A stretch of 64,000 nucleotides of DNA from Flavobacterium sp. (GTDB taxonomy: Bacteria > Bacteroidota > Bacteroidia > Flavobacteriales > Flavobacteriaceae). Of the stretch, positions 1-64,000 are shown one piece after another. Under the pieces are notes generated by a model. It was not told the DNA's origin. It saw nothing but the letters and a program-made list of their open reading frames with translations, and did no database searches. Made by a program: the position numbers and the translations under genes. The DNA lies in NCBI GenBank assembly GCA_014379405.1, contig JACMLU010000010.1:124001-188000 (forward strand). Direction: 5' to 3'. Every line of letters begins with the position of its first letter. Position 1 is the stretch's first letter.

Positions 1-1
1 C

Positions 2-832
2 TATTCCATTGAAATGCTCAAAGCCCAAAATGACAGCACCGTTTTCTTGGCCGATCCCTTTTTTGTGAAAGAAAAGGACACTTTTTACTTGTTTTTTGAA
101 CATAAAAAAAATAAATCAAATGCAGATATTAGTTTGCTTACTTCTGTTGACGGCAAGAAGTACCAATACCGCGGGACGGTTTTAACGCAAAAATTTCACT
201 TGTCATATCCCCAAGTTTTTAAATACAGGAATGCTTTTTATATGGTACCGGAGTCCAAACAGTCAAACGCGGTCTTGTTGTACAAGGCGCACAGATTCCC
301 TTATGATTGGAGGATTTGCGATACTTTGGTGGCTGGTGTTCAACTCGTGGATCCTTCCATTTATTTGTCGGACTCGCTAAGTATTATGGTCGCAAGTGAT
401 TATGCAAAAAATATGTACGTATATGAAGCAGATTCCCTTTTTGGAAAATGGAAATTGCACAAGAAACCCATTGCTTTAATTGGAACAGAATCCAGGGCTG
501 GAGGTCGTTTTTTTGCAGATAAAAAAGGATTGATTTTGCCGGTCCAAAATTTCACTAAAGGATATGGATATGGTGTATCACTATACCGTTTTTCATTTAA
601 GGACGGCAGTTATACCGTAAATAGAGAAAGACCTTTTTTTTTAATGGCTAACGAATACATAAAAGAATTTAATGCCGGAATGCATCATTTGGATATCCAG
701 CGGTTGGACGAAACTCATTATTATTACGTTTATGACGGGAATCGATTGAACAGTAATTCAAAAAGCCTTAATCTTTGGGGGCCGTTGAAATGGAATTATT
801 TGGATTTAAAAAATTGGATGCTGATAAATTAA
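2..832 (+). CDS. Beta-propeller protein of the GINT1/GH43-like family (5' partial)
   Basis: The reading frame is open back to base 2, so the gene is cut by the window and the ATG at 14 is probably internal. The visible 272 residues carry the repeated blade pattern of bacterial proteins annotated as glucosamine inositolphosphorylceramide transferase family: 'ADPFF..KDTFYLFFE', then 'SYPQVF...YMVPES' and 'LYKAHRFPYDW'. These match the five-bladed GH43-like propeller that in relatives often follows a formyl-transferase or glycosyltransferase domain. The family placement comes from motif recall. A role in cell-surface glycan assembly is inference, and the substrate is unknown. The gene ends without a clear hairpin of its own; the nearest candidate terminator is 215 bases downstream. 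Confidence 0.6.
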   Translation, partial: YSIEMLKAQNDSTVFLADPFFVKEKDTFYLFFEHKKNKSNADISLLTSVDGKKYQYRGTVLTQKFHLSYPQVFKYRNAFYMVPESKQSNAVLLYKAHRFPYDWRICDTLVAGVQLVDPSIYLSDSLSIMVASDYAKNMYVYEADSLFGKWKLHKKPIALIGTESRAGGRFFADKKGLILPVQNFTKGYGYGVSLYRFSFKDGSYTVNRERPFFLMANEYIKEFNAGMHHLDIQRLDETHYYYVYDGNRLNSNSKSLNLWGPLKWNYLDLKNWMLIN

Positions 833-1139
833 TACTATCCCATAAGCTATGGTTTGAAGAAAAAAGGAGAAAAGAAGAAAAAAAGAACTCTACAACTTCG
901 AGGAAGAGGTAATCAGTCTTGGTATTGCTCACAATTTTCAAGCGAAGAAGCATTCGAGGGATGAAAGGGTCCAGCTTAAATGACTTTACATTCCTTATGT
1001 GCTTAATGATAAGTGACTTTTTCAGACTTCCCTTGTTTTAAGTTAAACAAAACCCCGCCATCCAGCGAGGTTTTGATATTTTTTAGTAATCTTCATATTC
1101 TTTCAGTACTGCAATCTGCCAACTGAAAACTGACCACTG
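833..1139. other. Intergenic stretch, no gene supported
   Basis: There is no convincing coding frame. A 40-codon frame at 790-912 overlaps the preceding gene and is Lys/Arg rich without family features. The only structure seen is an imperfect hairpin near the right side, listed separately. Confidence 0.5.
1049..1080. terminator. Hairpin terminator between convergent genes
   Basis: The arms AAAACCCCGC and GCGAGGTTTT pair with one mismatch around a short loop, and a T-rich run follows on the plus strand. It lies between the left-edge gene and the convergent SDR gene and could serve both. Confidence 0.55.
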
Positions 1140-2021
1140 CTAACTATTCTTCTTCGCCTTGATCATCATTTCCAATTGGTCCCACAGTTCTTCGGGGATG
1201 GCTTCCAAAATATTGAATTCACCAGCACCTTTCAGCCATTCACCACCATCTATAACAATGACTTCCCCGTTGATGTATCCCGAAAAATCAGAAACCAAAT
1301 AGGCCGCTAGATTAGCCAATTCCTGATAGTTTCCTACTCTTCCTAAAGGTACTTTTTTGGACATATCAAACTTCTCGGCCAAGTTGCCTGGCAATAATCT
1401 ATCCCAAGCGCCTTTGGTAGGGAATGGTCCTGGAGCAATCGCATTGGTGCGAATTCCGTATTTTGCCCATTCCACGGCGAGGCTCCTCGACATAGCCAGA
1501 ACACCCGCTTTTGCGGCTGCACTCGGCACTACGTATGCCGAACCAGTAAACGCATAAGTCGTTACAATATTCAACACGGTCGAGGAAGTTTGTTTCGTTT
1601 CAATCCAATGTTTCCCGAAAGCGAGGGTGCAGTTTTTGGAACCTTTCAACACAATGTCAATTACGGTGTCAAAGGCATTAGCCGACAGTCTCTCGGTGGG
1701 AGAGATAAAATTCCCTGCGGCATTGTTTAGCAAGACATCCACTTTTCCGTAGGCTTTCAAGACTTCTTGCAACATCACTTCCACTTGGTCATAATGCCTC
1801 ACATCGCATTGCACTGCCAAACAGGTTCCACCCGTTTCGGTTTCCAGTTCCTTGGCCGTTTTTTGTAGTTTTTCTAAGTCGCGGGAACTAATGGCCACTT
1901 GGGCTCCCAATTCCATAAAATAGCGGGTCATAGCTTTACCCAATCCACTGCCACCGCCGGTTACCACAATTACTTTGCCTTTTAGGGCATCATCACGAAG
2001 CATTTTTGCCGAGAAATCCAT
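1140..2021 (-). CDS. SDR oxidoreductase, 2,4-dienoyl-CoA reductase (DECR)-like
   Basis: This is a 293-residue short-chain dehydrogenase. The NADP(H)-binding motif TGGGSGLG is at residues 21-28 and NNAAGNF at 99-105. The usual YxxxK pair is replaced by the DECR arrangement: Tyr156 in 'TTYAFTG', Ser167 and Lys171 in 'VPSAAAKAG'. The spacing Tyr+11=Ser, Ser+4=Lys equals that of the mammalian mitochondrial enzyme (Tyr199/Ser210/Lys214), and the stretch 'NNAAGNFISPTERLS' is also characteristic. The expected reaction is NADPH-dependent reduction of 2,4-dienoyl-CoA during beta-oxidation of unsaturated fatty acids. Unlike the E. coli FadH enzyme it has no flavin/iron-sulfur domains. The gene is monocistronic on the minus strand. 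The assignment is good for the subfamily; the substrate is inferred. Confidence 0.85.
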   Translation of the reverse strand: MDFSAKMLRDDALKGKVIVVTGGGSGLGKAMTRYFMELGAQVAISSRDLEKLQKTAKELETETGGTCLAVQCDVRHYDQVEVMLQEVLKAYGKVDVLLNNAAGNFISPTERLSANAFDTVIDIVLKGSKNCTLAFGKHWIETKQTSSTVLNIVTTYAFTGSAYVVPSAAAKAGVLAMSRSLAVEWAKYGIRTNAIAPGPFPTKGAWDRLLPGNLAEKFDMSKKVPLGRVGNYQELANLAAYLVSDFSGYINGEVIVIDGGEWLKGAGEFNILEAIPEELWDQLEMMIKAKKNS

Positions 2022-2152
2022 AGTGTAATTTTTTATCTAGGTAAATATAAGTAAAAATAGTTTGTAGGCATACATAGTAAAAAGATAAGAATTCAAACAG
2101 TATTTTGTATTGAGGGTACTTAAAAAAGAAAAAGAGTGGTTGACATAGAAAA

Positions 2153-2181
2153 CAAAAGCACCTCAATTGAAGTGCTTTTGT
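2153..2181. terminator. Bidirectional hairpin terminator
   Basis: AAAAGCAC and GTGCTTTT arms flank an AT-rich centre and are bordered by A and T runs on the two strands. It serves the minus-strand lipoprotein gene and possibly transcripts from the other side. Confidence 0.7.
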
Positions 2182-2199
2182 TTTTGGAGTCCTATTTTT

Positions 2200-2706
2200 T
2201 TATTGAGCCATTGGTTGAGATGGTTCGGAGTTGCCCATATCCCTAACGCATTTGTATTTGCCATCTATTTTTTTAAATAAACTGAAGTAGTTTCCACTTC
2301 GTAATTTTGTGCCTGTGGAGTCTGAAAATTTATATGCTCCAATTTCCACTACATGATTTCCATTTTCCGTCACGTAAACTTCTTTTGTTTCAAAGGAAAT
2401 CTTGTCCCCTTTTGCAAAGTTGGCCAGTTCTTCTTTGATTGACTGATGTATGGCCTCTTTACCAACCAAAGGCATTTTTTCATTAAAATAACTTGTGGCA
2501 TCGTCAGCATAATATTCCAGTGAATCGATGTTGCCCGAATTGTAAACTGCGGCAAAGTCGTCTTCAATACCTTGAATTTCAGTCTTGACTTGTTCATTGT
2601 CAATTGCTGGAACGGCTGCGGTTGGTTCTTCTTTTTTTTGATTGCAGGCTATTGATAAAGTCAAAACAAACAACAGCAATCCTCCTATTAAAAACTTGTT
2701 TTTCAT
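2200..2706 (-). CDS. Lipoprotein with NTF2/SnoaL-like (DUF4440-type) domain
   Basis: The 168-residue product begins with a lipoprotein signal: a charged start, a hydrophobic run 'LLLFVLTLSI' and a lipobox ending at Cys21 (SIAC). An acidic/Pro-rich linker follows, then a domain from about residue 40 to 160 that reads as a cone-shaped NTF2-like fold ('EDDFAAVYNSGNIDSLEYYADDATSYF', partly shown). Proteins of this type bind small ligands or act as periplasmic accessory factors; the actual ligand is unknown. It would be anchored in the inner or outer membrane facing the periplasm. It is transcribed alone between two hairpin-bounded units. Confidence 0.7.
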   Translation of the reverse strand: MKNKFLIGGLLLFVLTLSIACNQKKEEPTAAVPAIDNEQVKTEIQGIEDDFAAVYNSGNIDSLEYYADDATSYFNEKMPLVGKEAIHQSIKEELANFAKGDKISFETKEVYVTENGNHVVEIGAYKFSDSTGTKLRSGNYFSLFKKIDGKYKCVRDMGNSEPSQPMAQ

Positions 2707-2849
2707 AATTATGTTCAGTTTTAAGTTTGTATATTAAGATTTGTAAGGAATAAATTTAATAAAAATTATTGAATTTTAGATGTTTTATGATTTTTTTGAA
2801 TGTTTGGACTTTTGAATCTTATAAGTTTTTATACCTATCAGGTTTAAAA

Positions 2850-4973
2850 TTACTCTCCCATCAAAATCTCTAATAGGCTAATCGCAGCTTCACTAATCTT
2901 GGTTCCTGGGCCAAAAACGGCAACAGCACCAGCTTCAAACAAAAACGGGTAATCTTGCACAGGGATTACGCCTCCCACGATAACCATAATATCATTGCGT
3001 CCGTATTTTTTAAGTTCTTCGATAAGCTGTGGTACCAATGTTTTGTGTCCTGCCGCGAGTGAGGAAACCCCAAGTATATGTACGTCGTTTTCAACGGCTT
3101 GTTTGGCGGCTTCAGCAGGCGTTTGAAAAAGGGGGCCTATATCTACGTCAAATCCCAGGTCGGCATAACCAGTGGCCACTACTTTGGCACCACGATCGTG
3201 TCCGTCTTGACCCATTTTGGCAATCATAATTCTAGGGCGACGGCCTTCTTTTTGGGCAAATTCGTCAGCTAGTTGTTTGGCTTTCTCGAAGCTTCCGTCT
3301 TCTTTAATTTCTTTGCTATACACGCCGCTAAAGGATTTAATTTGTGCTTTGTATCTTCCGAAAACAGTTTCCAATGCAGCACTGATTTCACCAAGAGTAG
3401 CTCTGTTACGTGCGGCTTCAATGGCTAATTCCAGTAGGTTGCCTTCTCCGGTTTGGGCACAATGGGTTAGTTTTTCGAGTGAAAGTTGTACTTTTTGGGT
3501 ATTTCGATTGGTCTTGATTTGTTTTAATTTTTCAATCTGTTGCTGGCGTACCATTAGGTTGTCAATATCCAGGATTTGCAAGGGATCTTCTTTATCCAAT
3601 CGGTATTTGTTGACACCAACGATAATGTCTTGGTTGCTGTCTATTCGGGCTTGTTTTCGGGCGGCAGCTTCTTCGATTCGCAGTTTCGGGATTCCAGATT
3701 CGATGGCTTTGGTCATTCCTCCTAGTTCTTCGACTTCTTCGATGAGTTTCCAAGCTTTTTCTGTAATTTCATTAGTCAAGCTTTCCACGTAAAAACTGCC
3801 TGCCCAAGGATCGACTGTTTTGGTAATTTTGGTTTCTTCTTGCAAATAAATTTGGGTGTTTCTGGCAATTCGTGCTGAGAAATCGGTAGGCAATGCAATG
3901 GCTTCATCGAGAGCATTGGTGTGTAAAGATTGTGTTCCTCCAAAGACTGCTGCAGCGGCTTCGATGCAGGTTCGCGTCACGTTGTTGAAAGGATCTTGCA
4001 GGGTCAAGCTCCAACCCGATGTTTGACAATGGGTTCGCAATGCCAAGGATTTTTCGTCTTTAGGATTGAATTGCTTCATCAGTTTTGCCCAAATGAGTCG
4101 CCCTGCGCGCATTTTGGCAATTTCCATAAAGTGGTTCATCCCGATGCCCCAGAAAAAGGATAGGCGAGGAGCAAAGTCGTCAATTTTCATTCCGGTTGTC
4201 AATCCTGTTCGGATGTATTCCAAGCCATCGGCCAAGGTGTAAGCCAATTCGATGTCGGCTGTGGCACCGGCTTCCTGCATGTGGTAGCCCGAAATGGAAA
4301 TGGAGTTGAATTTTGGCATTTTCTTGCTGGAGAATTCAAAAATATCAGCAATGATTTTCATAGATTGTGCTGGAGGATAGATATAGGTGTTTCGCACCAT
4401 AAACTCTTTCAGGATGTCGTTTTGGATGGTCCCAGAGAGTTGTTCGGGTTTGATGCTCTGCTCTTCGGCTGCGACAATATAGAAAGCCATAATGGGTAAA
4501 ATAGCGCCGTTCATAGTCATAGAAACCGACATCTCATCTAGTGGGATTTGATCGAAAAGCATTTTCATATCTTCGACAGAATCGATGGCAACTCCTGCTT
4601 TTCCGACATCGCCCACCACTCGTTCGTGATCGGAATCGTATCCTCGATGGGTGGGTAAATCGAAAGCTATGGATAGTCCTTTTTGTCCTGCGGCCAGATT
4701 TCGTCTGTAAAACGCATTGCTTTCTTCGGCAGTGGAAAATCCAGCATATTGCCGAATTGTCCATGGGCGGCGTACATACATAGTGGTATGCGGGCCTCGT
4801 AAATAGGGAACAAATCCGGCACCAAAATTAAGATGCTCCAAATTTTCGATGTCTTGTTCGGAGTAGGTCGATTTTAGTTCAATACCTTCGGCAGTGAGGA
4901 AGCGTTTTTCTTCTGATTTCTCACTTCCGACTTCTGGCTTTTCTAATTTTATATGTTGGAGATTTTTCCGCAT
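2850..4973 (-). CDS. mutB: Methylmalonyl-CoA mutase large subunit, B12-binding
   Basis: This 707-residue protein has the family's usual length. Residues about 50-560 form the TIM-barrel substrate domain ('[18 protein letters not shown]', '[13 protein letters not shown]'). The C-terminal 140 residues form the cobalamin domain with the DxHxxG motif (GQDGHDRG), which supplies the lower axial histidine. It interconverts succinyl-CoA and (R)-methylmalonyl-CoA with adenosylcobalamin and works as a heterodimer with the small subunit encoded upstream (5443-6822). The start codon overlaps the stop of the preceding gene by one base (TAATG), implying translational coupling. No epimerase or MeaB-like chaperone gene is adjacent in the window. 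Confidence 0.96.
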
Positions 4974-5428
4974 TACTTTTCAATAATTTTAAATGTCCAT
5001 CTGTTGTTTGAATTATTGGCATTTAATCCTTCAAGAAGACCAGCACTGATTGTTACGCCAGAACCTATCGAGAAAAGTAAAAAAGCAGCATCATTTCCTC
5101 CAGAAGCGGCAATTATCGATGATCCAACTATTACGAGTCCAGTAATTAATACCACGGTTTTGACCGTCGCCATTGTTTTGGGTTGTTTTTTTATGCTTTG
5201 TAAACTATCTATTTTTACAGATTGATTGTTTACTGAAAAGTTCAAGCTGTCCAATAATTTTAAATTCCCAACGTGTTTTTTTCCATCCAAAGTCCTTATT
5301 TTGATGCGTTGGTTTTCTTCAAAAACTTTTACTTTTCCGGTTTTGATGTTGGTGATTTCAATTGCCTTTTGTTGTGAAAATGCTGTGAATGAAGTCAAAA
5401 AGACTAATATATAGATTATGTTTTTCAT
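4973..5428 (-). CDS. Small exported protein of unknown function inside the mutA-mutB unit
   Basis: The product has 151 residues. An N-terminal signal peptide ([19 protein letters not shown]) is followed by a polar 60-residue region with short beta-like segments. Next come two hydrophobic helices at roughly residues 85-105 and 113-133 and a short charged tail. I do not recognise the family. It starts 14 bases after mutA ends and its stop shares a base with the mutB start, so it is almost certainly co-transcribed with the mutase although it looks like an envelope protein. A glycine-zipper-like membrane insertion is possible; no function is assigned. Confidence 0.75.
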
Positions 5429-5442
5429 CGTGTAAATTTTAA

Positions 5443-6822
5443 TTAATTCTCTTCCTTGAGTCTTTCCTGTTCCATTTTTTCGGATAATCGTTTTTCGATT
5501 ATGGGTGTAATCAAGGTTTTTCTCGGTTTTATTTTCACGAAAGGAAATAATTCCAAATCGTTTTTCATTCGATCTTTATTGTTCAGATGTTTATTGGTTC
5601 CCAGGAGGATTTCTTTTCCTGAGTCAAATAATTCTTGTTCCTTGTCGGCACTTTCCTGAATTTTTCTTTTGATGGTCCCTTCGTTAAGTTGTTTCAGGAA
5701 ACCGCCATTGGCCTCGATGTCCTTGAATAAAGTCAATGCTTTTTCGGCTAATTGGTTGGTTAGGGTTTCAATGTAATAACTTCCGTCAGCGGGGTTGTTG
5801 ACTTTGTCAAAATAGCTTTCATTTTTAAGAATGAGCAATTGATTTCTAGCCATTCTGTCGCCAAATTCGTTGTCTTTGTGGTACAGAGCGTCGTAAGGTA
5901 AATTGGTAATAGCATCGGCTCCTCCCAAAATGGCACTCATACATTCAGTCGTGGTTCGCAACATATTCAAGTTGTAATCGTAAATTGTTTTGTTCCGTTT
6001 GGTGGGTGAAACCAGCAAATGACAATCGAGATTGTGATTGTATTCTTTGGCAATTAAATTGAAAAGCAATCGCAAAGCACGTAGTTTGGCAATTTCGAAA
6101 AAGTAATTCGTACCTACCGAAATTTCGAAAACGATGGTTTGGTTTAGTGTTTTATTCCGATAGCTATCGGAACGGTTGAAATATTCGTTGGCATGCGCCA
6201 AACTATAAGCAATTTGCTGCACCATATTGGCACCGGCATTTTGGTATAAACTGCCATTAATGCTAATCAGGGAAATGTTTGTTGTTGCTGTCGAAAGTAA
6301 ATTTAGGGTTTCGAAATTGTTTTTTTCTGTGGTCACAAACCAGTTGCCGTCTTTGGCCAATTGACCTATCGGGTCGAGGTTGCAAAATATTTTTGCATTT
6401 GTATTTTTTGCAAATGCGTCTATTTTTTTGACGAAATCAATGGAAAGAAAAGTCAAATTGAAGTATATCACTGTTTTCTGTAACGGAAGGTTTTCGAGTA
6501 GTTTTGCGATATCGATAGTTTCGTCCTTGATGGTAAAACGAATGCTTTCGGCACCGCGACGAATGCAGTCTAGGGCTCGAACATTTGATTTTGAGATGTC
6601 TTGAACAAAGATATTTTGGCAAATTTTGAATTCGCTTGCCTTGGTTTGAACTGCAGCAATCCCCTTGAATTCGTCCCTGTGGTAAAATGGTTTTACCTGT
6701 ATATCTTCGGGAGAATTCCAGACCAAGGTTTGGTTATAATCGGCACCATCTAGTTCGAACTGGATTTTTTGTTTCCATTGTTTGGAAGAAACGGGGTCGA
6801 AATCGTCGAATAGATTTTTCAT
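5443..6822 (-). CDS. mutA: Methylmalonyl-CoA mutase small subunit
   Basis: The product has 459 residues. It resembles the barrel domain of the large subunit but lacks a cobalamin-binding C-terminus, as expected for the non-catalytic subunit. Recognisable stretches are 'NMLRTTTECMSAILGGADAI' (residues about 290-310), which lines up with the '[18 protein letters not shown]' segment of the large subunit, and 'ADGSYYIETLTNQLAEKA', which lines up with '[18 protein letters not shown]'. It stabilises the catalytic subunit. The start codon ATG at 6820-6822 follows an inverted-repeat element. A perfect 18-base palindrome, TTCCGATAGCTATCGGAA, lies inside the coding sequence at 6155-6172 and encodes the SDSYR segment. 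Confidence 0.93.
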   Translation of the reverse strand: MKNLFDDFDPVSSKQWKQKIQFELDGADYNQTLVWNSPEDIQVKPFYHRDEFKGIAAVQTKASEFKICQNIFVQDISKSNVRALDCIRRGAESIRFTIKDETIDIAKLLENLPLQKTVIYFNLTFLSIDFVKKIDAFAKNTNAKIFCNLDPIGQLAKDGNWFVTTEKNNFETLNLLSTATTNISLISINGSLYQNAGANMVQQIAYSLAHANEYFNRSDSYRNKTLNQTIVFEISVGTNYFFEIAKLRALRLLFNLIAKEYNHNLDCHLLVSPTKRNKTIYDYNLNMLRTTTECMSAILGGADAITNLPYDALYHKDNEFGDRMARNQLLILKNESYFDKVNNPADGSYYIETLTNQLAEKALTLFKDIEANGGFLKQLNEGTIKRKIQESADKEQELFDSGKEILLGTNKHLNNKDRMKNDLELFPFVKIKPRKTLITPIIEKRLSEKMEQERLKEEN

Positions 6823-6885
6823 TTACTGGGTTCGGTTTATTGCTTCGAGTTCACTTCGCAATCTTTAATAATAATCTGCATTTGA

Positions 6886-7042
6886 TTTATCCCGTGGGGA
6901 TTTCATATTGGTAGAAAAGATTCAATTCATTTGTTTTGTCCCGTAAGGGACTAAATATTTATCTAAATAGGTGTAGTCCCTAACGGGACAAATGTCTAGA
7001 ATGCTTGTTGTTACTACCGATATGAAATCCCCACGGGATAAA
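6886..7042. repeat. Nested inverted-repeat (REP/BIME-like) element
   Basis: Outer arms 6886-6914 and 7014-7042 are 29 bases each and pair at 28 positions, the exception being a G-T wobble. Inner arms 6938-6953 and 6974-6989 (16 bases, GTCCCGTAAGGGACTA type) pair with one mismatch, and each is itself nearly palindromic. The whole 157-base element can fold into one long cruciform or stem. It sits between the divIC-like gene and mutA. The shape fits a non-autonomous palindromic repeat of the kind spread by REP-associated transposases; no transposase is present here. Confidence 0.75.
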
Positions 7043-7056
7043 ATAATAATAGATTT

Positions 7057-7389
7057 CTATTTTTTAATGTCTTTTTCGATAGTATCGCCTTCAAACTCTA
7101 TGATGTAGATGTCTTCGCTGTCTTTTTTCATATAGTATTTTTCTCGGGCGTATTTCTCTATTTGTTGTGGATTTTTGAGATTTTTGATATTCTCTTGGTC
7201 TTTCCTGATTTCTTCTTGATAGTATTTTTTGTTGTCTTCGAGTTCGTTTATTTGATTATCCAGCAGGCGATGGTCGAAATAGGAATAGTTGTCCAAGAAT
7301 ATCATCCAAGTGGAGAAAAATAACAAAACCCAAACGTATTTGTTGCTTAAAAATTTGAACCAAGGTTTGTTTTTGTACGAGTTTGTCAT
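7057..7389 (-). CDS. Septum formation initiator (DivIC/FtsB/FtsL-like)
   Basis: The start is set at the internal ATG 7389, because the upstream in-frame extension is translated repeat sequence. The 110-residue product has a short cytoplasmic N-terminus, one membrane helix (YVWVLLFFSTWMIFL, about residues 17-35) and a periplasmic coiled coil ('NQINELEDNKKYYQEEIRKD'). The ending 'NPQQIEKYAREKYYMKKDSEDIYIIEF' (partly shown) contains the conserved 'EKYAREKYYM' signature of the DivIC/FtsB family. It should bridge FtsQ and other divisome proteins at the septum. It lies 159 bases after udk on the same strand, with the hairpin and repeat fragment at 7429-7508 between them. Confidence 0.87.
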   Translation of the reverse strand: MTNSYKNKPWFKFLSNKYVWVLLFFSTWMIFLDNYSYFDHRLLDNQINELEDNKKYYQEEIRKDQENIKNLKNPQQIEKYAREKYYMKKDSEDIYIIEFEGDTIEKDIKK

Positions 7390-7428
7390 TTGTAATACTT
7401 TGTTTTTAGCCCCGGTAGTAGCGGCATA

Positions 7429-7508
7429 CTCTTGTGGCGGTGTTCGCCACAAGAGATATAGCGGATAACAGGAATAGCTCCTGATTGCCACGTTCCTCGC
7501 AATGACAG
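7429..7508. repeat. Perfect 11-bp hairpin plus GTCATTGCGAGGA-type repeat fragment
   Basis: CTCTTGTGGCG (7429-7439) and its exact complement (7445-7455) form a 5-base-loop hairpin. Bases 7484-7508 read, on the minus strand, CTGTCATTGCGAGGAACG followed by TGGCAAT, a well-known interspersed bacterial repeat type. Together they occupy the leader between udk and the divIC-like gene. Confidence 0.65.
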
Positions 7509-7548
7509 AGCTGAAATTGTTTTAATGTGCAATAAAATTACAAAAAAA

Positions 7549-8157
7549 TTATAGAATTCGTTGGTTTATTACGGCACGAACTACGTCTATGGCCACGGTG
7601 TTGTATTTGTCGTTAGGGATGATGATATCGGCATAGGCTTTTGTGGACTCGATAAATTGCTGATGCATTGGTTTCAGGGTGGTTTGGTAGCGGTTCAAAA
7701 CTTCTTCCATATCACGGCCCCGTTCGGAAATGTCGCGTTTTAATCTTCGAATTAATCGTTCGTCCGAGTCGGCGTGAACGAAAATTTTGATGTCGAACAA
7801 GTCCCGAAGTTCGGGATTGGAAAGGATCAAAATTCCTTCGACAATCATTACTTTCCTAGGATGTGTCACGATGGTGTCGTCGGTTCTGTTGTGTGTGGCA
7901 AAAGAATACACGGGCTGGTGAATGGTGTTTCCGGCTTTGAGTTCCTTGAGGTGTGCTACCAATAAATCGAAATCGATGGCTCTGGGATGGTCAAAATTGG
8001 TTTTTGCCCGTTCTTCATAACTGTCGTTTGTAGATTCTTTGTAATACGAATCTTGGGCAATAATTCCCACTTCGGTATGGGGTAACTCATTCATTATTTG
8101 ATGAACCACAGTTGTTTTTCCCGATCCTGTTCCGCCTGCAATCCCTATAATTAGCAT
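7549..8157 (-). CDS. udk: Uridine kinase
   Basis: The product has 202 residues, full length for the family. The P-loop GGTGSGKTT is near the N-terminus (residues 8-16), followed by 'IAQDSYYKE' and 'NFDHPRAIDFDLL', which form the nucleoside-binding region. 'MIVEGILIL' gives the Walker B-like strand, and the lid segment 'DERLIRRLKRDISERGRD' comes after it. It phosphorylates uridine and cytidine to UMP and CMP with ATP or GTP in pyrimidine salvage. It is the first gene of a minus-strand series continuing into the divIC-like gene and mutA; the repeats between them may attenuate read-through. Confidence 0.95.
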   Translation of the reverse strand: MLIIGIAGGTGSGKTTVVHQIMNELPHTEVGIIAQDSYYKESTNDSYEERAKTNFDHPRAIDFDLLVAHLKELKAGNTIHQPVYSFATHNRTDDTIVTHPRKVMIVEGILILSNPELRDLFDIKIFVHADSDERLIRRLKRDISERGRDMEEVLNRYQTTLKPMHQQFIESTKAYADIIIPNDKYNTVAIDVVRAVINQRIL

Positions 8158-8207
8158 AAAATAGTCGTGTTACGTTTTTGTTGGAACAAAAATAAGGATT
8201 TATTGAT

Positions 8208-9449
8208 TTAGATTGATGAATTATTCTTCATATCCTTAATCAAATTTGTCGTGAAATACAAAATGGCGATACCTCCCAAACCGATGCAAAGCCACATAAA
8301 CCAAGATTGTTGCCAGAAGGATTTATCTTGATTATTTCTTTTTGGGGAAGTGTCGTGTTTGATGTCATACATTTTGACTTCGGGCAAGTTGTTGTTCATA
8401 CTGTCCTTGAAGTTTTCCAAATCATATTCAGGACTATACAGTTTTTGATTTCCAGTTGTGACGGTGTACTTTTCATTGGCTTTCAAATCGGTGATTACAG
8501 CCACTTGATTTTGGAAAAAATGGATTTTAGCTATTGTCAAAGGTTGATTGTCTTTGTTTTCGATTTCGATGAAGCATTCTTTTTCGAATAGTTGCGGAAT
8601 GGAAAAAGTATTCTTTTGGTTTGAACTCATTTCAAAAGCAAAAATCATCTCTGGAAACGGTGCCGATTTTTGATTCATTTGCCTTTTTTTATTGACAAAA
8701 ATTTGAGCATTTCGTTGAAATAAATTAGGACTTGTTATTGTAAAATCAATCTGGTTTACGATTTGTGGGCGGTTGAAATTAATGTAAAATCGGGTGTTTT
8801 TTGGAGATGAAAATTGTGCAATTCGAATGCTTTTGGGAAAGATTTCCTCCATCTTTGGATTGCTAGTTTTGTTGGTAAAAAATCCGATTTTCAAGACATT
8901 TATGGGCAATGTTTTCTTGTCGTTAAATTCTATTTTTAAATAACGATAGGAGGTAAGTGGTAGAGATATTGTTTTGTAAACACTTGTTGCTTCGCTATTT
9001 TCAAGTCCGTTTAGCAACGAATTGTTGACTAATCCAAACCATTCTTTTTGGTTGTTGCTGCCACTAATGCTGTAGGATTTAGTGACGTCGGAATTGGTTA
9101 TGGACAGCACGATTTCGTCAATGGAAGCTTTTGGGTTTTCAAAAACGATAGTCGTCTTGCTTTTTGGAATCGCAATTTTCGAAAGTATTTTGAATTCCGA
9201 AAAACTACTGTAATTTATTTGATTATTTCCCTGAAAGATATAGTATGGAACTTCTATTCCTTTGGCGTCCAATATCCTGAAATCGCCCAATTCTTCTTTG
9301 GATAAGGAGCGGATTTCTGCTGGCAAAATTATTTTATGCAAGCCACTTTCTTTGACGGTTTCGATTTTTGCCGTCGTTTTGTGTTGTGCCAATAAACTGT
9401 TTACGGCAAATAATACTACTAGAAATTTATTCAGTTTCATTGGTTTCAT
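8208..9449 (-). CDS. DUF3999 family membrane-anchored exported protein
   Basis: The product has 413 residues. A signal peptide (about residues 1-21, 'FLVVLFAVNSLLAQ') is followed by about 350 residues of periplasmic beta-rich sequence ('YRYLKIEFNDK' and similar) and a single C-terminal membrane helix (WFMWLCIGLGGIAILYF). The layout and the partner gene fit DUF3999. The ATG at 9449 overlaps the end of the DUF2339 gene by 23 bases; a second ATG at 9440 also overlaps. Translational coupling and a physical partnership with the DUF2339 protein are likely. Function is unknown; an envelope role is inferred. Confidence 0.75.
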   Translation of the reverse strand: MKPMKLNKFLVVLFAVNSLLAQHKTTAKIETVKESGLHKIILPAEIRSLSKEELGDFRILDAKGIEVPYYIFQGNNQINYSSFSEFKILSKIAIPKSKTTIVFENPKASIDEIVLSITNSDVTKSYSISGSNNQKEWFGLVNNSLLNGLENSEATSVYKTISLPLTSYRYLKIEFNDKKTLPINVLKIGFFTNKTSNPKMEEIFPKSIRIAQFSSPKNTRFYINFNRPQIVNQIDFTITSPNLFQRNAQIFVNKKRQMNQKSAPFPEMIFAFEMSSNQKNTFSIPQLFEKECFIEIENKDNQPLTIAKIHFFQNQVAVITDLKANEKYTVTTGNQKLYSPEYDLENFKDSMNNNLPEVKMYDIKHDTSPKRNNQDKSFWQQSWFMWLCIGLGGIAILYFTTNLIKDMKNNSSI

Positions 9450-11943
9450 TGGGTTTGTTGTCGTCTTGTACCAAGACTTTTAGTTTTTGGTAGACAAATG
9501 AAATAATCAGGATTAGAATTCCCAACAAGATAAAAGCTATGATTTTTCCAGTTTCGGAAGCATTGCTGATGTCAAACAAAAATAATTTCAAGATGGTAAT
9601 TCCCAATAAAGATAAGGCTATTATTCGCAGGTTTTTGATGCGTTTCCGGATTCCGATAATCAGGAAAACAAAGGCAAGTATTCCCCAAAGAATTGGATAT
9701 AGTGTTTTTATGATTTGGGTTCTGGTGTCTTGAATCAAGCTGGAAGCAAGTTGTTCGCTGATAAAAGCTGGTTCACTAATTTTGTAAAGATTACTCGATT
9801 GAATGTCTTGTATTGTAACTGGCGAATTTGAAATGACCAATCCGTGGAGCATCAATTCGGTGCTGGCTAAATAAATGATGAAAAAGGCAGCAATCCAAAT
9901 CACAATTTTCTTTTGGAATAGTTCGAAAACCGGATTTTCTTTGTTGATTTGGTATAATCGATAGCCAAAGAACATAGTTATGAAAAGTGAAATATAATGC
10001 AAATAGAATCCAATTCGTTGATAAATCCCAGTGCTAATGTATTGTTCGTGTTCATAAAACGCATATTTCGAGAAGCAAAAAGCAAAGAGTACAATATTGA
10101 TGACGGCTATAATGGAAGCCAATTGGTAACGGACAGTGTTTTTGATTTTGCACAACCTATAAAACAGCAAAGCACTAAAGATTAAATGAAATAAAATAGG
10201 CAATGTAATGGCAGAATTGGCTCCGATAATATGAGAATTGGCTTGGAAACCGATCTCGAACAATCCGACAAAATAACCGATTATTATTCCAATAATACCT
10301 AGAGAATTTCTGTATTTTTTTGGATTGAAAACAAACCCAAATTGTTCTAGCTCTTCGTCCTCTTTTTTCAATACATAGCAAACTGCAAATAATGAAACCA
10401 CAGCAAATATACCCGTTAGACAGATCTTGTTGAATACTATGGTAAAAGTAGAGGTGGATGTATATATTTGGCTCCAATCCATCAGTAAACTTCCAATCAT
10501 CAAGAAGTGGACGATCACCGAGGCCAATCGATAATAAGTTACTTTTGATTTTTGCCCCAGCCACATCAGCATCACGGCTTCTGCCGCCCAAAACAGGGTA
10601 ATGAAATTCCCTTCAAATTGTATTGGGATGGCCAATGTGATAAAGGTAAGGGTCAAGCCAATTAATAAATAAACGGCAGTTTTGTCCAGACCAAATTTTT
10701 TGTACAAAAACCAAGCGTAACCAAAGTTTAGCAAACCTAAAGCGGCCGTGAATAACCCTTTGAGTTCGGGATGATATTGCTCTAAAACAAGCATTCCTGC
10801 TCCATAAAAAAGGAAGGTGTTGCTGGCCAAAATACTTAATTCTATTGGAGAAAAAAGTCCTTTGGTCCTTACATTATTGATGATGTTGATGCCAATAAAA
10901 ACAAGGTAAAACGCAAATCCGAAAACTAGTGCACCAAGATAATGTGGCGTTTTTTCATAGAGATCTTTAAACAACCAAGCTCCAAATAAAATCACGGTAA
11001 AAACGTAGGAAAGTATATTGATGATTTCCCATTTTTTATGGTAAGCCAACGCCAAAATGCCAATGTTTAAAATGAGGATATAAGTTAACAAAACCACATA
11101 ATTTCCTTGACCCGTGCTGACCATAAACGGAACTGCAAATCCGCCAATTAAAGACAGGACTGCAAGTTCTTTTCGGTTGTAGGAAAGTGAAATCAGGCAA
11201 CTAAAAATGGTAATGAGCACCATAATGATGAAAGCCGTCGTTTGTCCGAACAAATGGTAACTGTGGAACGCAATGCCAATCGTGAAATAGAAAACTGAAA
11301 TGGCACCAGCCACGAAAACAGAACTGAATGCGGCATATTTTTGGCGTAATTTATGGGCAATTCCCATTATCAAAGTGCCAGATAGCATACCAATTCCCAC
11401 ACGGGCAGGTTCATTAATCCAATCTTTATCTATGGCATATTTTACAAAATAACTGATTCCCAGAACTAGGATTAAAATTCCAATTTTGTTGATTAGGTTT
11501 TCGCCAATAAATTTTTCTAAATCGGGATTGTTATCACTGAAATTTTCCCAAAAAGTCTTGCTTGGTTCTTCGCGGATGTAAACTTTTGGTTCCGTTATTT
11601 CTTGTTTGTGTTTTGGAGTTGTGGCATTGTCCATCGAAAAGATAATTTTTTCGGTTTTATTCTCCTCAATTTCTTTTTCGATAGGAACGAAAATCAATGG
11701 TTCCGCTTTTTCTATAATCACCGGTGGTTTTAATTCTTCGGTAGCAATTTTTGGTTTTGCTACTTCTGGAACAACTATTGGTCTTTCGGGAAGTTTTTCA
11801 GTTACTTTTAATAGGTCTATTTTTTTATTCAGGTCTTTAAATTCCTCGTCAATTTTGTCTTCAATTCTGTCGAATTTTGAATCAATATTGTTTTTTATGT
11901 AAATTAAAAAGGCAAAAAGTAACACCAACAAGAAAACTTCCAT
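9427..11943 (-). CDS. DUF2339 polytopic membrane protein
   Basis: The product has 838 residues. An N-terminal membrane anchor is followed by a coiled coil ('IDSKFDRIEDKIDEEFKDLN') and a Pro/Lys/Glu-rich linker to about residue 130. The hallmark 'EKFIGENLINKIGILILVLG' segment then leads into more than twenty membrane helices. This is the architecture of DUF2339, which in many Gram-negative bacteria is encoded next to DUF3999, as here. No enzymatic motif is visible. A scaffold or transporter-like envelope role is possible, but nothing in the sequence decides it. The upstream region 11944-12142 is AT-rich with no recognised promoter. Confidence 0.85.
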   Translation of the reverse strand: MEVFLLVLLFAFLIYIKNNIDSKFDRIEDKIDEEFKDLNKKIDLLKVTEKLPERPIVVPEVAKPKIATEELKPPVIIEKAEPLIFVPIEKEIEENKTEKIIFSMDNATTPKHKQEITEPKVYIREEPSKTFWENFSDNNPDLEKFIGENLINKIGILILVLGISYFVKYAIDKDWINEPARVGIGMLSGTLIMGIAHKLRQKYAAFSSVFVAGAISVFYFTIGIAFHSYHLFGQTTAFIIMVLITIFSCLISLSYNRKELAVLSLIGGFAVPFMVSTGQGNYVVLLTYILILNIGILALAYHKKWEIINILSYVFTVILFGAWLFKDLYEKTPHYLGALVFGFAFYLVFIGINIINNVRTKGLFSPIELSILASNTFLFYGAGMLVLEQYHPELKGLFTAALGLLNFGYAWFLYKKFGLDKTAVYLLIGLTLTFITLAIPIQFEGNFITLFWAAEAVMLMWLGQKSKVTYYRLASVIVHFLMIGSLLMDWSQIYTSTSTFTIVFNKICLTGIFAVVSLFAVCYVLKKEDEELEQFGFVFNPKKYRNSLGIIGIIIGYFVGLFEIGFQANSHIIGANSAITLPILFHLIFSALLFYRLCKIKNTVRYQLASIIAVINIVLFAFCFSKYAFYEHEQYISTGIYQRIGFYLHYISLFITMFFGYRLYQINKENPVFELFQKKIVIWIAAFFIIYLASTELMLHGLVISNSPVTIQDIQSSNLYKISEPAFISEQLASSLIQDTRTQIIKTLYPILWGILAFVFLIIGIRKRIKNLRIIALSLLGITILKLFLFDISNASETGKIIAFILLGILILIISFVYQKLKVLVQDDNKPNETNETE

Positions 11944-12142
11944 AGTCTTTATTTTAGAAAATTAGGTTTAGTAAATGTAATGATATTTAGAATTTAATGG
12001 TACTATTTTTCTGATTATGGAATTATATGAAAAGAGAGTAGTCGTCCAATTCAATTGTTTTATAATATTCGAAACTATTTTTCCTCGATTTCAAGCTATT
12101 GATACGTTCAAAATAAAATTATTTCTTATTTGAGAAATAGTT

Positions 12143-12172
12143 TTGCATAAGCCGAAAATAGTTATATATTTG
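12143..12172 (+). promoter_or_regulatory. Promoter of tRNA-Pro
   Basis: TTG at 12143-12145 and TATATTTG at 12165-12172, with 19 bases between them. This matches the Bacteroidota primary-sigma consensus TTG/TAnnTTTG, 10 bases before the tRNA. Confidence 0.75.
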
Positions 12173-12182
12173 CAGCCGCTTT

Positions 12183-12257
12183 CGGGGTGTAGCGTAGCTC
12201 GGTTATCGCGCCTGCTTTGGGAGCAGGAGGCCGCAGGTTCGAATCCTGCCACCCCGA
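12183..12257 (+). tRNA. tRNA-Pro (anticodon TGG)
   Basis: This is a 75-base cloverleaf. The acceptor arm CGGGGTG pairs with CACCCCG, with discriminator A at 12257. The anticodon stem CCTGC/GCAGG encloses the loop TTTGGGA, giving anticodon TGG at 12218-12220. The T arm contains GGTTCGAATCC. The 3' CCA is not encoded and must be added enzymatically. It stands alone with its own promoter and a following hairpin. Confidence 0.97.
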
Positions 12258-12280
12258 CAACTTAGTTGTCAATTCATATC

Positions 12281-12316
12281 AAAAGGCTGTAAATCGTAAG
12301 ATTTACAGCCTTTTTT
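12281..12316 (+). terminator. Terminator after tRNA-Pro
   Basis: A perfect 15-base stem (12281-12295 with the complement starting at 12300) around a GTAA loop is followed by a T run. A smaller hairpin, GACAAC-tta-GTTGTC, lies at 12256-12270. Confidence 0.85.
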
Positions 12317-12344
12317 ATTTTTTGTAATTTAAACTAATTTAGAT

Positions 12345-12470
12345 CAATGGATCAATCCCAAAACTTGCCAAGTTCAAATGGGAATGACCGAACTAAAAAC
12401 TGGAAATGTCTGGAATACTATGCCCGCTCATACTCATAATAACGAATTGTTAGAATTGAAAACTATGTAA
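12345..12470 (+). pseudogene. Remnant of kduI (5-keto-4-deoxyuronate isomerase)
   Basis: One frame from 12351 reads [20 protein letters not shown] followed by WNTMPAHTH, and then degenerates to a TAA at 12468-12470. This is the highly conserved core of KduI ('SCQL.MGMTEL..GSVWNTMP.HTH'), including the metal-binding histidines of the cupin. The N-terminal half and everything after the HTH segment are missing, and there is no usable start. An intact KduI isomerises the unsaturated-uronate product of pectin lyases, so this fragment marks a lost pectin pathway. The match is recalled from the family and was not computed. Confidence 0.75.
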
Positions 12471-12488
12471 CTTCAAAAGCATATTTAA

Positions 12489-12657
12489 GCAATCGCTTTA
12501 AAAACTGTAAAAGTAGTTGATAATCAAGTAGCTAATTATGCCGGTTTTGGTTGGTAAAAAGAAGGAACATTTGCCACCAAAGAAGCTTGGAAATCTTATT
12601 TGAGTCTATTTGCCCAAAAAAACAAGCAATCCACTTATCGTCACTTTAAATAAATAA
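12489..12657 (+). pseudogene. Remnant resembling the C-terminus of a DUF4861 pectin-locus protein
   Basis: The frame from 12489 reads ALKTVKVVDNQVANYAGFGW, then a TAA at 12555-12557, then KEGTFATKEAWKSYLSLFAQ. After a one-base frame change near 12627 it ends NPLIVTLNK-stop. This looks like the tail ('YAGFGW.K.G.F...W..YL..FA....NPL.V.L') of DUF4861 proteins, which occur in pectin utilisation loci. At least two inactivating lesions are present. The family assignment is tentative; the decay itself is plain from the stop and the frame change. Confidence 0.5.
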
Positions 12658-12957
12658 TTTTGGCATATCTGCTAAAAAATAAAGTAAGAACAAAAAAACT
12701 CACTTTTTCTATAACGATTTCGCATAGCGTATGAAATAAATGAAATTATATCATTTTAAAGGTTTTAAGGGGAATTATAGGACTTTTTTACACCTAATTC
12801 TGGACTTTTAAATCAACTAACATATTTAAATTTACCAATAAGAAATTACATAAACTAAAAGACAATTTAATACAAACCTTATTAGTGATGATTATTATTG
12901 CTTTAAGTTTATTTATGATTTACAATAACTAATTACTAACCCAAAAACCAAAAATGA
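12658..12957 (+). other. AT-rich leader upstream of susC
   Basis: There is no gene with a supportable start. A short frame ending at about 12932 would encode a peptide with one hydrophobic helix (TLLVMIIIALSLFMIY), possibly fortuitous. No clear TTG/TAnnTTTG promoter was found; regulation of the SusC/SusD pair is not evident here. Confidence 0.4.
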
Positions 12958-15900
12958 ATGTTAACAAACCAAAAAATTAAAGTAGCAAAATGGTATCTAA
13001 TAGGACTCTTTATCCTAGCAGGTACAATTGCGAATGCACAACAAAGAAAGATTACAGGAAAAATCACGTCAAGTACTGATTCAATGGGTCTTCCTGCGGC
13101 AAATGTTCTAGTAAAAGGAACTACATCTGGATCGTCTTCGGACATTGATGGATCCTACTCTATTCTAGTATCAGACAATAAAACTATTCTAGTATTTAAT
13201 TATGTAGGCTACACAACAAAAGAAATTACTGTAGGTGACAGCAATGTAATCAATGTAGTTTTATCACCAGGTGTTGGCTCTCTGGAGGAAGTAGTAGTAG
13301 TGGGCTACGGAACCCGAAAGAAAAGCGATATGACTGGATCAGTTTCTAGAGTAAAAGCGACAGAATTATCCGCCTATCCTGTATTAAGTTCAGAACAAGC
13401 CTTACAAGGACGTGCTGCAGGTGTTAATGTGCAATCCAACAATGGTGGAGAACCGGGTGCTCCTGTTAAAATTAGAATTCGTGGCGGTAATTCAATCAAC
13501 GCCAGTGGAGATGCTTTAATTGTAGTCGATGGATTTGTAGGCGCATCAATGCCGGCACCTGAGGATGTGGCTTCGATGGATATTTTGAAAGATGCTTCTG
13601 CAACTGCCATATATGGTTCAAGAGGTTCGAATGGGGTTATCTTGGTTACATCAAAAAAAGGAAAATCAGGAAAAACAACTGTTGAGTTCAGCAATTCTAC
13701 TTCAACACAACAAGTAAATAATGAATTGAATATGTTGAATTCAGACCAATTTTATGACTATTACAAAAACATTTTACCCACCTACAAAAGAGGAACTGCA
13801 AACACTGACTGGCAAAACGAAATTTATCGTCCAGGTTTTTTGTCCAATACTCAACTGTCTTTTTCAGGAGGTACAGACGCTATTAAATACTACGTTTCAG
13901 GGAATTATTTTAATCAACAAGGTGTTGTAATTAATTCTGGATTAGAACGATATACAATACTTAGTAATTTAGATGCAAATATTACCAGCAAATTAAAAGT
14001 TGGATTAAATTTTTTCAAAAGTCATATTGAAAATAATGGAATTATAAGTCAAACCAATACAGGCGGATCTGGAGCAGCTGGAGTAGTTTCGTCTGCGTAT
14101 CGTTTTGTTCCTGATTTAGGCATATATAATGCACAGGGTGTTTATACTAGAAATACGGTGGGAGACGTAATTGACAATCCTTATGCAACAGCAATGGAAA
14201 ATATAAATGATAGAATTAATGATGCCAACAGAATAAATTTTTATGCCGCTTACGAAATTGTAAAAGGATTAGAATTTAAAACGACTTTTGGTTTAAGTTC
14301 TGAAAAGAATCAATTCGGAAAGTACCAGCCATCAACTGTATTTGCTGCCGAAGCTCAAAAAGGGATAGCTTCTATTTTTAATTCTTCTGAAACTAGTATT
14401 ATATCCGAAAATTATTTGACCTACAAGACTGACCTTTGGATTGGAAAATTTACGGCTTTAGGAGGTTACTCTTATCAGAAAAACGAATTTGAGAGCTCTA
14501 CTGCAGCAGCTTCTGGATTTGTTACCGATTCGTTTTCTTATCACAATTTAGGTGGAGGATCACTTCCTATCAAGCCTCAATCTAATGCCACAACATCGGA
14601 GTTAGCGTCTCTTTTCGGAAGAATTAATTACGATATCAAAGACAAATATTTGTTCACTTTTACTGGTCGTCGTGATGGATCATCCTCTTTTAGTAAAAAC
14701 TATAAATATGGTTTTTTCCCTTCTGGAGCTATTGGATGGAATGTAAGTAAAGAATCTTTCTTAGAAAACAGCGAAACGATATCTAATTTAAAATTAAGAG
14801 CCAGTTATGGTCTTACCGGTAATCCGAGTATCAGCCCGTATGAAACATTGGCAAAATATTCTGATATTTATGCCAGTAGTGGCGATGTAAGTGTTAATGC
14901 GGTTGTGCCAACCAATTTTGCAAATGATAATCTAAAATGGGAAACCACCTACCAATGGAATTTTGGTTTGGATCTTGGTTTATTTGCAGAAAGAGTCAAT
15001 TTGTCGGTTGATTATTATATGTCAGAAACCAAAGATTTGCTATTCAGTAAACCATTGCCATCGTATATCGGAATTGCAAATCCAGTTCAAACCCAAAATA
15101 TTGGTGAACTTGAAAACAAAGGGCTTGAATTTTCATTAAACACAAAAAATATAATTACGGATTCATTCTCTTGGACAACCGATTTTAATATTGCATTTAA
15201 TAAAAACAAAATTCTAAAATTACCAGATAATAATGCCGATGTTAGATACGGTACCGCTCCAGGAAGTTTCAATCAGCCTGATTCACAAGTATTAAGGGTT
15301 GGCAAACCAGTAGGGTCTTTTTATGGCTATATCTATGATGGCGTAATACAAACTACTAGAACAAATTTAACCTCGTTTACTGGATTTGAAATTGCACCCG
15401 GAGGTGAGAATTTTAGAGATGTTAATGGTGACAATATTTTAAATTCGAGCGACAAAACCATTATTGGGGATCCTAACCCAGATTACATTTTAGGATTCAA
15501 TAATGATTTCAAATACAAGAATTTTGATTTAAACATTTTCTTTCAAGGTTCTGTAGGTGGTGAAATACTAAATTATACCTTATTGGAATTAGGTTCTGGA
15601 ACTGCAAATGCAACTACTGAAGCTTTAAATGCCTGGACAGCGACAAATACAGACACTGATGTTCCTTCGGCTAAAGTAAGAACTAAATTTATCTCTTCCA
15701 GATTTGTTTATGATGCCAGTTATATCCGTTTAAAAAACATTTCTATTGGATATAATGTACCTAAAGATTTTGTAAGCAGATTAGGTTTAAGTAGAGCTAG
15801 ATTTTATGTAAGTGCTCAAAATTTATGGACACTTACCGAATATCCTGGAGCAGATCCCGAGGTGAATTATCTAAATAACAGTAACCAAAACAGCAATCGA

Positions 15901-15972
15901 AATCTGGGTCTAGATTATGGAAGTTATCCTAATGTTGAATCCATAACTTTAGGATTTAATTTAACATTTTAA
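12958..15972 (+). CDS. SusC/RagA-family TonB-linked outer membrane transporter
   Basis: The product has 1004 residues, typical for SusC. It has a signal peptide (cleavage after 'GTIANA', about residue 27) and a carboxypeptidase-regulatory-like domain to about residue 110. The family sequence 'LEEVVVVGYGT' follows, then the plug domain ('ALQGRAAGVNVQSNNGGEP', 'MDILKDASATAIYGSRGSNG'). The 22-strand barrel ends with the aromatic C-terminus 'ITLGFNLTF'. It would import an oligosaccharide, with energy from TonB, under the SusD lid encoded 17 bases downstream. The out-of-frame ATG at 12954 is ignored in favour of 12958. No glycoside hydrolase, lyase, ECF sigma or anti-sigma gene is adjacent, so the substrate cannot be named; the decayed genes upstream hint at pectin-derived sugars. 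Confidence 0.95.
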   Translation: MLTNQKIKVAKWYLIGLFILAGTIANAQQRKITGKITSSTDSMGLPAANVLVKGTTSGSSSDIDGSYSILVSDNKTILVFNYVGYTTKEITVGDSNVINVVLSPGVGSLEEVVVVGYGTRKKSDMTGSVSRVKATELSAYPVLSSEQALQGRAAGVNVQSNNGGEPGAPVKIRIRGGNSINASGDALIVVDGFVGASMPAPEDVASMDILKDASATAIYGSRGSNGVILVTSKKGKSGKTTVEFSNSTSTQQVNNELNMLNSDQFYDYYKNILPTYKRGTANTDWQNEIYRPGFLSNTQLSFSGGTDAIKYYVSGNYFNQQGVVINSGLERYTILSNLDANITSKLKVGLNFFKSHIENNGIISQTNTGGSGAAGVVSSAYRFVPDLGIYNAQGVYTRNTVGDVIDNPYATAMENINDRINDANRINFYAAYEIVKGLEFKTTFGLSSEKNQFGKYQPSTVFAAEAQKGIASIFNSSETSIISENYLTYKTDLWIGKFTALGGYSYQKNEFESSTAAASGFVTDSFSYHNLGGGSLPIKPQSNATTSELASLFGRINYDIKDKYLFTFTGRRDGSSSFSKNYKYGFFPSGAIGWNVSKESFLENSETISNLKLRASYGLTGNPSISPYETLAKYSDIYASSGDVSVNAVVPTNFANDNLKWETTYQWNFGLDLGLFAERVNLSVDYYMSETKDLLFSKPLPSYIGIANPVQTQNIGELENKGLEFSLNTKNIITDSFSWTTDFNIAFNKNKILKLPDNNADVRYGTAPGSFNQPDSQVLRVGKPVGSFYGYIYDGVIQTTRTNLTSFTGFEIAPGGENFRDVNGDNILNSSDKTIIGDPNPDYILGFNNDFKYKNFDLNIFFQGSVGGEILNYTLLELGSGTANATTEALNAWTATNTDTDVPSAKVRTKFISSRFVYDASYIRLKNISIGYNVPKDFVSRLGLSRARFYVSAQNLWTLTEYPGADPEVNYLNNSNQNSNRNLGLDYGSYPNVESITLGFNLTF

Positions 15973-15989
15973 TTTAAAATATACGTAAT

Positions 15990-17501
15990 ATGAAAAAATA
16001 TATAATCTTGCTACTCTTGGGTGTTTTTACTGTAGGCTGCACTGACCTTGAAGAAAAACCAGTTGGTTTAATTGACCCAGCCACTTATTATAATAACACT
16101 AGTGAACTTCAAGCTGCCGTCAATGGAAGCTATGGTTTAATGTCTGCCGAAAAATATTGGGGACGCGCTCTCACTCTCACCGTAATGCTTAGAAGTGATA
16201 TGTGTGACATAGGTAATACAGCAACTAATGTGGAAAGAAGAGAAGTCAATAATTTCTCCGTGAATGACAATAATGCTTTGATCACTCCTCTTTGGCAACA
16301 ATCTTATTCTATTATTGGTGCTGCCAATCAAGCCATTGATGGATCCAAAAAAATCGTGGGCGATCAAGCTAAAATTAATGCGATTGTTGCGGAAGCTTAT
16401 TTTTACAGAGCTTTTGCTTATTACAACTTAGTTCGACTTTTTGGTGCTATTCCATACATTGATTTTGCAGTTAAAGACATCTCAAGTGTATCTACAATTA
16501 GTAAAACAGCTGAAGCAGATGTGTACAAAAAAATCATTGCCGATCTTGAATTTGCTAAATTATGGCTGCCAAATAAACCTGCAATAAAAGCAAAACCTTC
16601 CAAAGGGACTGCGGCAGCTTACTTGTCTTCGTTATATTTAACTTTAGGCAACTATCAAAAAGCTTATGATGAATCAAAATATGTAATTACAAATGAGGCT
16701 CTTTTTGGTTTAGGGCTTGAAACTGATTTTCAAGATTTATTTAATTCTGCCAAAGCACTTTCGCTAAAAGAGCCACTTTTCACTATTGATTATACCAATA
16801 TTGAACTTGGAGATCAAGGAAGAGATTTTCAAGGTTTCCTTACCGGCATTGATCTTGACAAAACGTATGCTTGGGGTGGTGGATTTTCTGTGGCGGTTCC
16901 ATCATTAAAAGTGTATAATAGTTGGGATCAAAGAGATTATAGAAGAGCTGTAAGTTTTGATACCGTGATGAGAATAACAGCAACATCTGCTCCAATTCCT
17001 TATACTGCTTTCACATCGGCAATTGCTCCAAAGAGACCACATATAGCAAAATACCAACGATTTGCTGGTCCTGCAGGTTTAAATGGTAGAACTTCTAGTA
17101 ATAATTATGCCACAATGCGTTATGCCGAGGTTTTGCTTACTGCAGCTGAGGCGCTTAATGAAATTACCCCTGGAACTACAGAAGCGAATGGATACCTAAA
17201 TAGAATTCTAGCAAGAGCCAGAAATAAAGCGGGAAAAATTGTTAGTTTTCCGCCAAATGTAACTCTAGGCTTATCGCAATCTGATTTTAGAAAAGCCGTT
17301 TTAGAACAAAGAAGATTGGAATTAGCATTCGAATTTGTACGATGGTTTGATATAAAAAGGTTGAAAATCGGCATCGAAGTTTTTGGCGCAACAGGCTATG
17401 AACCACAGCCAAAATTTGATCCAGCCAAGCACTATTATTTTCCTTTCCCAGGAATTGAAATTACAAGAAATCCCAACTTGGCACCAAATAATCCGTTTTA
17501 A
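15990..17501 (+). CDS. SusD/RagB-family nutrient-binding outer membrane lipoprotein
   Basis: The product has 503 residues. The signal peptide ends in a lipobox with Cys17 (FTVGC), so the mature protein is a surface lipoprotein. It has the SusD helical-TPR pattern: 'AEAYFYRAFAYYNLVRLFG' near residue 130, 'AAAYLSSLYLTLGNYQKAY', and the C-terminal signature 'YAEVLLTAAEALNE...LEQRRLELAFEFVRWFDIKR' (partly shown). It forms the hinged lid on the SusC channel and captures the ligand. It is co-transcribed with the SusC gene and followed by two hairpins. Confidence 0.95.
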   Translation: MKKYIILLLLGVFTVGCTDLEEKPVGLIDPATYYNNTSELQAAVNGSYGLMSAEKYWGRALTLTVMLRSDMCDIGNTATNVERREVNNFSVNDNNALITPLWQQSYSIIGAANQAIDGSKKIVGDQAKINAIVAEAYFYRAFAYYNLVRLFGAIPYIDFAVKDISSVSTISKTAEADVYKKIIADLEFAKLWLPNKPAIKAKPSKGTAAAYLSSLYLTLGNYQKAYDESKYVITNEALFGLGLETDFQDLFNSAKALSLKEPLFTIDYTNIELGDQGRDFQGFLTGIDLDKTYAWGGGFSVAVPSLKVYNSWDQRDYRRAVSFDTVMRITATSAPIPYTAFTSAIAPKRPHIAKYQRFAGPAGLNGRTSSNNYATMRYAEVLLTAAEALNEITPGTTEANGYLNRILARARNKAGKIVSFPPNVTLGLSQSDFRKAVLEQRRLELAFEFVRWFDIKRLKIGIEVFGATGYEPQPKFDPAKHYYFPFPGIEITRNPNLAPNNPF

Positions 17502-17525
17502 AAAAATTAGTTAGTTAGTTAGTTG

Positions 17526-17570
17526 AAAATTGGGTTTGCACTTTAAGTATGTGTAAACCCAATTTTATTT
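17526..17570 (+). terminator. Terminator after the SusC/SusD pair
   Basis: AAAATTGGGTTT (17526-17537) pairs perfectly with AAACCCAATTTT (17555-17566), followed by ATTTTAAT. A TTAG tandem (TTAGTTAGTTAGTTAG type) lies just upstream at 17508-17524. Confidence 0.7.
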
Positions 17571-17801
17571 TAATACGAGATCAAAGCAAGACAATAATAT
17601 TGGTAGAAATTGCTGTATACCTGCAACAGCGACTACTGTTGCGAGTAAAACAATGGGTGCTGCTACCCCGACCAAAGAAATCCTTTCTGTCTCAACAGAA
17701 GGGTTTTTTTTATTATAGCATAACAAAAAATGATTATTCGATTTCCATAATCCAGCATTTATACCTTATTTTTGTGCTGTTTAAAAAATAAATAATACAC
17801 T
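17571..17801 (+). other. Intergenic region between susD and trxB
   Basis: No supported gene; an 80-codon frame starting at 17549 runs through the hairpins and resembles nothing known. A second terminator-like hairpin lies at 17682-17711 and a TATTTTTG -7-like box for trxB at 17767-17774. Confidence 0.45.
17682..17711 (+). terminator. Second hairpin terminator upstream of trxB
   Basis: CCTTTCTGT and ACAGAAGGG pair with one wobble around a CTCA loop and are followed by eight T residues. It insulates trxB from upstream read-through. Confidence 0.7.
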
Positions 17802-18752
17802 ATGTCTGATACAATCGAAAAAATAAAATGTCTTATTATAGGTTCTGGTCCTGCGGGTTATACGGCTGCCATTTATGCCGCTAGAGCCAGTATGAATCCT
17901 GTTTTATACCAAGGAATGCAACCCGGAGGGCAACTGACGACAACTAACGAAGTGGAAAATTTCCCGGGTTATGTTGATGGAGTTACCGGACCGGAAATGA
18001 TGGTGCAATTACAAGCTCAAGCGGAACGTTTTGGGGCTGATATTCGCGATGGTTGGGCAACCAAAGTTGATTTTAGCGGTGACGTTCATAAAGTTTGGAT
18101 TAACGATACTATCGAATTGCATTGTGAAACCGTAATCATTTCTACAGGTGCTTCGGCCAAGTATTTAGGATTGGAGTCTGAACAGCATTATCTTAAAATG
18201 GGTGGTGGCGTTTCGGCTTGTGCCGTTTGCGACGGATTTTTCTATAGAAACCAAGAAGTAGTTATTGTTGGTGCAGGAGATTCTGCTTGCGAGGAAGCAC
18301 ATTATTTGTCTAAAATGTGTTCGAAAGTAACGATGTTGGTACGTAGCGAGAAATTCAGGGCTTCAAAAATTATGGAAGCTCGTGTTCGTAAAACTGAAAA
18401 TATTTCTATTTTGATGAATCACGATACGGTGGAAATTTTAGGCGATGGTCAAGTGGTTACTGGCGTGAAAGCTAAAAACAAAACAACAGGCGACGTTTTT
18501 GATATTCCTGCCACTGGTTTTTTTGCAGCCATTGGTCATAAACCGAACACCGATATTTTTAAAGATTATTTAACTCTTGACGAAACAGGTTATATTGTTA
18601 ATATTCCTGGAACTTCAAAAACAAATGTTAATGGTGTTTTTGTGGCTGGAGATGCTGCCGACCACGTCTATCGTCAGGCAATTACTGCCGCTGGGACAGG
18701 TTGTATGGCTGCCTTGGATGCCGAAAGATATTTGGCTGCTTTAGAGGCTTAA
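17802..18752 (+). CDS. trxB: Thioredoxin-disulfide reductase
   Basis: This is a 316-residue flavoprotein. The FAD-binding GSGPAGYTAAIYAARA motif is near residues 14-29 and 'GGQLTTTNEVENFPGY' follows. The redox pair CAVC is Cys140/Cys143 ('SACAVCDGFF'). The NADPH site 'VIVGAGDSACEEAHYLS' is next, and the C-terminal FAD signature is 'GVFVAGDAADHVYRQAITAAG' (partly shown). It transfers electrons from NADPH to thioredoxin in the cytoplasm. The gene is monocistronic and lies between strong terminators. Confidence 0.97.
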   Translation: MSDTIEKIKCLIIGSGPAGYTAAIYAARASMNPVLYQGMQPGGQLTTTNEVENFPGYVDGVTGPEMMVQLQAQAERFGADIRDGWATKVDFSGDVHKVWINDTIELHCETVIISTGASAKYLGLESEQHYLKMGGGVSACAVCDGFFYRNQEVVIVGAGDSACEEAHYLSKMCSKVTMLVRSEKFRASKIMEARVRKTENISILMNHDTVEILGDGQVVTGVKAKNKTTGDVFDIPATGFFAAIGHKPNTDIFKDYLTLDETGYIVNIPGTSKTNVNGVFVAGDAADHVYRQAITAAGTGCMAALDAERYLAALEA

Positions 18753-18770
18753 TAGTTCTAAATATAAAGT

Positions 18771-18809
18771 AAAAAAAAGTCTCAATTTAACGATTGAGAC
18801 TTTTTTTTT
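18771..18809. terminator. Bidirectional terminator between trxB and the DUF2807 gene
   Basis: AAAAGTCTCAAT and ATTGAGACTTTT pair perfectly, flanked by A and T runs, between convergent genes. Confidence 0.85.
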
Positions 18810-18813
18810 GGTG

Positions 18814-19650
18814 TTATTTCGTTGGTTTCTTGATCAAAGAAGCATTATCCATAAATCTTTTTGTGTCAATTTTTTGTTCTCCATAGAGGTAAATAGTTGC
18901 ATTCCCTGAAGCATCAAGATTGAAAAGGGTATTGACATTGATATCGCAAGTAGAATAATTTTCAGCCAGCAAATTGGCATTTTTTATAACAAGCTTGTTT
19001 GCGTTGAATACGGCATTGTTGTCCAGTCGAATATTAGCATTGGTTACATCGCCTTCAAGCGTTGCTTTTGTTTTTTGATATAGGTCACACTTTAATTCGA
19101 GTGAAGAAATCAAGGCTTTCAATGTGGAATTTTTACTCAATTCGATTATGGCTTTTTCAGAATTCAAATTAAGTTCCGTTTTGGAATTGTCGTCTGCCTG
19201 CAAGCTAAAATTCTTGGAGTTGACGTTCAAGAAAAGTTTGGCATCATCGTGGGTTTTAAATGTAATATCGTCCAATTGGATTTCTTGTATGGCATTGATG
19301 ACGGCTTCATTATTGGTGGTAGCCATCTTTAATTCCTTGGTGTAAGTTACTCTTACGATAAGTTTTTTGTAATTCGTGGCTTCTTTTGTGGTGTTAATTC
19401 GAAGCGTGTTGGCGGTTAAATCTATCTTGATAATGTCGTGAAGATTGTCGTCGGCTTCGATTTTTAATTCCGTTTTTTCTCCTCTATCCAAATAGACTTC
19501 GATATTGTCGCTCACTTCAAGTGAATTAAAATTACCAATTTCCTTTTGCTTTATAGTTACAGTTTTCGAACCTTTTATTTTTTCGCTTTTTTGTGCCAAA
19601 GCAAAAGTCGAAACTAAAAGTAGTAGAAGAACCGCTGTGTAATTTTTCAT
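18814..19650 (-). CDS. DUF2807 (head-GIN domain) exported protein
   Basis: The start is placed at ATG 19650, which begins a signal peptide (MKNYTAVLLLLLVSTFALAQ); the longer frame only adds untypical residues. The 278-residue product has the repetitive beta-helix-like pattern of DUF2807: 'FNSLEVSDNIEVYLDRGEKT', 'IEADDNLHDII', then alternating hydrophobic/Asn-rich strands to the end. Such proteins are secreted or surface-attached in Bacteroidota and of unknown role. It lies 86 bases downstream of a second DUF2807 gene in the same direction, suggesting an ancient duplication in one transcription unit. Confidence 0.82.
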   Translation of the reverse strand: MKNYTAVLLLLLVSTFALAQKSEKIKGSKTVTIKQKEIGNFNSLEVSDNIEVYLDRGEKTELKIEADDNLHDIIKIDLTANTLRINTTKEATNYKKLIVRVTYTKELKMATTNNEAVINAIQEIQLDDITFKTHDDAKLFLNVNSKNFSLQADDNSKTELNLNSEKAIIELSKNSTLKALISSLELKCDLYQKTKATLEGDVTNANIRLDNNAVFNANKLVIKNANLLAENYSTCDINVNTLFNLDASGNATIYLYGEQKIDTKRFMDNASLIKKPTK

Positions 19651-19736
19651 TTTAATTAGAATTAAGTGTTTTACAAATATAAAAAAACCATCCACTTTTG
19701 ATGAATGATTTTTCTTGTTTTTTGTAATAGGTATTC

Positions 19737-20480
19737 TTATTCTTCGCTGATGCTTCCTCCTGAACTTTCTTCTTTAGAAAGATTTTTCGGGTTTTTATGA
19801 TAAGTGATAGAGCTTCCGCTTGATGCTTTTGCCTCTAGTTTTACAATTGGATAAATTGAGCTGCTACTTCCGCTTTCAGATTTGGCAATGATTTCATTTG
19901 TCATTAAATTTTTGGCATCAATTGTACTTCCACTTGAAGACGAAGTTTCCAGTTTTAATGCTTTTCCGCTCGCTTCAATGCTGCTTCCGCTTTCACTTTC
20001 TATTTTGATGGCATCGGCTTCCACCTCAATATTAATTTCACTACCACTATTGGCTTTCACATCAATATTTTCGGTTATCAATGCTCCAGAACTTGTAATT
20101 TCGGAACCACTATCGGTTTTCAAACCATTGATTACGGGCATTTTTACATTGACAACTGGCGTTTCGGTTGCGTTGTAGCTTTCGTCGGATTCAATTTTCA
20201 AAACACCATTTTCTATTTTGGTAATGATGTGTTCTTGCAAATTGTCGTCAGCTTCCACCGTTATGGATTTGTTATTGTCTTGAGTTACAATTACCTTGAT
20301 TCCGTTGCTTACCTCAATTCTTTTGAAGTCTTGATTTGCAGCTCTGGTTTTTGTTGTAATGTTGCCACTGCCTTTTATGCCGTCACCAAAATGTAAGTTT
20401 GAATGTACACAAGAAGAAAACAATAATGCCATTATGGCTGCGATAATGAATTTTGTTATTAATGTAATCAGCTTTATCAT
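19737..20480 (-). CDS. DUF2807 lipoprotein
   Basis: The product has 247 residues with a lipoprotein signal (hydrophobic stretch followed by 'FSSC', Cys at about 24). The DUF2807 domain follows: 'FKRIEVSNGIKVIVTQDNNK', 'VEADDNLQEHIITKIENGVL'. The remainder is dominated by Ser/Gly/Glu strands ('ESGSSIEASGK', 'SSSGSTIDAKN'), consistent with a right-handed beta-helix. It starts 2 bases after the PspC gene stop, so it is an operon member. Its lipid anchor, against the free form of its paralogue downstream, suggests the two act at different envelope positions (inference). Confidence 0.82.
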   Translation of the reverse strand: MIKLITLITKFIIAAIMALLFSSCVHSNLHFGDGIKGSGNITTKTRAANQDFKRIEVSNGIKVIVTQDNNKSITVEADDNLQEHIITKIENGVLKIESDESYNATETPVVNVKMPVINGLKTDSGSEITSSGALITENIDVKANSGSEINIEVEADAIKIESESGSSIEASGKALKLETSSSSGSTIDAKNLMTNEIIAKSESGSSSSIYPIVKLEAKASSGSSITYHKNPKNLSKEESSGGSISEE

Positions 20481-20482
20481 AG

Positions 20483-22213
20483 CTATTTAGTTTTTATTAT
20501 AACTCCGTCTTTGTCTACTGATAATCCTTTTTTACTGCTTGTTTTATTGGTAGTAGTCGTTACCACCTCGCCATTTACAGTTACTGTTGTTGTAACTACA
20601 CTGTCCTTGTCTTCTAAATTCTCTTCTTCATTGTAATTGTTTTCGTCATTTGGACAATTTTGACATTTTATTTTATCGCTATCCACTTTGTAAACCGCAT
20701 CAGTGTTTTCAGGATACCATAAAAAATATTCTCCATCGGTACGATCATAATTTTTCATTGATTCGTCCATTTTGAATAAAGTTCCTTTTGGCAAAAACAA
20801 GGTGATTTCTATTTCTTGATTGCGAAATTTCTCTTTTAATTCTGTTAGCAAATAATTATCCAAAATTAGTTGATTTCCAGCAATTTTGTATCCATATTTT
20901 ATTTTTTCTGCTCTTTTTTTCGCCTCGAACAATGTAGTACCTTTAGCTTCTTTTTCAATTTGGATATAACCTAATTTATCTTCTGCTTGGGCTATTTTAA
21001 AACTTACATTGTTGGAATAAATCACGTTATTTCCAATAGAATCCAAAGTGATTTTAAAATCATTATGATCGTAAACATTTTTAGCAAAATAGGCATTGTA
21101 CTTGATTTTGATTAAGATCGTATCTGTTGGATTCAAGTTGAAGTTCTCTTTTTGAACCACTCTTCCGTCTACTGAGAAGGCTGTAGCTTGTTTTATTCCA
21201 ACGGCTATTGCCAATGCAACTGATATTAACCAAATGGCCAACAAGGTGTATTTGGCTATATTTCCAATTGATTTCAGATTGGGCGACAATAATTTGAATC
21301 CCAATAAAGTCAAGAAAAAGAACGGAATTCCAACTGCAAAAAACATAATTAAACCAAAAGACCAAGTAGGATAATCAGTTAAGTTTCCTGTTTCTACAAA
21401 AGTTGTCCAAGGAAAATCGATAAATACATTGGTTCCCAAGGTAAAGATGCCTACCAACAAGAAAAACAATATGGTCAGTCCCGTGATAATCAAAATCACG
21501 CCCAGAATTTTAGAAAATACTCTCAAAAGGGCTATTATGAAATTTCCGAAAGAATTTCCGGCTTTTTCAGCACCCGTTTTTATGCGGTTACCCATTTCGT
21601 CATAATTAGCATTTTTGATTTTGTCGGAAACATTTTCAAATTCTTCCCTAACTTTTTTTTCAATATTCGAAATAGTTACCGGTTCTCCTGTCATTTCCAG
21701 TTTTTCGGCTGTTGTTTTGGCTTCCGGCATTACAATCCAAAGGATGATATAAGCCAAGAAACCAGTTCCCCATGCAAAAATCAGTATTAGAAGAATTACA
21801 CGAAGCCAAACTTTATCTATTCCAAAATAATGGCCCAATCCAGCAAGCACACCGCCAACCATTCCGTTTTCAGTATCTCGGTACAATTTTTTGGTTGTTG
21901 TGGAGGAGGAATTTGAGAAATTTGGAGTTGATTTTCCAGCTTCTTCATCGTCAATTCTGTAATCTTCAGGTTGACCCATAACGGCAATCACTTCGTCCAC
22001 ATCTTTTAGGCCTACAACATGTTTGTCGGTTTTTTGCTTTTCGTTCAACAATTCCGAAACGCGCATTTCAATGTCTTTAATGATTTCGTCTTGTCCTGAT
22101 GAATTGGATAAAGAACGTTTTATGGCTTCAAAATAGCGCGTTAGTTTTTGGTATGCATCTTCGTCAATGTGAAAGAACATTCCGCCCAGGTTTATATTTA
22201 CAGTTTTGTTCAT
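20483..22213 (-). CDS. PspC domain-containing membrane protein
   Basis: The product has 576 residues. The cytoplasmic N-terminus (about 1-100, 'VNINLGGMFFHIDEDAYQKL', 'DIEMRVSELLNE') resembles the HAAS-like regions found next to PadR regulators. A PspC domain follows at about 108-170 ('LYRDTENGMVGGVLAGLGHY', 'AYIILWIVMPEA'). Further membrane helices lie between about 215 and 345, and then a long periplasmic part with an Asn/Glu-rich and Thr-rich tail. PspC proteins sense envelope stress at the inner membrane. It is encoded 5 bases after a PadR regulator, an arrangement in which PadR usually controls the membrane protein. Confidence 0.88.
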   Translation of the reverse strand: MNKTVNINLGGMFFHIDEDAYQKLTRYFEAIKRSLSNSSGQDEIIKDIEMRVSELLNEKQKTDKHVVGLKDVDEVIAVMGQPEDYRIDDEEAGKSTPNFSNSSSTTTKKLYRDTENGMVGGVLAGLGHYFGIDKVWLRVILLILIFAWGTGFLAYIILWIVMPEAKTTAEKLEMTGEPVTISNIEKKVREEFENVSDKIKNANYDEMGNRIKTGAEKAGNSFGNFIIALLRVFSKILGVILIITGLTILFFLLVGIFTLGTNVFIDFPWTTFVETGNLTDYPTWSFGLIMFFAVGIPFFFLTLLGFKLLSPNLKSIGNIAKYTLLAIWLISVALAIAVGIKQATAFSVDGRVVQKENFNLNPTDTILIKIKYNAYFAKNVYDHNDFKITLDSIGNNVIYSNNVSFKIAQAEDKLGYIQIEKEAKGTTLFEAKKRAEKIKYGYKIAGNQLILDNYLLTELKEKFRNQEIEITLFLPKGTLFKMDESMKNYDRTDGEYFLWYPENTDAVYKVDSDKIKCQNCPNDENNYNEEENLEDKDSVVTTTVTVNGEVVTTTTNKTSSKKGLSVDKDGVIIKTK

Positions 22214-22218
22214 GACTA

Positions 22219-22548
22219 TTATTTTTGTTTGGTGATTAGGTTTACTGCATCAGACAATTCCGTCCAGGTGCCATTTAATTCGTTTAAAAAGGTTTGTCCA
22301 ATTTCGGTAAGGCCATAATATTTTCTTGGCGGTCCCGATAATGATTCTTCCCAACGATAGTTGAGTAATCCGTCGTTTTTCAATCGGGTGAGCAGCGGAT
22401 AAACCGTTCCCTCCACAACCAATAATTTTGCGTTTTTCAAGGTGTCCAATATTTCTGAAGTGTATGCCTCTTTGTCTTTTAATACTGACAGGATGCAGAA
22501 CTCAAGAACACCTTTGCGCATTTGGGCTTTCGTGTTTTCAATGTTCAT
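22219..22548 (-). CDS. PadR-family transcriptional regulator
   Basis: This 109-residue winged-helix protein starts with 'QMRKGVLEFCILSVLKDKEA' and continues with 'YTSEILDTLKNAKLLVVEGT', then 'VYPLLTRLKNDGLLNYRWEE' and 'PPRKYYGLTEIG'. These are the standard PadR DNA-binding and wing motifs with a short C-terminal dimerisation helix (PadR-s2 size). It is the first gene of the operon with the PspC and DUF2807 genes and probably autoregulates it. The effector is unknown. Confidence 0.93.
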   Translation of the reverse strand: MNIENTKAQMRKGVLEFCILSVLKDKEAYTSEILDTLKNAKLLVVEGTVYPLLTRLKNDGLLNYRWEESLSGPPRKYYGLTEIGQTFLNELNGTWTELSDAVNLITKQK

Positions 22549-22633
22549 GATTCTCTTTTTTGTTTTTTGATTTAATAAAACTGTTCATTTTTTGATTGCT
22601 TTGCCCGTTCGCCTTCGGCTCGGGTGTTGATGA

Positions 22634-23089
22634 TTATTTAAGAAAGGGTATTGTTAGCGGATACTTGTATCTTTCTCCGTTTGATGCTTTTAGCGAAGCG
22701 TAAATAATCAGGAAGAATTCCGCAACTTTCAAACTGATGAAGGCAAAAATGGCAATTAATCCAACGATTATAATTCCGCTGATATTTTCTATGCTAAAAT
22801 GATGAAACATAAAATGATGATCATTGATTATGGTGTTTAAGGGAATGGTACTGAAAATGGTAGCCAAGAAAATTGGCACGGCAATCAATCCAAGTATTAA
22901 TGTGTAGAGAAACATACTCAATTGAAAATTAAGCACTTGTTTTCCGTGAAAATCAATAAAATCGGATTTGTCTTTTTTTGAGCTCCAAATCAATATTGGG
23001 AAAATGTAATTCCCAAAAGGGATGCAATATTGACTCAAAGTACTCAAATGTGCAAAGGTAGCCAAGTTTTTTTCGTTCGTTGTTTCCAT
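22634..23089 (-). CDS. DUF4870 membrane protein
   Basis: The product has 151 residues. The motif 'ATFAHLSTLSQYCIPFGNYI' followed by 'FPILIWSSKKDKSDFIDFHG' and 'KQVLNFQLSMFLYTLI' is typical of DUF4870 (formerly Tic20-like). Three to four membrane helices follow. These small proteins often accompany PspC and PadR genes. The gene lies 85 bases upstream of PadR in the same direction and may head the same transcript. Function is unknown. Confidence 0.85.
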   Translation of the reverse strand: METTNEKNLATFAHLSTLSQYCIPFGNYIFPILIWSSKKDKSDFIDFHGKQVLNFQLSMFLYTLILGLIAVPIFLATIFSTIPLNTIINDHHFMFHHFSIENISGIIIVGLIAIFAFISLKVAEFFLIIYASLKASNGERYKYPLTIPFLK

Positions 23090-23322
23090 AATATTAAAGT
23101 ATATAGTAATTTCTTATGCAAATATATGTCTAAAAGATGGTATCTTGTATCGCATAGTACCGTATGTTAACAAAATATTAACATTTACACAATCTTTAAA
23201 TTGCTATATTTCAGTGTAAAGACTCGAAAACAGGGTGATTGTGTCTGTTTCGATAAAATGGGTCTGTTGCTCTAATTGTGAAGTAGTTTTTGTTTATTTT
23301 TACACAAGCAAAACTATTACTT

Positions 23323-23778
23323 ATGAAAATTTCGGTATCGAGTCTCAATAAATTCTTGTTTTTTAAATTGCCGTCGGCATTTATTTGTGGAATCAGAGTG
23401 AAAGAAATTGACGAAAATAAATGTGTGGCAACAGTCAAACACCAATGGATAAATCAAAATCCGTTCAATTCGATGTATTTTGCGGTACAAGCTATGGCTG
23501 CTGAACTTACAACTGGCGCTTTGGTAATGCTGGAAGTTCAAAAAAGCGGTAAAAAAATCTCGATGTTGGTTGCTAACAATAAAGGTAATTATTCAAAAAA
23601 AGCCACGGGTAAAATTATTTTTAGATGCAATGATGGAGTTTTGGTGAGTCAAGCTATTCAAAAAGCAGTGGCTACAGGTGAAGGACAAACTTTCTGGATG
23701 AAATCCATAGGAACCAATGAAAATGGAGAGCAAGTATCCGAAATGGATTTTGAATGGAGCGTTAGGCTGAAATTGTGA
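23323..23778 (+). CDS. DUF4442 hotdog-fold protein (putative thioesterase)
   Basis: The ATG at 23323 is chosen; the 11 upstream in-frame residues lack family similarity. The 151-residue product matches DUF4442, a hotdog-fold family related to acyl-CoA thioesterases ('QNPFNSMYFAVQAMAAELTT', 'SMLVANNKGNYSKKATGKI'). The central helix 'AVQAMAAELTTGALVMLEV' is the hotdog 'sausage'. An acyl thioester substrate is likely, but no catalytic residue can be named with confidence. It is transcribed alone, divergently from the DUF4870 gene, and ends in a strong terminator. Confidence 0.78.
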   Translation: MKISVSSLNKFLFFKLPSAFICGIRVKEIDENKCVATVKHQWINQNPFNSMYFAVQAMAAELTTGALVMLEVQKSGKKISMLVANNKGNYSKKATGKIIFRCNDGVLVSQAIQKAVATGEGQTFWMKSIGTNENGEQVSEMDFEWSVRLKL

Positions 23779-23800
23779 TAATTTTTAAAGTTTTAGGCAT

Positions 23801-23837
23801 AAAAAAAGCTTCGTTTACTGATAACGAAGCTTTTTTT
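23801..23837 (+). terminator. Terminator after the DUF4442 gene
   Basis: AAAAAAAGCTTCGTT and its perfect complement surround a 7-base loop and end in seven T residues. Confidence 0.9.
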
Positions 23838-24049
23838 AATATAAGGTTGGTGAATTAATAATTATTTAGAAGCCTAGAAGCTAACCTTAAATTTATTTTT
23901 AAAATATAATCTAGAACATATCATTCACAAATTTATATAAACTAAATCGCGATAGTCTTAAAATTATATTAAATTTTTTTTCAAATTCGGAAAAATATAT
24001 TTTTGGTTTAATTAAAACGTCATAAAATTTTATTTTAGGAGGTGACAAT

Positions 24050-24081
24050 TTGACAATTTACAAGTTTTGGCAGTACTTTTG
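24050..24081 (+). promoter_or_regulatory. Promoter of grpE-dnaJ
   Basis: TTG (24050-24052) and TACTTTTG (24074-24081) with 21 bases between them fit the Bacteroidota consensus. The -33 region is a tandem of TGACAATT (24043-24058). No CIRCE-type inverted repeat was found. Confidence 0.65.
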
Positions 24082-24107
24082 CAATCAACAGAAAAGAATA
24101 AAAAAAG

Positions 24108-24698
24108 ATGTTTAAGAATTTTTTTAAAAATAATACAAAGATGACGACCGAAAATACGCTAAATGACGAAATTGTTGATCAAACTCCAATTGAAAATAAT
24201 GAAATTGATTCTGATGCACTAGATGCCGGGATTGAAGAACGAGTTGAGGAAATATCAAAAGAAGAGCAATTAACGCAAGACTTAGCCTCTGAAAAGGACA
24301 AGTTTTTGAGATTGTTTGCCGAGTTCGAAAATTACAAACGCAGAACCACTAAAGAACGCATCGAGTTGTTCAAAACTGCCAATCAAGATGTATTGCAGTC
24401 ATTGCTTCCCGTTTTGGACGATTTTGACAGAGCATTAACAGAAATCAAAAAATCAGACGATAATATTTTAATTCAAGGTGTTGAATTGATTCAAGAAAAA
24501 CTGAAAAGTACCCTTGTCTCAAAAGGATTATCTGAAGTAGAAGTGAAAGCCGGAGATGCTTTTGATGCTGATTTTGCTGAAGCAATCACGCAGATTCCTG
24601 CACCAAACATGAAAGGAAAAATCGTTGATGTTATCGAAAAAGGATACAAATTGGGAGATAAAATTATTCGTTTTCCTAAAGTAGTAATTGGCAACTAA
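24108..24698 (+). CDS. grpE: Nucleotide exchange factor GrpE
   Basis: The product has 196 residues. A variable acidic N-terminus leads into the long dimerisation helix, then the core 'DKFLRLFAEFENYKRRTTKE' and 'LLPVLDDFDRAL'. The C-terminal beta domain contains 'VKAGDAFDADFAEAITQIPA' and 'GYKLGDKIIRFPKVVIG', the GrpE signature. It releases ADP from DnaK in the heat-shock chaperone cycle. A second in-frame ATG at 24141 is an alternative start. It is co-transcribed with dnaJ; dnaK is not in the window. Confidence 0.96.
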   Translation: MFKNFFKNNTKMTTENTLNDEIVDQTPIENNEIDSDALDAGIEERVEEISKEEQLTQDLASEKDKFLRLFAEFENYKRRTTKERIELFKTANQDVLQSLLPVLDDFDRALTEIKKSDDNILIQGVELIQEKLKSTLVSKGLSEVEVKAGDAFDADFAEAITQIPAPNMKGKIVDVIEKGYKLGDKIIRFPKVVIGN

Positions 24699-24799
24699 TA
24701 AAATCAAATCATATTTCCAAATCATAAAACTATTTGATTTTGGAATTTTAAAATTTGGACACGAGCGCTAGCGAACTGGCGAAGCAATTTATTTTAATT

Positions 24800-25921
24800 A
24801 TGAAAAAAGATTTTTACGAAATACTAGGCATTACTAAAAGTGCTGATGCAGCAGCAATAAAGAAGGCCTACAGAAAAAAAGCAATCGAGTTTCATCCTGA
24901 TAAAAACCCAGGAGATGCAGCGGCAGAAGAGAATTTTAAATTAGCTGCCGAAGCTTATGAAGTATTGAGTGATCCTCAGAAAAAAGCCAAATATGATCAA
25001 TATGGTCATCAAGCTTTTGATGGTTCTGGAGGTTTTGGCGGAGGCGGTCATCACGGTGGTATGAATATGGACGACATCTTCAGTCAATTTGGTGACATTT
25101 TCGGAAGCGCTTTCGGCGGAGGCGGTGGTTTTGGAGGCGGAGGTGGTGTACGTCGCGTTAAAGGAAGTAACCTTCGCATCAAAGTAAAACTGACATTGGA
25201 AGAAATTGCCAATGGTGTCGAGAAAAAAGTAAAAGTAAAACGTAAAGTACAAGCTCCAGGGGTTTCTTATAAAACTTGTTCTACCTGTAACGGCCAAGGA
25301 CAAGTAATGCGTGTGACCAACACTATTTTGGGACGTATGCAATCTGCATCTACCTGTCCAACTTGTGGAGGTTCAGGTCAAATTTTGGATAAAAAACCAT
25401 CCGAAGCCGATTCTCAAGGAATGATTCTAGAAGACGAAACGGTAACCATAAAAATTCCTGCTGGAGTGGTTGACGGAATGCAGTTGAAAGTTTCTAATAA
25501 AGGAAACGATGCGCCAGGAAACAGCGTGCCGGGAGATTTAATCGTGGCTATCGAAGAAATCGAACACGAATTCTTGAAACGTGAAGGCGAAAATTTGCAT
25601 TATGATTTATACATCAGTTTTGCCGAAGCAGTTCTTGGAATCTCAAAAGATATTGAAGCTGTAAACGGGAAAGTGAGAATCAAACTGGAAGAAGGAATCC
25701 AATCCGGAAAAATCCTTAGACTGAAAGGAAAAGGAATTCCAAGTATCAATGGTTATGGAACTGGCGATTTATTGGTTCACGTCAATGTTTGGACACCAAA
25801 AACGCTCAACAAAGACCAAAAGCAGTTTTTTGAAAAAAATATAACGGACGAGAATTTTATTCCTAATCCAGAAAAAAGTGATAAATCCTTTTTCGAGAAA
25901 GTAAAAGATATGTTCTCTTAG
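24800..25921 (+). CDS. dnaJ: Chaperone DnaJ with a shortened zinc-binding region
   Basis: The start is set at ATG 24800 (MKKDFYEILG); the longer frame begins in unrelated sequence. The 373-residue product has a J domain with the HPD motif (IEFHPDKNPG), a Gly/Phe-rich linker (about 70-120), then the substrate-binding domains. The zinc region shows only two CxxCxGxG motifs, Cys160-Cys163 (CSTCNGQG) and Cys186-Cys189 (CPTCGGSG), instead of the usual four. The C-terminal domain is complete ('EGIQSGKILRLKGKGIP', 'GTGDLLVHVNVWTP'). It delivers unfolded clients to DnaK and stimulates its ATPase. The reduced zinc finger looks like an in-frame, lineage-specific form, not damage. Confidence 0.95.
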   Translation: MKKDFYEILGITKSADAAAIKKAYRKKAIEFHPDKNPGDAAAEENFKLAAEAYEVLSDPQKKAKYDQYGHQAFDGSGGFGGGGHHGGMNMDDIFSQFGDIFGSAFGGGGGFGGGGGVRRVKGSNLRIKVKLTLEEIANGVEKKVKVKRKVQAPGVSYKTCSTCNGQGQVMRVTNTILGRMQSASTCPTCGGSGQILDKKPSEADSQGMILEDETVTIKIPAGVVDGMQLKVSNKGNDAPGNSVPGDLIVAIEEIEHEFLKREGENLHYDLYISFAEAVLGISKDIEAVNGKVRIKLEEGIQSGKILRLKGKGIPSINGYGTGDLLVHVNVWTPKTLNKDQKQFFEKNITDENFIPNPEKSDKSFFEKVKDMFS

Positions 25922-25941
25922 TTTTTAAGTATTAAATTTTT

Positions 25942-25975
25942 TCCCATCCTTGCACAATCAGGGATGGGATTTTTT
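25942..25975 (+). terminator. Terminator after grpE-dnaJ
   Basis: TCCCATCC (25942-25949) pairs with GGATGGGA (25962-25969), followed by TTTTTT. Confidence 0.85.
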
Positions 25976-26066
25976 ATTTTATTTAACATCTTATTATCAC
26001 GATTTAACTATTTTTACCAACCCTAGGCTTATAAGGCCAGAAGTTGAAATAAACCCAAAAATAAGT

Positions 26067-26990
26067 ATGAGCAACTTACTTGAAGTAAAAAACGTAGTCA
26101 AGAAATACGGTGATTATGTTGCGCTTAATGAAGTTTCACTAACGATTCCCAAAGGAAGTATATACGGACTTCTCGGTCCCAATGGAGCTGGAAAAACATC
26201 CCTTATCCGGATCATCAATCAAATCACGATGCCTGACAGCGGCGAAATTATTTTTGATGGTGAAAAACTAAGTCCAAATCACGTTCAATATATTGGTTAT
26301 TTGCCCGAAGAACGCGGTTTGTACAAGACGATGAAAGTGGGGGAGCAATGCTTGTATTTAGCCCAAATGAAAGGACTTTCAAAAGCTGAAGCCAAAAAAC
26401 AACTGGAATATTGGTTCGAAAGATTGGAAATTCAAGGTTGGTGGAACAAGAAAATCCAGGAACTTTCCAAAGGAATGGCACAGAAAGTGCAGTTCGTGGT
26501 TTGCGTTTTGCATAAACCCAAATTGTTGATTTTTGACGAACCTTTCTCTGGTTTTGATCCTGTGAATGCCAATGTCATCAAAGACGAAATTTTGGAATTG
26601 CAAAAACAAGGTTCTACCATCATTTTTTCGACCCATCGAATGGAAAGTGTCGAGGAATTGTGCGATCATATTGCATTGCTTCACAAATCGAATAAATTAA
26701 TAGAAGGAAGACTAGAAGACGTAAAACGTCAATTCCGAACTAATAATTTTGAAGTAGGAATTCTATCCGACAACATCGAAGACTTGATGTATGATATCAC
26801 CCAGAAATTCAAGGTGGGACAAACCAATTTCAAATCACTCAATAATGAATTGAAACTCGAAATCCAACTCGGAAATGCTGCGCCAAACGAATTGCTCAAT
26901 ATTTTGGTTCAAAGAGGACAAGTAACCCATTTTGTGGAAAAAATCCCGAGTGTCACCGATATTTTCATACAAACAGTAAGCAAAAAGTGA
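26067..26990 (+). CDS. ABC transporter ATP-binding protein (Nat/ABC-2 type exporter)
   Basis: The ATG at 26067 is chosen because the family N-terminus (MSNLLEVKNVVKKYGDYVAL) begins there; the longer frame crosses the dnaJ terminator. The 307-residue product has Walker A GPNGAGKTS, signature 'LSKGMAQKVQ', Walker B 'LLIFDEPFSGFDP' and the switch histidine in 'FSTHRM'. A C-terminal extension (DUF4162-like) follows. It energises the permease encoded 51 bases downstream. The pair resembles NatAB-type exporters; the substrate is unknown. Confidence 0.93.
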   Translation: MSNLLEVKNVVKKYGDYVALNEVSLTIPKGSIYGLLGPNGAGKTSLIRIINQITMPDSGEIIFDGEKLSPNHVQYIGYLPEERGLYKTMKVGEQCLYLAQMKGLSKAEAKKQLEYWFERLEIQGWWNKKIQELSKGMAQKVQFVVCVLHKPKLLIFDEPFSGFDPVNANVIKDEILELQKQGSTIIFSTHRMESVEELCDHIALLHKSNKLIEGRLEDVKRQFRTNNFEVGILSDNIEDLMYDITQKFKVGQTNFKSLNNELKLEIQLGNAAPNELLNILVQRGQVTHFVEKIPSVTDIFIQTVSKK

Positions 26991-27041
26991 TTTTATATGA
27001 TTCTTAAACTTATAACCTTTCTAAACTTATAACCATTTTTA

Positions 27042-28358
27042 ATGAGTATTATATCACTAATAATAAAAAGAGAATTTATCGCCAAAGTGCGCAATAAATC
27101 ATTTATTGTAATGACTTTTTTGAGTCCATTGCTTTTTGTGGGCATTGCTGCTTTTGTGGGTTATTTGAGTTCTATGAAAGCCGATACCAAGCGGGTTGCC
27201 ATTCACGACGAAACGGGTTTGTTTGTCAACGAATTCAAAGCGTTGAACGGCAAGAATGGAGATTATGTTTATCATGATTTATCTGTGATTGATATCCAAT
27301 TTTTGAAAGACAGCATCACCAACGAGAGTTACGAAGGACTGCTTTATATACCGAAAGTGGCCAACGATAAAGAGTTGGAAAGTAAAATCCAATTTATTTC
27401 CAACGAAAGTCCAAGCATATCATTTGTCGAAAATATCCAAGACATAGTTGCAAAAAAACTAACCAAGGACAACTTTCAAAAAGCCAAACTGGATACCTTG
27501 GCGATACATAATGCCCAAGCCAAAGTCAATATCAGTCTTGCCAAAGCATCGGGAGAACAAAGTGTAAAAGGACTCAACGAAATCAAGATTGCCATAGGCG
27601 GTGCATTTGGTTATCTCATTATGATGTTCATCATCATTTATGGTAATATGGTGATGCGTAGCGTTATCGAAGAAAAAACCAATCGCATTGTCGAGATTAT
27701 TATTTCCTCGGTAAAACCCTTTCAATTGATGATGGGGAAAATCATTGGAACATCTTTGGCTGGATTGCTGCAATTCTTTATTTGGGCCATAATTGGAATG
27801 GGATTAATGGTGGCAGCTTCCACGTTTTTTGGCATCGATGCCAGTCCGGCAGCAAAAATTCCGCCTTCCATAGTAAAAGAAGCCCATCAAGAATTTGCAG
27901 GAATGGCGCAAATGTACATCCAGGAATTATGGGGCTTGCCTATTGCTACAATCCTTTTTAGCTTCGTGATTTATTTCATTGGAGGCTACTTTTTATACAG
28001 TTCGTTTTATGCTTCCATTGGAGCTGCCGTGGACAGCGAAACCGATTCGCAACAGTTTCTTTTGCCTATTATAATGCCGTTGATTTTGGCTGTTTATATC
28101 GGATTTTTTACAGTTATCAATGATCCACACGGAACAATTGCTACCGTATTTTCGATGATTCCGCTCACTTCGCCTATCGTTATGCTGATGCGTATTCCAT
28201 TTGGCGTGCCTTGGTGGCAAATTGCCATTTCCGTTACAATACTTTTCGCAACCTTCTTTTTCGTAGTTTGGTTTGCTGCAAAAATTTATCGAGTGGGAAT
28301 ATTGATGTACGGTAAAAAACCAACCTGGAGAGAATTGTATAAATGGTTGAAATATTAA
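27042..28358 (+). CDS. ABC-2 type transporter permease (NatB-like)
   Basis: The product has 438 residues. It has one N-terminal helix ('SFIVMTFLSPLLFVGIAAFV'), a periplasmic domain of about 150 residues, then the conserved ABC-2 core beginning 'YGNMVMRSVIEEKTNRIVEI' and 'SSVKPFQLMMGKIIG', with five further helices. It pairs with the ATPase upstream. A sodium- or drug-export role is suggested by family resemblance to NatB and is not shown by the sequence. A 20/21 inverted repeat follows at 28364-28411. Confidence 0.9.
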   Translation: MSIISLIIKREFIAKVRNKSFIVMTFLSPLLFVGIAAFVGYLSSMKADTKRVAIHDETGLFVNEFKALNGKNGDYVYHDLSVIDIQFLKDSITNESYEGLLYIPKVANDKELESKIQFISNESPSISFVENIQDIVAKKLTKDNFQKAKLDTLAIHNAQAKVNISLAKASGEQSVKGLNEIKIAIGGAFGYLIMMFIIIYGNMVMRSVIEEKTNRIVEIIISSVKPFQLMMGKIIGTSLAGLLQFFIWAIIGMGLMVAASTFFGIDASPAAKIPPSIVKEAHQEFAGMAQMYIQELWGLPIATILFSFVIYFIGGYFLYSSFYASIGAAVDSETDSQQFLLPIIMPLILAVYIGFFTVINDPHGTIATVFSMIPLTSPIVMLMRIPFGVPWWQIAISVTILFATFFFVVWFAAKIYRVGILMYGKKPTWRELYKWLKY

Positions 28359-28363
28359 TGGAG

Positions 28364-28411
28364 GGTTAATTGTTTAACCGGTTATTTGGTTAACCGATTA
28401 AACAATTAACC
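28364..28411. repeat. Inverted repeat between permease and response regulator
   Basis: Arms 28364-28384 and 28391-28411 (21 bases each) pair at 20 positions around a 6-base loop. The composition is GGTTAATTGTTTAACC-like, with no T run after it. It may be a weak terminator or a regulatory dyad for the following gene. Confidence 0.6.
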
Positions 28412-28427
28412 GATTAATCATAAAAAG

Positions 28428-29591
28428 ATGAGTAAAATACTAATCATAGAAGACGAAGCCGCTATTCGAAGAGTATTGGCAAAAATACTTTCCGAAGAAA
28501 GCGATACTTATATTGTAGAAGATGCCGAAGATGGAGTTCAAGGATTGGAGAAAATAAAAAACAACGACTACGATCTTGTTTTGTGCGATATTAAAATGCC
28601 AAAAATGGATGGAGTCGAAGTACTCGAAGCCGTAAAAAAAATAAAACCTGAAATTCCGATGGTGATGATTTCTGGTCACGGCGATATGGAAACTGCCATT
28701 CAAACGATGCGTTTGGGTGCTTTTGATTATATCTCGAAACCACCAGATTTAAATCGGTTATTGAATACCGTTCGCAACGCCTTGGACAAAAAACAACTCG
28801 TTGTCGAAAATAAAATTCTGAAGAAAAAAGTAAGCAAGAATTACGAAATGATTGGCGAAAGCGAACCTATCAATCACATCAAATTGATGATTGAAAAAGT
28901 GGCGCAAACCGAAGCTAGGGTTTTGGTTACGGGACCCAACGGAACCGGAAAAGAACTCGTAGCACATCAATTGCACGAAAAAAGTCAAAGAGCGAGTTTC
29001 CCGTTGATAGAAGTAAACTGTGCCGCGATTCCAAGTGAATTGATAGAAAGTGAATTGTTTGGTCACGTAAAAGGTGCTTTTACCTCGGCAGTGAAAGATA
29101 GAGCTGGAAAATTTGAAGCAGCTGATAAAGGTACTATTTTCTTGGATGAAATTGGTGATATGAGTCTTTCGGCTCAAGCCAAAGTATTGCGTGCTTTACA
29201 GGAAAATATGATTACCAGAGTCGGTGCCGACAAAGACATCAAAGTAGATGTTCGAGTGATTGCAGCGACCAACAAAGATTTGAAAAAAGAAATAGCTGAA
29301 GGCCGTTTCCGCGAGGATTTGTACCATCGATTGGCGGTAATTTTAATAAACGTTCCTTCATTGAACGATAGAAGAGATGATATTCCGCTGTTAATTTCAC
29401 ATTTCACCGAAAAGATTGCTTCCGAACAAGGAAATGCAGTGAAACATTTCACTAAAGAAGCAGTTAAATTGCTACAAGAATACGATTGGACAGGAAACAT
29501 TCGTGAGTTGCGAAATGTGGTCGAACGATTGATTATACTGGGAGGAAATGAAATATCTGAAAGCGATGTGCAACTATTTGCTTCAAAATAA
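28428..29591 (+). CDS. Sigma-54 type response regulator lacking a DNA-binding domain
   Basis: The product has 387 residues. The receiver domain (1-120) has the acidic pocket Glu8/Asp9 and phospho-acceptor Asp54 ('LVLCDIKMPKMDG'). The AAA+ domain follows: Walker A GPNGTGKE (about 168-175), the sigma-54 contact loop GAFTSA (216-221, canonical GAFTGA), Walker B 'TIFLDEIGD', and 'REDLYHRLAVILINVPSLNDR'. The protein ends at 'VVERLIILGGNEISESDVQL', where NtrC-type activators would begin their Fis helix-turn-helix, so no DNA-binding domain is present. It would have to act from solution or through a partner. No histidine kinase gene is adjacent. Confidence 0.92.
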   Translation: MSKILIIEDEAAIRRVLAKILSEESDTYIVEDAEDGVQGLEKIKNNDYDLVLCDIKMPKMDGVEVLEAVKKIKPEIPMVMISGHGDMETAIQTMRLGAFDYISKPPDLNRLLNTVRNALDKKQLVVENKILKKKVSKNYEMIGESEPINHIKLMIEKVAQTEARVLVTGPNGTGKELVAHQLHEKSQRASFPLIEVNCAAIPSELIESELFGHVKGAFTSAVKDRAGKFEAADKGTIFLDEIGDMSLSAQAKVLRALQENMITRVGADKDIKVDVRVIAATNKDLKKEIAEGRFREDLYHRLAVILINVPSLNDRRDDIPLLISHFTEKIASEQGNAVKHFTKEAVKLLQEYDWTGNIRELRNVVERLIILGGNEISESDVQLFASK

Positions 29592-29606
29592 ATTTAATGA
29601 TTAAAA

Positions 29607-29660
29607 AATTTAATAATTGAAAGATTAAAAACTGATGGTAAAACTTTCAATCATTAAATT
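29607..29660. repeat. Inverted repeat after the response regulator gene
   Basis: Arms 29607-29623 and 29644-29660 (AATTTAATAATTGAAAG type, 17 bases) pair at 16 positions around a 20-base loop. T-rich sequence follows, so it may act as a terminator. Confidence 0.55.
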
Positions 29661-29684
29661 TTTCAATTTTTCAATCATAAAGAA

Positions 29685-30356
29685 ATGAAACTAAAAAAAA
29701 TAAACGAAATATTACAGGAGAATCTTGTTGAAAATGGCTTGACCGAATCTAATGAGATGCAAAGAGAAACGTTTTCAACTTTGAAAAGTGGTGCCGATTG
29801 TATTATAATTGCTCCAGAAGGAAGTGGAAAATCAACGACAATAGTCATCAATGTGATTCAGAAATTGGCAGGTACAAACGAAGAATCGCCTCGTGCTCTG
29901 ATTATTGTGGAGGACAAAGCCAAGGTTCTGGAAATGGAGGAGCTTTTCGAGAAATACGGAAAAAATTCTGGGTTAGAAGTCTATGGTGTACACGACAAAG
30001 GCGATATGGAATACGACAAAAATTATATTTCCACGGGAATTGATGTTTTGATTGGAACTCCCAATAAATTGAGCGAAATGTTTACTACCGCAGGTTATAA
30101 CGTAAACCGATTGAGAATGTTCATTCTTGACGATGCAGATCCAATCTTGAAGTTGCGCCACGAAACTAAAATTATGCGTATTTCGAATAGTATTACCAAA
30201 ACCCAACGGATTATTTTTTCGGATGTCTTTACGGAAAGAATTGAAATATTGGCAGATAAAATGTTGGTGGAGCCTTTCGAATTTGATTTTGATGAAGACG
30301 AGGACGACGAGGACGAAGATCTTGAAGAAGAGGATGACAACCAAGAAGAGGAATAA
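29685..30356 (+). CDS. Single RecA-domain DEAD-box helicase-like protein with acidic tail
   Basis: The product has 223 residues. It has the order of a DEAD-box N-terminal domain: Q-motif-like 'TESNEMQRETFSTLKSGADC', motif I 'APEGSGKSTT', motif Ib-like 'IGTPNKL', motif II as DDAD ('MFILDDADPIL'), and a motif III-like position 'IIFSDVF' in place of SAT. The second RecA domain with motifs IV-VI is absent and is replaced by a tail of about 25 mostly Asp/Glu residues. It is probably not a processive helicase; a regulatory RNA- or protein-binding role is inference. There is no sign of a frameshift downstream that would restore a C-terminal domain. Confidence 0.8.
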   Translation: MKLKKINEILQENLVENGLTESNEMQRETFSTLKSGADCIIIAPEGSGKSTTIVINVIQKLAGTNEESPRALIIVEDKAKVLEMEELFEKYGKNSGLEVYGVHDKGDMEYDKNYISTGIDVLIGTPNKLSEMFTTAGYNVNRLRMFILDDADPILKLRHETKIMRISNSITKTQRIIFSDVFTERIEILADKMLVEPFEFDFDEDEDDEDEDLEEEDDNQEEE

Positions 30357-30446
30357 ACAGTGTTTAGTTGCAGTGTTCAGTTTATAATAATTTTGAGAAA
30401 TGAATAATTGCAATAAAACAACAAACTAAAAACAACAAACAGTATT

Positions 30447-30665
30447 ATGGGATTAATGAAAGTGTTTTCTGGAAGTGAAATTTTGGCTTTGGCTTTACAG
30501 GGAAAAATTGAAGAAGCAGGAGTTGAAACGGTTTTGAAAAACAATATCCAATCGGCTAGATTGGCTGGATTTGGAAATTCAGGACAAGCGGTTGAGGTAT
30601 TTATCCAAGAAACCGATTTTGCAAAAGCGAATCCTGTTATTGAAGAATTTCGATTGAGTATTTAA
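30447..30665 (+). CDS. DUF2007 domain small protein
   Basis: The 72-residue product, with 'VFSGSEILALALQGKIEEAG' and 'VETVLKNNIQSARLAGFGNS', then 'VEVFIQETDFAKANPVIEEF', matches the DUF2007 fold, a ferredoxin-like PII-related putative signal-transducing domain. No partner or ligand is evident. It lies between the helicase-like gene and a HAD phosphatase and may be co-transcribed with the former. Confidence 0.8.
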   Translation: MGLMKVFSGSEILALALQGKIEEAGVETVLKNNIQSARLAGFGNSGQAVEVFIQETDFAKANPVIEEFRLSI

Positions 30666-30670
30666 CTGCT

Positions 30671-30706
30671 CCTCAATTCCGATAGCTATCGGAACCGACT
30701 TTGAGG
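30671..30706. repeat. Palindrome TTCCGATAGCTATCGGAA within a larger hairpin
   Basis: A perfect 18-base palindrome at 30677-30694 is flanked by CCTCAA (30671-30676) and TTGAGG (30701-30706), extending the stem. The same 18-base palindrome occurs inside mutA at 6155-6172. Confidence 0.7.
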
Positions 30707-30751
30707 ATGAGATTTTCAGTCAGCGACTGACGATTAATAACAAACAAAATA

Positions 30752-31555
30752 ATGAAATATAAAATGCTGGTGGTAGATATGGACGACACTTTGTTGACCG
30801 ACGACCACGAAATATCAAACGAGAACAAGGAAATGCTTTTGAAAGCACAGGAAATGGGTGTTTATGTAGTTTTGGCTTCAGGCAGACCAACCTCGGCAAT
30901 GATTGAATATGCCAAAGAATTACAGTGTGATGTCAATAATTCATTTATGATTTCTTTTAACGGTTCCACGATTACGGACTTAAAAGAAGATAAAGTCCTT
31001 TTTGAGCACTCCTTGACCAAAGAACAAATCCATTCCATATACGATTTCAGCAAGGAAAACAACACGCATATCATCACTTATTTGAACGGTCAAATCATCA
31101 GCGAAAGTCATTCAGAATACATTGATCTTGAAAGTACTATCACGGGTTTGGAGCATATAATTGTTCCGAGTTTTAAAGATGCGGTAACTACTTCGGCGGT
31201 AAAATGTTTGTTGCTTGAAGAGCCGACTTACCTTAAAACAGTAGAGCCTAAATTGAAAGTTGCAATGCCAGATTTGAGTGTTTGCATGTCGAAACCCTTT
31301 TTCTTGGAAGCTGCGCCAAATGGCGTTGACAAAGGCGCTGCCATTCAAATATTGGCCGAAAAACTAAACATTCATCAAAGTGAAATTATCGCCATTGGAA
31401 ATGCTGGAAACGATTTAACGATGGTACAATATGCCGGATTAGGCGTTTGGGTAGATAATGTGAATGCCGAATTAAGAGAATTTGGCGATGTTATTGTGGC
31501 TTCAAACAATGATCACGGTGTTGCCGAAGTGGTAAGGAGATTTATTTTGGATTAA
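30752..31555 (+). CDS. HAD-superfamily phosphatase, Cof/YidA type
   Basis: The product has 267 residues. Motif I is DMDDT (nucleophile Asp9, acid/base Asp11), motif II 'ASGRPTS', a C2B cap of about 100 residues, motif III Lys in 'GVDKGAAIQILAEKL', and motif IV 'IAIGNAGNDLTMVQYAG'. It hydrolyses small phosphorylated metabolites such as sugar phosphates or FMN/PLP; the exact substrate cannot be read from the sequence. Motif IV has GNAGND where relatives often have GDxxND. Confidence 0.92.
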   Translation: MKYKMLVVDMDDTLLTDDHEISNENKEMLLKAQEMGVYVVLASGRPTSAMIEYAKELQCDVNNSFMISFNGSTITDLKEDKVLFEHSLTKEQIHSIYDFSKENNTHIITYLNGQIISESHSEYIDLESTITGLEHIIVPSFKDAVTTSAVKCLLLEEPTYLKTVEPKLKVAMPDLSVCMSKPFFLEAAPNGVDKGAAIQILAEKLNIHQSEIIAIGNAGNDLTMVQYAGLGVWVDNVNAELREFGDVIVASNNDHGVAEVVRRFILD

Positions 31556-31659
31556 ACAATTTATTGGCTTTTCGCTACAGATCTCTCGTCTATGAATATT
31601 TTTAAAATCAAACGGTGTAAATCTGTTGTCTGCAAGCTCCAAACAAAATCACATAAATT

Positions 31660-32730
31660 ATGAATAACAAAATAATAACTCAAATTTTAACTATTTCAAT
31701 TTTAACTTTAAATTGTATATCTGTAAAATCTCAAACCAAAAATCAATTAAATAAAGCTTTTTTTGAAAATTTTACTCACAGGATAAATGACAGTATTTCT
31801 TCACTTGGTTCAATACTTATTTCCCAAGAAAAAAAATTAATCTATGAACAATATTTTAATGGCGCAAATAAGGAAACTGATTTCAATGTTAAATCAGTAA
31901 CAAAAAGTATAACTTCTGTTTTAGCAGGAATCGCAAAAGATAAAAATCTTCTTCCTGAACTTAACACTCCAGTAATGAAAATACTTCCTGAATACAATAT
32001 TTCAAGAACTAAATTCAAAAATATTGCAAATATAGAAAGTAAAACAACATTCGATTCTATAAGAAATACAGTTACAATAAATCATTTATTGACTATGCGT
32101 AGTGGATTTAATTGGATTGAAAATAGTGATATTTCGAGAGCAATGAGCAATTCATCAGATCCTGTGAGATTTACATTAGAATTGCCTTTTGAAGAATATC
32201 CCGGAGATATTTTTAATTATAATACTGGAGAAACCTATATTTTTGGTGCAGTACTTTCTAAATTAGTTAAGACAAATTTGAAAAAATTTGGAGATGACAA
32301 TTTGTTTAAACCTTTAAATATAAATGTATCAAGATGGGATACGGATGTAATGAACAGAAATTTAGCAGGTTCAGAACTTTATTTAAAGTCTATTGATATG
32401 ATAAAATTTGGTCAATTAATCTTAAACAATGGAAAATTAGGAAACAAACAAATTGTATCTCAAAAATGGCTTGAAGAATCTACTTCGGAACAAGTTAAGT
32501 TAGATAATTGGGATGTTATGCCTAATGCAAATGGATATGGTTATTATTGGTGGAGAAGAAAAACAAATGGTCACCAAGCTTTTGTTGCAACAGGCTATGG
32601 AGGTCAATTAATTTGTATTATTCCTGACTTAAAAATGGTAATTGTTACAACTTGTCTTTTGAATGACAAGAACAAAGGGAGAATTGAAATTAAAAAATTG
32701 CATAGCTTTATTGATGAAATTACAAAATGA
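31660..32730 (+). CDS. Serine hydrolase of the beta-lactamase/class C family
   Basis: The product has 356 residues with an N-terminal signal-like hydrophobic stretch ('IITQILTISILTLNCISVKS'). The catalytic SxxK motif is Ser79-Val-Thr-Lys82, the YxN-type motif is in 'FNYNTGETYIFGAV', and the third motif is near 'HQAFVATGYGGQ'. Members act as esterases, peptidases or class C-like enzymes in the periplasm; resistance cannot be inferred. The gene is visibly more A/T-rich than its neighbours. The octamer TGTCTGCA upstream (31627-31634) recurs inverted as TGCAGACA just after the stop (32734-32741). These are possible signs of insertion. Confidence 0.85.
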   Translation: MNNKIITQILTISILTLNCISVKSQTKNQLNKAFFENFTHRINDSISSLGSILISQEKKLIYEQYFNGANKETDFNVKSVTKSITSVLAGIAKDKNLLPELNTPVMKILPEYNISRTKFKNIANIESKTTFDSIRNTVTINHLLTMRSGFNWIENSDISRAMSNSSDPVRFTLELPFEEYPGDIFNYNTGETYIFGAVLSKLVKTNLKKFGDDNLFKPLNINVSRWDTDVMNRNLAGSELYLKSIDMIKFGQLILNNGKLGNKQIVSQKWLEESTSEQVKLDNWDVMPNANGYGYYWWRRKTNGHQAFVATGYGGQLICIIPDLKMVIVTTCLLNDKNKGRIEIKKLHSFIDEITK

Positions 32731-32874
32731 GACTGCAGACAGTTTAATGCGTTTGACCTGTTAGATAGCAACGGTTTGGCAATATGTCTGGTTTTAGGTA
32801 TAATTTAAAGTTAGTTTTGTACTTTTAATTTTGCTGTTTATCAGTAGGTCTATTATAATTCTACATTCCTAAAA

Positions 32875-32904
32875 TTGCCCAATTCCTCAATTAATCTATC
32901 TTTG
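32875..32904 (+). promoter_or_regulatory. Promoter of the ABC-F gene
   Basis: TTG (32875-32877) and TATCTTTG (32897-32904) are 19 bases apart, matching the Bacteroidota consensus. Confidence 0.7.
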
Positions 32905-32965
32905 CAACTTTCAAAAAAATCGCTAATCGATTAAACGATTAACCGAATAAACAAATCAACAAAAA

Positions 32966-34600
32966 ATGATTACAGTTAACGATATCTCCGTTCAATTTGG
33001 CGGAACCACTTTATTTAGCGACGTTTCTTTCGCCATCAATGAAAATGATAAAATTGCCCTTATGGGTAAAAACGGTGCAGGAAAATCGACGCTTTTGAAG
33101 ATTATTGCTGGGCAAAGCAAACCGTCAACAGGAAATATTTCGGCGCCAAAAGAAGCGGTCGTTGCTTATTTGCCGCAGCATTTATTGACTACCGATGGCG
33201 CAACGGTTATGGAAGAAACTTCAAAAGCTTTTGGAGAAATCTTTAGTATGAAAGCCGAGATTGATGAAATCAATGAGCAATTGACCATTCGCACCGATTA
33301 TGAAAGTGATGCGTATATGAAATTAATCGAAAGAGTTTCAGACTTGAGCGAGAAATTCTATGCAATCGAAGAAGTGAATTATGAAGCCGAGGTAGAGAAA
33401 ATATTGACTGGTTTGGGGTTTCTTCGCGAAGATTTTACGCGTCAGACTTCTGAATTTTCAGGAGGATGGAGAATGCGAATCGAATTGGCTAAGATACTTT
33501 TAAGAAAACCAGACCTGATTTTGCTGGATGAACCAACGAACCATATGGATATCGAAAGTATTCAATGGTTGGAAGATTTTTTGATTAATTCTGCCAAAGC
33601 CGTTGTAGTAATTTCGCACGATAGAGCTTTTGTCGATAATATTACCAATCGTACAATTGAAGTCACGATGGGACGAATTTATGACTACAAAGCCAAATAT
33701 TCCCATTATTTAGAATTGAGAAAAGACCGTCGCATGCACCAACAAAAAGCCTACGATGAACAACAACGAATGATTGCCGACAACAGAACTTTTATTGATC
33801 GTTTTAAAGGCACGTTTTCTAAAACTGATGCCGTTCAATCTCGTGTAAAAATGCTGGAAAAACTGGTTATTGTTCAGGTGGATGAAGTAGATACTTCTGC
33901 TTTGAAATTGAAGTTCCCACCAGCGGCTCGTTCCGGACAATATCCCGTGATTGTAAAAGATTTATCAAAATCCTATGGCGATCACGTAGTTTTCAAGGAT
34001 GCCAATATCGTGATTGAAAGAGGTCAAAAAGTGGCTTTCGTAGGTAAAAATGGAGAGGGAAAATCGACAATGATCAAAGCCATTATGAAAGAAATTGGTA
34101 TCGACGGCGGAAGTCTCGAAATAGGCCATAATTCACAAATTGGGTATTTTGCCCAAAATCAGGCGGCTTTATTGGATGAAAATGCCACAATTTTTGAAAC
34201 CATCGATGATATTGCAGTAGGTGATGTCCGAACAAAGATTAAAGATATTTTAGGAGCATTTATGTTTCACGGAGATGACGTTACCAAAAAAGTGAAAGTG
34301 CTTTCGGGTGGTGAAAAAACGCGTTTGGCGATGATAAAATTATTGTTGGAACCCGTAAATTTATTGATTCTCGATGAGCCTTCGAATCACCTTGATATGA
34401 AAACAAAAGATATTATTAAAGATGCTTTGCGTGATTTTGATGGTACTTTGATTCTGGTTTCGCACGATAGGGATTTCTTGGATGGATTGGCTACTAAAGT
34501 TTTTGAATTTGGAAACAAAAGAGTAAAAGAACATTTTGAAGATATTGCTGGTTTCTTAGCGCACAAAAAAATGGAAAATTTGAGAGAGATTGAAAAGTAG
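32966..34600 (+). CDS. ABC-F family ATPase
   Basis: The 544-residue soluble protein has two ABC domains: Walker A GKNGAGKST (about 34-42) with signature 'FSGGWRMRIEL' and 'LLLDEPTNHMD', then a second set GKNGEGKST, 'LSGGEKTRLAM' and 'LLILDEPSNHLD'. The linker between them ('YKAKYSHYLELRKDRRMHQQ') is the positively charged P-site tRNA interaction motif of ABC-F factors. There are no membrane segments. It is a ribosome-associated translation factor of the YkpA/YbiT type by domain order. An antibiotic-protection role is possible in this superfamily but nothing here points to it. Confidence 0.92.
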   Translation: MITVNDISVQFGGTTLFSDVSFAINENDKIALMGKNGAGKSTLLKIIAGQSKPSTGNISAPKEAVVAYLPQHLLTTDGATVMEETSKAFGEIFSMKAEIDEINEQLTIRTDYESDAYMKLIERVSDLSEKFYAIEEVNYEAEVEKILTGLGFLREDFTRQTSEFSGGWRMRIELAKILLRKPDLILLDEPTNHMDIESIQWLEDFLINSAKAVVVISHDRAFVDNITNRTIEVTMGRIYDYKAKYSHYLELRKDRRMHQQKAYDEQQRMIADNRTFIDRFKGTFSKTDAVQSRVKMLEKLVIVQVDEVDTSALKLKFPPAARSGQYPVIVKDLSKSYGDHVVFKDANIVIERGQKVAFVGKNGEGKSTMIKAIMKEIGIDGGSLEIGHNSQIGYFAQNQAALLDENATIFETIDDIAVGDVRTKIKDILGAFMFHGDDVTKKVKVLSGGEKTRLAMIKLLLEPVNLLILDEPSNHLDMKTKDIIKDALRDFDGTLILVSHDRDFLDGLATKVFEFGNKRVKEHFEDIAGFLAHKKMENLREIEK

Positions 34601-34664
34601 ATATTTTTTTTATTAATTTAGCCTTACAAATAGTGGTTCAAATAATTAATTTCAATCAAAAAAT

Positions 34665-35822
34665 ATGAGAAATAAATTTTTATCAATAGTGTTGTTACTA
34701 TCGAGTTTGTTTAGTTTGACTACTTTGGCACAGACCAAAGACAAGCCAGTTTCATTAGGATTGCCAGGCGATAATTTGGATCTTTATGCAGTAATGGAAG
34801 TTTTTCAGAAATCTAAAACTGTAGAAGATTTTGAAAAATCATTAAATAGTGAAAAATCAAAACTCAATAATCTTGATTTAGATAATGACAAAAAAGTTGA
34901 TTTCATTAAAGTCGTTACCAATAAAGATGGTGATTCTTTTACTTTTGTTCTTCAAGTTGCTGTGAGTAAAACAGAGAATCAAGATGTTGCGGTTATTTTG
35001 GTTTCAAAAGATAAAAGCGGTCATGTTTCTCTGCAGATTGTAGGTGACGAAGATTTGTATGGGAAAAATTATGTTGTAGAGCCTAAAGGAGCAAGTTCTG
35101 GAGCTACGGCAAATCCTGGTTATACAGGAGGAAGTTCTGAAACAATGAATATTCCTGCGCAAACAACTGCAACTACTACTGTGGTGGTTCAATCAGTTCC
35201 AATTGTACAATATGTTTACTCTCCGGCTTATGTGCCTTATTATCCACCTTATTATTATGGATATTATCCGCCTTATTTTCATCCATTTGTACCAATAGCA
35301 TTTGGGATATATTGGTCTAATCATTATCATTGTCATGGAGGTTATTATGGTGGTTATCATGGTTCGGTAAACATTAATGTAAACAATGTGAATCATTATA
35401 ATAATTATAATAATAATTCCAGAAACAGATCGAATACAGTGAATAATTATAAGGCTAATGGTAGTTATGGGAATAGAGCTGCTACGAATAACAATATGAA
35501 TAAGTCAAATGCTGCGTCAACTCGTCAATCAAATGGTGCTTCTGCTTCAACACGACCATCGACCGGAAATTCTGCTTCGACACGACCAACGTCTCCATCG
35601 GCTTCAACACGACAATCGACCGGAAATTCTGCTTTGACAAGACCAACGTCTCCATCAGCTTCAACTCGTCAATCGGGCGGAACTTCTGCTTCAACACGTC
35701 AATCCTCATCTAATAATTTTTCTAAACCTTCGAGCTCTTCTTCCTCTTTTAGTGGAGGCAGAAGCGGTGGAGGTAGAAGTGGTGGCGGTGGCGGAATGCG
35801 TGGCGGTGGAGGAAGAAGATAA
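34665..35822 (+). CDS. Exported low-complexity protein with Tyr/Pro, Asn, Ser/Thr/Arg and Gly/Arg tracts
   Basis: The product has 385 residues. A signal peptide (to about residue 22, 'LTTLAQ') is followed by a compact domain at about 30-135. Next comes a Thr-rich linker and a Tyr/Pro-rich stretch with repeated YYPPY-like units (about 180-215), then His/Gly/Tyr and Asn-rich segments. Tandem repeats based on 'SASTRQSTGNSA' and 'STRPTSPSAS' run from about 285 to 345, and the tail is Gly/Arg-rich. I recognise no family for the whole. Cell-surface adhesin or matrix roles fit the composition but are inference. Codon repetition makes the tandem part prone to length change. Confidence 0.75.
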   Translation: MRNKFLSIVLLLSSLFSLTTLAQTKDKPVSLGLPGDNLDLYAVMEVFQKSKTVEDFEKSLNSEKSKLNNLDLDNDKKVDFIKVVTNKDGDSFTFVLQVAVSKTENQDVAVILVSKDKSGHVSLQIVGDEDLYGKNYVVEPKGASSGATANPGYTGGSSETMNIPAQTTATTTVVVQSVPIVQYVYSPAYVPYYPPYYYGYYPPYFHPFVPIAFGIYWSNHYHCHGGYYGGYHGSVNINVNNVNHYNNYNNNSRNRSNTVNNYKANGSYGNRAATNNNMNKSNAASTRQSNGASASTRPSTGNSASTRPTSPSASTRQSTGNSALTRPTSPSASTRQSGGTSASTRQSSSNNFSKPSSSSSSFSGGRSGGGRSGGGGGMRGGGGRR

Positions 35823-35850
35823 TTGTGTGAATACAATTTCTGTCAGATAT

Positions 35851-35893
35851 AACAAAAAAGAGCTGTTTCAACTAAGAAACAGCTCTTTTTTGT
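35851..35893. terminator. Bidirectional terminator
   Basis: A perfect stem of at least 15 bases centred on AGAGCTGTTTC / GAAACAGCTCT, bounded by A and T runs, lies between convergent genes. Confidence 0.9.
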
Positions 35894-36195
35894 TATAATC
35901 GAATTCCCGGAGGAAGTAGTTCTTTGTAAACTGGATTCTTTTTGAAAAAGACCACTATTTTAGGGAGAATGGGAACCACTTTTAGTTTTCTTTCGATGGC
36001 AATCGCCATAATTTCTTTGAGTAAATTTGAAATGAATTCTTCGTCGTCAAATAAATCTGGAACATTGAGTTTGGTCAAAAATATTTTTTTTTCCTGAAAA
36101 GAGTATTCTACCGTGACCATTCCTTTTTCGGTTATGGTTTCAAATTGTCTAGCAAAAGTATTGTCCTTGATTTCAATAATGACTGCAGCATCCAT
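35893..36195 (-). CDS. Small GNAT-like (Gcn5-related, YjdJ-type) protein
   Basis: The start at ATG 36195 (MDAAVIIEIKD) is chosen; the longer frame adds 23 untypical residues. The 100-residue product matches the short GNAT_YjdJ family, with 'MVTVEYSFQEKKIFLTKLNV' followed by 'ALxx'-like helices and the C-terminal 'ERKLKVVPILPKIVVFFKKN', then 'PVYKELLP'. The acetyl-CoA pyrophosphate loop (RGxGxA) is replaced by 'DLFDDEEF', so catalysis is doubtful. It may have kept the fold for another role. A TACTTTTG -7-like box on the minus strand lies at 36227-36234. Confidence 0.7.
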   Translation of the reverse strand: MDAAVIIEIKDNTFARQFETITEKGMVTVEYSFQEKKIFLTKLNVPDLFDDEEFISNLLKEIMAIAIERKLKVVPILPKIVVFFKKNPVYKELLPPGIRL

Positions 36196-36543
36196 AATAA
36201 TTGTTTTATTTGATTGGTATTTCAACCAAAAGTATTTTTGATTCAGAATTGATCTTGATTTCAAATGGGATTAAAATCGGTTGTTTTTGTCTTAAGAAGT
36301 AATAAGATTTGTAAAGGTATCGATTTGATTTTCAATATCAAACGATTTTCGAATGTATCTCGGTTGGATGTTTTTATTGTCAGGGGATATTCACAACAGG
36401 AGAGTGGGTTTTTAATTGGGGAAAATTTATGTACTTAGTTTTATTTGATAATTATAAGGTTAAAATGCCATTTAGTTCCAATAAAAAAATTAAATTTATA
36501 CAAAATCAATTCAATCTCGTTGCGAAATAGTTTAAATCCAATT
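36196..36543. other. Intergenic region, divergent
   Basis: It lies between divergently transcribed genes. The sequence is AT-rich with a minus-strand TACTTTTG box (36227-36234). I see no gene, repeat or riboswitch; a 33-codon upstream extension of the following frame lacks family similarity. Confidence 0.4.
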
Positions 36544-37200
36544 ATGATTAAAATCCCTGTTTATATGATGCCAGGTTTGGCAGCCAACTCGTTAATTTTT
36601 GAAAATATTAAATTGCCAGAATCTACTTTTGAAATTCATTTGCTGAATTGGGAGATTCCTATGGTGAATGAAACTTTATTAGGCTATGCCGAAAGAATGG
36701 CAAAATTGGTAAAACACGAAAAAGCTGTTTTGATTGGGGTTTCTTTTGGAGGTGTTTTGGTTCAAGAAATGGCGCAATTTCTAAATTTGCGAAAATTGAT
36801 TATTATATCCAGCATTAAATCAAATCTAGAGTTACCGCTTCCAATGCGAATAGCCAAGACTACCAAAGCATATAAATTGATGCCTACGAGTTTGTTTCAA
36901 AATATAGAGGCATTGGTAAAATTGTCTTTTGGGAATGTCATTAAGCAACGACTCAAGTTATATCAAAAATACATGTCAATGCGGGAAAAGGCTTATTTGG
37001 ATTGGGCAATCGAACAAATGGTTTTGTGGAATAGAGTAGAAGTGGACAAAAACGTGATTCATATTCATGGCGATGCTGACGCTGTTTTTCCTGTAAAATA
37101 CATCAAGAATTGTATTGTTGTAAAAGGAGGGACGCATATTATGATTCTAAGTAAATGCAAATGGATGAACGAAAATTTACCTAAAATCATATTGGAATAA
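36544..37200 (+). CDS. Alpha/beta hydrolase
   Basis: The ATG at 36544 (MIKIPVYMMPGLAANSLIFE) is chosen for its fit to the family's first strand. The 218-residue product has the oxyanion loop 'MMPGLAANS', nucleophile elbow GVSFGG (Ser near residue 67), acid in 'HIHGDADAVFP' and the catalytic His in 'KGGTHIMIL'. It has a compact lid. It is a probable cytoplasmic esterase or lipase-like enzyme; the substrate is unknown. Confidence 0.85.
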   Translation: MIKIPVYMMPGLAANSLIFENIKLPESTFEIHLLNWEIPMVNETLLGYAERMAKLVKHEKAVLIGVSFGGVLVQEMAQFLNLRKLIIISSIKSNLELPLPMRIAKTTKAYKLMPTSLFQNIEALVKLSFGNVIKQRLKLYQKYMSMREKAYLDWAIEQMVLWNRVEVDKNVIHIHGDADAVFPVKYIKNCIVVKGGTHIMILSKCKWMNENLPKIILE

Positions 37201-37203
37201 AAC

Positions 37204-37240
37204 AAAAAAGGCGATTAGTTGTTTTCTAATCGCCTTTTTT
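37204..37240. terminator. Bidirectional terminator
   Basis: AAAAAAGGCGATTAG pairs perfectly with CTAATCGCCTTTTTT around a 7-base loop, between convergent genes. Confidence 0.92.
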
Positions 37241-37244
37241 AAAA

Positions 37245-37760
37245 TTATATTTTCTTCATTTGTTCCTTCATCATCTTGATTTGGTCTGCCAACATATTCT
37301 GTTTGTCCAATTTTTTGGCTTCGTTCAGTAACGTTGTGGCTTCCAATTTTCGTCTGCGGGTCATAGCAACTCCTGCAAGATTCAATTTGGCAACAGCTAA
37401 ATCCATATCCATTGATAATCCCAATTCAATCGCTTTCTTGAAATATTTCTCGGATTGGTTGATATTGGTTTGCGAAAGCATAATTCCGTGTAAATAATTG
37501 AAGTATCCTTGTTGTTTTCTTACCAATGCTGTTTCGGGATTTTTGATGTAAGCCAACCATTTTTTGGCACCTTCGAAATCTTGTTTTCTTAGTTTTAGGA
37601 AGGCTAATAATATAAATTCATTTTTGAAGTAAAGAAAAATAGGAATAGCAGTCAATAATATAAGGAAGATTCCATTTCCAATATTGCCTTCTGTAAATTG
37701 CCAAATGCCAGTAATTACAATTAGTCCAGCGAGAATAAGTTTAATAATTTTATGAAACAT
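37245..37760 (-). CDS. Membrane-anchored TPR protein
   Basis: The start at ATG 37760 (MFHKIIKLILAGLIVITGIW) is chosen; the longer frame runs back through the rpmH promoter. The 171-residue product has two N-terminal membrane helices (about 5-22 and 30-46), then tetratricopeptide-like helices: 'AFLKLRKQDFEGAKKWLAYI', 'SEKYFKKAIELGLSMDMDLA', 'KLEATTLLNEAKKLDKQN'. It probably scaffolds protein contacts at the inner membrane. It is divergent from rpmH. Confidence 0.75.
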   Translation of the reverse strand: MFHKIIKLILAGLIVITGIWQFTEGNIGNGIFLILLTAIPIFLYFKNEFILLAFLKLRKQDFEGAKKWLAYIKNPETALVRKQQGYFNYLHGIMLSQTNINQSEKYFKKAIELGLSMDMDLAVAKLNLAGVAMTRRRKLEATTLLNEAKKLDKQNMLADQIKMMKEQMKKI

Positions 37761-37822
37761 GATGTTTGTATTTGAGATAGCAAAGATAGCAAAAGGAATT
37801 AAAAAAAAAATTATAAAACCAC

Positions 37823-37852
37823 TTGCCAGAAATAAAAGTCTTTGTATATTTG
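37823..37852 (+). promoter_or_regulatory. Promoter of rpmH
   Basis: TTG (37823-37825) and TATATTTG (37845-37852) are separated by 19 bases, as for tRNA-Pro and the ABC-F gene. Confidence 0.75.
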
Positions 37853-37924
37853 CACTCGGTTTTAGAATAACAGAATTCAAAACCATCTAAGACATATAAA
37901 TACATTTTTTAAAGATACAAAGCA

Positions 37925-38086
37925 ATGAGCAAAAGAACGTTTCAACCATCGAAAAGAAAAAGAAGAAATAAGCACGGATTTATGGACAGAATGGCTTCTG
38001 CAAATGGAAGAAAAGTCCTAGCGCGTCGTAGAGCAAAAGGAAGACACAAATTGACTGTTTCTAGCGAACCTAGACACAAAAAATAA
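37925..38086 (+). CDS. rpmH: 50S ribosomal protein L34
   Basis: This is a 53-residue, strongly basic protein: [20 protein letters not shown], then [20 protein letters not shown], ending [13 protein letters not shown]. All L34 landmarks (TFQPS, HGFM, RRRAKGR) are present, with a C-terminal extension usual in Bacteroidota. It is part of the large ribosomal subunit near domain III of 23S rRNA. The usual bacterial neighbours rnpA and dnaA are absent; the gene stands alone with its own promoter and terminator. Confidence 0.97.
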
Positions 38087-38108
38087 TGTTTTTATAAAAC
38101 AAAATATT

Positions 38109-38141
38109 AGCCGTTACTATTTTTTAGTAACGGCTTTTTTT
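38109..38141 (+). terminator. Terminator after rpmH
   Basis: AGCCGTTACTA (38109-38119) pairs with TAGTAACGGCT (38125-38135), followed by T residues. Confidence 0.9.
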
Positions 38142-38186
38142 AAACTAATTTTTTTGAAATTCTAACTTTGTTTAAAAATTAATAGT

Positions 38187-38342
38187 ATGGAAGTTTTAAA
38201 ACCACAAAACAGAAGTACGGATGAAATTATTCGTTATCTATTTGATGTAAGAAAACAAACTATTGAAGAAAGTATTGCATTTTCTAAAACGAAGGGATTT
38301 CAAGAAATTAAAAAAAAACTGAAAAGACTTAACGGGATGTAA
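38187..38342 (+). CDS. 51-residue hypothetical protein
   Basis: The small frame encodes MEVLKPQNRSTDEIIRYLFD followed by an amphipathic, Lys-rich helical part ending KKKLKRLNGM. A TAACTTTG box at 38163-38170 lies 17 bases upstream and fits a -7 element, though no TTG stands at the right distance. Composition and codon choice look like a real small basic protein. Family and function are not recognised. Confidence 0.5.
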   Translation: MEVLKPQNRSTDEIIRYLFDVRKQTIEESIAFSKTKGFQEIKKKLKRLNGM

Positions 38343-38406
38343 TTGATTTATAAATTTATGTTCGATGAAGTTTTAAAACACATACACTGCTAAAATACAA
38401 TATAAA

Positions 38407-41262
38407 ATGCCAAAAGACAACTCCATAAAATCGGTTTTAATTATAGGTTCAGGTCCAATCGTAATTGGTCAAGCTTGCGAATTTGATTATGCAGGTTCCC
38501 AATCGGCACGTTCTATTCGTGAAGAAGGAATTGAGGTTATCTTAATTAACTCGAATCCAGCAACCATTATGACCGATCCATCAATGGCCGATCATATTTA
38601 TTTATTGCCTTTGACAACCAAATCAATTATCCAAATCTTAAAAGAACATCCTCAAATTGATGCTGTTTTGCCAACTATGGGGGGACAAACGGCTTTGAAC
38701 TTGTGTTTGGAAGCGGATGAAAAAGGAATTTGGCAAGATTTCGGAGTGCAATTAATTGGTGTTGATGTTAATGCCATTAATATTACCGAAGATAGAGAGC
38801 AATTCAAACAACTTTTGGCTAAAATAGGAGTTCCTACCGCGCCTGCTAAAACGGCTACTTCTTTCTTGGAAGGAAAAGAAATTGCTCAGGAATTTGGATT
38901 CCCTTTAGTAATTCGTCCTTCGTTTACTCTTGGAGGAACTGGAGCAGCATTTGTACATTCCAAAGAAGAATTTGACGAAAAACTAACTTACGGATTAGAA
39001 ATGTCACCGATTCACGAAGTGTTGATTGACAAAGCTTTAATCGGTTGGAAAGAATATGAATTGGAATTATTGAGAGACAAAAACGACAATGTCGTGATTA
39101 TCTGTTCTATCGAAAATATGGATCCAATGGGAATTCATACTGGAGATTCCATCACTGTTGCGCCAGCAATGACTTTGTCTGACACGACTTTCCAAAAATT
39201 ACGTGACATGGCGATCTTGATGATGAGAAGCATCGGAAATTTTGCTGGAGGTTGTAATGTGCAATTCGCCGTTTCACCTGACGAAAAAGAAGACATCGTG
39301 GCGATTGAAATCAATCCTCGTGTGTCTCGTTCATCGGCTTTGGCTTCAAAAGCAACGGGTTATCCTATTGCAAAAATTGCTTCTAAACTGGCTTTAGGTT
39401 ACAATTTAGATGAATTGCAAAATCAAATTACAAAATCAACTTCTGCTTTGTTCGAGCCGACTTTGGATTATGTGATTGTGAAAATACCTCGTTGGAACTT
39501 CGATAAATTCGAAGGAGCCGACAGAACTTTGGGACTTCAAATGAAATCCGTTGGGGAAGTAATGGGAATTGGACGTTCGTTCCAAGAAGCTTTACACAAA
39601 GCCACGCAATCTTTGGAAATCAAAAGAAATGGATTAGGAGCTGACGGAAAAGGATATACCAATTACGAGCAAATTATCGAGAAACTGACTTTTGCCAGTT
39701 GGGATCGTGTTTTCGTGATTTATGATGCCATTGCGATGGGAATTCCATTGAGTCGTATTCACGAAATCACCAAAATTGATATGTGGTTCTTGAAACAATA
39801 CGAAGAACTTTATACTTTAGAAAAAGAAATTTCTAACTATACTATAGAAACTTTACCAAGAGAATTGTTGTTGGAAGCCAAACAAAAAGGTTTTGCCGAC
39901 AGACAAATTGCTCACATGATGAATTCTAAGGAAAGTCAAGTGTACAACTTGCGTTCTACGATGAACATCAACCGTGTGTTCAAATTGGTGGATACTTGTG
40001 CGGCGGAATTTACCGCAAAAACACCTTATTACTACTCGACTTTCGAAGCTGAAATCGAAAAAGCCAACGGTGAGCGATACGTTCACAACGAAAGTATCGT
40101 AACCGATAAAAAGAAAATAGTTGTTTTGGGTTCAGGACCAAATAGAATTGGACAAGGAATCGAGTTTGATTATTCTTGTGTTCACGGTGTTTTGGCTGCC
40201 AAAGAATGTGGTTATGAAACCATTATGATTAACTGTAATCCAGAAACAGTTTCGACTGATTTTGACACAGCTGACAAATTGTATTTCGAACCAGTTTTTT
40301 GGGAACATATTTACGACATTATCCAACACGAAAAACCAGAAGGTGTTATCGTGCAATTGGGTGGGCAAACTGCCTTGAAATTGGCTGAAAAATTGTCTAA
40401 ATACGGAGTAAAAATCATTGGAACCAGCTTTGATGCCTTGGATTTAGCCGAAGACAGAGGACGTTTTTCTGATTTGTTGACCGAATTGAAAATACCTTTC
40501 CCACAATTTGGAATTGCAGAAACAGCTGACGAAGCTTCTGCCTTGGCAGATACTTTAGACTTTCCTTTATTGATTCGTCCTTCCTATGTTTTGGGTGGTC
40601 AAGGAATGAAAATTGTAATCAACAAAAAAGAATTAGAAGAGCACGTTATCAATTTGTTGAAATCGATTCCAGGAAATAAATTGCTGTTAGACCATTATTT
40701 GGCAGGAGCAATCGAAGCCGAAGCAGATGCTATTTGTGATGCTGATGGAAATGTGTACATCATAGGAATTATGGAGCATATCGAGCCTTGTGGAGTACAC
40801 TCGGGAGATAGTAACGCGACTTTGCCACCGTTTAACTTGGGTGAATTCGTGATGCAACAAATTAAAGACCACACCGTAAAAATTGCTAAAGCCTTAAAAA
40901 CGGTAGGATTAATCAATATCCAGTTTGCGATAAAAGATGATACGGTTTATATCATCGAAGCCAATCCTAGAGCGTCTCGTACGGTTCCGTTTATCGCGAA
41001 AGCTTATGGAGAGCCATATGTAAACTACGCCACTAAAGTGATGTTGGGCGAAAAGAAAGTAACCGATTTTGAGTTCAATCCCCAATTGAAAGGATATGCC
41101 ATCAAACAACCGGTTTTCTCTTTCAGCAAGTTCCAAAACGTGAACAAAGCATTGGGACCAGAGATGAAATCGACAGGAGAAAGCATCTTGTTTATTGAAG
41201 ATTTGAAAGACGACCAATTCTATGAATTGTACTCTAGAAGAAAAATGTATTTGAGCAAATAA
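38407..41262 (+). CDS. carB: Carbamoyl-phosphate synthase large subunit without the MGS allosteric domain
   Basis: The product has 951 residues. Two ATP-grasp halves are present: the first with 'GSGPIVIGQACEFDYAGSQS' and 'PSFTLGGTGAAFVHS', the second with 'GSGPNRIGQGIEFDYSCVHG' and 'PSYVLGGQGMKIVI'. They are joined by the oligomerisation domain. The protein stops just after 'KALGPEMKSTGESILFIEDL', where the E. coli enzyme (1073 residues) continues into the methylglyoxal synthase-like domain that binds UMP, IMP and ornithine. It makes carbamoyl phosphate from bicarbonate, ATP and glutamine-derived ammonia. carA is not in the window. The frame shows no damage at its 3' end, so the short form appears native. 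Confidence 0.96.
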   Translation: MPKDNSIKSVLIIGSGPIVIGQACEFDYAGSQSARSIREEGIEVILINSNPATIMTDPSMADHIYLLPLTTKSIIQILKEHPQIDAVLPTMGGQTALNLCLEADEKGIWQDFGVQLIGVDVNAINITEDREQFKQLLAKIGVPTAPAKTATSFLEGKEIAQEFGFPLVIRPSFTLGGTGAAFVHSKEEFDEKLTYGLEMSPIHEVLIDKALIGWKEYELELLRDKNDNVVIICSIENMDPMGIHTGDSITVAPAMTLSDTTFQKLRDMAILMMRSIGNFAGGCNVQFAVSPDEKEDIVAIEINPRVSRSSALASKATGYPIAKIASKLALGYNLDELQNQITKSTSALFEPTLDYVIVKIPRWNFDKFEGADRTLGLQMKSVGEVMGIGRSFQEALHKATQSLEIKRNGLGADGKGYTNYEQIIEKLTFASWDRVFVIYDAIAMGIPLSRIHEITKIDMWFLKQYEELYTLEKEISNYTIETLPRELLLEAKQKGFADRQIAHMMNSKESQVYNLRSTMNINRVFKLVDTCAAEFTAKTPYYYSTFEAEIEKANGERYVHNESIVTDKKKIVVLGSGPNRIGQGIEFDYSCVHGVLAAKECGYETIMINCNPETVSTDFDTADKLYFEPVFWEHIYDIIQHEKPEGVIVQLGGQTALKLAEKLSKYGVKIIGTSFDALDLAEDRGRFSDLLTELKIPFPQFGIAETADEASALADTLDFPLLIRPSYVLGGQGMKIVINKKELEEHVINLLKSIPGNKLLLDHYLAGAIEAEADAICDADGNVYIIGIMEHIEPCGVHSGDSNATLPPFNLGEFVMQQIKDHTVKIAKALKTVGLINIQFAIKDDTVYIIEANPRASRTVPFIAKAYGEPYVNYATKVMLGEKKVTDFEFNPQLKGYAIKQPVFSFSKFQNVNKALGPEMKSTGESILFIEDLKDDQFYELYSRRKMYLSK

Positions 41263-41598
41263 AAACTTAAATTTTACATATTAGAAAAAGGCACTCAAAA
41301 TTGAGTGTCTTTTTTTTTATGGGTATGTCAATTTTTTCCTAAATTGGCATAAGGATATTGATTTATTGATTAACTTTAGTCATTATAATAGTTTAAAAAA
41401 GTTGTTAAGATTTTTTTTGTCTTAAACATACTGATGTTTATGTGTTTATTGATTTTAAAGTTTCTTTTATTTAAAATATCAATTTCTTGTACTTATTAAA
41501 AAAATAATTTAATGTACAAAAATCTGATTATGAATGCCCAGAGACTCTCTTTGGATATTTAATTCAATAAGGTGGGAAATTAAAAACAGAGTTGCCCT
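41263..41598 (+). other. Intergenic region before the hybrid kinase
   Basis: After the carB terminator the sequence is very AT-rich. A small hairpin TTAAGA-N9-TCTTAA is near 41406. No gene and no clear promoter consensus were found. Confidence 0.4.
41285..41318 (+). terminator. Terminator after carB
   Basis: GGCACTCAA pairs with TTGAGTGTC across a 2-base turn (one wobble), followed by eight or more T residues. Confidence 0.8.
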
Positions 41599-44500
41599 AT
41601 GCTGAATTTTAACCATTTAAAGAGTTATTCTGCGGTACTTATATTAAGTAGTATACAACTCTTTTTCATTCAAGGGGTTGCGCAAAACCATTCGCCTGAA
41701 TTTAAACATTTGAATTCTGATAATGGGCTATCTCAGAATCAGGTAAATGCCATTCTTAAAGATTCGAAGGGATTTATGTGGTTTGCAACAAATGAAGGTA
41801 TTAATAGATATGATGGCTATTCTTTTCTGAATTATAAAAACGATCCAGATGATATATCAAGTATAAGCAATAATATAGTAACCGATATTGTTGAAGATGA
41901 AAAGGGCTCTATCTGGATTGGAAGTACAAAAGGTTTAGATAGGTTTGATAGAAAAAAAGGTAAATTCATTCATTATTGGCAAAAAAATAAGAAAAACTTT
42001 AGTATAAAAGATCTTTTTCTAGACCACAAAAATAGATTGTGGATTGGTACTTATGATGGTTTGTATTTGTTGGACACCCAAAAAGGAGTGTTTTTTGAAT
42101 ATCGACATAATGCATCCAAAAACAGTATTAGCAACAATTTAGTTAATAAAATAACCGAAGACAATCAAGGGAACCTTTGGATTGGTACTAATAAAGGTTT
42201 AAACTCTTTAAATCCTAAAACAGGACATTTTATTAGTTATGAAAGCATATCTGGAAATAATAAAAGTATTAGTGCGGATCGCATTAGGAGTGTGTATAAA
42301 GATAGAAGAGGAAACATTTGGGCTGGTACACAAGGAAAGGGAATTGCATTATTCAATCCTAAGACAGAATCATTTACAAACTTTCAACATGATGATACTG
42401 ATATAAAGAGCATTAGTCATAATGACATCTTGAGTTTTGCCGAAGATTCCAAAGGTAATCTTTGGGTAGGGACTGAAAATGGCGGTATTAGTGTATTTGA
42501 TTATACAACCCGGGATTTTAAACATTATAAACATGACGGTTATGATAATTCCAGCCTAAGTAATAATTCTATATATTGTATTTACAAGGATGATATCAAT
42601 AATATGTGGGTAGGTACTTATTCTGGAGGAATCAATTTTTTGCCATTCTATGGAGATAAATTTAAGCTTTATAGAAATCGGCCAGATAATGAAAATAGCT
42701 TGAGTAACAATCAAATTTATTCCATAACGGGAGATAAAAAAGGAATAATTTGGATTGGTACTGATGGGGGTGGGTTAAATCGATTTGATCAAGAAAAACA
42801 AATTTTTAAAAGTTATACTCATAACATTAATGATGTAAATAGTGTAAGCAACAATTATGTGTTTGCATTACTCAAAATAGAATCTGATATTCTCGGTATC
42901 GGCTATCATAGGGGAGGTTTCGATAGATTTAATGTAAAAACAGGAGTTTTTACTCCTCTTTCTGTTGACAATAATAAAGAGAAAAATGTTTTACCCATTT
43001 CCTTCAGGACAATTTTTCTTGATAGATATGGTTTGTTATGGCTGGGTTCTGCTGATAGAGGGCTATATGTTTATGACCGGAAAAAGGACTCTTATTTGTG
43101 GTATAAAAATAATCCAGAGGATGTCACTAGTATAAATGCCAATTCTATTCGCGATATCGAGGAAGATAAAGTAGGTAATATCTTTGTTTCAACTAATTAT
43201 GGATTAGATTTGTTTGATAGAAAAACCAATCGTTTTATTCACTATTTAAATAATCCTCAAGACAAGAACAGTATAAGTAACGATTTAGTTCATTCGATAT
43301 TTACAGATTCAAAAGGGAACACTTGGCTGGGAACTGGGTATGGATTAAATTTATTTGATGCAAAAACCAATAGTTTTAAAAACTTTACTACTAAGAATGG
43401 TCTTCCTAGTAATACGATTCAGAGTATTTTAGAAGATAACGAAGGTTATCTTTGGATCAGTACAAACAATGGGCTTTCTAAATTTGACCCCATTGCTAAA
43501 ACTTTTCGCAATTTCGGAGTTTCGGACGGTCTTCAGGGAAATGAATTTAGGCATAATTGCTCTTATAAAGCCCCCGATGGTCAGTTGTTTTTTGGAGGGG
43601 CAAATGGTTTAAATTCCTTTTATCCAAAAAACATCAAAGATAACACTTACATCCCTCCAATTTATATCACAGGATTTCAAATTTTCAATAAGCCTATAAA
43701 TAATTTATTAAAAGAAGAAATCACTCAAACAAAGGAAATCACGCTTAATTATAAGCAATCCGTTTTTACATTTGAGTTTTCGGCATTAAATTTCACGTTA
43801 CCGGAAAAAAATCAATATGCTTATAAACTGGATGGTTTTGATAATGAATGGAACTATGTTGGTACCAAAAGAACAGCAACTTATACTAATCTGGATGCTG
43901 GTCAATATGTTTTTCATGTTATAGGGTCTAATAATGACGGTATTTGGAATAAAAAAGGGATTACATTACGGGTAATAATTACTCCTCCCTTTTGGTTAAC
44001 TTGGTGGTTTAAGGCAATAGTCATTCTCAGTACAATAGGTTGTGTAATGGGGTATTTTAGGTTTCGTACAGATGCTCTTAAAAAACAGAGAAAGAAATTG
44101 GAGCAACAAGTAAAAATAAAAACGAAGCAATTGCGTCAGGCTACTAAGGAAGAGCAAAAGGCTAGAAAAGATGCCGAGAAGGCGAACCAGGCTAAAAGTC
44201 TATTTCTTGCCACTATGAGTCATGAAATCCGCACTCCAATGAATGGGGTTGTTGGTATGACTTACTTGCTTTCGGAAACATCTCTAAATGATGAACAACA
44301 AAAGTATCTTGATGTAATACGTGTGAGTGGAGAGGCGCTTCTAGGAGTAATAAATGATATTTTGGATTTTTCAAAGATAGAATCTGGTAATATGGAACTT
44401 GATTATCATGATTTTAATCTTCGCCAATGTGTGGAGCAAGTATTGGATATTTTTTCTAGAAAAGTGGCAGAAACAAATATTGATTTGGTTTACCAAATTG

Positions 44501-45744
44501 AGAATAACGTTCCCATGAGCATAATTGGAGATAGTCATCGTTTGCGTCAGATATTGATTAACTTGATTGGTAATGCAGTTAAGTTTACGAATCAGGGAGA
44601 AGTTTTTCTGAAAATTACTCTTAATAATAGGACAGAGGATAGTTTTGATCTGAATTTTAACATCCTAGATACCGGAATTGGCATTCCTAAAGAAAAAGTC
44701 TCTCAATTATTTAAGGCATTTTCTCAAGTAGATTCTTCTTCTACCCGAAAATATCAAGGAACAGGCTTAGGTTTAGTTATCAGTGAACGGTTGATAAAAT
44801 TAATGGGAGGTGAAATTTCTGTGAGTAGTGAACTAGGCAAGGGTACCGATTTTAGCTTTAATTTAATATGTAAAGCAGGAAATGACATAAAAGAGATTGA
44901 AGAACCTTTTGACTCCAATGTAAATGAAGGTAAAAAAGTTCTGGTAATAGATGACAATCAAACTAATTTAACAATTATTAAATCCCAATTAGAACTTTGG
45001 AAGTTAGAACCCATTACAGTTAATTCAGGCCCACAGGCCTTTGAACTTATTTCTTCGGGAGACATTCAATTTGATTTAATCATTACAGATATGTTAATGC
45101 CAGAAATGAATGGTATATCCTTAGCAAAAGAAATAAAGAATATAATTCCAAACGTTCCCATTATTCTGCTAAGTTCCATAGGAGATGAGTCTAAGTCTAA
45201 ATATCCAGAGTTATTTAAAGAAGTATTGACTAAGCCCGTTAAACAATCACAATTTTATGCTCTGGTGCAAAAAGTACTACAATATTCTGATTCTAAAAAT
45301 AAGTTAGAAAGAGAAAAATCGAAACAAAAAGAACAGGAAAAAAAAGTTTTCTTTATAGAAACTTTTGCTAAGGATTATCCATTAGAGATACTCTTGGTTG
45401 AAGATAATTTGATTAACCAAAAACTAGCATTGTGGATATTAACCAAACTTGGCTATGTTCCAGGAATTGCCAATAACGGTAAAGAAGCGATTGAGTTGCT
45501 TGAAAAAAAAGAATATCAAGTAGTGCTGATGGATATTTTAATGCCTGAAATGGATGGATTCGAAGCAACCCATCATATCAGACAAAATCACAAATATCAA
45601 CCTGTAATAGTAGCCATGACTGCCAATGCACTTCCAGAAGATAAGGCAGAATGTTTAAAACAAGGAATGGACAATTATATTTCCAAGCCCATAGACTTTA
45701 ATGTTTTATTAAATATATTAAGGGAAGCTGCGGAAAGTATTTAA
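41599..45744 (+). CDS. Hybrid sensor histidine kinase with two propellers and two receiver domains
   Basis: The product has 1381 residues. A signal peptide (about 1-30) is followed by fourteen Reg_prop repeats of the form 'D..G..W.GT..GL..FD' to about residue 690, enough for two seven-bladed propellers. Then come a Y_Y_Y domain (about 700-790), one membrane helix ('[19 protein letters not shown]'), a coiled coil, HisKA with His near 875 ('[13 protein letters not shown]'), HATPase, receiver 1 (Asp near 1163, '[12 protein letters not shown]') and receiver 2 (Asp near 1311, '[12 protein letters not shown]'). There is no AraC helix-turn-helix, so this is not a one-piece HTCS polysaccharide regulator. 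It needs a separate output protein. No such gene is adjacent. Confidence 0.93.
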
Positions 45745-45890
45745 AAGTATTTCATAAGGGCGTATTGATGCGGTTTGACTTGGAGGATTCTATATTATTT
45801 CAGTGATTTCTTTATGGCAATTTTAATGTTTGAATTTCTCACAAGATTTCCATTAGAACCAATATTTTCAATACAATCAAAATACAAAAA

Positions 45891-46784
45891 TTACTTTTTC
45901 TTTAATTTCTCCTTAAAAAAATCAATGGTTTTCGTCCAAGACAAAGTTGCCGATTTCTCATCATATCGTGGAGTAGTGTTGTTGTGAAAACCGTGATTGA
46001 CACCCTCATAGAAATAAGCAGTATGTTCTACTTTGTTTTTCTTGAGAATGGTTTCAAAAGCGGGCCAGCCTTCGTTTACTCTTGTGTCTAAACTGCCGTA
46101 ATGTAACATAAGTGGAGTATTAATTTTTTCAGCATCTTCTGCAGTGGGTTGCCCTCCATAATATGGAACTGCTGCTGATAAAGTTGGAATTTTGACCGCC
46201 ATCATATTGGCAATCCAACCGCCAAAACAAAATCCAACCACGCCAACATAGCCGTTGCAATCTTTGTGGGATTTCAGATATTCGTAAGCCGCAATAAAGT
46301 CTTCCAACATTTCTTCACGAGTTCGTTTTTTTTGTAATTCTCTTCCGGCATCATCATTGCCAGGATAACCACCCAATGGCGACAAGGCATCAGGAGCCAA
46401 GGTTATAAAACCTTCGACAGCGGCTCTTCTTCCCACATCTTCGATATAGGGATTCAGTCCGCGGTTTTCGTGAACGACAATTATTCCAGGCAATTTTTTT
46501 TTAGTTTCGCTGGGTTGAGATAAAAGTCCTTTAATGCTTCCACCGCCTTTGGGAGATTCGTAAGTTATGAATCCAGATTTCAACCTTGGATCGTCTGGTT
46601 TGATAGTTATGGAATCCACGTAATTTGGTGTCATAAAACTAAGAAGCGACGGCAGCGTGAGACTTCCTACCGCAAAAATCGATAGTTTCTCGATGAATTG
46701 CCTTCTTTCAATTTTATTGTGTGCGTAGTCATCGTACAAGTCGAATACTTCTTGACTAATGTCTTCTTTAGTTAGTTTTTCCAT
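45891..46784 (-). CDS. Dienelactone hydrolase-family protein with Tat-like signal
   Basis: The ATG at 46784 (MEKLTKED) is preferred over 46808. The 297-residue product has a twin-arginine-like segment 'ERRQFIEKLSIFAVG' near residue 35, then the DLH fold: 'GIIVVHENRGLNPYIEDVGR', nucleophile elbow GFCFGG (Cys near 185), acid in 'HYGSLDTRVN' and His in 'YEGVNHGFHN'. The Cys/Asp/His triad is intact. Folded export to the periplasm is suggested by the Tat-like motif (inference). The substrate is unknown; dienelactones are not implied by context. Confidence 0.88.
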   Translation of the reverse strand: MEKLTKEDISQEVFDLYDDYAHNKIERRQFIEKLSIFAVGSLTLPSLLSFMTPNYVDSITIKPDDPRLKSGFITYESPKGGGSIKGLLSQPSETKKKLPGIIVVHENRGLNPYIEDVGRRAAVEGFITLAPDALSPLGGYPGNDDAGRELQKKRTREEMLEDFIAAYEYLKSHKDCNGYVGVVGFCFGGWIANMMAVKIPTLSAAVPYYGGQPTAEDAEKINTPLMLHYGSLDTRVNEGWPAFETILKKNKVEHTAYFYEGVNHGFHNNTTPRYDEKSATLSWTKTIDFFKEKLKKK

Positions 46785-46847
46785 GGCAGTTGTTTTTGGT
46801 GCCACCAATTTAGGAAATAAAATGATTGCTTGAAATCATTTTGTTTT

Positions 46848-47240
46848 TTATTCGGAAAAGGTATTCAAAATCATCATTGCTTTATTGACGTCTTTTTGGT
46901 CAACAAAAATATGGTCGTGATAAAATGCCGCAACAACATTGCAACTGATGCCATCGTCGGCAAGTGCTTTCGAAAAGGCAGCGGTTAAACCAACAGCTTC
47001 CAGCGACGAATGAACTGATAATGTAATCCAGGATGCAATAAATGAGTAGTCCAATATTAATTTGTCTGCGATTTCCCTTTTTAGAATCAGGGTGATTGCT
47101 TCTTTTTCCCTAAATAACATTTCTATTTCTTCCAGATTTATGTTTTCTAAATTTTTGCTTTCACAAAAGACATATTCACCTGAGTTGTGTACAGGCTTCA
47201 TACTTTTTAGCAATTTGTGCAATACTTTTTCTCCAGCCAT
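46848..47240 (-). CDS. ACT domain-containing protein
   Basis: The product has 130 residues. It matches the double-ACT-like family represented by 'EYVFCESKNLENINLEEIEM', 'AITLILKREIADKLILDYSF' and 'ASWITLSVHSSLEAVGLTAA', ending 'AAFYHDHIFVDQKDVNKAM'. ACT domains bind amino acids or other small effectors. Its target is unknown. It lies between a hydrolase and a Cys-cluster gene on the same strand, with 63-base and 45-base gaps. Confidence 0.82.
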   Translation of the reverse strand: MAGEKVLHKLLKSMKPVHNSGEYVFCESKNLENINLEEIEMLFREKEAITLILKREIADKLILDYSFIASWITLSVHSSLEAVGLTAAFSKALADDGISCNVVAAFYHDHIFVDQKDVNKAMMILNTFSE

Positions 47241-47285
47241 ATTTTTTAGGTTTCCTGCTTTTTAAATATAGCGAATTTCTCCACT

Positions 47286-47894
47286 TTAAGCAATATTCTC
47301 CAATCCACCTGGAAAAGGTCTGTAGGCGTAATAATGCAGGACTTCTTCTATGGCCATTTTCAAGGCTTCGTTTATGGGGATTATGGTAACGCCCATTTTG
47401 TAATCAATTTGCGCCAATTGCATATAATAATCGGTAAAAATAGGTACGTAAAGCCCTTTGCTGATGGCTTCTTCGGTATTGTTGTAGTTTTCCAGTTGGT
47501 CGTCTTTGATGATTTTGCATGTGGCCAATCGCAGTTTCCCGTATTTATCTCTGCTTGCGGCATAGCCAAAAAGACGGCATATTAATCCGCGATAGCGATA
47601 GTTGCTGCAACTTCCGTTGTATTCTTCCAAAAGGGCAAGTGGTCGGTAGATGTGGCAAGTCGAAATGGAAGAATTGTCTAATTCCAACAAGGTTTCTTCA
47701 GCCAGCCCATTCAAAAATAAATGAAAAGCCCAAGGCAAGAATTCCAATGGCGAGGCGTCAATGTCTGGTTTAGAACAGCATTTGCCACAGCCAGTAAGAC
47801 AATGTAAACTGGTTTCGGATTTGAAAGCAGTAATCTCCTTGTCAAGACGGTCGAATAATTCTTCTACCTGCCGAACCTTTTGTTCAATCGCCAT
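47286..47894 (-). CDS. YkgJ-type cysteine-cluster protein
   Basis: The product has 202 residues. The Cys pattern 'HCLTGCGKCCSKPDIDASPL' near residue 30 is followed by further Cys at 'STCHIYRPL', 'GSCSNYRYRGLICRLFGYA' and 'ATCKII'. This is the CxxxCxxCC-type zinc/iron-binding arrangement (UPF0153/YkgJ). Metal binding is expected; function is unknown. It is the most upstream gene of a minus-strand series of three. Confidence 0.85.
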   Translation of the reverse strand: MAIEQKVRQVEELFDRLDKEITAFKSETSLHCLTGCGKCCSKPDIDASPLEFLPWAFHLFLNGLAEETLLELDNSSISTCHIYRPLALLEEYNGSCSNYRYRGLICRLFGYAASRDKYGKLRLATCKIIKDDQLENYNNTEEAISKGLYVPIFTDYYMQLAQIDYKMGVTIIPINEALKMAIEEVLHYYAYRPFPGGLENIA

Positions 47895-48149
47895 GTTTTT
47901 TGGTAAGGTAGGCTATTAAAAACGGCTGATACCATAATATCCAATTACTTGCGATTTTAAATAACTGAACATCAAAATATAAAAGCTAAATGCAGCAGTT
48001 GTATTTTTAATTTCATATTTTAAGGGCTAAAAAAAATCAATACAAGGTTTTTTGGATGAATAAAAAGTAAATATATAATTTAAACTGAATAATTTGCTTT
48101 TAAATGTAAATGAAACACTTTAAATATTAGGTGGTATGTAATTATTTGT

Positions 48150-48176
48150 TACTTTTGCTTAAACGTTAAAGCAAAA
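48150..48176 (+). promoter_or_regulatory. -7 box and LacI-type operator at the lacI-family gene start
   Basis: TACTTTTG (48150-48157) fits the -7 element. A near-perfect 24-base palindrome (48153-48176) with centre AACGTT overlaps it and ends on the A of the start codon. Only one symmetric pair of positions deviates. A central CpG palindrome is typical of LacI-family operators, so autorepression is likely. Confidence 0.7.
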
Positions 48177-49177
48177 TGGCTCGTAAAACTTCATTAAAGG
48201 ATATTGCAAACAAAGTAGGAGTTTCAGCCAGTCTAGTTTCGTATGTTCTAAACAACAAAGATAAAGAAAATAGGGTAGGTAAAGCAACTGCAGATAAAAT
48301 TAGAAAAGCGGCCAAAGAGCTTAATTATTTTCCGAATTTAAATGCCAGAAGTTTAAAAACCAATATTTCTCATACCATTGGGCTCATTGTAGCCGATATT
48401 TCTAATCCCTTTTTTTCGAGTTTGGCACGAACTATCGAAGACGAAGCTTATGCTCGAAATTATACAGTGATATTTGGTTCTTCCGATGAAAATAAAGACA
48501 AATTCATAAAAGTATTGGATTTTCTAAGTACCCGTCAAGTAGATGGGTTTATTGTGGCCTCTCCTGAAGAATCTAGAGATGCGGTTTTGGGTATAAAAGA
48601 ATCCAATGTGCCTTTGGTGTTAATTGACCGTTATTTTTCGGATATCGTTGTCAATACGGTTATGGTGGACAATTTTAAAGCCTCATTTGAAGCTACGAAT
48701 CATTTGTTGAATAAGGGACACCAAAAAATTGGTGCCATCGTTTATGAATCCACACTTTTGCATTATCAGGATAGATGTAATGGCTATCTAGAAGCCATGA
48801 AGCAAACCGGTATTGTTGATAAAGCACAATTTTTATCAAAGGTCAATCATCAAACTATGCAAATTGAAATAAAAGAAGCGGTGCGAAAGTTGATTTTTGA
48901 AGATAAAGTTACTGCTATCTATTTTGCAACCAATACTATTGCCACCGAAGGTTTGAAACAAATTAAAAATTTTGGGAAGAAAATCCAAGAAGAAATTGAC
49001 GTGCTTGCCTTTGACGAAAATTTGATTTTTCAATTTTTGGATGTTCACATTCCTTTTATGAGCCAACCTATCAAAAAAATGGGGCAGGAGGCGGTTCGTA
49101 TTTTGATAGACCAGATTGAAAATAAAGATCAAGGAGTTATCAATGTTCTCTTGAAGGCAAAATTGGAAACAAAATAG
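48176..49177 (+). CDS. LacI-family transcriptional regulator
   Basis: The product has 333 residues. The helix-turn-helix and hinge are at the N-terminus ('TSLKDIANKVGVSASLVSYV', 'AAKELNYFPNLNARSLKT'), followed by the periplasmic-binding-protein-like effector domain ('HTIGLIVADISNPFFSSLAR', 'VDGFIVASPEE', 'ISQPIKKMGQEAVRILIDQI'-type end). The leader is very short, about 13-20 bases from the presumed transcription start. It probably regulates the aldolase gene 32 bases downstream and perhaps the nearby transporter. The sugar effector is unknown. Confidence 0.93.
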   Translation: MARKTSLKDIANKVGVSASLVSYVLNNKDKENRVGKATADKIRKAAKELNYFPNLNARSLKTNISHTIGLIVADISNPFFSSLARTIEDEAYARNYTVIFGSSDENKDKFIKVLDFLSTRQVDGFIVASPEESRDAVLGIKESNVPLVLIDRYFSDIVVNTVMVDNFKASFEATNHLLNKGHQKIGAIVYESTLLHYQDRCNGYLEAMKQTGIVDKAQFLSKVNHQTMQIEIKEAVRKLIFEDKVTAIYFATNTIATEGLKQIKNFGKKIQEEIDVLAFDENLIFQFLDVHIPFMSQPIKKMGQEAVRILIDQIENKDQGVINVLLKAKLETK

Positions 49178-49209
49178 AAATTAAAATATATAAATAAAAT
49201 TATAGCATA

Positions 49210-50142
49210 ATGGCAACACAAACAAATAAACCAGCTTTTAGTGGAATTATCCCCCCAATGGTAACTCCTTTGTTATCAGATAATCTTTCATTAGATCTTG
49301 AAGGAGTGAAGCATTTGGTAGAGCATTTGGTTTCGGGAGGTGTTCATGGGATTTTTATTCTGGGTACTACAGGTGAATCAACTAGTTTAAGTTACAAAAC
49401 AAGAGAACAACTCATTGTTGAAAGCTGTAAAGCAGTGAATGGTAGAGTTCCAGTTTTCGTTGGAATCACGGATACTTCTATCGAGGAAAGTGTTCATCTA
49501 GCTTTAATTGCGAAAAACGCAGGAGCTGCTGCTGTAGTGGCAGCACCGCCTTATTACTATGGTTTAGGTCAGGAGGAATTATATAAATATTACTGGAGTT
49601 TAGCAGAACAAGTGAGCTTGCCGCTTTTCTTGTACAATATGCCTTCACATACCAAAATAAACATCGACGTTAAAACGGTGGTTCGTTTAGCCGAACATCC
49701 AAATATCATTGGGTTGAAAGACAGTTCGGCCAATGCGGTTTATTTTCAATCGCTTTGTTATTTATTGAAAACCAATTTCAGTCTTTTGGTTGGACCGGAA
49801 GAAATTACTGCCGAAACTGTTTTAATGGGAGGACACGGAGGTGTTAATGGAGGTGCGAATCTTTTTCCGAAATTATACGTAGCCTTATACAATGCTGCAT
49901 TAGCCAAAGATTTTGCTCGAATTCAAGAGTTGCAAAACTTGGTAATGGAAATCAGTACTAGAATATACACCGTGGGTTCCTATGGTTCCAGTTATTTGAA
50001 AGGACTGAAAGGAGCCTTGTCAGCATTGGGAATTATCAACGGAAATATTGCTCCGCCTTTTACCACTTTCGATGAAAAAGAAATGACGAAAGTAATTGCA
50101 AACATCAAGGAAATTGAAGTTATGGTTGCAAAAGTTTTGTAA
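49210..50142 (+). CDS. Dihydrodipicolinate synthase/NAL-family aldolase
   Basis: The 310-residue TIM barrel has 'GTTGEST' (residues about 53-59), the Schiff-base Lys in 'IIGLKDSSAN' and the Tyr of 'LFLYNMPSHTKI'. It belongs to the DapA/NanA class I aldolases. The context (LacI regulator, MFS sugar-acid-like transporter, fucI nearby) argues for cleavage of a 2-keto-3-deoxy sugar acid to pyruvate and an aldehyde, not lysine biosynthesis; this is inference. It is transcribed with the LacI gene. Confidence 0.88.
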   Translation: MATQTNKPAFSGIIPPMVTPLLSDNLSLDLEGVKHLVEHLVSGGVHGIFILGTTGESTSLSYKTREQLIVESCKAVNGRVPVFVGITDTSIEESVHLALIAKNAGAAAVVAAPPYYYGLGQEELYKYYWSLAEQVSLPLFLYNMPSHTKINIDVKTVVRLAEHPNIIGLKDSSANAVYFQSLCYLLKTNFSLLVGPEEITAETVLMGGHGGVNGGANLFPKLYVALYNAALAKDFARIQELQNLVMEISTRIYTVGSYGSSYLKGLKGALSALGIINGNIAPPFTTFDEKEMTKVIANIKEIEVMVAKVL

Positions 50143-50175
50143 TTTAGTATACTGAAAAATATAAAAATTAACCAT

Positions 50176-50230
50176 ATAAGGCAAATAAGGCCATTTAAGT
50201 TTTTAACTTATATGACCTTATTTGCCTTAT
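50176..50230. terminator. Long bidirectional terminator/inverted repeat
   Basis: ATAAGGCAAATAAGG (50176-50190) and its perfect complement (50216-50230) enclose a further TTAAGT/ACTTA pairing, between the convergent aldolase and MFS genes. Confidence 0.75.
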
Positions 50231-50260
50231 ACAGTTTAAATAGTCAGGGATTTATAAATG

Positions 50261-51529
50261 TTATTTAGAAGGAACAATGTCTTCCGTCATATTTACCGTT
50301 TTCGGGTTTAATGTCGTTAATTGCAAAACAATGGCAACCACCACAACGATAATCAACAATACGAAAACACGTCCCATTCCTCCATTGTCGGCGGCTTTTC
50401 CTAAATATTCCGTTATAACTGCTCCTGCAGAAATCCCGACAAAGTTCATAATTCCATATCCAGTGGCACGATAACGTGGTGATACAAACTGGCAAAGAAT
50501 AGGCATATTGTTGGTGTCAAAGATTCCAAAACCAAGACCAAAGAGCATTCCGCCAACGATAATGGCCTCGATACTGCTGCCATTACCCAATAAAAATAGT
50601 GCTGGAATTGTAAGAGTCAAGCCGATTACGCTGGTGTAGATTCTTCCTTTAAGACTTCGCATCACCCATTTATCAGAAATAACACCACCAATTAAAACCC
50701 CAACAAACGATGACATTGCGATGGTCACCGTGGCAATTGGACCGGCAAGAGCCATATCCATATCCAGTTTTTCGGAAAACAAAGTTGGCAACCAGTTTTT
50801 GGCAGCCCAACCCGGTAAACTTGGAGCCGAGAAATAAAAGAGCAAAACCCAAAAAGAGATATTCCCGAACAACATACCCAATCCCTTGAACATTTGCCTA
50901 AATTCGGTTTTTATCGATAATTTTTGAGAGGTATCAAAAGTGTAAGCTTTCTTTTCTTTGATGAAAAAAATTAAAATAATGCTGTAAATAACGCCAATCA
51001 GACCAACGGTATGAAAGGTAAAATGCCATGAAAATTGTTGAGAAACCGTGGCGCCAAATCCACCCAAAGCTTGACCCAAGTAGATTCCGGTAGTGTGAAT
51101 GCCTATCGCAAAAGAACGGGTGTTCCCTTGGTGATAATCGGCAATGAGCGATAAAGCGGCAGGAATATAAAAAGCCTCGCTAACTCCCATAATGGCACGC
51201 AATATATAGATTTGGTTGAAAGTGGTCGCATAACCCATGGCCATCGTAACGCCAGACCAAACAAAAAGACTGCAAACAATCAAATTCTTTCGATTCATCC
51301 TGTCGGCAATTATTCCGGAAATAGGACTCATCAAGGCATAAATCCAAAGGAAAATGGCCATCAGCATTCCAAAGTTTTCGGCTTTGGCCAACTCAGGAAT
51401 GTCAATCATCATCGAGGATTTCATAGTGGAAAGCATCTGGCGATCCAGATAATTCAACAAGGCTACGAACCACAATAAACCTACAACTATCCAAGGATAG
51501 GACTTTTTTTCATTCAATTTCGCAATCAT
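50261..51529 (-). CDS. MFS transporter, anion:cation symporter-like
   Basis: This 422-residue protein has twelve predicted helices. The family N-terminus is 'YPWIVVGLLWFVALLNYLDR', followed by 'MLSTMKSSMM' and the loop 'SGIIADRMNRKNLI'. The pattern is that of the ACS subfamily, which moves hexuronates, galactarate and similar organic anions with protons or sodium. It converges on the aldolase gene, suggesting uptake of the sugar acid that the aldolase pathway uses (inference). Confidence 0.88.
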   Translation of the reverse strand: MIAKLNEKKSYPWIVVGLLWFVALLNYLDRQMLSTMKSSMMIDIPELAKAENFGMLMAIFLWIYALMSPISGIIADRMNRKNLIVCSLFVWSGVTMAMGYATTFNQIYILRAIMGVSEAFYIPAALSLIADYHQGNTRSFAIGIHTTGIYLGQALGGFGATVSQQFSWHFTFHTVGLIGVIYSIILIFFIKEKKAYTFDTSQKLSIKTEFRQMFKGLGMLFGNISFWVLLFYFSAPSLPGWAAKNWLPTLFSEKLDMDMALAGPIATVTIAMSSFVGVLIGGVISDKWVMRSLKGRIYTSVIGLTLTIPALFLLGNGSSIEAIIVGGMLFGLGFGIFDTNNMPILCQFVSPRYRATGYGIMNFVGISAGAVITEYLGKAADNGGMGRVFVLLIIVVVVAIVLQLTTLNPKTVNMTEDIVPSK

Positions 51530-51639
51530 AAATATCTTTATATAAAAAAGTTCTAATATACGATTTCAAATGAAACCTTTTACTGACTATTATCATATTT
51601 TATGGTGTAAAATCAGCGTTTTTGTGTATTTGTCAACAA

Positions 51640-51966
51640 TTAATGCGACACCGATTTCAGTCCGATTATGGAACCGATAAGTGTGGTGATAAAGAAAATT
51701 CGCCAGAACGTGGCCGGCTCTTTGAATACAAAAATTCCCATCAATACGGTTCCAACGGCTCCAATTCCGGTCCAAACGGCATAAGCGGTTCCTATGGGCA
51801 AAGTCTGGGTGGTTTTGACCAATAAAACCATGCTGATAATCAATGCAACCAAGAAACCAGCATACCACCAATACATCTCGCTTCCGTTGGTTTCTTTGGC
51901 TTTTCCCAAGCAAGAGGCAAAGGCCACTTCAAATAATCCGGCAATAATCAATAGTATCCAATTCAT
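51640..51966 (-). CDS. sugE: SMR-family exporter, SugE/Gdx subtype
   Basis: The ATG at 51966 (MNWILLIIAGLFEVAFASCL) is chosen; 8 further upstream residues lack similarity. The 108-residue product has four helices and the essential Glu14 in 'AGLFEVAFA'. The Gdx-type sequence 'TLPIGTAYAVWTGIGAVGTV' and ending 'IIGLKSVSH' place it with guanidinium exporters and apart from EmrE/QacE drug pumps. The guanidinium assignment comes from the subtype. No known guanidine riboswitch is recognised upstream, but a foldable element is present. Confidence 0.88.
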   Translation of the reverse strand: MNWILLIIAGLFEVAFASCLGKAKETNGSEMYWWYAGFLVALIISMVLLVKTTQTLPIGTAYAVWTGIGAVGTVLMGIFVFKEPATFWRIFFITTLIGSIIGLKSVSH

Positions 51967-52001
51967 TTTTTTTATATTTTGATAAATCAATTTAACTAAG
52001 G

Positions 52002-52141
52002 CGTCAGTTCGAGTGTTTTATTAAAAAATGCGATAGCTTTTTTTGATAAAATGTATCGAGAACCCTTATGGTGTAAACTTCTCGATACAATTTTGAATAG
52101 TAAAGCTGTCGCATTACCATTCAAAATCACTCGAAGAGACG
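52002..52141. ncRNA. Foldable nested stem element with an alternative pairing, upstream of sugE
   Basis: Three coaxial pairings are visible: 52002-52015 with 52128-52141 (CGTC-ag-TTCGAGTG, two mismatches), 52027-52040 with 52102-52115 (14 bp, one wobble), and 52052-52062 with 52079-52089 (TGTATCGAGAA, perfect). An alternative hairpin is possible between ATTTTGAATAGT (52090-52101) and ACCATTCAAAAT (52115-52126, one mismatch). It would enclose and disrupt the middle stem. The element lies in the 5' region of sugE on the minus strand and just after the DUF3826 gene. It could be a cis-regulatory RNA, a terminator or a palindromic mobile repeat; the sequence alone does not decide. Confidence 0.45.
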
Positions 52142-52201
52142 GTATCCTTGAATAACAGTTTTTGCAACCGTTATTTTCATTTCAATGTCATTTTGTAAAA
52201 T

Positions 52202-52918
52202 TTATTTACCCGATTTTTCAGCTGCTTTTTTTGCTTTTATGGCATCCGTGAAAGCTTTGTACATCTGCTTCCAGTTGCGACCATTGTTGTTGAGATATTG
52301 CTCCGATTTTGTTTTATAAATTTCGAAGATGGCCGATATTTGTTTCATGCTCTTGTAATCGACAGCTTGTTCGCGGGCTAGTTTCATGAACTTGAGAATC
52401 GTTTCCTCTTCCAAAGCCGTCATGTTCGGAACGATGGATTTGTAACCTGCCATGGTAAATTGCACTTTTCCAATGGTATATTTATCCAAAACATTTTCCA
52501 CTTGTTCCTCGGTCAAGTCTTTGCGAAGTCCAGCCAGCAGGTTTTCGTGCACTGTTTTTGGCATAGAGGACTGGGTGATAATCTGTCTTTCCAAGTCGCT
52601 GAGTTGTTGTCCCGTGGTTGGATTAATTCCAGCAGGCACGATAGTGCCGGGATGTTCGTTGTTCCAGTCGCGAACTGCTTTCAAGTGGGTAACGATTACG
52701 GTTTGCAGTCTTTGTTCTTTTGCGGCATCGTTCAGATTCAAGGAGGCAACCCATTCGCCGGCTTTCTTTTCTTGTTCCAGATTGGAATTGGCTAGTTTTT
52801 CTTCTTGGGTCAATTCCTTTTTAGGGCTTTGTTGCGGATTCGTTTGTTCCTGTGCGAAAGTGGTGTTGGAAAGGAATAATGCGAATAGTGCTGCGGTTAT
52901 GAGGGTTTTATTTTTCAT
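52202..52918 (-). CDS. DUF3826 exported protein
   Basis: The product has 238 residues with a signal peptide (to about residue 22, 'LFLSNTTFAQ'). The DUF3826 body follows: 'AGEWVASLNLNDAAKEQRLQ', 'TVIVTHLKAVRDWNNEHPGT', 'VENVLDKYTIGKVQFTMAGY' and 'RNWKQMYKAFTDAI'. In Bacteroidota the family is found in loci for pectin or rhamnogalacturonan use; its activity is unknown. Here it neighbours fucI only across two accessory genes. Confidence 0.85.
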   Translation of the reverse strand: MKNKTLITAALFALFLSNTTFAQEQTNPQQSPKKELTQEEKLANSNLEQEKKAGEWVASLNLNDAAKEQRLQTVIVTHLKAVRDWNNEHPGTIVPAGINPTTGQQLSDLERQIITQSSMPKTVHENLLAGLRKDLTEEQVENVLDKYTIGKVQFTMAGYKSIVPNMTALEEETILKFMKLAREQAVDYKSMKQISAIFEIYKTKSEQYLNNNGRNWKQMYKAFTDAIKAKKAAEKSGK

Positions 52919-52933
52919 GAGTGTTGATTGAGT

Positions 52934-53623
52934 TTAATGGTTTTTTATTAAATGCTCACTTTGATAGTTCATTTTCATATGTTTTCGATTTATCATTTCT
53001 TTATTGGTAGTTTCAATTAGTAAATTATCGAGTTGTCTAGGATTTAATAATACATTAAACCGCTCATTAATTATTTCTCTGAGATAGATACATTTATAAA
53101 AAAAGTTTGAATATTCTCTATCTGTATTTTCTCTGTCTGTTAAAACTTGTAATTCTTTTGGAAGTTTTTTTACAAATAGGCGCATTGCAGAAACGGCTCT
53201 TGTGTCATAAATGAAAAACAATTCCGGTAAATGAAAATGTAAATATTTTGAACTAAATGAACGCTTTTCAAGGTTAGTAATTTTAAATAAGAGTTGTGTT
53301 AAATAGTTATGAGCATCAATTATTTTAGGTATACTTTCAATTGAAATTATCTTATGTTTATTGAGGTTTGTTATGTAATCGTCAATTTTTGACTCATAAA
53401 AAGCAGGAGCAACAATGTCTAGATAAAAATTGTCATTTATTTCACTTTTGTTTTTTCGTCGTTCAATTGCTGCTGCATAAGCTCTGCCAATGAGCAATGT
53501 CTTTGCTAATATTTTTTCGTTTGTGTCGTGTGTGAAATTTGTCAAGCAAAGGTCATATAAAACTTTGTTTGCTAAGTCCCACTCATTTGTCTTCTGGCAA
53601 TCATCTATTTGTTTTGAAGTCAT
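52934..53623 (-). CDS. Hypothetical accessory protein A
   Basis: The product has 229 residues, predominantly alpha-helical, with no signal or membrane segment. Notable stretches are 'KTLLIGRAYAAAIERRKNKS' and 'SSKYLHFHLPELFFIYDTRA'. The second recalls the helix-rich bodies of uncharacterised proteins in variable genome regions, but I cannot name a family. The gene is more A/T-rich than the adjacent metabolic genes. With gene B (53712-54380) it forms a two-gene block between DUF3826 and fucI that looks inserted. Confidence 0.6.
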   Translation of the reverse strand: MTSKQIDDCQKTNEWDLANKVLYDLCLTNFTHDTNEKILAKTLLIGRAYAAAIERRKNKSEINDNFYLDIVAPAFYESKIDDYITNLNKHKIISIESIPKIIDAHNYLTQLLFKITNLEKRSFSSKYLHFHLPELFFIYDTRAVSAMRLFVKKLPKELQVLTDRENTDREYSNFFYKCIYLREIINERFNVLLNPRQLDNLLIETTNKEMINRKHMKMNYQSEHLIKNH

Positions 53624-53711
53624 AAATTAGTTATGTTGTAGCGTTTCTTGCTTTTTATAATTATTCTGTCTACATAATTTGTTAGTTCGGATTGTAAATT
53701 TGCGATTGAGT

Positions 53712-54380
53712 TTATTCGTTATTTTCAATAAAATTCATGAAATCACTTAATAATGAGGTTGGTTCATATTGACTGCCACCATATCCAATAAATGAACCAA
53801 CAAGTTCTTTTACTAGTCCCGTTTTTTCAAGTCTTAATAGGGTAAATTCTAATTCATCTTTTGAAAATTTAGGATAATGTTTGGAAAACCAATACGGGTC
53901 ATTAGTCATTCCATCTTCTGCTTCATTTTCACCTTCAATTTTAATTTTCCTCTTTACTTTGACTTCATAAAGTAATGACGCAATTTCTAATTCTCGCACG
54001 GAAAGTTCATCAACAATTTTTAGATATAGTTCTGGGTCATAAAGCTTTTTTCTCTTTATCAACGAACCTTTGAGTATTTTTGCAAATAATTTTAATTTCT
54101 CTCTTTGTCTTGTTTTTGCGGTTGCAATGAATGCTTTTTGAACTAAGTCAAAGCATTCTTCTGATGCAATTATTTCTTTATTAATTAGATATTCTTCAAT
54201 TCCGTCAAGTTCTTGTTGTAGTTGTTCTATCATATATTCAAAACGCTCTTCAATAAATTTTTGACCCGGAGCAGATAAATACATATCAAGTTGTGAGCCT
54301 AAAAAAGGTATTGAAGAGATTGCAATCCTTAAATTACTCAAGTCATTATAAAATTTACTATAAAGTTTAATGTCATTCAT
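53712..54380 (-). CDS. Hypothetical accessory protein B
   Basis: The product has 222 residues. The N-terminal segment 'ISSIPFLGSQLDMYLSAPGQ' is followed by 'KFIEERFEYMIEQLQQELDG' (long amphipathic helix) and 'ATAKTRQREKLKLFAKILKG'. This layout is shared by uncharacterised Bacteroidota proteins; function is unknown. The C-terminal third (about 140-215) reads like a winged-helix: 'SVRELEIASLLYEV', 'FSKDELEFTLLRLEKTGLVK'. No membrane helix is strong enough to call. It is transcribed ahead of gene A with an 88-base gap. Confidence 0.6.
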   Translation of the reverse strand: MNDIKLYSKFYNDLSNLRIAISSIPFLGSQLDMYLSAPGQKFIEERFEYMIEQLQQELDGIEEYLINKEIIASEECFDLVQKAFIATAKTRQREKLKLFAKILKGSLIKRKKLYDPELYLKIVDELSVRELEIASLLYEVKVKRKIKIEGENEAEDGMTNDPYWFSKHYPKFSKDELEFTLLRLEKTGLVKELVGSFIGYGGSQYEPTSLLSDFMNFIENNE

Positions 54381-54501
54381 AAAGTTAGTTTTGCAATTTA
54401 GGGATACAAGATAAATTTCTTCAATCTACTAATTTAGATAAATATCTGAAGGTTTCTGTTATTTTATATCCCTCAAATATATTCATTTGTTCTTACAAAA
54501 T

Positions 54502-54537
54502 CAAAAGGCTAGTTCGGTATTTCAAACTAGCCTTTTG
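54502..54537. terminator. Bidirectional terminator-like hairpin
   Basis: CAAAAGGCTAGTT (54502-54514) and AACTAGCCTTTTG (54525-54537) pair perfectly around a 10-base loop, on the 5' side of gene B and the 3' side of fucI. Confidence 0.8.
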
Positions 54538-54553
54538 TTATTTATTTATGAAT

Positions 54554-54653
54554 GTTTTTGGGATTTGCGTTAGGGATTGCAGTGAAAATCCTCCCGATTT
54601 TTTATCGGGAGATTGCAATGGAAAGCCCGACCCTTGCGGTAACGCCCAAAAAC
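54554..54653. repeat. Palindromic element next to the fucI stop
   Basis: Outer arms GTTTTTGGG (54554-54562) and CCCAAAAAC (54645-54653) enclose a perfect inner hairpin CTCCCGAT / ATCGGGAG (54591-54598, 54604-54611). The pieces GATTGCAGTG and GATTGCAATG flank the inner hairpin in direct orientation. It resembles a short interspersed flavobacterial repeat. Confidence 0.55.
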
Positions 54654-54665
54654 ATCATCCGTTTT

Positions 54666-56447
54666 TTATTCATACAAAGCCTTGTAAGTACTACAAGCCC
54701 TGTAATCGGAAGATTCTGGATCCATACCAAAAGACGCCCAAGCACTTGGTCTGAAAATTTGGTCTTCGGGAACGTTGTGCATATTTACCGGGATTCGGAG
54801 CATCGAGGCCAAAGTGATTAAATCGGCACCAATATGTCCGTAAGTGAAGGCGCCGTGATTGGCTCCCCAATTCGACATCACGCTATACACATCCTTGAAA
54901 GGTCCTTTGCCCGTGAGGTTCGGCACAAACCAAGTGGTTGGCCAAGTAGGATTGGTTCTTTCGTTGATTGTGTTGTGCACGTCTTCGGGAAGTTCGATAG
55001 TTTTTCCTTCAGCGATTTGCAATACGGGTCCAATGCCTTTCACGATATTGATTCGGCACATGGTCACGGGCATTTCGCCTTTGGTTTTGAAAGTGGAAGA
55101 GTAACCTCCACCTCTAAAATACTCCAACATTCCTGGTCCCCAAGTGGTGTTTTCCAAACATTTTTCGGCTTCACTTTCGGTAATGTCCCACCAAGGTTTC
55201 ATTGCTGGTTTGCCGTCGATGGTTTGTTCGCCCGTTCCGTCCAATGCCGAAGCGCCGGAATTGATGAGGTGGATAAAACCGTTGGCAGCATCGCCTTTTA
55301 GTTCGTAACCCGTTACCCTTTTAACTGCTTCTGGACTCCAATAGGTTCTCACATCGCTAAATATTTGTGCTGCGCCTGTTAATAAATGACCGAACAACAT
55401 CGAAACTCCGTTCAAACTGTCGTTTTCGGTGGCCAACATAAATGGTTGACGGATGCCGTTCCAATCGAAAGAGGAAGTAAGGATAGCTTCCATAAAATCG
55501 CCATTCGGCAAATGGTCTGTCCATTGTCTTTGTCCTTGGAAACCTCCGGAAATGGCATTTCTACCCAAGGCTTCTTCGCCATACCCCAATGCTTTTAGTT
55601 TTGGATTTCCAATCATCAAATCACGACCAATCAATGCCATTTTTACGACAAAATCCCAATCTTTGTCAAATTCTGCTCTCGATTTTTGACGGTTTTCAGG
55701 ATTGTAATCTTTTCCTTCTTTGCATTTTGCTTTTGTCCAAGCAAAGGCTTTTTCGTATTCGTCTTTGTCGTAGATTTCGTTTTCGATTCTTCGGGAGAAT
55801 TCGGTCATATCGATGTTTTCGCAACGCATTCCAAGATAGCTTTCGAAGAAATTCGGGTCAATGATGGAACCCGCAATTCCCATAGAAACAGCTCCCATTG
55901 ACAAATAAGACTTGCCTTTCATCGTGGCCACTGCCAAACCGGCTTTTCCGAAAAGCAATAATTTTTTCTGTACATCTTCAGGAATACTGGTGTCGTCGCT
56001 GTCTTGAACATCACGTCCATAAATGCCAAAGGCTGGAATTCCTTTTTGGTTGTGTCCCGCCAAGGCTGCCGCCAAATAAACGGCTCCCGGACGTTCGGTT
56101 CCGTTGAAACCCCAAATGGCTTTTGGAATCAAGGGATCCATATCGATGGTTTCGCTGCCATAACACCAACAAGGCGTCACGGTTAAACTCAAGCCAACGC
56201 CTTCTCTCGAAAATTTGTCGGCAGAAGCTGCAGCTTCGGCAACACCGCCAATGCAGGAATCCGAAATGACGCATTCCACTTTGCTGCCATCTGCATGACG
56301 CAGATTTTTTTCCAGGAAATCGGCGGCAATTCGTGCCATATTCATAGTGGATTCTTCGAGTGATTCTCTTACTCCATCTAATCTACCGTCGATAACGGGT
56401 CTGATTCCTATTTTTGGCAATTGTCCAATTAAGTTTTTAAAGTTCAT
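54666..56447 (-). CDS. fucI: L-fucose isomerase
   Basis: The ATG at 56447 ([20 protein letters not shown]) is chosen, giving 593 residues against about 591 in E. coli; the upstream 16 residues are atypical. The N-terminal '[20 protein letters not shown]' and '[20 protein letters not shown]' are family landmarks. The metal/catalytic residues are present in '[10 protein letters not shown]' (Glu) and 'FSDVRTYWS' (Asp), with '[20 protein letters not shown]' near the C-terminus. It converts L-fucose to L-fuculose, and often D-arabinose to D-ribulose, with Mn2+. No fuculokinase or aldolase of the FucA type is adjacent, so the pathway is incomplete in this window. Confidence 0.95.
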
Positions 56448-56721
56448 TTTATTCCTTAGTTTTAATGTAAATTTTTTGAGGCTATTTTTTTTCAAATAGC
56501 TTTTAAAAATAACACTTTTTTTAGGATAATTATGGCATTGAATAGAATAATTGTATTTTTCACACTAAAAATAATTATTATAATGATTTCAGCTTTTGTT
56601 TTGGGAGAATTACCTTATAACTCATAGTTTTAAGCTAGATGGCTGAAGTCTTGACTTGATTTTAAAGGACAATACATTAGAATTTTTTTGACTAATTTTA
56701 CATTTCACGAAAGGAAATAAA

Positions 56722-57681
56722 ATGGCATTATTAAAAAGAATTAATGAAAAAGCAAAAGCATACCTAAGTTCTGGATTTGGGGTGAATACAAATAGTTATG
56801 GAGGCCGTTTTGTGAATAAAAACGGAACTGCCAATGTGGAGAAACGAGGGATGAATCTATTGCATCGCATCAGTTGGTATCACACGATGATCGAGATGCC
56901 TGCTTGGAAATTTATGTTGATTCTTTTGACTTTTTATGTGTGTATCAATTTTGTTTTTGCAACGATTTATTTTGTCATTGGTATCGAACATTTGAATGGC
57001 ATCGATTCTTCCGGTTCTGAATGGGTCAAGTTTGGACAAACTTACTTTTTTAGTGCGCAAACTTTTACCACAGTGGGTTACGGTCACATAAGTCCTTCCG
57101 GTTTTTTGGCGAGTACTGTTTCGGCATTGGAAGCCTTGATTGGTTTGTTGAGTTTTGCCATTGCCACTGGATTGTTCTTTGGACGTTTTAGTAAACCCGT
57201 TGCCTTTTTGAAGTTTTCCCATAATGCAATAATTGCTCCCTATAAAGATATGACGGCTTTGATGATTCGTCTGACTCCTTTTAAAAATACCAATTTAACC
57301 GATGCCGAAGCCAAAATAACGGTAGGGATAAGTGTGGAAGAAGACGGTCTAATGAAAAATAAATTCTATTCGCTTGATTTGGAATTGGATAAAATAAATG
57401 CTTTAACTTTGAGTTGGACTCTGGTACATCCCATCACGGAAGATAGTCCTTTGTATCAATTTACAAAAGAAGATTTTGAAACCATCAACGGCGAAATTCT
57501 GGTTTTTATCAAAACTTTCGACGATATGTTCAGCAATACAGTTGCCATTCGAACTTCCTATACTTTTGATGAAGTAGAGTATGGAGCCAAGTTTCATCCG
57601 ATGTATTCGAGAAATGATGCCAACACCAAAACGATTTTGCATCTGGATAAATTAAATCATTTCGAAAGAGTTGCTTTATAA
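56722..57681 (+). CDS. Inward-rectifier (KirBac-type) potassium channel
   Basis: The product has 319 residues with two membrane helices (about 70-92 and 130-155). The selectivity filter TVGYGH (about 118-123) sits in 'SAQTFTTVGYGHISPSGF'. A C-terminal cytoplasmic immunoglobulin-like domain follows ('RLTPFKNTNLTDAEAKITVG', 'LSWTLVHPITEDSPLYQFTK'). A slide helix precedes the first membrane helix ('RISWYHTMIEMPAWKFM'). It is a tetrameric K+ channel in the inner membrane. The gene is independent of the following CarH-like gene by strand and a 51-base gap. Confidence 0.93.
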   Translation: MALLKRINEKAKAYLSSGFGVNTNSYGGRFVNKNGTANVEKRGMNLLHRISWYHTMIEMPAWKFMLILLTFYVCINFVFATIYFVIGIEHLNGIDSSGSEWVKFGQTYFFSAQTFTTVGYGHISPSGFLASTVSALEALIGLLSFAIATGLFFGRFSKPVAFLKFSHNAIIAPYKDMTALMIRLTPFKNTNLTDAEAKITVGISVEEDGLMKNKFYSLDLELDKINALTLSWTLVHPITEDSPLYQFTKEDFETINGEILVFIKTFDDMFSNTVAIRTSYTFDEVEYGAKFHPMYSRNDANTKTILHLDKLNHFERVAL

Positions 57682-57732
57682 TTTTAGGGTCTAAGATATA
57701 TTTCATTACATTTGTTTATTAAATTTCTATAA

Positions 57733-58632
57733 ATGATAAACAATGTTAAATCTGTCTTTAGTATAAAAGACCTTGAAAACCTATCTGGAATAAAAGCACA
57801 TACTATCAGGATTTGGGAAAAAAGATATAATATTCTGGAACCTATGCGCTCCACAACCAACATCAGAAATTATGATTTGCCTAATTTGCAAAAATTACTC
57901 AACATCGTTTTATTACATGATTATGGTTATAAAATTTCCAGAATTGCAGAGTATTCGTCAGAAAAAATTGAGCTACTTGTCAGGGAAATTATTTCTGAGA
58001 AAAGTTCTAAAAACCACGCCATTAATGCTTTTAAAATGGCAATGGTCAATTTTGATCAAGCTTTGTTTTTCAATACCTATAATAGTCTGCTTTCAGAAAA
58101 AACTTTTCGTGAAATTTTTTATGATGTTGTAATTCCGTTGATGGAAGAAATCGGATTGTTATGGCAATCAGGTACCATAACTCCAGCACAGGAGCATTTT
58201 ATTTCCTTTTTAATCAAACAAAAATTACTCATAAATACCGAAAAAATACAGGTTTTGGAACCTACAAGAAACGATAAAGTTTTTGTGTTGTATCTCCCAG
58301 AAAACGAAATTCACGAGTTGGGTTTGATGTATTTGAATTATGAAATCTTGTTAAATGGCTATAAAACAATTTATCTTGGCGAGAGTGTTCCGATAGATAG
58401 TTTAAAGGACATGAAGCAATATTTTGACAATATTGTTTACATTTCCTATCTGACAGTTCAGCCAACAAGAGATGCAATTGATGATTATTTGAAAGAAATT
58501 GCTAACGAAATTATGGATGATCATTCACAAGTTTGGTTGTTGGGTAGAATGACCCAGTTTATTGATGTTGACCAGCGGCCAAAAGCTATTTCTGTCTTTA
58601 ATTCCATTTCCGATTTGGTTAGCGAATTGTAA
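57733..58632 (+). CDS. CarH/LitR-like MerR regulator with cobalamin-binding photosensory domain
   Basis: The product has 299 residues. The N-terminal MerR winged helix ('FSIKDLENLSGIKAHTIRIW', 'EKRYNILEPMR', 'RNYDLPNLQKLLNIVLLHDY') is followed by a helical bundle with the Wx9EH signature (Trp144 to His155, 'WQSGTITPAQEH') that in CarH caps the adenosyl group. A B12-binding Rossmann domain then has ExHxxG, His194 in 'NEIHELG', as lower cobalt ligand. CarH binds operators as a dark tetramer and falls apart in light. Here it directly precedes carotenoid and photolyase genes, matching light-induced carotenogenesis. The function is inferred from motifs plus context. Confidence 0.88.
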   Translation: MINNVKSVFSIKDLENLSGIKAHTIRIWEKRYNILEPMRSTTNIRNYDLPNLQKLLNIVLLHDYGYKISRIAEYSSEKIELLVREIISEKSSKNHAINAFKMAMVNFDQALFFNTYNSLLSEKTFREIFYDVVIPLMEEIGLLWQSGTITPAQEHFISFLIKQKLLINTEKIQVLEPTRNDKVFVLYLPENEIHELGLMYLNYEILLNGYKTIYLGESVPIDSLKDMKQYFDNIVYISYLTVQPTRDAIDDYLKEIANEIMDDHSQVWLLGRMTQFIDVDQRPKAISVFNSISDLVSEL

Positions 58633-58653
58633 TTAATTGTTAATGGATTAGGT

Positions 58654-58684
58654 TTTGTTTAACTTTTTTGTATATTTGTTCAAC
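58654..58684 (+). promoter_or_regulatory. Direct-repeat operator and -7 box before crtI
   Basis: TTTGTTTAAC (58654-58663) recurs as TTTGTTCAAC (58675-58684), exactly 21 bases, or two helical turns, apart. The -7 box TATATTTG (58671-58678) overlaps the second copy. The second copy ends 2 bases before the crtI ATG. No TTG stands at the usual 17-21 base distance, so a regulator-dependent promoter is plausible. Confidence 0.55.
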
Positions 58685-58686
58685 AA

Positions 58687-60156
58687 ATGAAAAAATCAAT
58701 TACAATAATAGGTTCAGGATTTTCGGCATTGGCAGCTTCTTGCTATTTGGCGAAAGAGGGTTTTGAGGTAACGATACTCGAAAAAAACAATACTGTTGGA
58801 GGTCGAGCTCGGCAACTTTCAAAAGATGGTTTTACTTTCGATATAGGTCCAACTTGGTATTGGATGCCGGATGTATTCGAGAAATTTTTTGCTGATTTTG
58901 ACAAAAAACCTTCGGATTATTATCATTTGGACAAACTAAATCCTGCTTACGAAGTTTATTTTGATAAAGTAGATTCAATTAAAATCCCAGATAATTTAGC
59001 CGATATTCTATTCATTTTTGAAAAGGAGGAAAAAGGAAGTGCTAAACATTTAAATAAATTTTTGGATAATGCCAAACACAATTATGATGTAGCCATCAAA
59101 GATTTGGTCTATCGTCCCGGAATTTCGATAACCGAATTGATTACGCCAGTTACCATCAAAAAAGTAAATCAATTTTTTAGCAGCATTAGAACCACGGTTC
59201 GAAAAAAAATCAAGAACCATCGTTTGCAACAAATAATGGAATTTCCCGTTTTGTTTCTAGGAGCAAAACCATCCAATACACCTTCATTCTATAGTTTTAT
59301 GAATTATGCGGATTTCGGTTTGGGTACTTGGCATCCTAAAGGCGGAATGTATGAAGTAGTCAAAGCAATGGTAACCCTGGCGGTAGAATTGGGCGTAAAA
59401 ATTGAAACCAACCAAAATGTCGAAAAAATTAACGTCGAAAATGGAGTGGTAAAAAGTGTGGTTTCCAACGGAATCACTATTGAGTCCGATGTCGTTTTGA
59501 GTGGTGCCGATTACCATCACACGGAAACTTTGTTAGACGAAAAATATAGAGGTTACTCCGAAGAATATTGGGACAGCAAGATTTTCGCTCCATCATCCTT
59601 GTTGTTTTACGTAGGTTTTGACAAGAAAATAGAGAATGTTTCGCATCATACTTTGTTTTTCGATACCGATTTTGACGTGCATGCCAAAGATATTTACGAC
59701 AATCCGAAATGGCCTGAAAAACCGCTTTTTTATGCCAGTTTTCCAAGTATGACCGATTCGACAGTCGCACCCGAAGGTACTGAAGCCGGCATATTCTTGA
59801 TTCCCATAGCACCCGGAATTGAAGACACGCCAGAAATCAGGGAAAAATATTTTGAAAGTATTATAGCTAGATTTGAAACCTTAACCAATCAAAATGTTTC
59901 AAAAAACATTATCTTTAAGGAAAGTTTTTGCGTAAATGACTTTGTCAACGATTACAATTCATATAAAGGTAATGCTTATGGCTTAGCCAACATTCTTACC
60001 CAAACCGCTTTTTTAAGACCCAAGATTATTAGCAAAAAAGTCAAGAATTTATTTTTTACTGGACAATTAACCGTTCCCGGACCGGGAGTTCCTCCATCGA
60101 TAATTTCAGGAAAAATAGTGTCGGATTTGATTAAAAAACAATTTACAAATATTTAA
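58687..60156 (+). CDS. crtI: Phytoene desaturase
   Basis: This 489-residue FAD enzyme has the dinucleotide motif 'IIGSGFSALAASCYLAKEGF' at the N-terminus, 'VGGRARQLSKDGFTFDIGPT', and the C-terminal CrtI signature 'LFFTGQLTVPGPGVPPSIIS'. It introduces the double bonds that turn phytoene into lycopene. It is the first gene of the carotenoid unit; crtB begins 6 bases after its stop. Its expression should respond to the CarH-like protein via the repeat just upstream. Confidence 0.95.
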   Translation: MKKSITIIGSGFSALAASCYLAKEGFEVTILEKNNTVGGRARQLSKDGFTFDIGPTWYWMPDVFEKFFADFDKKPSDYYHLDKLNPAYEVYFDKVDSIKIPDNLADILFIFEKEEKGSAKHLNKFLDNAKHNYDVAIKDLVYRPGISITELITPVTIKKVNQFFSSIRTTVRKKIKNHRLQQIMEFPVLFLGAKPSNTPSFYSFMNYADFGLGTWHPKGGMYEVVKAMVTLAVELGVKIETNQNVEKINVENGVVKSVVSNGITIESDVVLSGADYHHTETLLDEKYRGYSEEYWDSKIFAPSSLLFYVGFDKKIENVSHHTLFFDTDFDVHAKDIYDNPKWPEKPLFYASFPSMTDSTVAPEGTEAGIFLIPIAPGIEDTPEIREKYFESIIARFETLTNQNVSKNIIFKESFCVNDFVNDYNSYKGNAYGLANILTQTAFLRPKIISKKVKNLFFTGQLTVPGPGVPPSIISGKIVSDLIKKQFTNI

Positions 60157-60161
60157 TAGCT

Positions 60162-61001
60162 ATGAAACAATTATTTGATGAAGTATCGTTTAAATGCAGT
60201 GTTTTGGTAACCAAAAGTTACAGCACTTCTTTTTCGTTGGCTGTTAAAATGCTAGCTCCAAGTATTCGGGAAGCCATTTACAGTATCTATGGCTTTGTGC
60301 GTTTTGCGGACGAAATTGTAGATTCTTTTCACGGTTTCGACAAGGAAACATTGATTAATGACTTTGAAAACGAATATTACAAAGCTCAAAAAATGGGTAT
60401 TAGCTTGAACCCAATTTTGAATTCTTTTCAACACACGGTAAAGGAATACAATATTACGGACGATTTGATTCAGTCTTTTTTGAAGAGTATGAAAATGGAT
60501 TTAATCAAATCGGATTATCATAACAAGCAGGAATATGACGACTATATTTATGGTTCGGCTGACGTGGTGGGGTTGATGTGTTTGAAAGTTTTTGTGAAAG
60601 GTGACGATCAAAAATTCGAAGAGCTGAAAGGTGAAGCGATGCGATTGGGATCTGCTTTCCAGAAAGTGAATTTCTTGCGTGATTTGAAAGACGATAATTT
60701 AATTTTGAACCGAAATTATTTTCCAGGAGTCGATTTGAATTCTTTTGATGAAAAAGCTAAAGGAATGATTATCAAAGAAATTGAAGAAGATTTTCGAGTA
60801 GCATTGCAAGGAATTAAAAAGTTGCCTTTGGAAGCTAAATTCGGGGTATATACAGCCTATGTATATTATAAAAAATTATTGCGAAAGTTGGAAAACACGC
60901 CTTGTCATGAAATTGGAAATTCAAGAATTAGAGTTTCCAATTATACAAAAGGACTCTTGTTTGCCAATTCTTTCGTATCTTACAAATTGAAATTGGTCTA
61001 A
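60162..61001 (+). CDS. crtB: Phytoene synthase
   Basis: The 279-residue product is a trans-isoprenyl diphosphate synthase, head-to-head type. The two aspartate-rich motifs are DEIVD ('FVRFADEIVDSFHG') and DLKDD ('VNFLRDLKDDNLILNRNYFP'). 'YCSTSF'-like 'TKSYSTSFSLAVKMLAPSIR' opens the protein. It condenses two geranylgeranyl diphosphates to phytoene. A crtE (GGPP synthase) gene is not in this window. Confidence 0.95.
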   Translation: MKQLFDEVSFKCSVLVTKSYSTSFSLAVKMLAPSIREAIYSIYGFVRFADEIVDSFHGFDKETLINDFENEYYKAQKMGISLNPILNSFQHTVKEYNITDDLIQSFLKSMKMDLIKSDYHNKQEYDDYIYGSADVVGLMCLKVFVKGDDQKFEELKGEAMRLGSAFQKVNFLRDLKDDNLILNRNYFPGVDLNSFDEKAKGMIIKEIEEDFRVALQGIKKLPLEAKFGVYTAYVYYKKLLRKLENTPCHEIGNSRIRVSNYTKGLLFANSFVSYKLKLV

Positions 61002-61036
61002 ATTTCTATTTTATTTAATTTATTAAACGTTCTGAA

Positions 61037-61477
61037 ATGATTTCTTTTTTGATTTTTTTGGCTACTTATTTGATTATGGAATGTATTACTTGGTGCACTC
61101 ATAAATTTGTGATGCATGGTTTTTTATGGTATTTACACGCTGATCATCACCAACCTAAATACGCACATATTTTCGAGCGCAATGATTTATTTTTTGTGAT
61201 TTTTGCCATTCCAAGTATTCTGCTTTTTTATTTTGGAGCAGAAGCTGGTTTTGACTTCAAGTTCTTCATCGGATTAGGGATTTTTGCTTACGGATTGAGT
61301 TATTTTATTGTACACGATATTTTTATCCATCAACGATTTAAGTTGTTTAAAAATACCAAAAACAAATACTTACTCGCTTTACGAAAAGGGCATAAAGTGC
61401 ATCACAAACATTTAGGAAAAGAAGAAGGCGAATGTTTCGGTATGTTGTTTGTGCCTTTCAAATATTTTAAAATTTAG
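61037..61477 (+). CDS. crtZ: Beta-carotene hydroxylase (fatty acid hydroxylase superfamily)
   Basis: This 146-residue membrane protein has the di-iron histidine boxes 'HKFVMHG', 'HADHHQP', 'HDIFIHQR' and 'HKVHHKH', in CrtZ order and size. It hydroxylates the beta-ionone rings to give beta-cryptoxanthin and zeaxanthin. Expected product of the cluster is therefore zeaxanthin; a ketolase (crtW) is not seen. It is followed by a long inverted repeat before the cyclase gene. Confidence 0.93.
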   Translation: MISFLIFLATYLIMECITWCTHKFVMHGFLWYLHADHHQPKYAHIFERNDLFFVIFAIPSILLFYFGAEAGFDFKFFIGLGIFAYGLSYFIVHDIFIHQRFKLFKNTKNKYLLALRKGHKVHHKHLGKEEGECFGMLFVPFKYFKI

Positions 61478-61489
61478 TTTTTTTGTGTT

Positions 61490-61551
61490 ATTTCGACGAA
61501 GGAGAAATCACATAACGAGAGCAACTGTTGTGATTTCTCCTTCGTCGAAAT
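61490..61551. repeat. Perfect 23-base inverted repeat in the carotenoid operon
   Basis: Arms 61490-61512 and 61529-61551 are exact complements around a 16-base loop. The core reads TTTCGACGAAGGAGAAATC and is extended at the right end by GACA, giving the common TGTCATTTCGACGAAGGAG form on the minus strand. The same family (TGTCATTGCGAGGA form) is partly present at 7484-7508. It lacks a T run, so it is better described as an interspersed repeat than a terminator. Confidence 0.8.
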
Positions 61552-61602
61552 GACAACATTGTATAAAATAATAAAAGCCCGAATGGCGGTCAAAAAAACA
61601 AT

Positions 61603-62304
61603 ATGTCGTTATACTTTTTTTTAAATATTGCTTCTTTTATGATTCCGTTTCTGTACAGTTTCGAAAGCAGGATGAAGTATATCAAACGATGGAAAGCAGT
61701 TTTTTCGGCGATAATTATCACGGCAATTTTCTTCATTATTTGGGATGTCATTTTTACCAAAATAGGAGTGTGGAGTTTCAATCCGCGTTACCATTCGGGA
61801 ATTGAATTTTTTGATTTACCAATTGAGGAATGGTTATTTTTCATCTGTATTCCTTATGCAAGCCTCTTTATTCATTTTGCTTTTCATTATTTTTCCCCAA
61901 AGGTTTCGTTGACGGACAAAACGGTGAAAATCATTTATTGGATTTTAATGTTGGTGCTTTTACCGATAATTTTTTTTCATTACGATAAATTATACACGGC
62001 GATAAATTATGGTTTTTTGGTGCTGCTTTTGACTTACACGGTTTTCAAGGTTCCCCATATTTTGAACACGTTTTTCATCACTTTTCTAATCATATTGATT
62101 CCATTTGCCTTAGTCAACGGGATTTTGACAGGCAGTTTTATTGACGAACCGGTTGTCATTTATAACAATGCAGAAAATTTGGGAATTAGACTGGGAACTA
62201 TCCCAATTGAAGATATCGGTTATGCCTTTTCGATGTTGTTGATGAGTTTGGTTTTGATTAAAAAAATAGAAAAAATTGGACAAGGAATTGATAGATTTTT
62301 TTGA
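61603..62304 (+). CDS. Lycopene cyclase, fused CrtYcd type
   Basis: The product has 233 residues and six to seven membrane helices in two similar halves. Each half has the cyclase motif P-x-E-E/D: 'FFDLPIEEWLFFICIPYASL' and 'GTIPIEDIGYAFSMLLMSL'. It belongs to the heterodimer-type (CrtYc/CrtYd) lycopene beta-cyclases fused in one chain and not to the FAD-type CrtY. It cyclises lycopene to beta-carotene, placing it between CrtI and CrtZ in the pathway. Confidence 0.92.
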   Translation: MSLYFFLNIASFMIPFLYSFESRMKYIKRWKAVFSAIIITAIFFIIWDVIFTKIGVWSFNPRYHSGIEFFDLPIEEWLFFICIPYASLFIHFAFHYFSPKVSLTDKTVKIIYWILMLVLLPIIFFHYDKLYTAINYGFLVLLLTYTVFKVPHILNTFFITFLIILIPFALVNGILTGSFIDEPVVIYNNAENLGIRLGTIPIEDIGYAFSMLLMSLVLIKKIEKIGQGIDRFF

Positions 62305-62377
62305 ATGAGAAAACATAATCTACAAGATTTGCATTAAAAAACCAATGCACAAAGCATAGAATCATAAAAACAAAAAT

Positions 62378-62839
62378 ATGAAAGTATATAAAAAAGAAAC
62401 CGTCCAGCACATCAATGCAAGTATCGAAGAATGTTGGGCTTTCTTCTCTAGTCCAAGAAATTTGCAAAAGATTACTCCTGAAACTATGGGTTTCAATATC
62501 ACGGATTTCGATGGTAAAAATATGTATGCCGGACAAATTATCCAGTATAAAGTGTCGCCGCTTGCCGGATTGAAATTAAGTTGGACAACGGAAATCACTT
62601 TCGTGAAAGATAATAGCTATTTCATTGACGAACAACGTTTTGGTCCTTATGCGCTTTGGCATCACAAACATTTTTTTGAACCAACCGAGAACGGAACAAA
62701 AATGACCGATGTGGTGCATTATGCCTTGCCTTTGGGTTTCATTGGGAGAATTATGAATACCTTGGTGGTGAAAAATAAATTAAAAACCATCTTTGATTAC
62801 AGAATTGTAAAAGTGAACGAGATTTTCAATTCCAAATAA
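62378..62839 (+). CDS. SRPBCC-family ligand-binding protein
   Basis: The 153-residue START/Bet v1-like protein has 'VYKKETVQHINASIEECWAF', 'FSSPRNLQKITPETMGFNIT', 'YFIDEQRFGPYALWHHKHFF' and 'GTKMTDVVHYALPLGFIGRI'. It binds hydrophobic ligands in a helix-grip pocket. Homologues are often called cell-division inhibitors, but a lipid or carotenoid-linked role is equally possible here (inference). Its stop overlaps the photolyase start by one base (TAATG). Confidence 0.85.
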   Translation: MKVYKKETVQHINASIEECWAFFSSPRNLQKITPETMGFNITDFDGKNMYAGQIIQYKVSPLAGLKLSWTTEITFVKDNSYFIDEQRFGPYALWHHKHFFEPTENGTKMTDVVHYALPLGFIGRIMNTLVVKNKLKTIFDYRIVKVNEIFNSK

Positions 62840-64000
62840 TGAATAAACAGGCAGTAACCTTTTTTTGGTTTCGTAGAGATTTGCGATTAGAAGATAACGT
62901 TGGTTTGTTTCACGCTTTGGAATCTCAATATCCAGTTATTCCCTTGTTTATTTTCGATGAGGCTATTTTAGAAAGTTTGCCAAAAAATGACGCCAGAGTA
63001 GGTTTTATTCACGATTCACTTTCGAAAATAAATCAAAAACTACAGGAATTGGGAAGTTCTCTTTTGGTAAAAAAGGGAAAAACCCAGGGAGTTTGGCAAG
63101 AACTCCTTGAAGAATTCGAAGTAAAGGAAGTTTTTTTCAACAAAGATTACGAGCCTTACGCCATCAAAAGAGATTTGGCCATTTGCGTACTATTGGAAGC
63201 CAATAAAACAGTGCATTTTTCATTCAAAGACCAAGTGATTTTCGAAGAAAAAGAAATCACGAAAGCCGACGGATTGCCTTATACGGTTTACACACCTTAT
63301 AAAAATAAATGGTTGGATAAATACAATTCCATAGCTCCAGTTCAAGAATATGATGCTACAAAATTGTTTTTCAATTTTCATAAAAGCAATTTTATTTTTC
63401 CAACTTTGGAACAAATAGGCTTCGAAGAAAATTCGATAAAAGTGATTCCTCATAATCTGAAAAATGTATCCAATTACCACGAAACTCGTGATTTTCCTGC
63501 TTTGGACAGCACGACACATCTCTCGCCACATCTGCGTTTTGGGACGGTCAGTGTTCGGAAATTGGTGAATTGGGCTGCCAATAAAAACCAAGTGTTTTTG
63601 AGTGAACTGATTTGGAGGGAATTCTTTATGCAAATTTTGTTCAGTTTTCCAAAAGTCGTCACACACAATTTTAAATCGGCTTATGATGGGATTCAATGGC
63701 GGAATGATGAGGAAGATTTCAAACGCTGGTGTTCCGGAACCACGGGTTATCCGATGGTTGATGCTGGAATGCGAGAACTGAATGAAACTGGGTATATGCA
63801 CAACAGAGTTCGAATGGTGGTGGCGAGTTTTCTGTGCAAACATTTGTTGATTAACTGGCAATGGGGCGAAGCTTATTTTGCCGAAAAGTTACTGGATTTT
63901 GAATTGTCTGCCAACGTTGGAAACTGGCAATGGGCTGCGGGAACGGGTTGCGATGCCGCGCCCTATTTTCGAGTTTTCAATCCTGAAATTCAGCTCAAGA
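62839..64000 (+). CDS. phrB: Deoxyribodipyrimidine photolyase/cryptochrome (3' partial)
   Basis: The frame runs off the window end. The first 387 codons cover the N-terminal Rossmann antenna domain ('VTFFWFRRDLRLEDNVGLFH') and most of the FAD-binding helical domain ('HLSPHLRFGTVS', 'SELIWREFFMQILFSFPK', 'GTTGYPMVDAGMRELNETGY', 'MHNRVRMVVASFLCKHLLIN', 'ANVGNWQWAAGTGCDAAPYF'). The conserved 'NRVRMVVASFL' and 'NWQWAAGTGCDA' segments are those of CPD photolyases. It repairs UV-induced pyrimidine dimers with blue light. Coupling by TAATG to the SRPBCC gene places it in the same light-linked transcription unit. The remaining C-terminus is outside the window. Confidence 0.95.
   Translation, partial: MNKQAVTFFWFRRDLRLEDNVGLFHALESQYPVIPLFIFDEAILESLPKNDARVGFIHDSLSKINQKLQELGSSLLVKKGKTQGVWQELLEEFEVKEVFFNKDYEPYAIKRDLAICVLLEANKTVHFSFKDQVIFEEKEITKADGLPYTVYTPYKNKWLDKYNSIAPVQEYDATKLFFNFHKSNFIFPTLEQIGFEENSIKVIPHNLKNVSNYHETRDFPALDSTTHLSPHLRFGTVSVRKLVNWAANKNQVFLSELIWREFFMQILFSFPKVVTHNFKSAYDGIQWRNDEEDFKRWCSGTTGYPMVDAGMRELNETGYMHNRVRMVVASFLCKHLLINWQWGEAYFAEKLLDFELSANVGNWQWAAGTGCDAAPYFRVFNPEIQLK

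Follow-up and report, generated by a model that had tools for sequence, protein, structure and literature searches.

A predicted AdoCbl-dependent CarH-type repressor, its candidate operator of new geometry and a putative light regulon in Flavobacteriaceae

What controls the carotenoid and photolyase genes of this Flavobacterium, and how far might that control extend? In the window (the whole stretch analysed, 64,000 nucleotides of contig JACMLU010000010.1), a gene for a CarH/LitR-type regulator lies upstream of an operon that runs from crtI to a DNA photolyase gene (Table 1). A sequence-only reading of this DNA had placed the operon, including its SRPBCC and photolyase genes, under the regulator, and had proposed as operator a direct repeat with a 21-bp period just before crtI. 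By computation we established the gene content, the sequence, spacing, conservation and genomic distribution of a candidate operator, and its association with the regulator. The assignment of a CarH-type regulator to this operon is well supported. The direct repeat gives way to a different unit that is conserved, an inverted repeat with an 18-base spacer. We consider it likely that the regulator is a CarH-type AdoCbl-dependent repressor, that its operator has a new geometry and that its light regulon spans the family.

Table 1. Features of the regulator and carotenoid-photolyase locus, in window positions
Feature	Position	Strand	Basis or remark
Putative -7 box TACATTTG, regulator promoter	57707..57714	+	sequence; upstream regions of relatives; overlaps arm 1 of operator 1
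Operator 1 (predicted autoregulation): TTTGTTTA (57711-57718) N18 TAAACAAT (57737-57744)	57711..57744	none	
CarH/LitR-type regulator: MerR HTH (9-76), B12-binding four-helix domain (97-165), Rossmann domain	57733..58632	+	Pfam; PDB sequence and fold matches to T. thermophilus CarH; residue conservation
Operator 2 (crt operon, predicted): TTTGTTTA (58654-58661) N18 TCAACAAA (58680-58687)	58654..58687	none	
Putative -7 box TATATTTG, crtI promoter	58671..58678	+	offset conservation; between the arms of operator 2
crtI, phytoene desaturase	58687..60156	+	NCBIfam CrtID above cut-off; Pfam
crtB, phytoene synthase	60162..61001	+	SQS_PSY (Pfam/NCBIfam)
crtZ-like carotenoid hydroxylase (putative)	61037..61477	+	presumed His motifs; position and context
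Long hairpin separating crtZ from the cyclase gene, formed by two perfect inverted copies of 22 bases	61491..61550	+	
Two-domain lycopene cyclase, CrtYcd/CarR type	61603..62304	+	Lycopene_cyc and CarR_dom_SF, two stretches each
SRPBCC-like protein	62378..62839	+	weak, sub-cutoff Polyketide_cyc match (Pfam)
DNA photolyase (DNA_photolyase + FAD_binding_7)	62839..64000	+	its start overlaps the stop codon of the SRPBCC gene; own stop at window position 64134 (L003:1134)

The operon and its regulator

The open reading frames and their order are as the sequence-only reading gave them, and Pfam and NCBIfam profiles bear out its names for the regulator, CrtI, CrtB and the photolyase. The cyclase that it called a fused CrtYcd type matches Lycopene_cyc in two separate stretches, and the TAATG that it described as coupling the SRPBCC and photolyase genes is an overlap at 62837-62841. 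Two of its names stand in part. The name crtZ draws on context and on His motifs that we take to be typical of CrtZ; Pfam gave nothing relevant for the protein, even at E<=5, and NCBIfam gave no match at 0.001. The name SRPBCC fits the Polyketide_cyc match, which falls below the cut-off, and the gene precedes a photolyase gene in many relatives. The hairpin between crtZ and the cyclase gene may attenuate expression of the distal genes of the operon.

The regulator combines MerR_1 and B12-binding_2 domains (Pfam), as do all 44 relatives scanned. Its best solved match, both by sequence and by fold, is T. thermophilus CarH (TtCarH): the predicted structure has a pLDDT of 88.8, and its B12 domain aligns to TtCarH with a TM-target of up to 0.84, with about 19% identity in the fold alignment. 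Against the NCBIfam CarH equivalog (NF052513) it scores 74.6 bits, below the curated cut-off of 400. The Wx9EH motif at residues 144-155 and the ExHxxG motif with His194 are present, as had been described. Among 139 regulator proteins W144, E154 and H155 are invariant, as are E192, H194 and G197 of the lower-ligand motif D/ExHx2G in the Rossmann domain, where the fold match agrees, and the RxWE[KR]RY recognition helix of the MerR HTH reads RxWEKRY in every one. The AdoCbl-contact residues that we checked do not vary across this set. The B12 signature SxT/V plus GG is kept in part, with S, C or T at 238, mostly L, F or M at 240, and a single invariant glycine, G271.

crtI adjoins the regulator gene in 107 of the 110 loci searched; in one of the three misses (L033) the stretch ends just after the regulator gene. 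A profile search of the window's genome found a Cob_adeno_trans adenosyltransferase (PF01923), presumably of the PduO type, and no PF02572 match. Rfam gave no cobalamin riboswitch above the gathering score in the window or in five loci. We suspect that flavobacteria may have to import vitamin B12.

At the position of TtCarH His132, the residue that ligates cobalt once light has acted, 137 of the 139 proteins have Gln (Gln145 in the window) and two have His. This Gln could mean that the regulator binds its sites but senses B12 status, or works through a partner photoreceptor, instead of sensing light through AdoCbl. Three of the sites described below adjoin a periplasmic-binding-protein gene (PF01497) that could serve B12 or iron uptake, and class II LitR of Pseudomonas acts through a LOV partner according to excerpts of PMC9758184. 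However, the residue also varies in tested B12 photoreceptors: it is Gln in SasPcob and Arg in CtMerR, which still goes from tetramer to monomer in light (excerpts of PMC11796333). Thus, His132 is not a strict requirement. In addition, the AdoCbl contacts checked are invariant, several target genes are light-related, and the excerpted text has class II proteins keeping the four-helix part alone, whereas the Rossmann domain with H194 is kept here. We therefore regard B12-status or partner sensing as unlikely and favor direct light sensing through AdoCbl.

An inverted repeat with an 18-base spacer

Both promoters in the window carry the 34-base inverted repeat TTTGTTTA-N18-TAAACAAA with one mismatch each. 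These copies, at 57711 and 58654, are the only ones in the window at one mismatch or fewer, where a Markov model expects 0.15. Operator 1, which the sequence-only reading had missed, matches TTTGTTTA-N18-TNAACAA exactly, and its second arm sits within the first codons of the regulator gene. The final base of operator 2 is the A of the crtI ATG. We take TAnnTTTG to be the promoter -7 consensus. At the offset of this box in operator 2, TTTG is found in 65 of 65 distinct aligned N18 crtI operators, and the T and the A in 64 of 65 each; a -7 box at this place would predict a nearly leaderless crtI mRNA. A sigma-70 scan found 28 matches against 23.1 expected. A further site in the same genome (C9:64458) lies inside coding sequence and is taken as a chance match.

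The site is conserved in relatives. Written as TTTGTTTA with up to one mismatch, N18 and TnnACA, it occurs in 99 of 109 regulator promoters and in 67 of 107 crtI promoters (the window's own included), counts in which the loci are not independent, many being from one genus. In the regulator promoters arm 2 lies in coding sequence, inside the start codons, and the first Asn codon is AAC in 134 of 136 cases, compared with 863 of 2678 (32%) elsewhere in the same genes. The N18 form is missing from 40 of the 107 crtI promoters, including 17 of the 29 loci of one subset; in those 17, transcription of crtI may start at the promoter of the regulator gene.

The 21-bp pair of TTTGTTyAAC is real (58654/58675) and falls inside operator 2, and the genome search that had been suggested for such pairs returns one site in 3.86 Mb, the window's own. 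The pair is not conserved, however: in its strict form it occurs in 1 of 107 crtI promoters, again the window's own, and we regard it as a chance feature of this strain. The strict pair is the wrong motif, and the search would have amounted to a refutation of a real operator. A looser repeat, TTTGTT-N15-TTTG, is found in 54 of the 107 promoters, probably because TAnnTTTG is a promoter element. Many promoters have TTTGCTAAAC as their second box, and what persists at sites elsewhere is the pair of inverted arms with N18 and not the direct repeat. We find it very improbable that the direct repeat is the operator, and we rejected it as the conserved unit.

The half-site TAAACA agrees with TnnACA, the half-site described for CarH (PMC9304148). 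The CarH operator form nnnnTnnACAn occurs twice in tandem in 2 of 107 crtI promoters on one strand and in 3 on the other, and three tandem 11-bp CarH repeats, also tried as a candidate, in none. Instead, TnnACA half-sites are inverted at N18 in the 67 promoters counted above.

The 18-base spacer dominates, and the site is strongly over-represented in genomes. Among the matches listed, 75 exact-arm pairs have spacers of 8-28 bases, of which 41 have 18 bases and 6 have 19, the next most frequent. In 41 genomes of the genus, with palindromic sites counted on both strands, the site matched 123 times forward and 106 times in reverse, and the reversed pattern 6 and 10 times. One might instead see in the motif a common promoter or repeat sequence of AT-rich Flavobacteriaceae that no particular regulator recognizes, since its arms are AT-rich and 38 of 91 distinct perfect copies have TAnnTTTG at a single offset. 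This explanation is scarcely credible: the box is missing at that offset from the other 53 copies, the site outnumbers the reversed pattern about fourteen times (229 against 16 matches), each fully listed genome has only 1-7 distinct sites, and no site occurs in three genus genomes that lack the regulator. We also rejected the idea that the site is merely a pair of -33 and -7 boxes. In addition to the 53 copies without TAnnTTTG at that offset, the second arm in the regulator promoters is in coding sequence, and under the usual spacing of these two elements arm 1 stands too close to the -7 box to serve as a -33 element.

Across the family, 107 of 111 genomes with a regulator orthologue and 12 of 38 without one have the site, a comparison that is partly trivial because the site in front of the regulator gene itself is included, and in which nine of the 38 have only a 32-38% identical homologue. 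Four orthologue-bearing genomes (G092, G099, G125 and G137) have no site, nor does G181, whose regulator is 45% identical; G025 has seven site matches and only a 32% identical homologue. Outside the regulator locus, 69 sites were counted in the 22 genus genomes that carry the gene and are fully listed, with at least one in 20 of the 22. In the fetched regions, 3 of 69 sites lie inside ORFs, and for one of these (L241) the ORF is spurious and the site intergenic.

The usual targets of TetR-type proteins are palindromes close to the gene that encodes them, and genes of a TetR_C_23 cluster carry the site in six loci and adjoin some of the sites. The inverted repeat might then belong to another DNA-binding protein, such as a TetR_C_23 regulator, with the CarH-like gene as one more of its targets. 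Three genomes with sites and no detected orthologue (G168, G151 and G079) would be consistent with this. However, 99 of 109 loci have the site in the promoter of the CarH-type gene itself, its half-site fits TnnACA, its presence follows the CarH-type orthologue, and 34 bp is a long span for one TetR dimer. We judge such an owner to be quite unlikely and predict that the site belongs to the CarH-type regulator.

Distant sites and the predicted light regulon

Among the matches listed, distant sites in Flavobacteriaceae precede genes for proteorhodopsin and Blh, fasciclin, flavin reductase, DUF2805, FolE and TspO, and SRPBCC-photolyase pairs. The retinal-making gene blh is divergent from the proteorhodopsin gene at the site, and a cryptochrome homologue is near three of the five DUF2805 sites. 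The extension of the regulon to SRPBCC and photolyase, as first proposed, gains support from seven homologous pairs with their own operator and no crt gene in the fetched stretch (L174, L189, L196, L236, L254, L281 and L282). Their proteins, from other genomes of the genus and family, are 46-55% identical to those of the window, and some of the pairs may be paralogues.

Of 21 readable proteorhodopsin loci in genomes that have the regulator, 15 carry the site in the promoter at two mismatches or fewer, as does 1 of 5 in genomes that lack it, a test in which the shuffles preserve base composition only. Three loci from regulator genomes (L297, L304 and L317) are clear failures with 4-5 mismatches, and three more have 3 mismatches. 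Four rhodopsin loci without a readable ORF stand outside these counts. L312, from an 81% complete genome with no orthologue detected, has a one-mismatch site, which would make the second count 2 of 6; L319, L321 and L322 come from regulator genomes and show no site; the gene is broken in L321, and L322 falls short of the family cut-off. PF01036 (rhodopsin) had no match in the window's own genome, which is 86% complete, and the proteorhodopsin branch of the regulon is therefore deduced from relatives.

It is likely that in the dark the regulator, with its predicted adenosylcobalamin cofactor, binds TTTGTTTA-N18-TAAACAAA and represses its own promoter and the crtI-photolyase operon. Light would break the AdoCbl, the regulator would release the DNA, and repression would be relieved. 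The same site, mostly with N18, marks a family-wide set of promoters, and the regulator is thus predicted to be the master light regulator of many Flavobacteriaceae. On balance we favor a broader proposal, in which a divergent branch of AdoCbl photoreceptors without the His132 ligand switch, acting at this operator, is the master light regulator of the family. Along with carotenoids, photolyase, cryptochrome, pterin synthesis and fasciclin, it would derepress proteorhodopsin and the making of retinal, and the supply of B12 would decide whether these abundant bacteria can shut off phototrophy in the dark.

Flavobacteria are common carriers of proteorhodopsin. We found no study in the open literature searched that links CarH/LitR to its control. 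As to when they produce it, our analysis offers a predicted answer: one identified regulator gene, a candidate site of 34 bp and a list of genes. If true, it would tie phototrophy to vitamin B12. One flavobacterium, which we take to be Dokdonia PRO95, reportedly expresses proteorhodopsin constitutively, and this counts against a light regulon.

Reports on growth also differ between strains, with a light response in one Dokdonia and none in another in the portions available. In a Chryseobacterium with light-induced yellow color, the authors found no car/lit operon gene, according to excerpts of PMC7064467; the predicted site could be sought there.

Comparison with known systems

Myxococcus CarA is also a MerR-type repressor of crt genes, and its operator in M. 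xanthus contains inverted repeats. In the excerpts consulted CarA is without the Trp of Wx9EH, whereas W144 is invariant here. The class II LitR proteins PplR and PmlR of Pseudomonas are MerR-type repressors of a light regulon with PhrB, FolE and CryB (PMC9758184), which the predicted flavobacterial set resembles. In contrast, they recognize TGTACA-N12-TGTACA and, as excerpts of PMC9758184 have it, possess the four-helix B12 part alone and act with a LOV protein. CtMerR of Chloracidobacterium thermophilum is likewise a MerR-family B12 photoreceptor without a His132 equivalent, with Arg there and Gln here (excerpts of PMC11796333); those excerpts mention neither an operator nor a regulon for it.

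The closest likeness is to CarH of T. thermophilus, Bacillus megaterium and Myxococcus (class I LitR), in domain order, Wx9EH, ExHxxG, RxWE[KR]RY, linkage to crt genes, the TnnACA half-site and sites over the core promoter. The CarH operator consists of tandem 11-bp direct repeats, whereas here the repeat is inverted with N18. Gln replaces the light-state His, although the excerpted reports place a His after the Trp in many, not all, myxobacterial CarH proteins. The predicted targets also reach proteorhodopsin, blh, fasciclin, flavin reductase, TspO and folE. We suspect that the flavobacterial regulators are a natural branch of CarH that releases DNA without a histidine switch and uses a new operator geometry.

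A predicted inverted-repeat operator at two promoters

In the upstream regions of the collected loci, the conserved unit 5' of crtI is TTTGTTTA, 18 bases, and then TNAACAAA. The comparison covered 29 loci from Flavobacteriaceae, 28 of them outside the genus and one within it, together with 80 loci on titled public contigs, most of these from Flavobacterium. With at most one mismatch in arm 1, arm 2 as TnnACA and an N18 spacer, the site was present in 67 of 107 crtI promoters (our own, 54/77 from public contigs and 12/29 from family loci). The sequence-only reading had proposed a direct repeat of TTTGTTyAAC at 21 bp as the operator. In its strict form this repeat occurs in 1 of the 107 promoters, and in many relatives the second box is TTTGCTAAAC, which breaks the direct repeat and retains the inverted arm. 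That reading also noted its half motif at 28370-28378 and held one copy alone to be non-specific. The sequence there is different (TTAATTGTTTAACCGGTTATTTGGTTAACCGATTA) and lacks the N18 geometry.

The inverted-repeat site recurs, again with N18, in the regulator promoter, and was found there in 99 of 109 loci. Of the 29 family loci, most of those lacking the crtI site still carry it. Ten loci miss this count, and four of these (L102, L103, L105 and L111) have, by eye, a similar pair with a spacer one base longer, entirely 5' of the gene. Because arm 2 lies in coding sequence, within the Met-Ile-Asn-Asn codons, codon choice offers a test of it. Of the 136 regulators with Asn in codons 2-4, 134 use AAC for the first one, against 863 of 2678 Asn codons (32%) over the remainder of these genes. 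For the next Asn, 73 use AAT and 13 use AAC.

Putative -7 boxes of both promoters were placed with the consensus TAnnTTTG. The operator spans or touches the box in each, so that a bound regulator oligomer would block RNA polymerase. Repression and release by light are predicted from homology to CarH.

Features in and beyond the window (G000:C14:124001-188000; own genome 3.86 Mb, 86% complete, with Flavobacterium as the closest named relatives)
Feature	Position	Strand	Remark
Flavo-1 RNAs (RF01705)	7404-7479; 54562-54636		over gathering score
IRK_C inward-rectifier potassium channel gene	56722-57681		immediately 5' of regulator
Operator 1	57711-57744		regulator promoter
Regulator	57733-58632	+	single copy in own genome
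Operator 2	58654-58687		crtI promoter
crtZ-cyclase hairpin	61491-61550		two perfect 22-base inverted copies
Hairpin fold	61478-61602		-48.9 kcal/mol, z -9.35
Photolyase 3' end	134 bases past window
Block 3' of photolyase	L003:1292-7875 (64292-70875)	both	most gene names by eye
One-mismatch operator	L003:6336		between the strands

The operon genes are as first identified, CrtZ by motif and place only. The order regulator-crtI-crtB-crtZ is strongly kept across the collected loci, followed in many by cyclase, SRPBCC and photolyase. The channel gene adjoins the regulator in many Flavobacterium loci. The very stable crtZ-cyclase hairpin looks like an inserted repeat, because the gap is only about 5 bases in the relatives L034 and L108; it exceeds 170 in L036 and L040. 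The hairpin may attenuate cyclase-photolyase expression in our strain.

Genomic distribution of the site

Exact matches to TTTGTTTA-N18-TNAACAA occur at five places in our genome: the two promoters in the window, 28 bases 5' of a fasciclin gene, 26 bases 5' of a flavin-reductase gene, and once within coding sequence. Ending in A/T, the pattern gave 123 forward and 106 reverse matches across 41 genomes of the genus; a reversed control gave 6 and 10. When exact arms were allowed spacers of 8-28, the spacer was 18 in 41 of the 75 sites listed, 19 in 6, 17 in 5 and 27 in 5.

Among 149 family genomes, at least one site occurs in 107 of the 111 with a regulator orthologue (E < 1e-60) versus 12 of the 38 without (Fisher p ~6e-16), counting sites at the regulator itself. 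More than 2 kb from the regulator, the 22 genus genomes that carry the gene and were listed in full contain 69 sites, and 20 of the 22 have at least one. Five genus genomes lack the gene; G166, G170 and G175 have zero sites, and G151 (89% complete) and G168 a few. The pattern search of genus genomes found no site in G181, whose regulator is 45% identical. A second homologue class, 32-38% identical, occurs in G007, G014, G025, G028, G032, G038, G040, G066 and G098. Some of these may read the same site, since G025 has seven pattern matches.

Genes beside distant sites

We clustered the genes adjacent to distant sites in 60 regions among the matches listed, plus four loci of our genome. Pfam was run on ten cluster representatives; CWC, CHRD and cryptochrome names were given by eye. 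Sites adjoin fasciclin (14 loci), flavin reductase (9), divergent proteorhodopsin and Blh (beta-carotene dioxygenase, PF15461; 6), TetR_C_23 (6), DUF2805 (5), SRPBCC (4), a CWC-like/periplasmic-binding pair (3), folE (2), CHRD-like (2), TspO (1) and a cryptochrome-like gene (1, 188 bases from the site); the remainder are singletons. Three of 69 sites in these regions lie inside ORFs. A cryptochrome homologue is near the DUF2805 site in three of five loci (L233, L245, L261). Photolyase homologues follow each of the four SRPBCC sites, and also the sites at the family loci L174, L189 and L196. This favours the proposed extension of the regulon to SRPBCC-photolyase: pairs without adjoining crt genes retain the operator.

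At L241, L265 and L290 the operator lies between genes for a cysteine-rich CWC-like protein and a periplasmic-binding protein (PF01497), which could serve B12 or iron uptake. An RNA-family search with gathering score found no cobalamin riboswitch at these loci. Beyond our photolyase, the minus strand carries epimerase-like, folE-like, SDR, ABC1-type kinase and TetR_C_23 genes, and the plus strand an epimerase-like gene, with the one-mismatch operator between the TetR_C_23 and epimerase-like genes. This is probably a second light-controlled block.

PF01036 matches occur in 30 of the 149 family genomes, 29 above cut-off. We searched 300 bases 5' of the rhodopsin gene in 26 loci with a readable ORF. 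In genomes with the regulator, the site is present with at most two mismatches in 15/21 and at most three in 18/21; in those without, at most two mismatches in 1/5, that genome being 73% complete. No site was found in the 300 bases before the gene at L297, L304 and L317. L312 has a site; its ORF could not be read, and no orthologue was detected in its genome. Among the open-access papers listed, those that mention proteorhodopsin together with CarH or LitR are general articles, mostly reviews, and a Thermus genome. Judged by title, opening of the abstract and word counts, none of them studies rhodopsin control by CarH, nor do the other papers listed; a subscription paper could exist.

The regulator compared with CarH

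The AdoCbl-contact residues (Trp144, Glu154, His155 and His194) and the recognition helix are invariant in 139 relatives, and the best PDB match of the fold model is T. thermophilus CarH (TtCarH). Our genome has a Cob_adeno_trans adenosyltransferase gene. His132 of TtCarH, a cobalt ligand after illumination, is replaced by Gln in 137 of the 139. One study describes TtCarH H132A as mostly tetrameric in light and notes that an earlier report differed (PMC10442372); another places Arg at this position in CtMerR, a protein that nonetheless monomerises in light, and Gln in SasPcob (PMC11796333). A photoresponse of the regulator is therefore plausible, but its chemistry would have to differ from that of TtCarH. 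The half-sites TAAACA match TnnACA, the CarH half-site given in PMC9304148. However, ours are inverted and 24 bp apart, whereas those of CarH are described there as tandem, at 11 bp.
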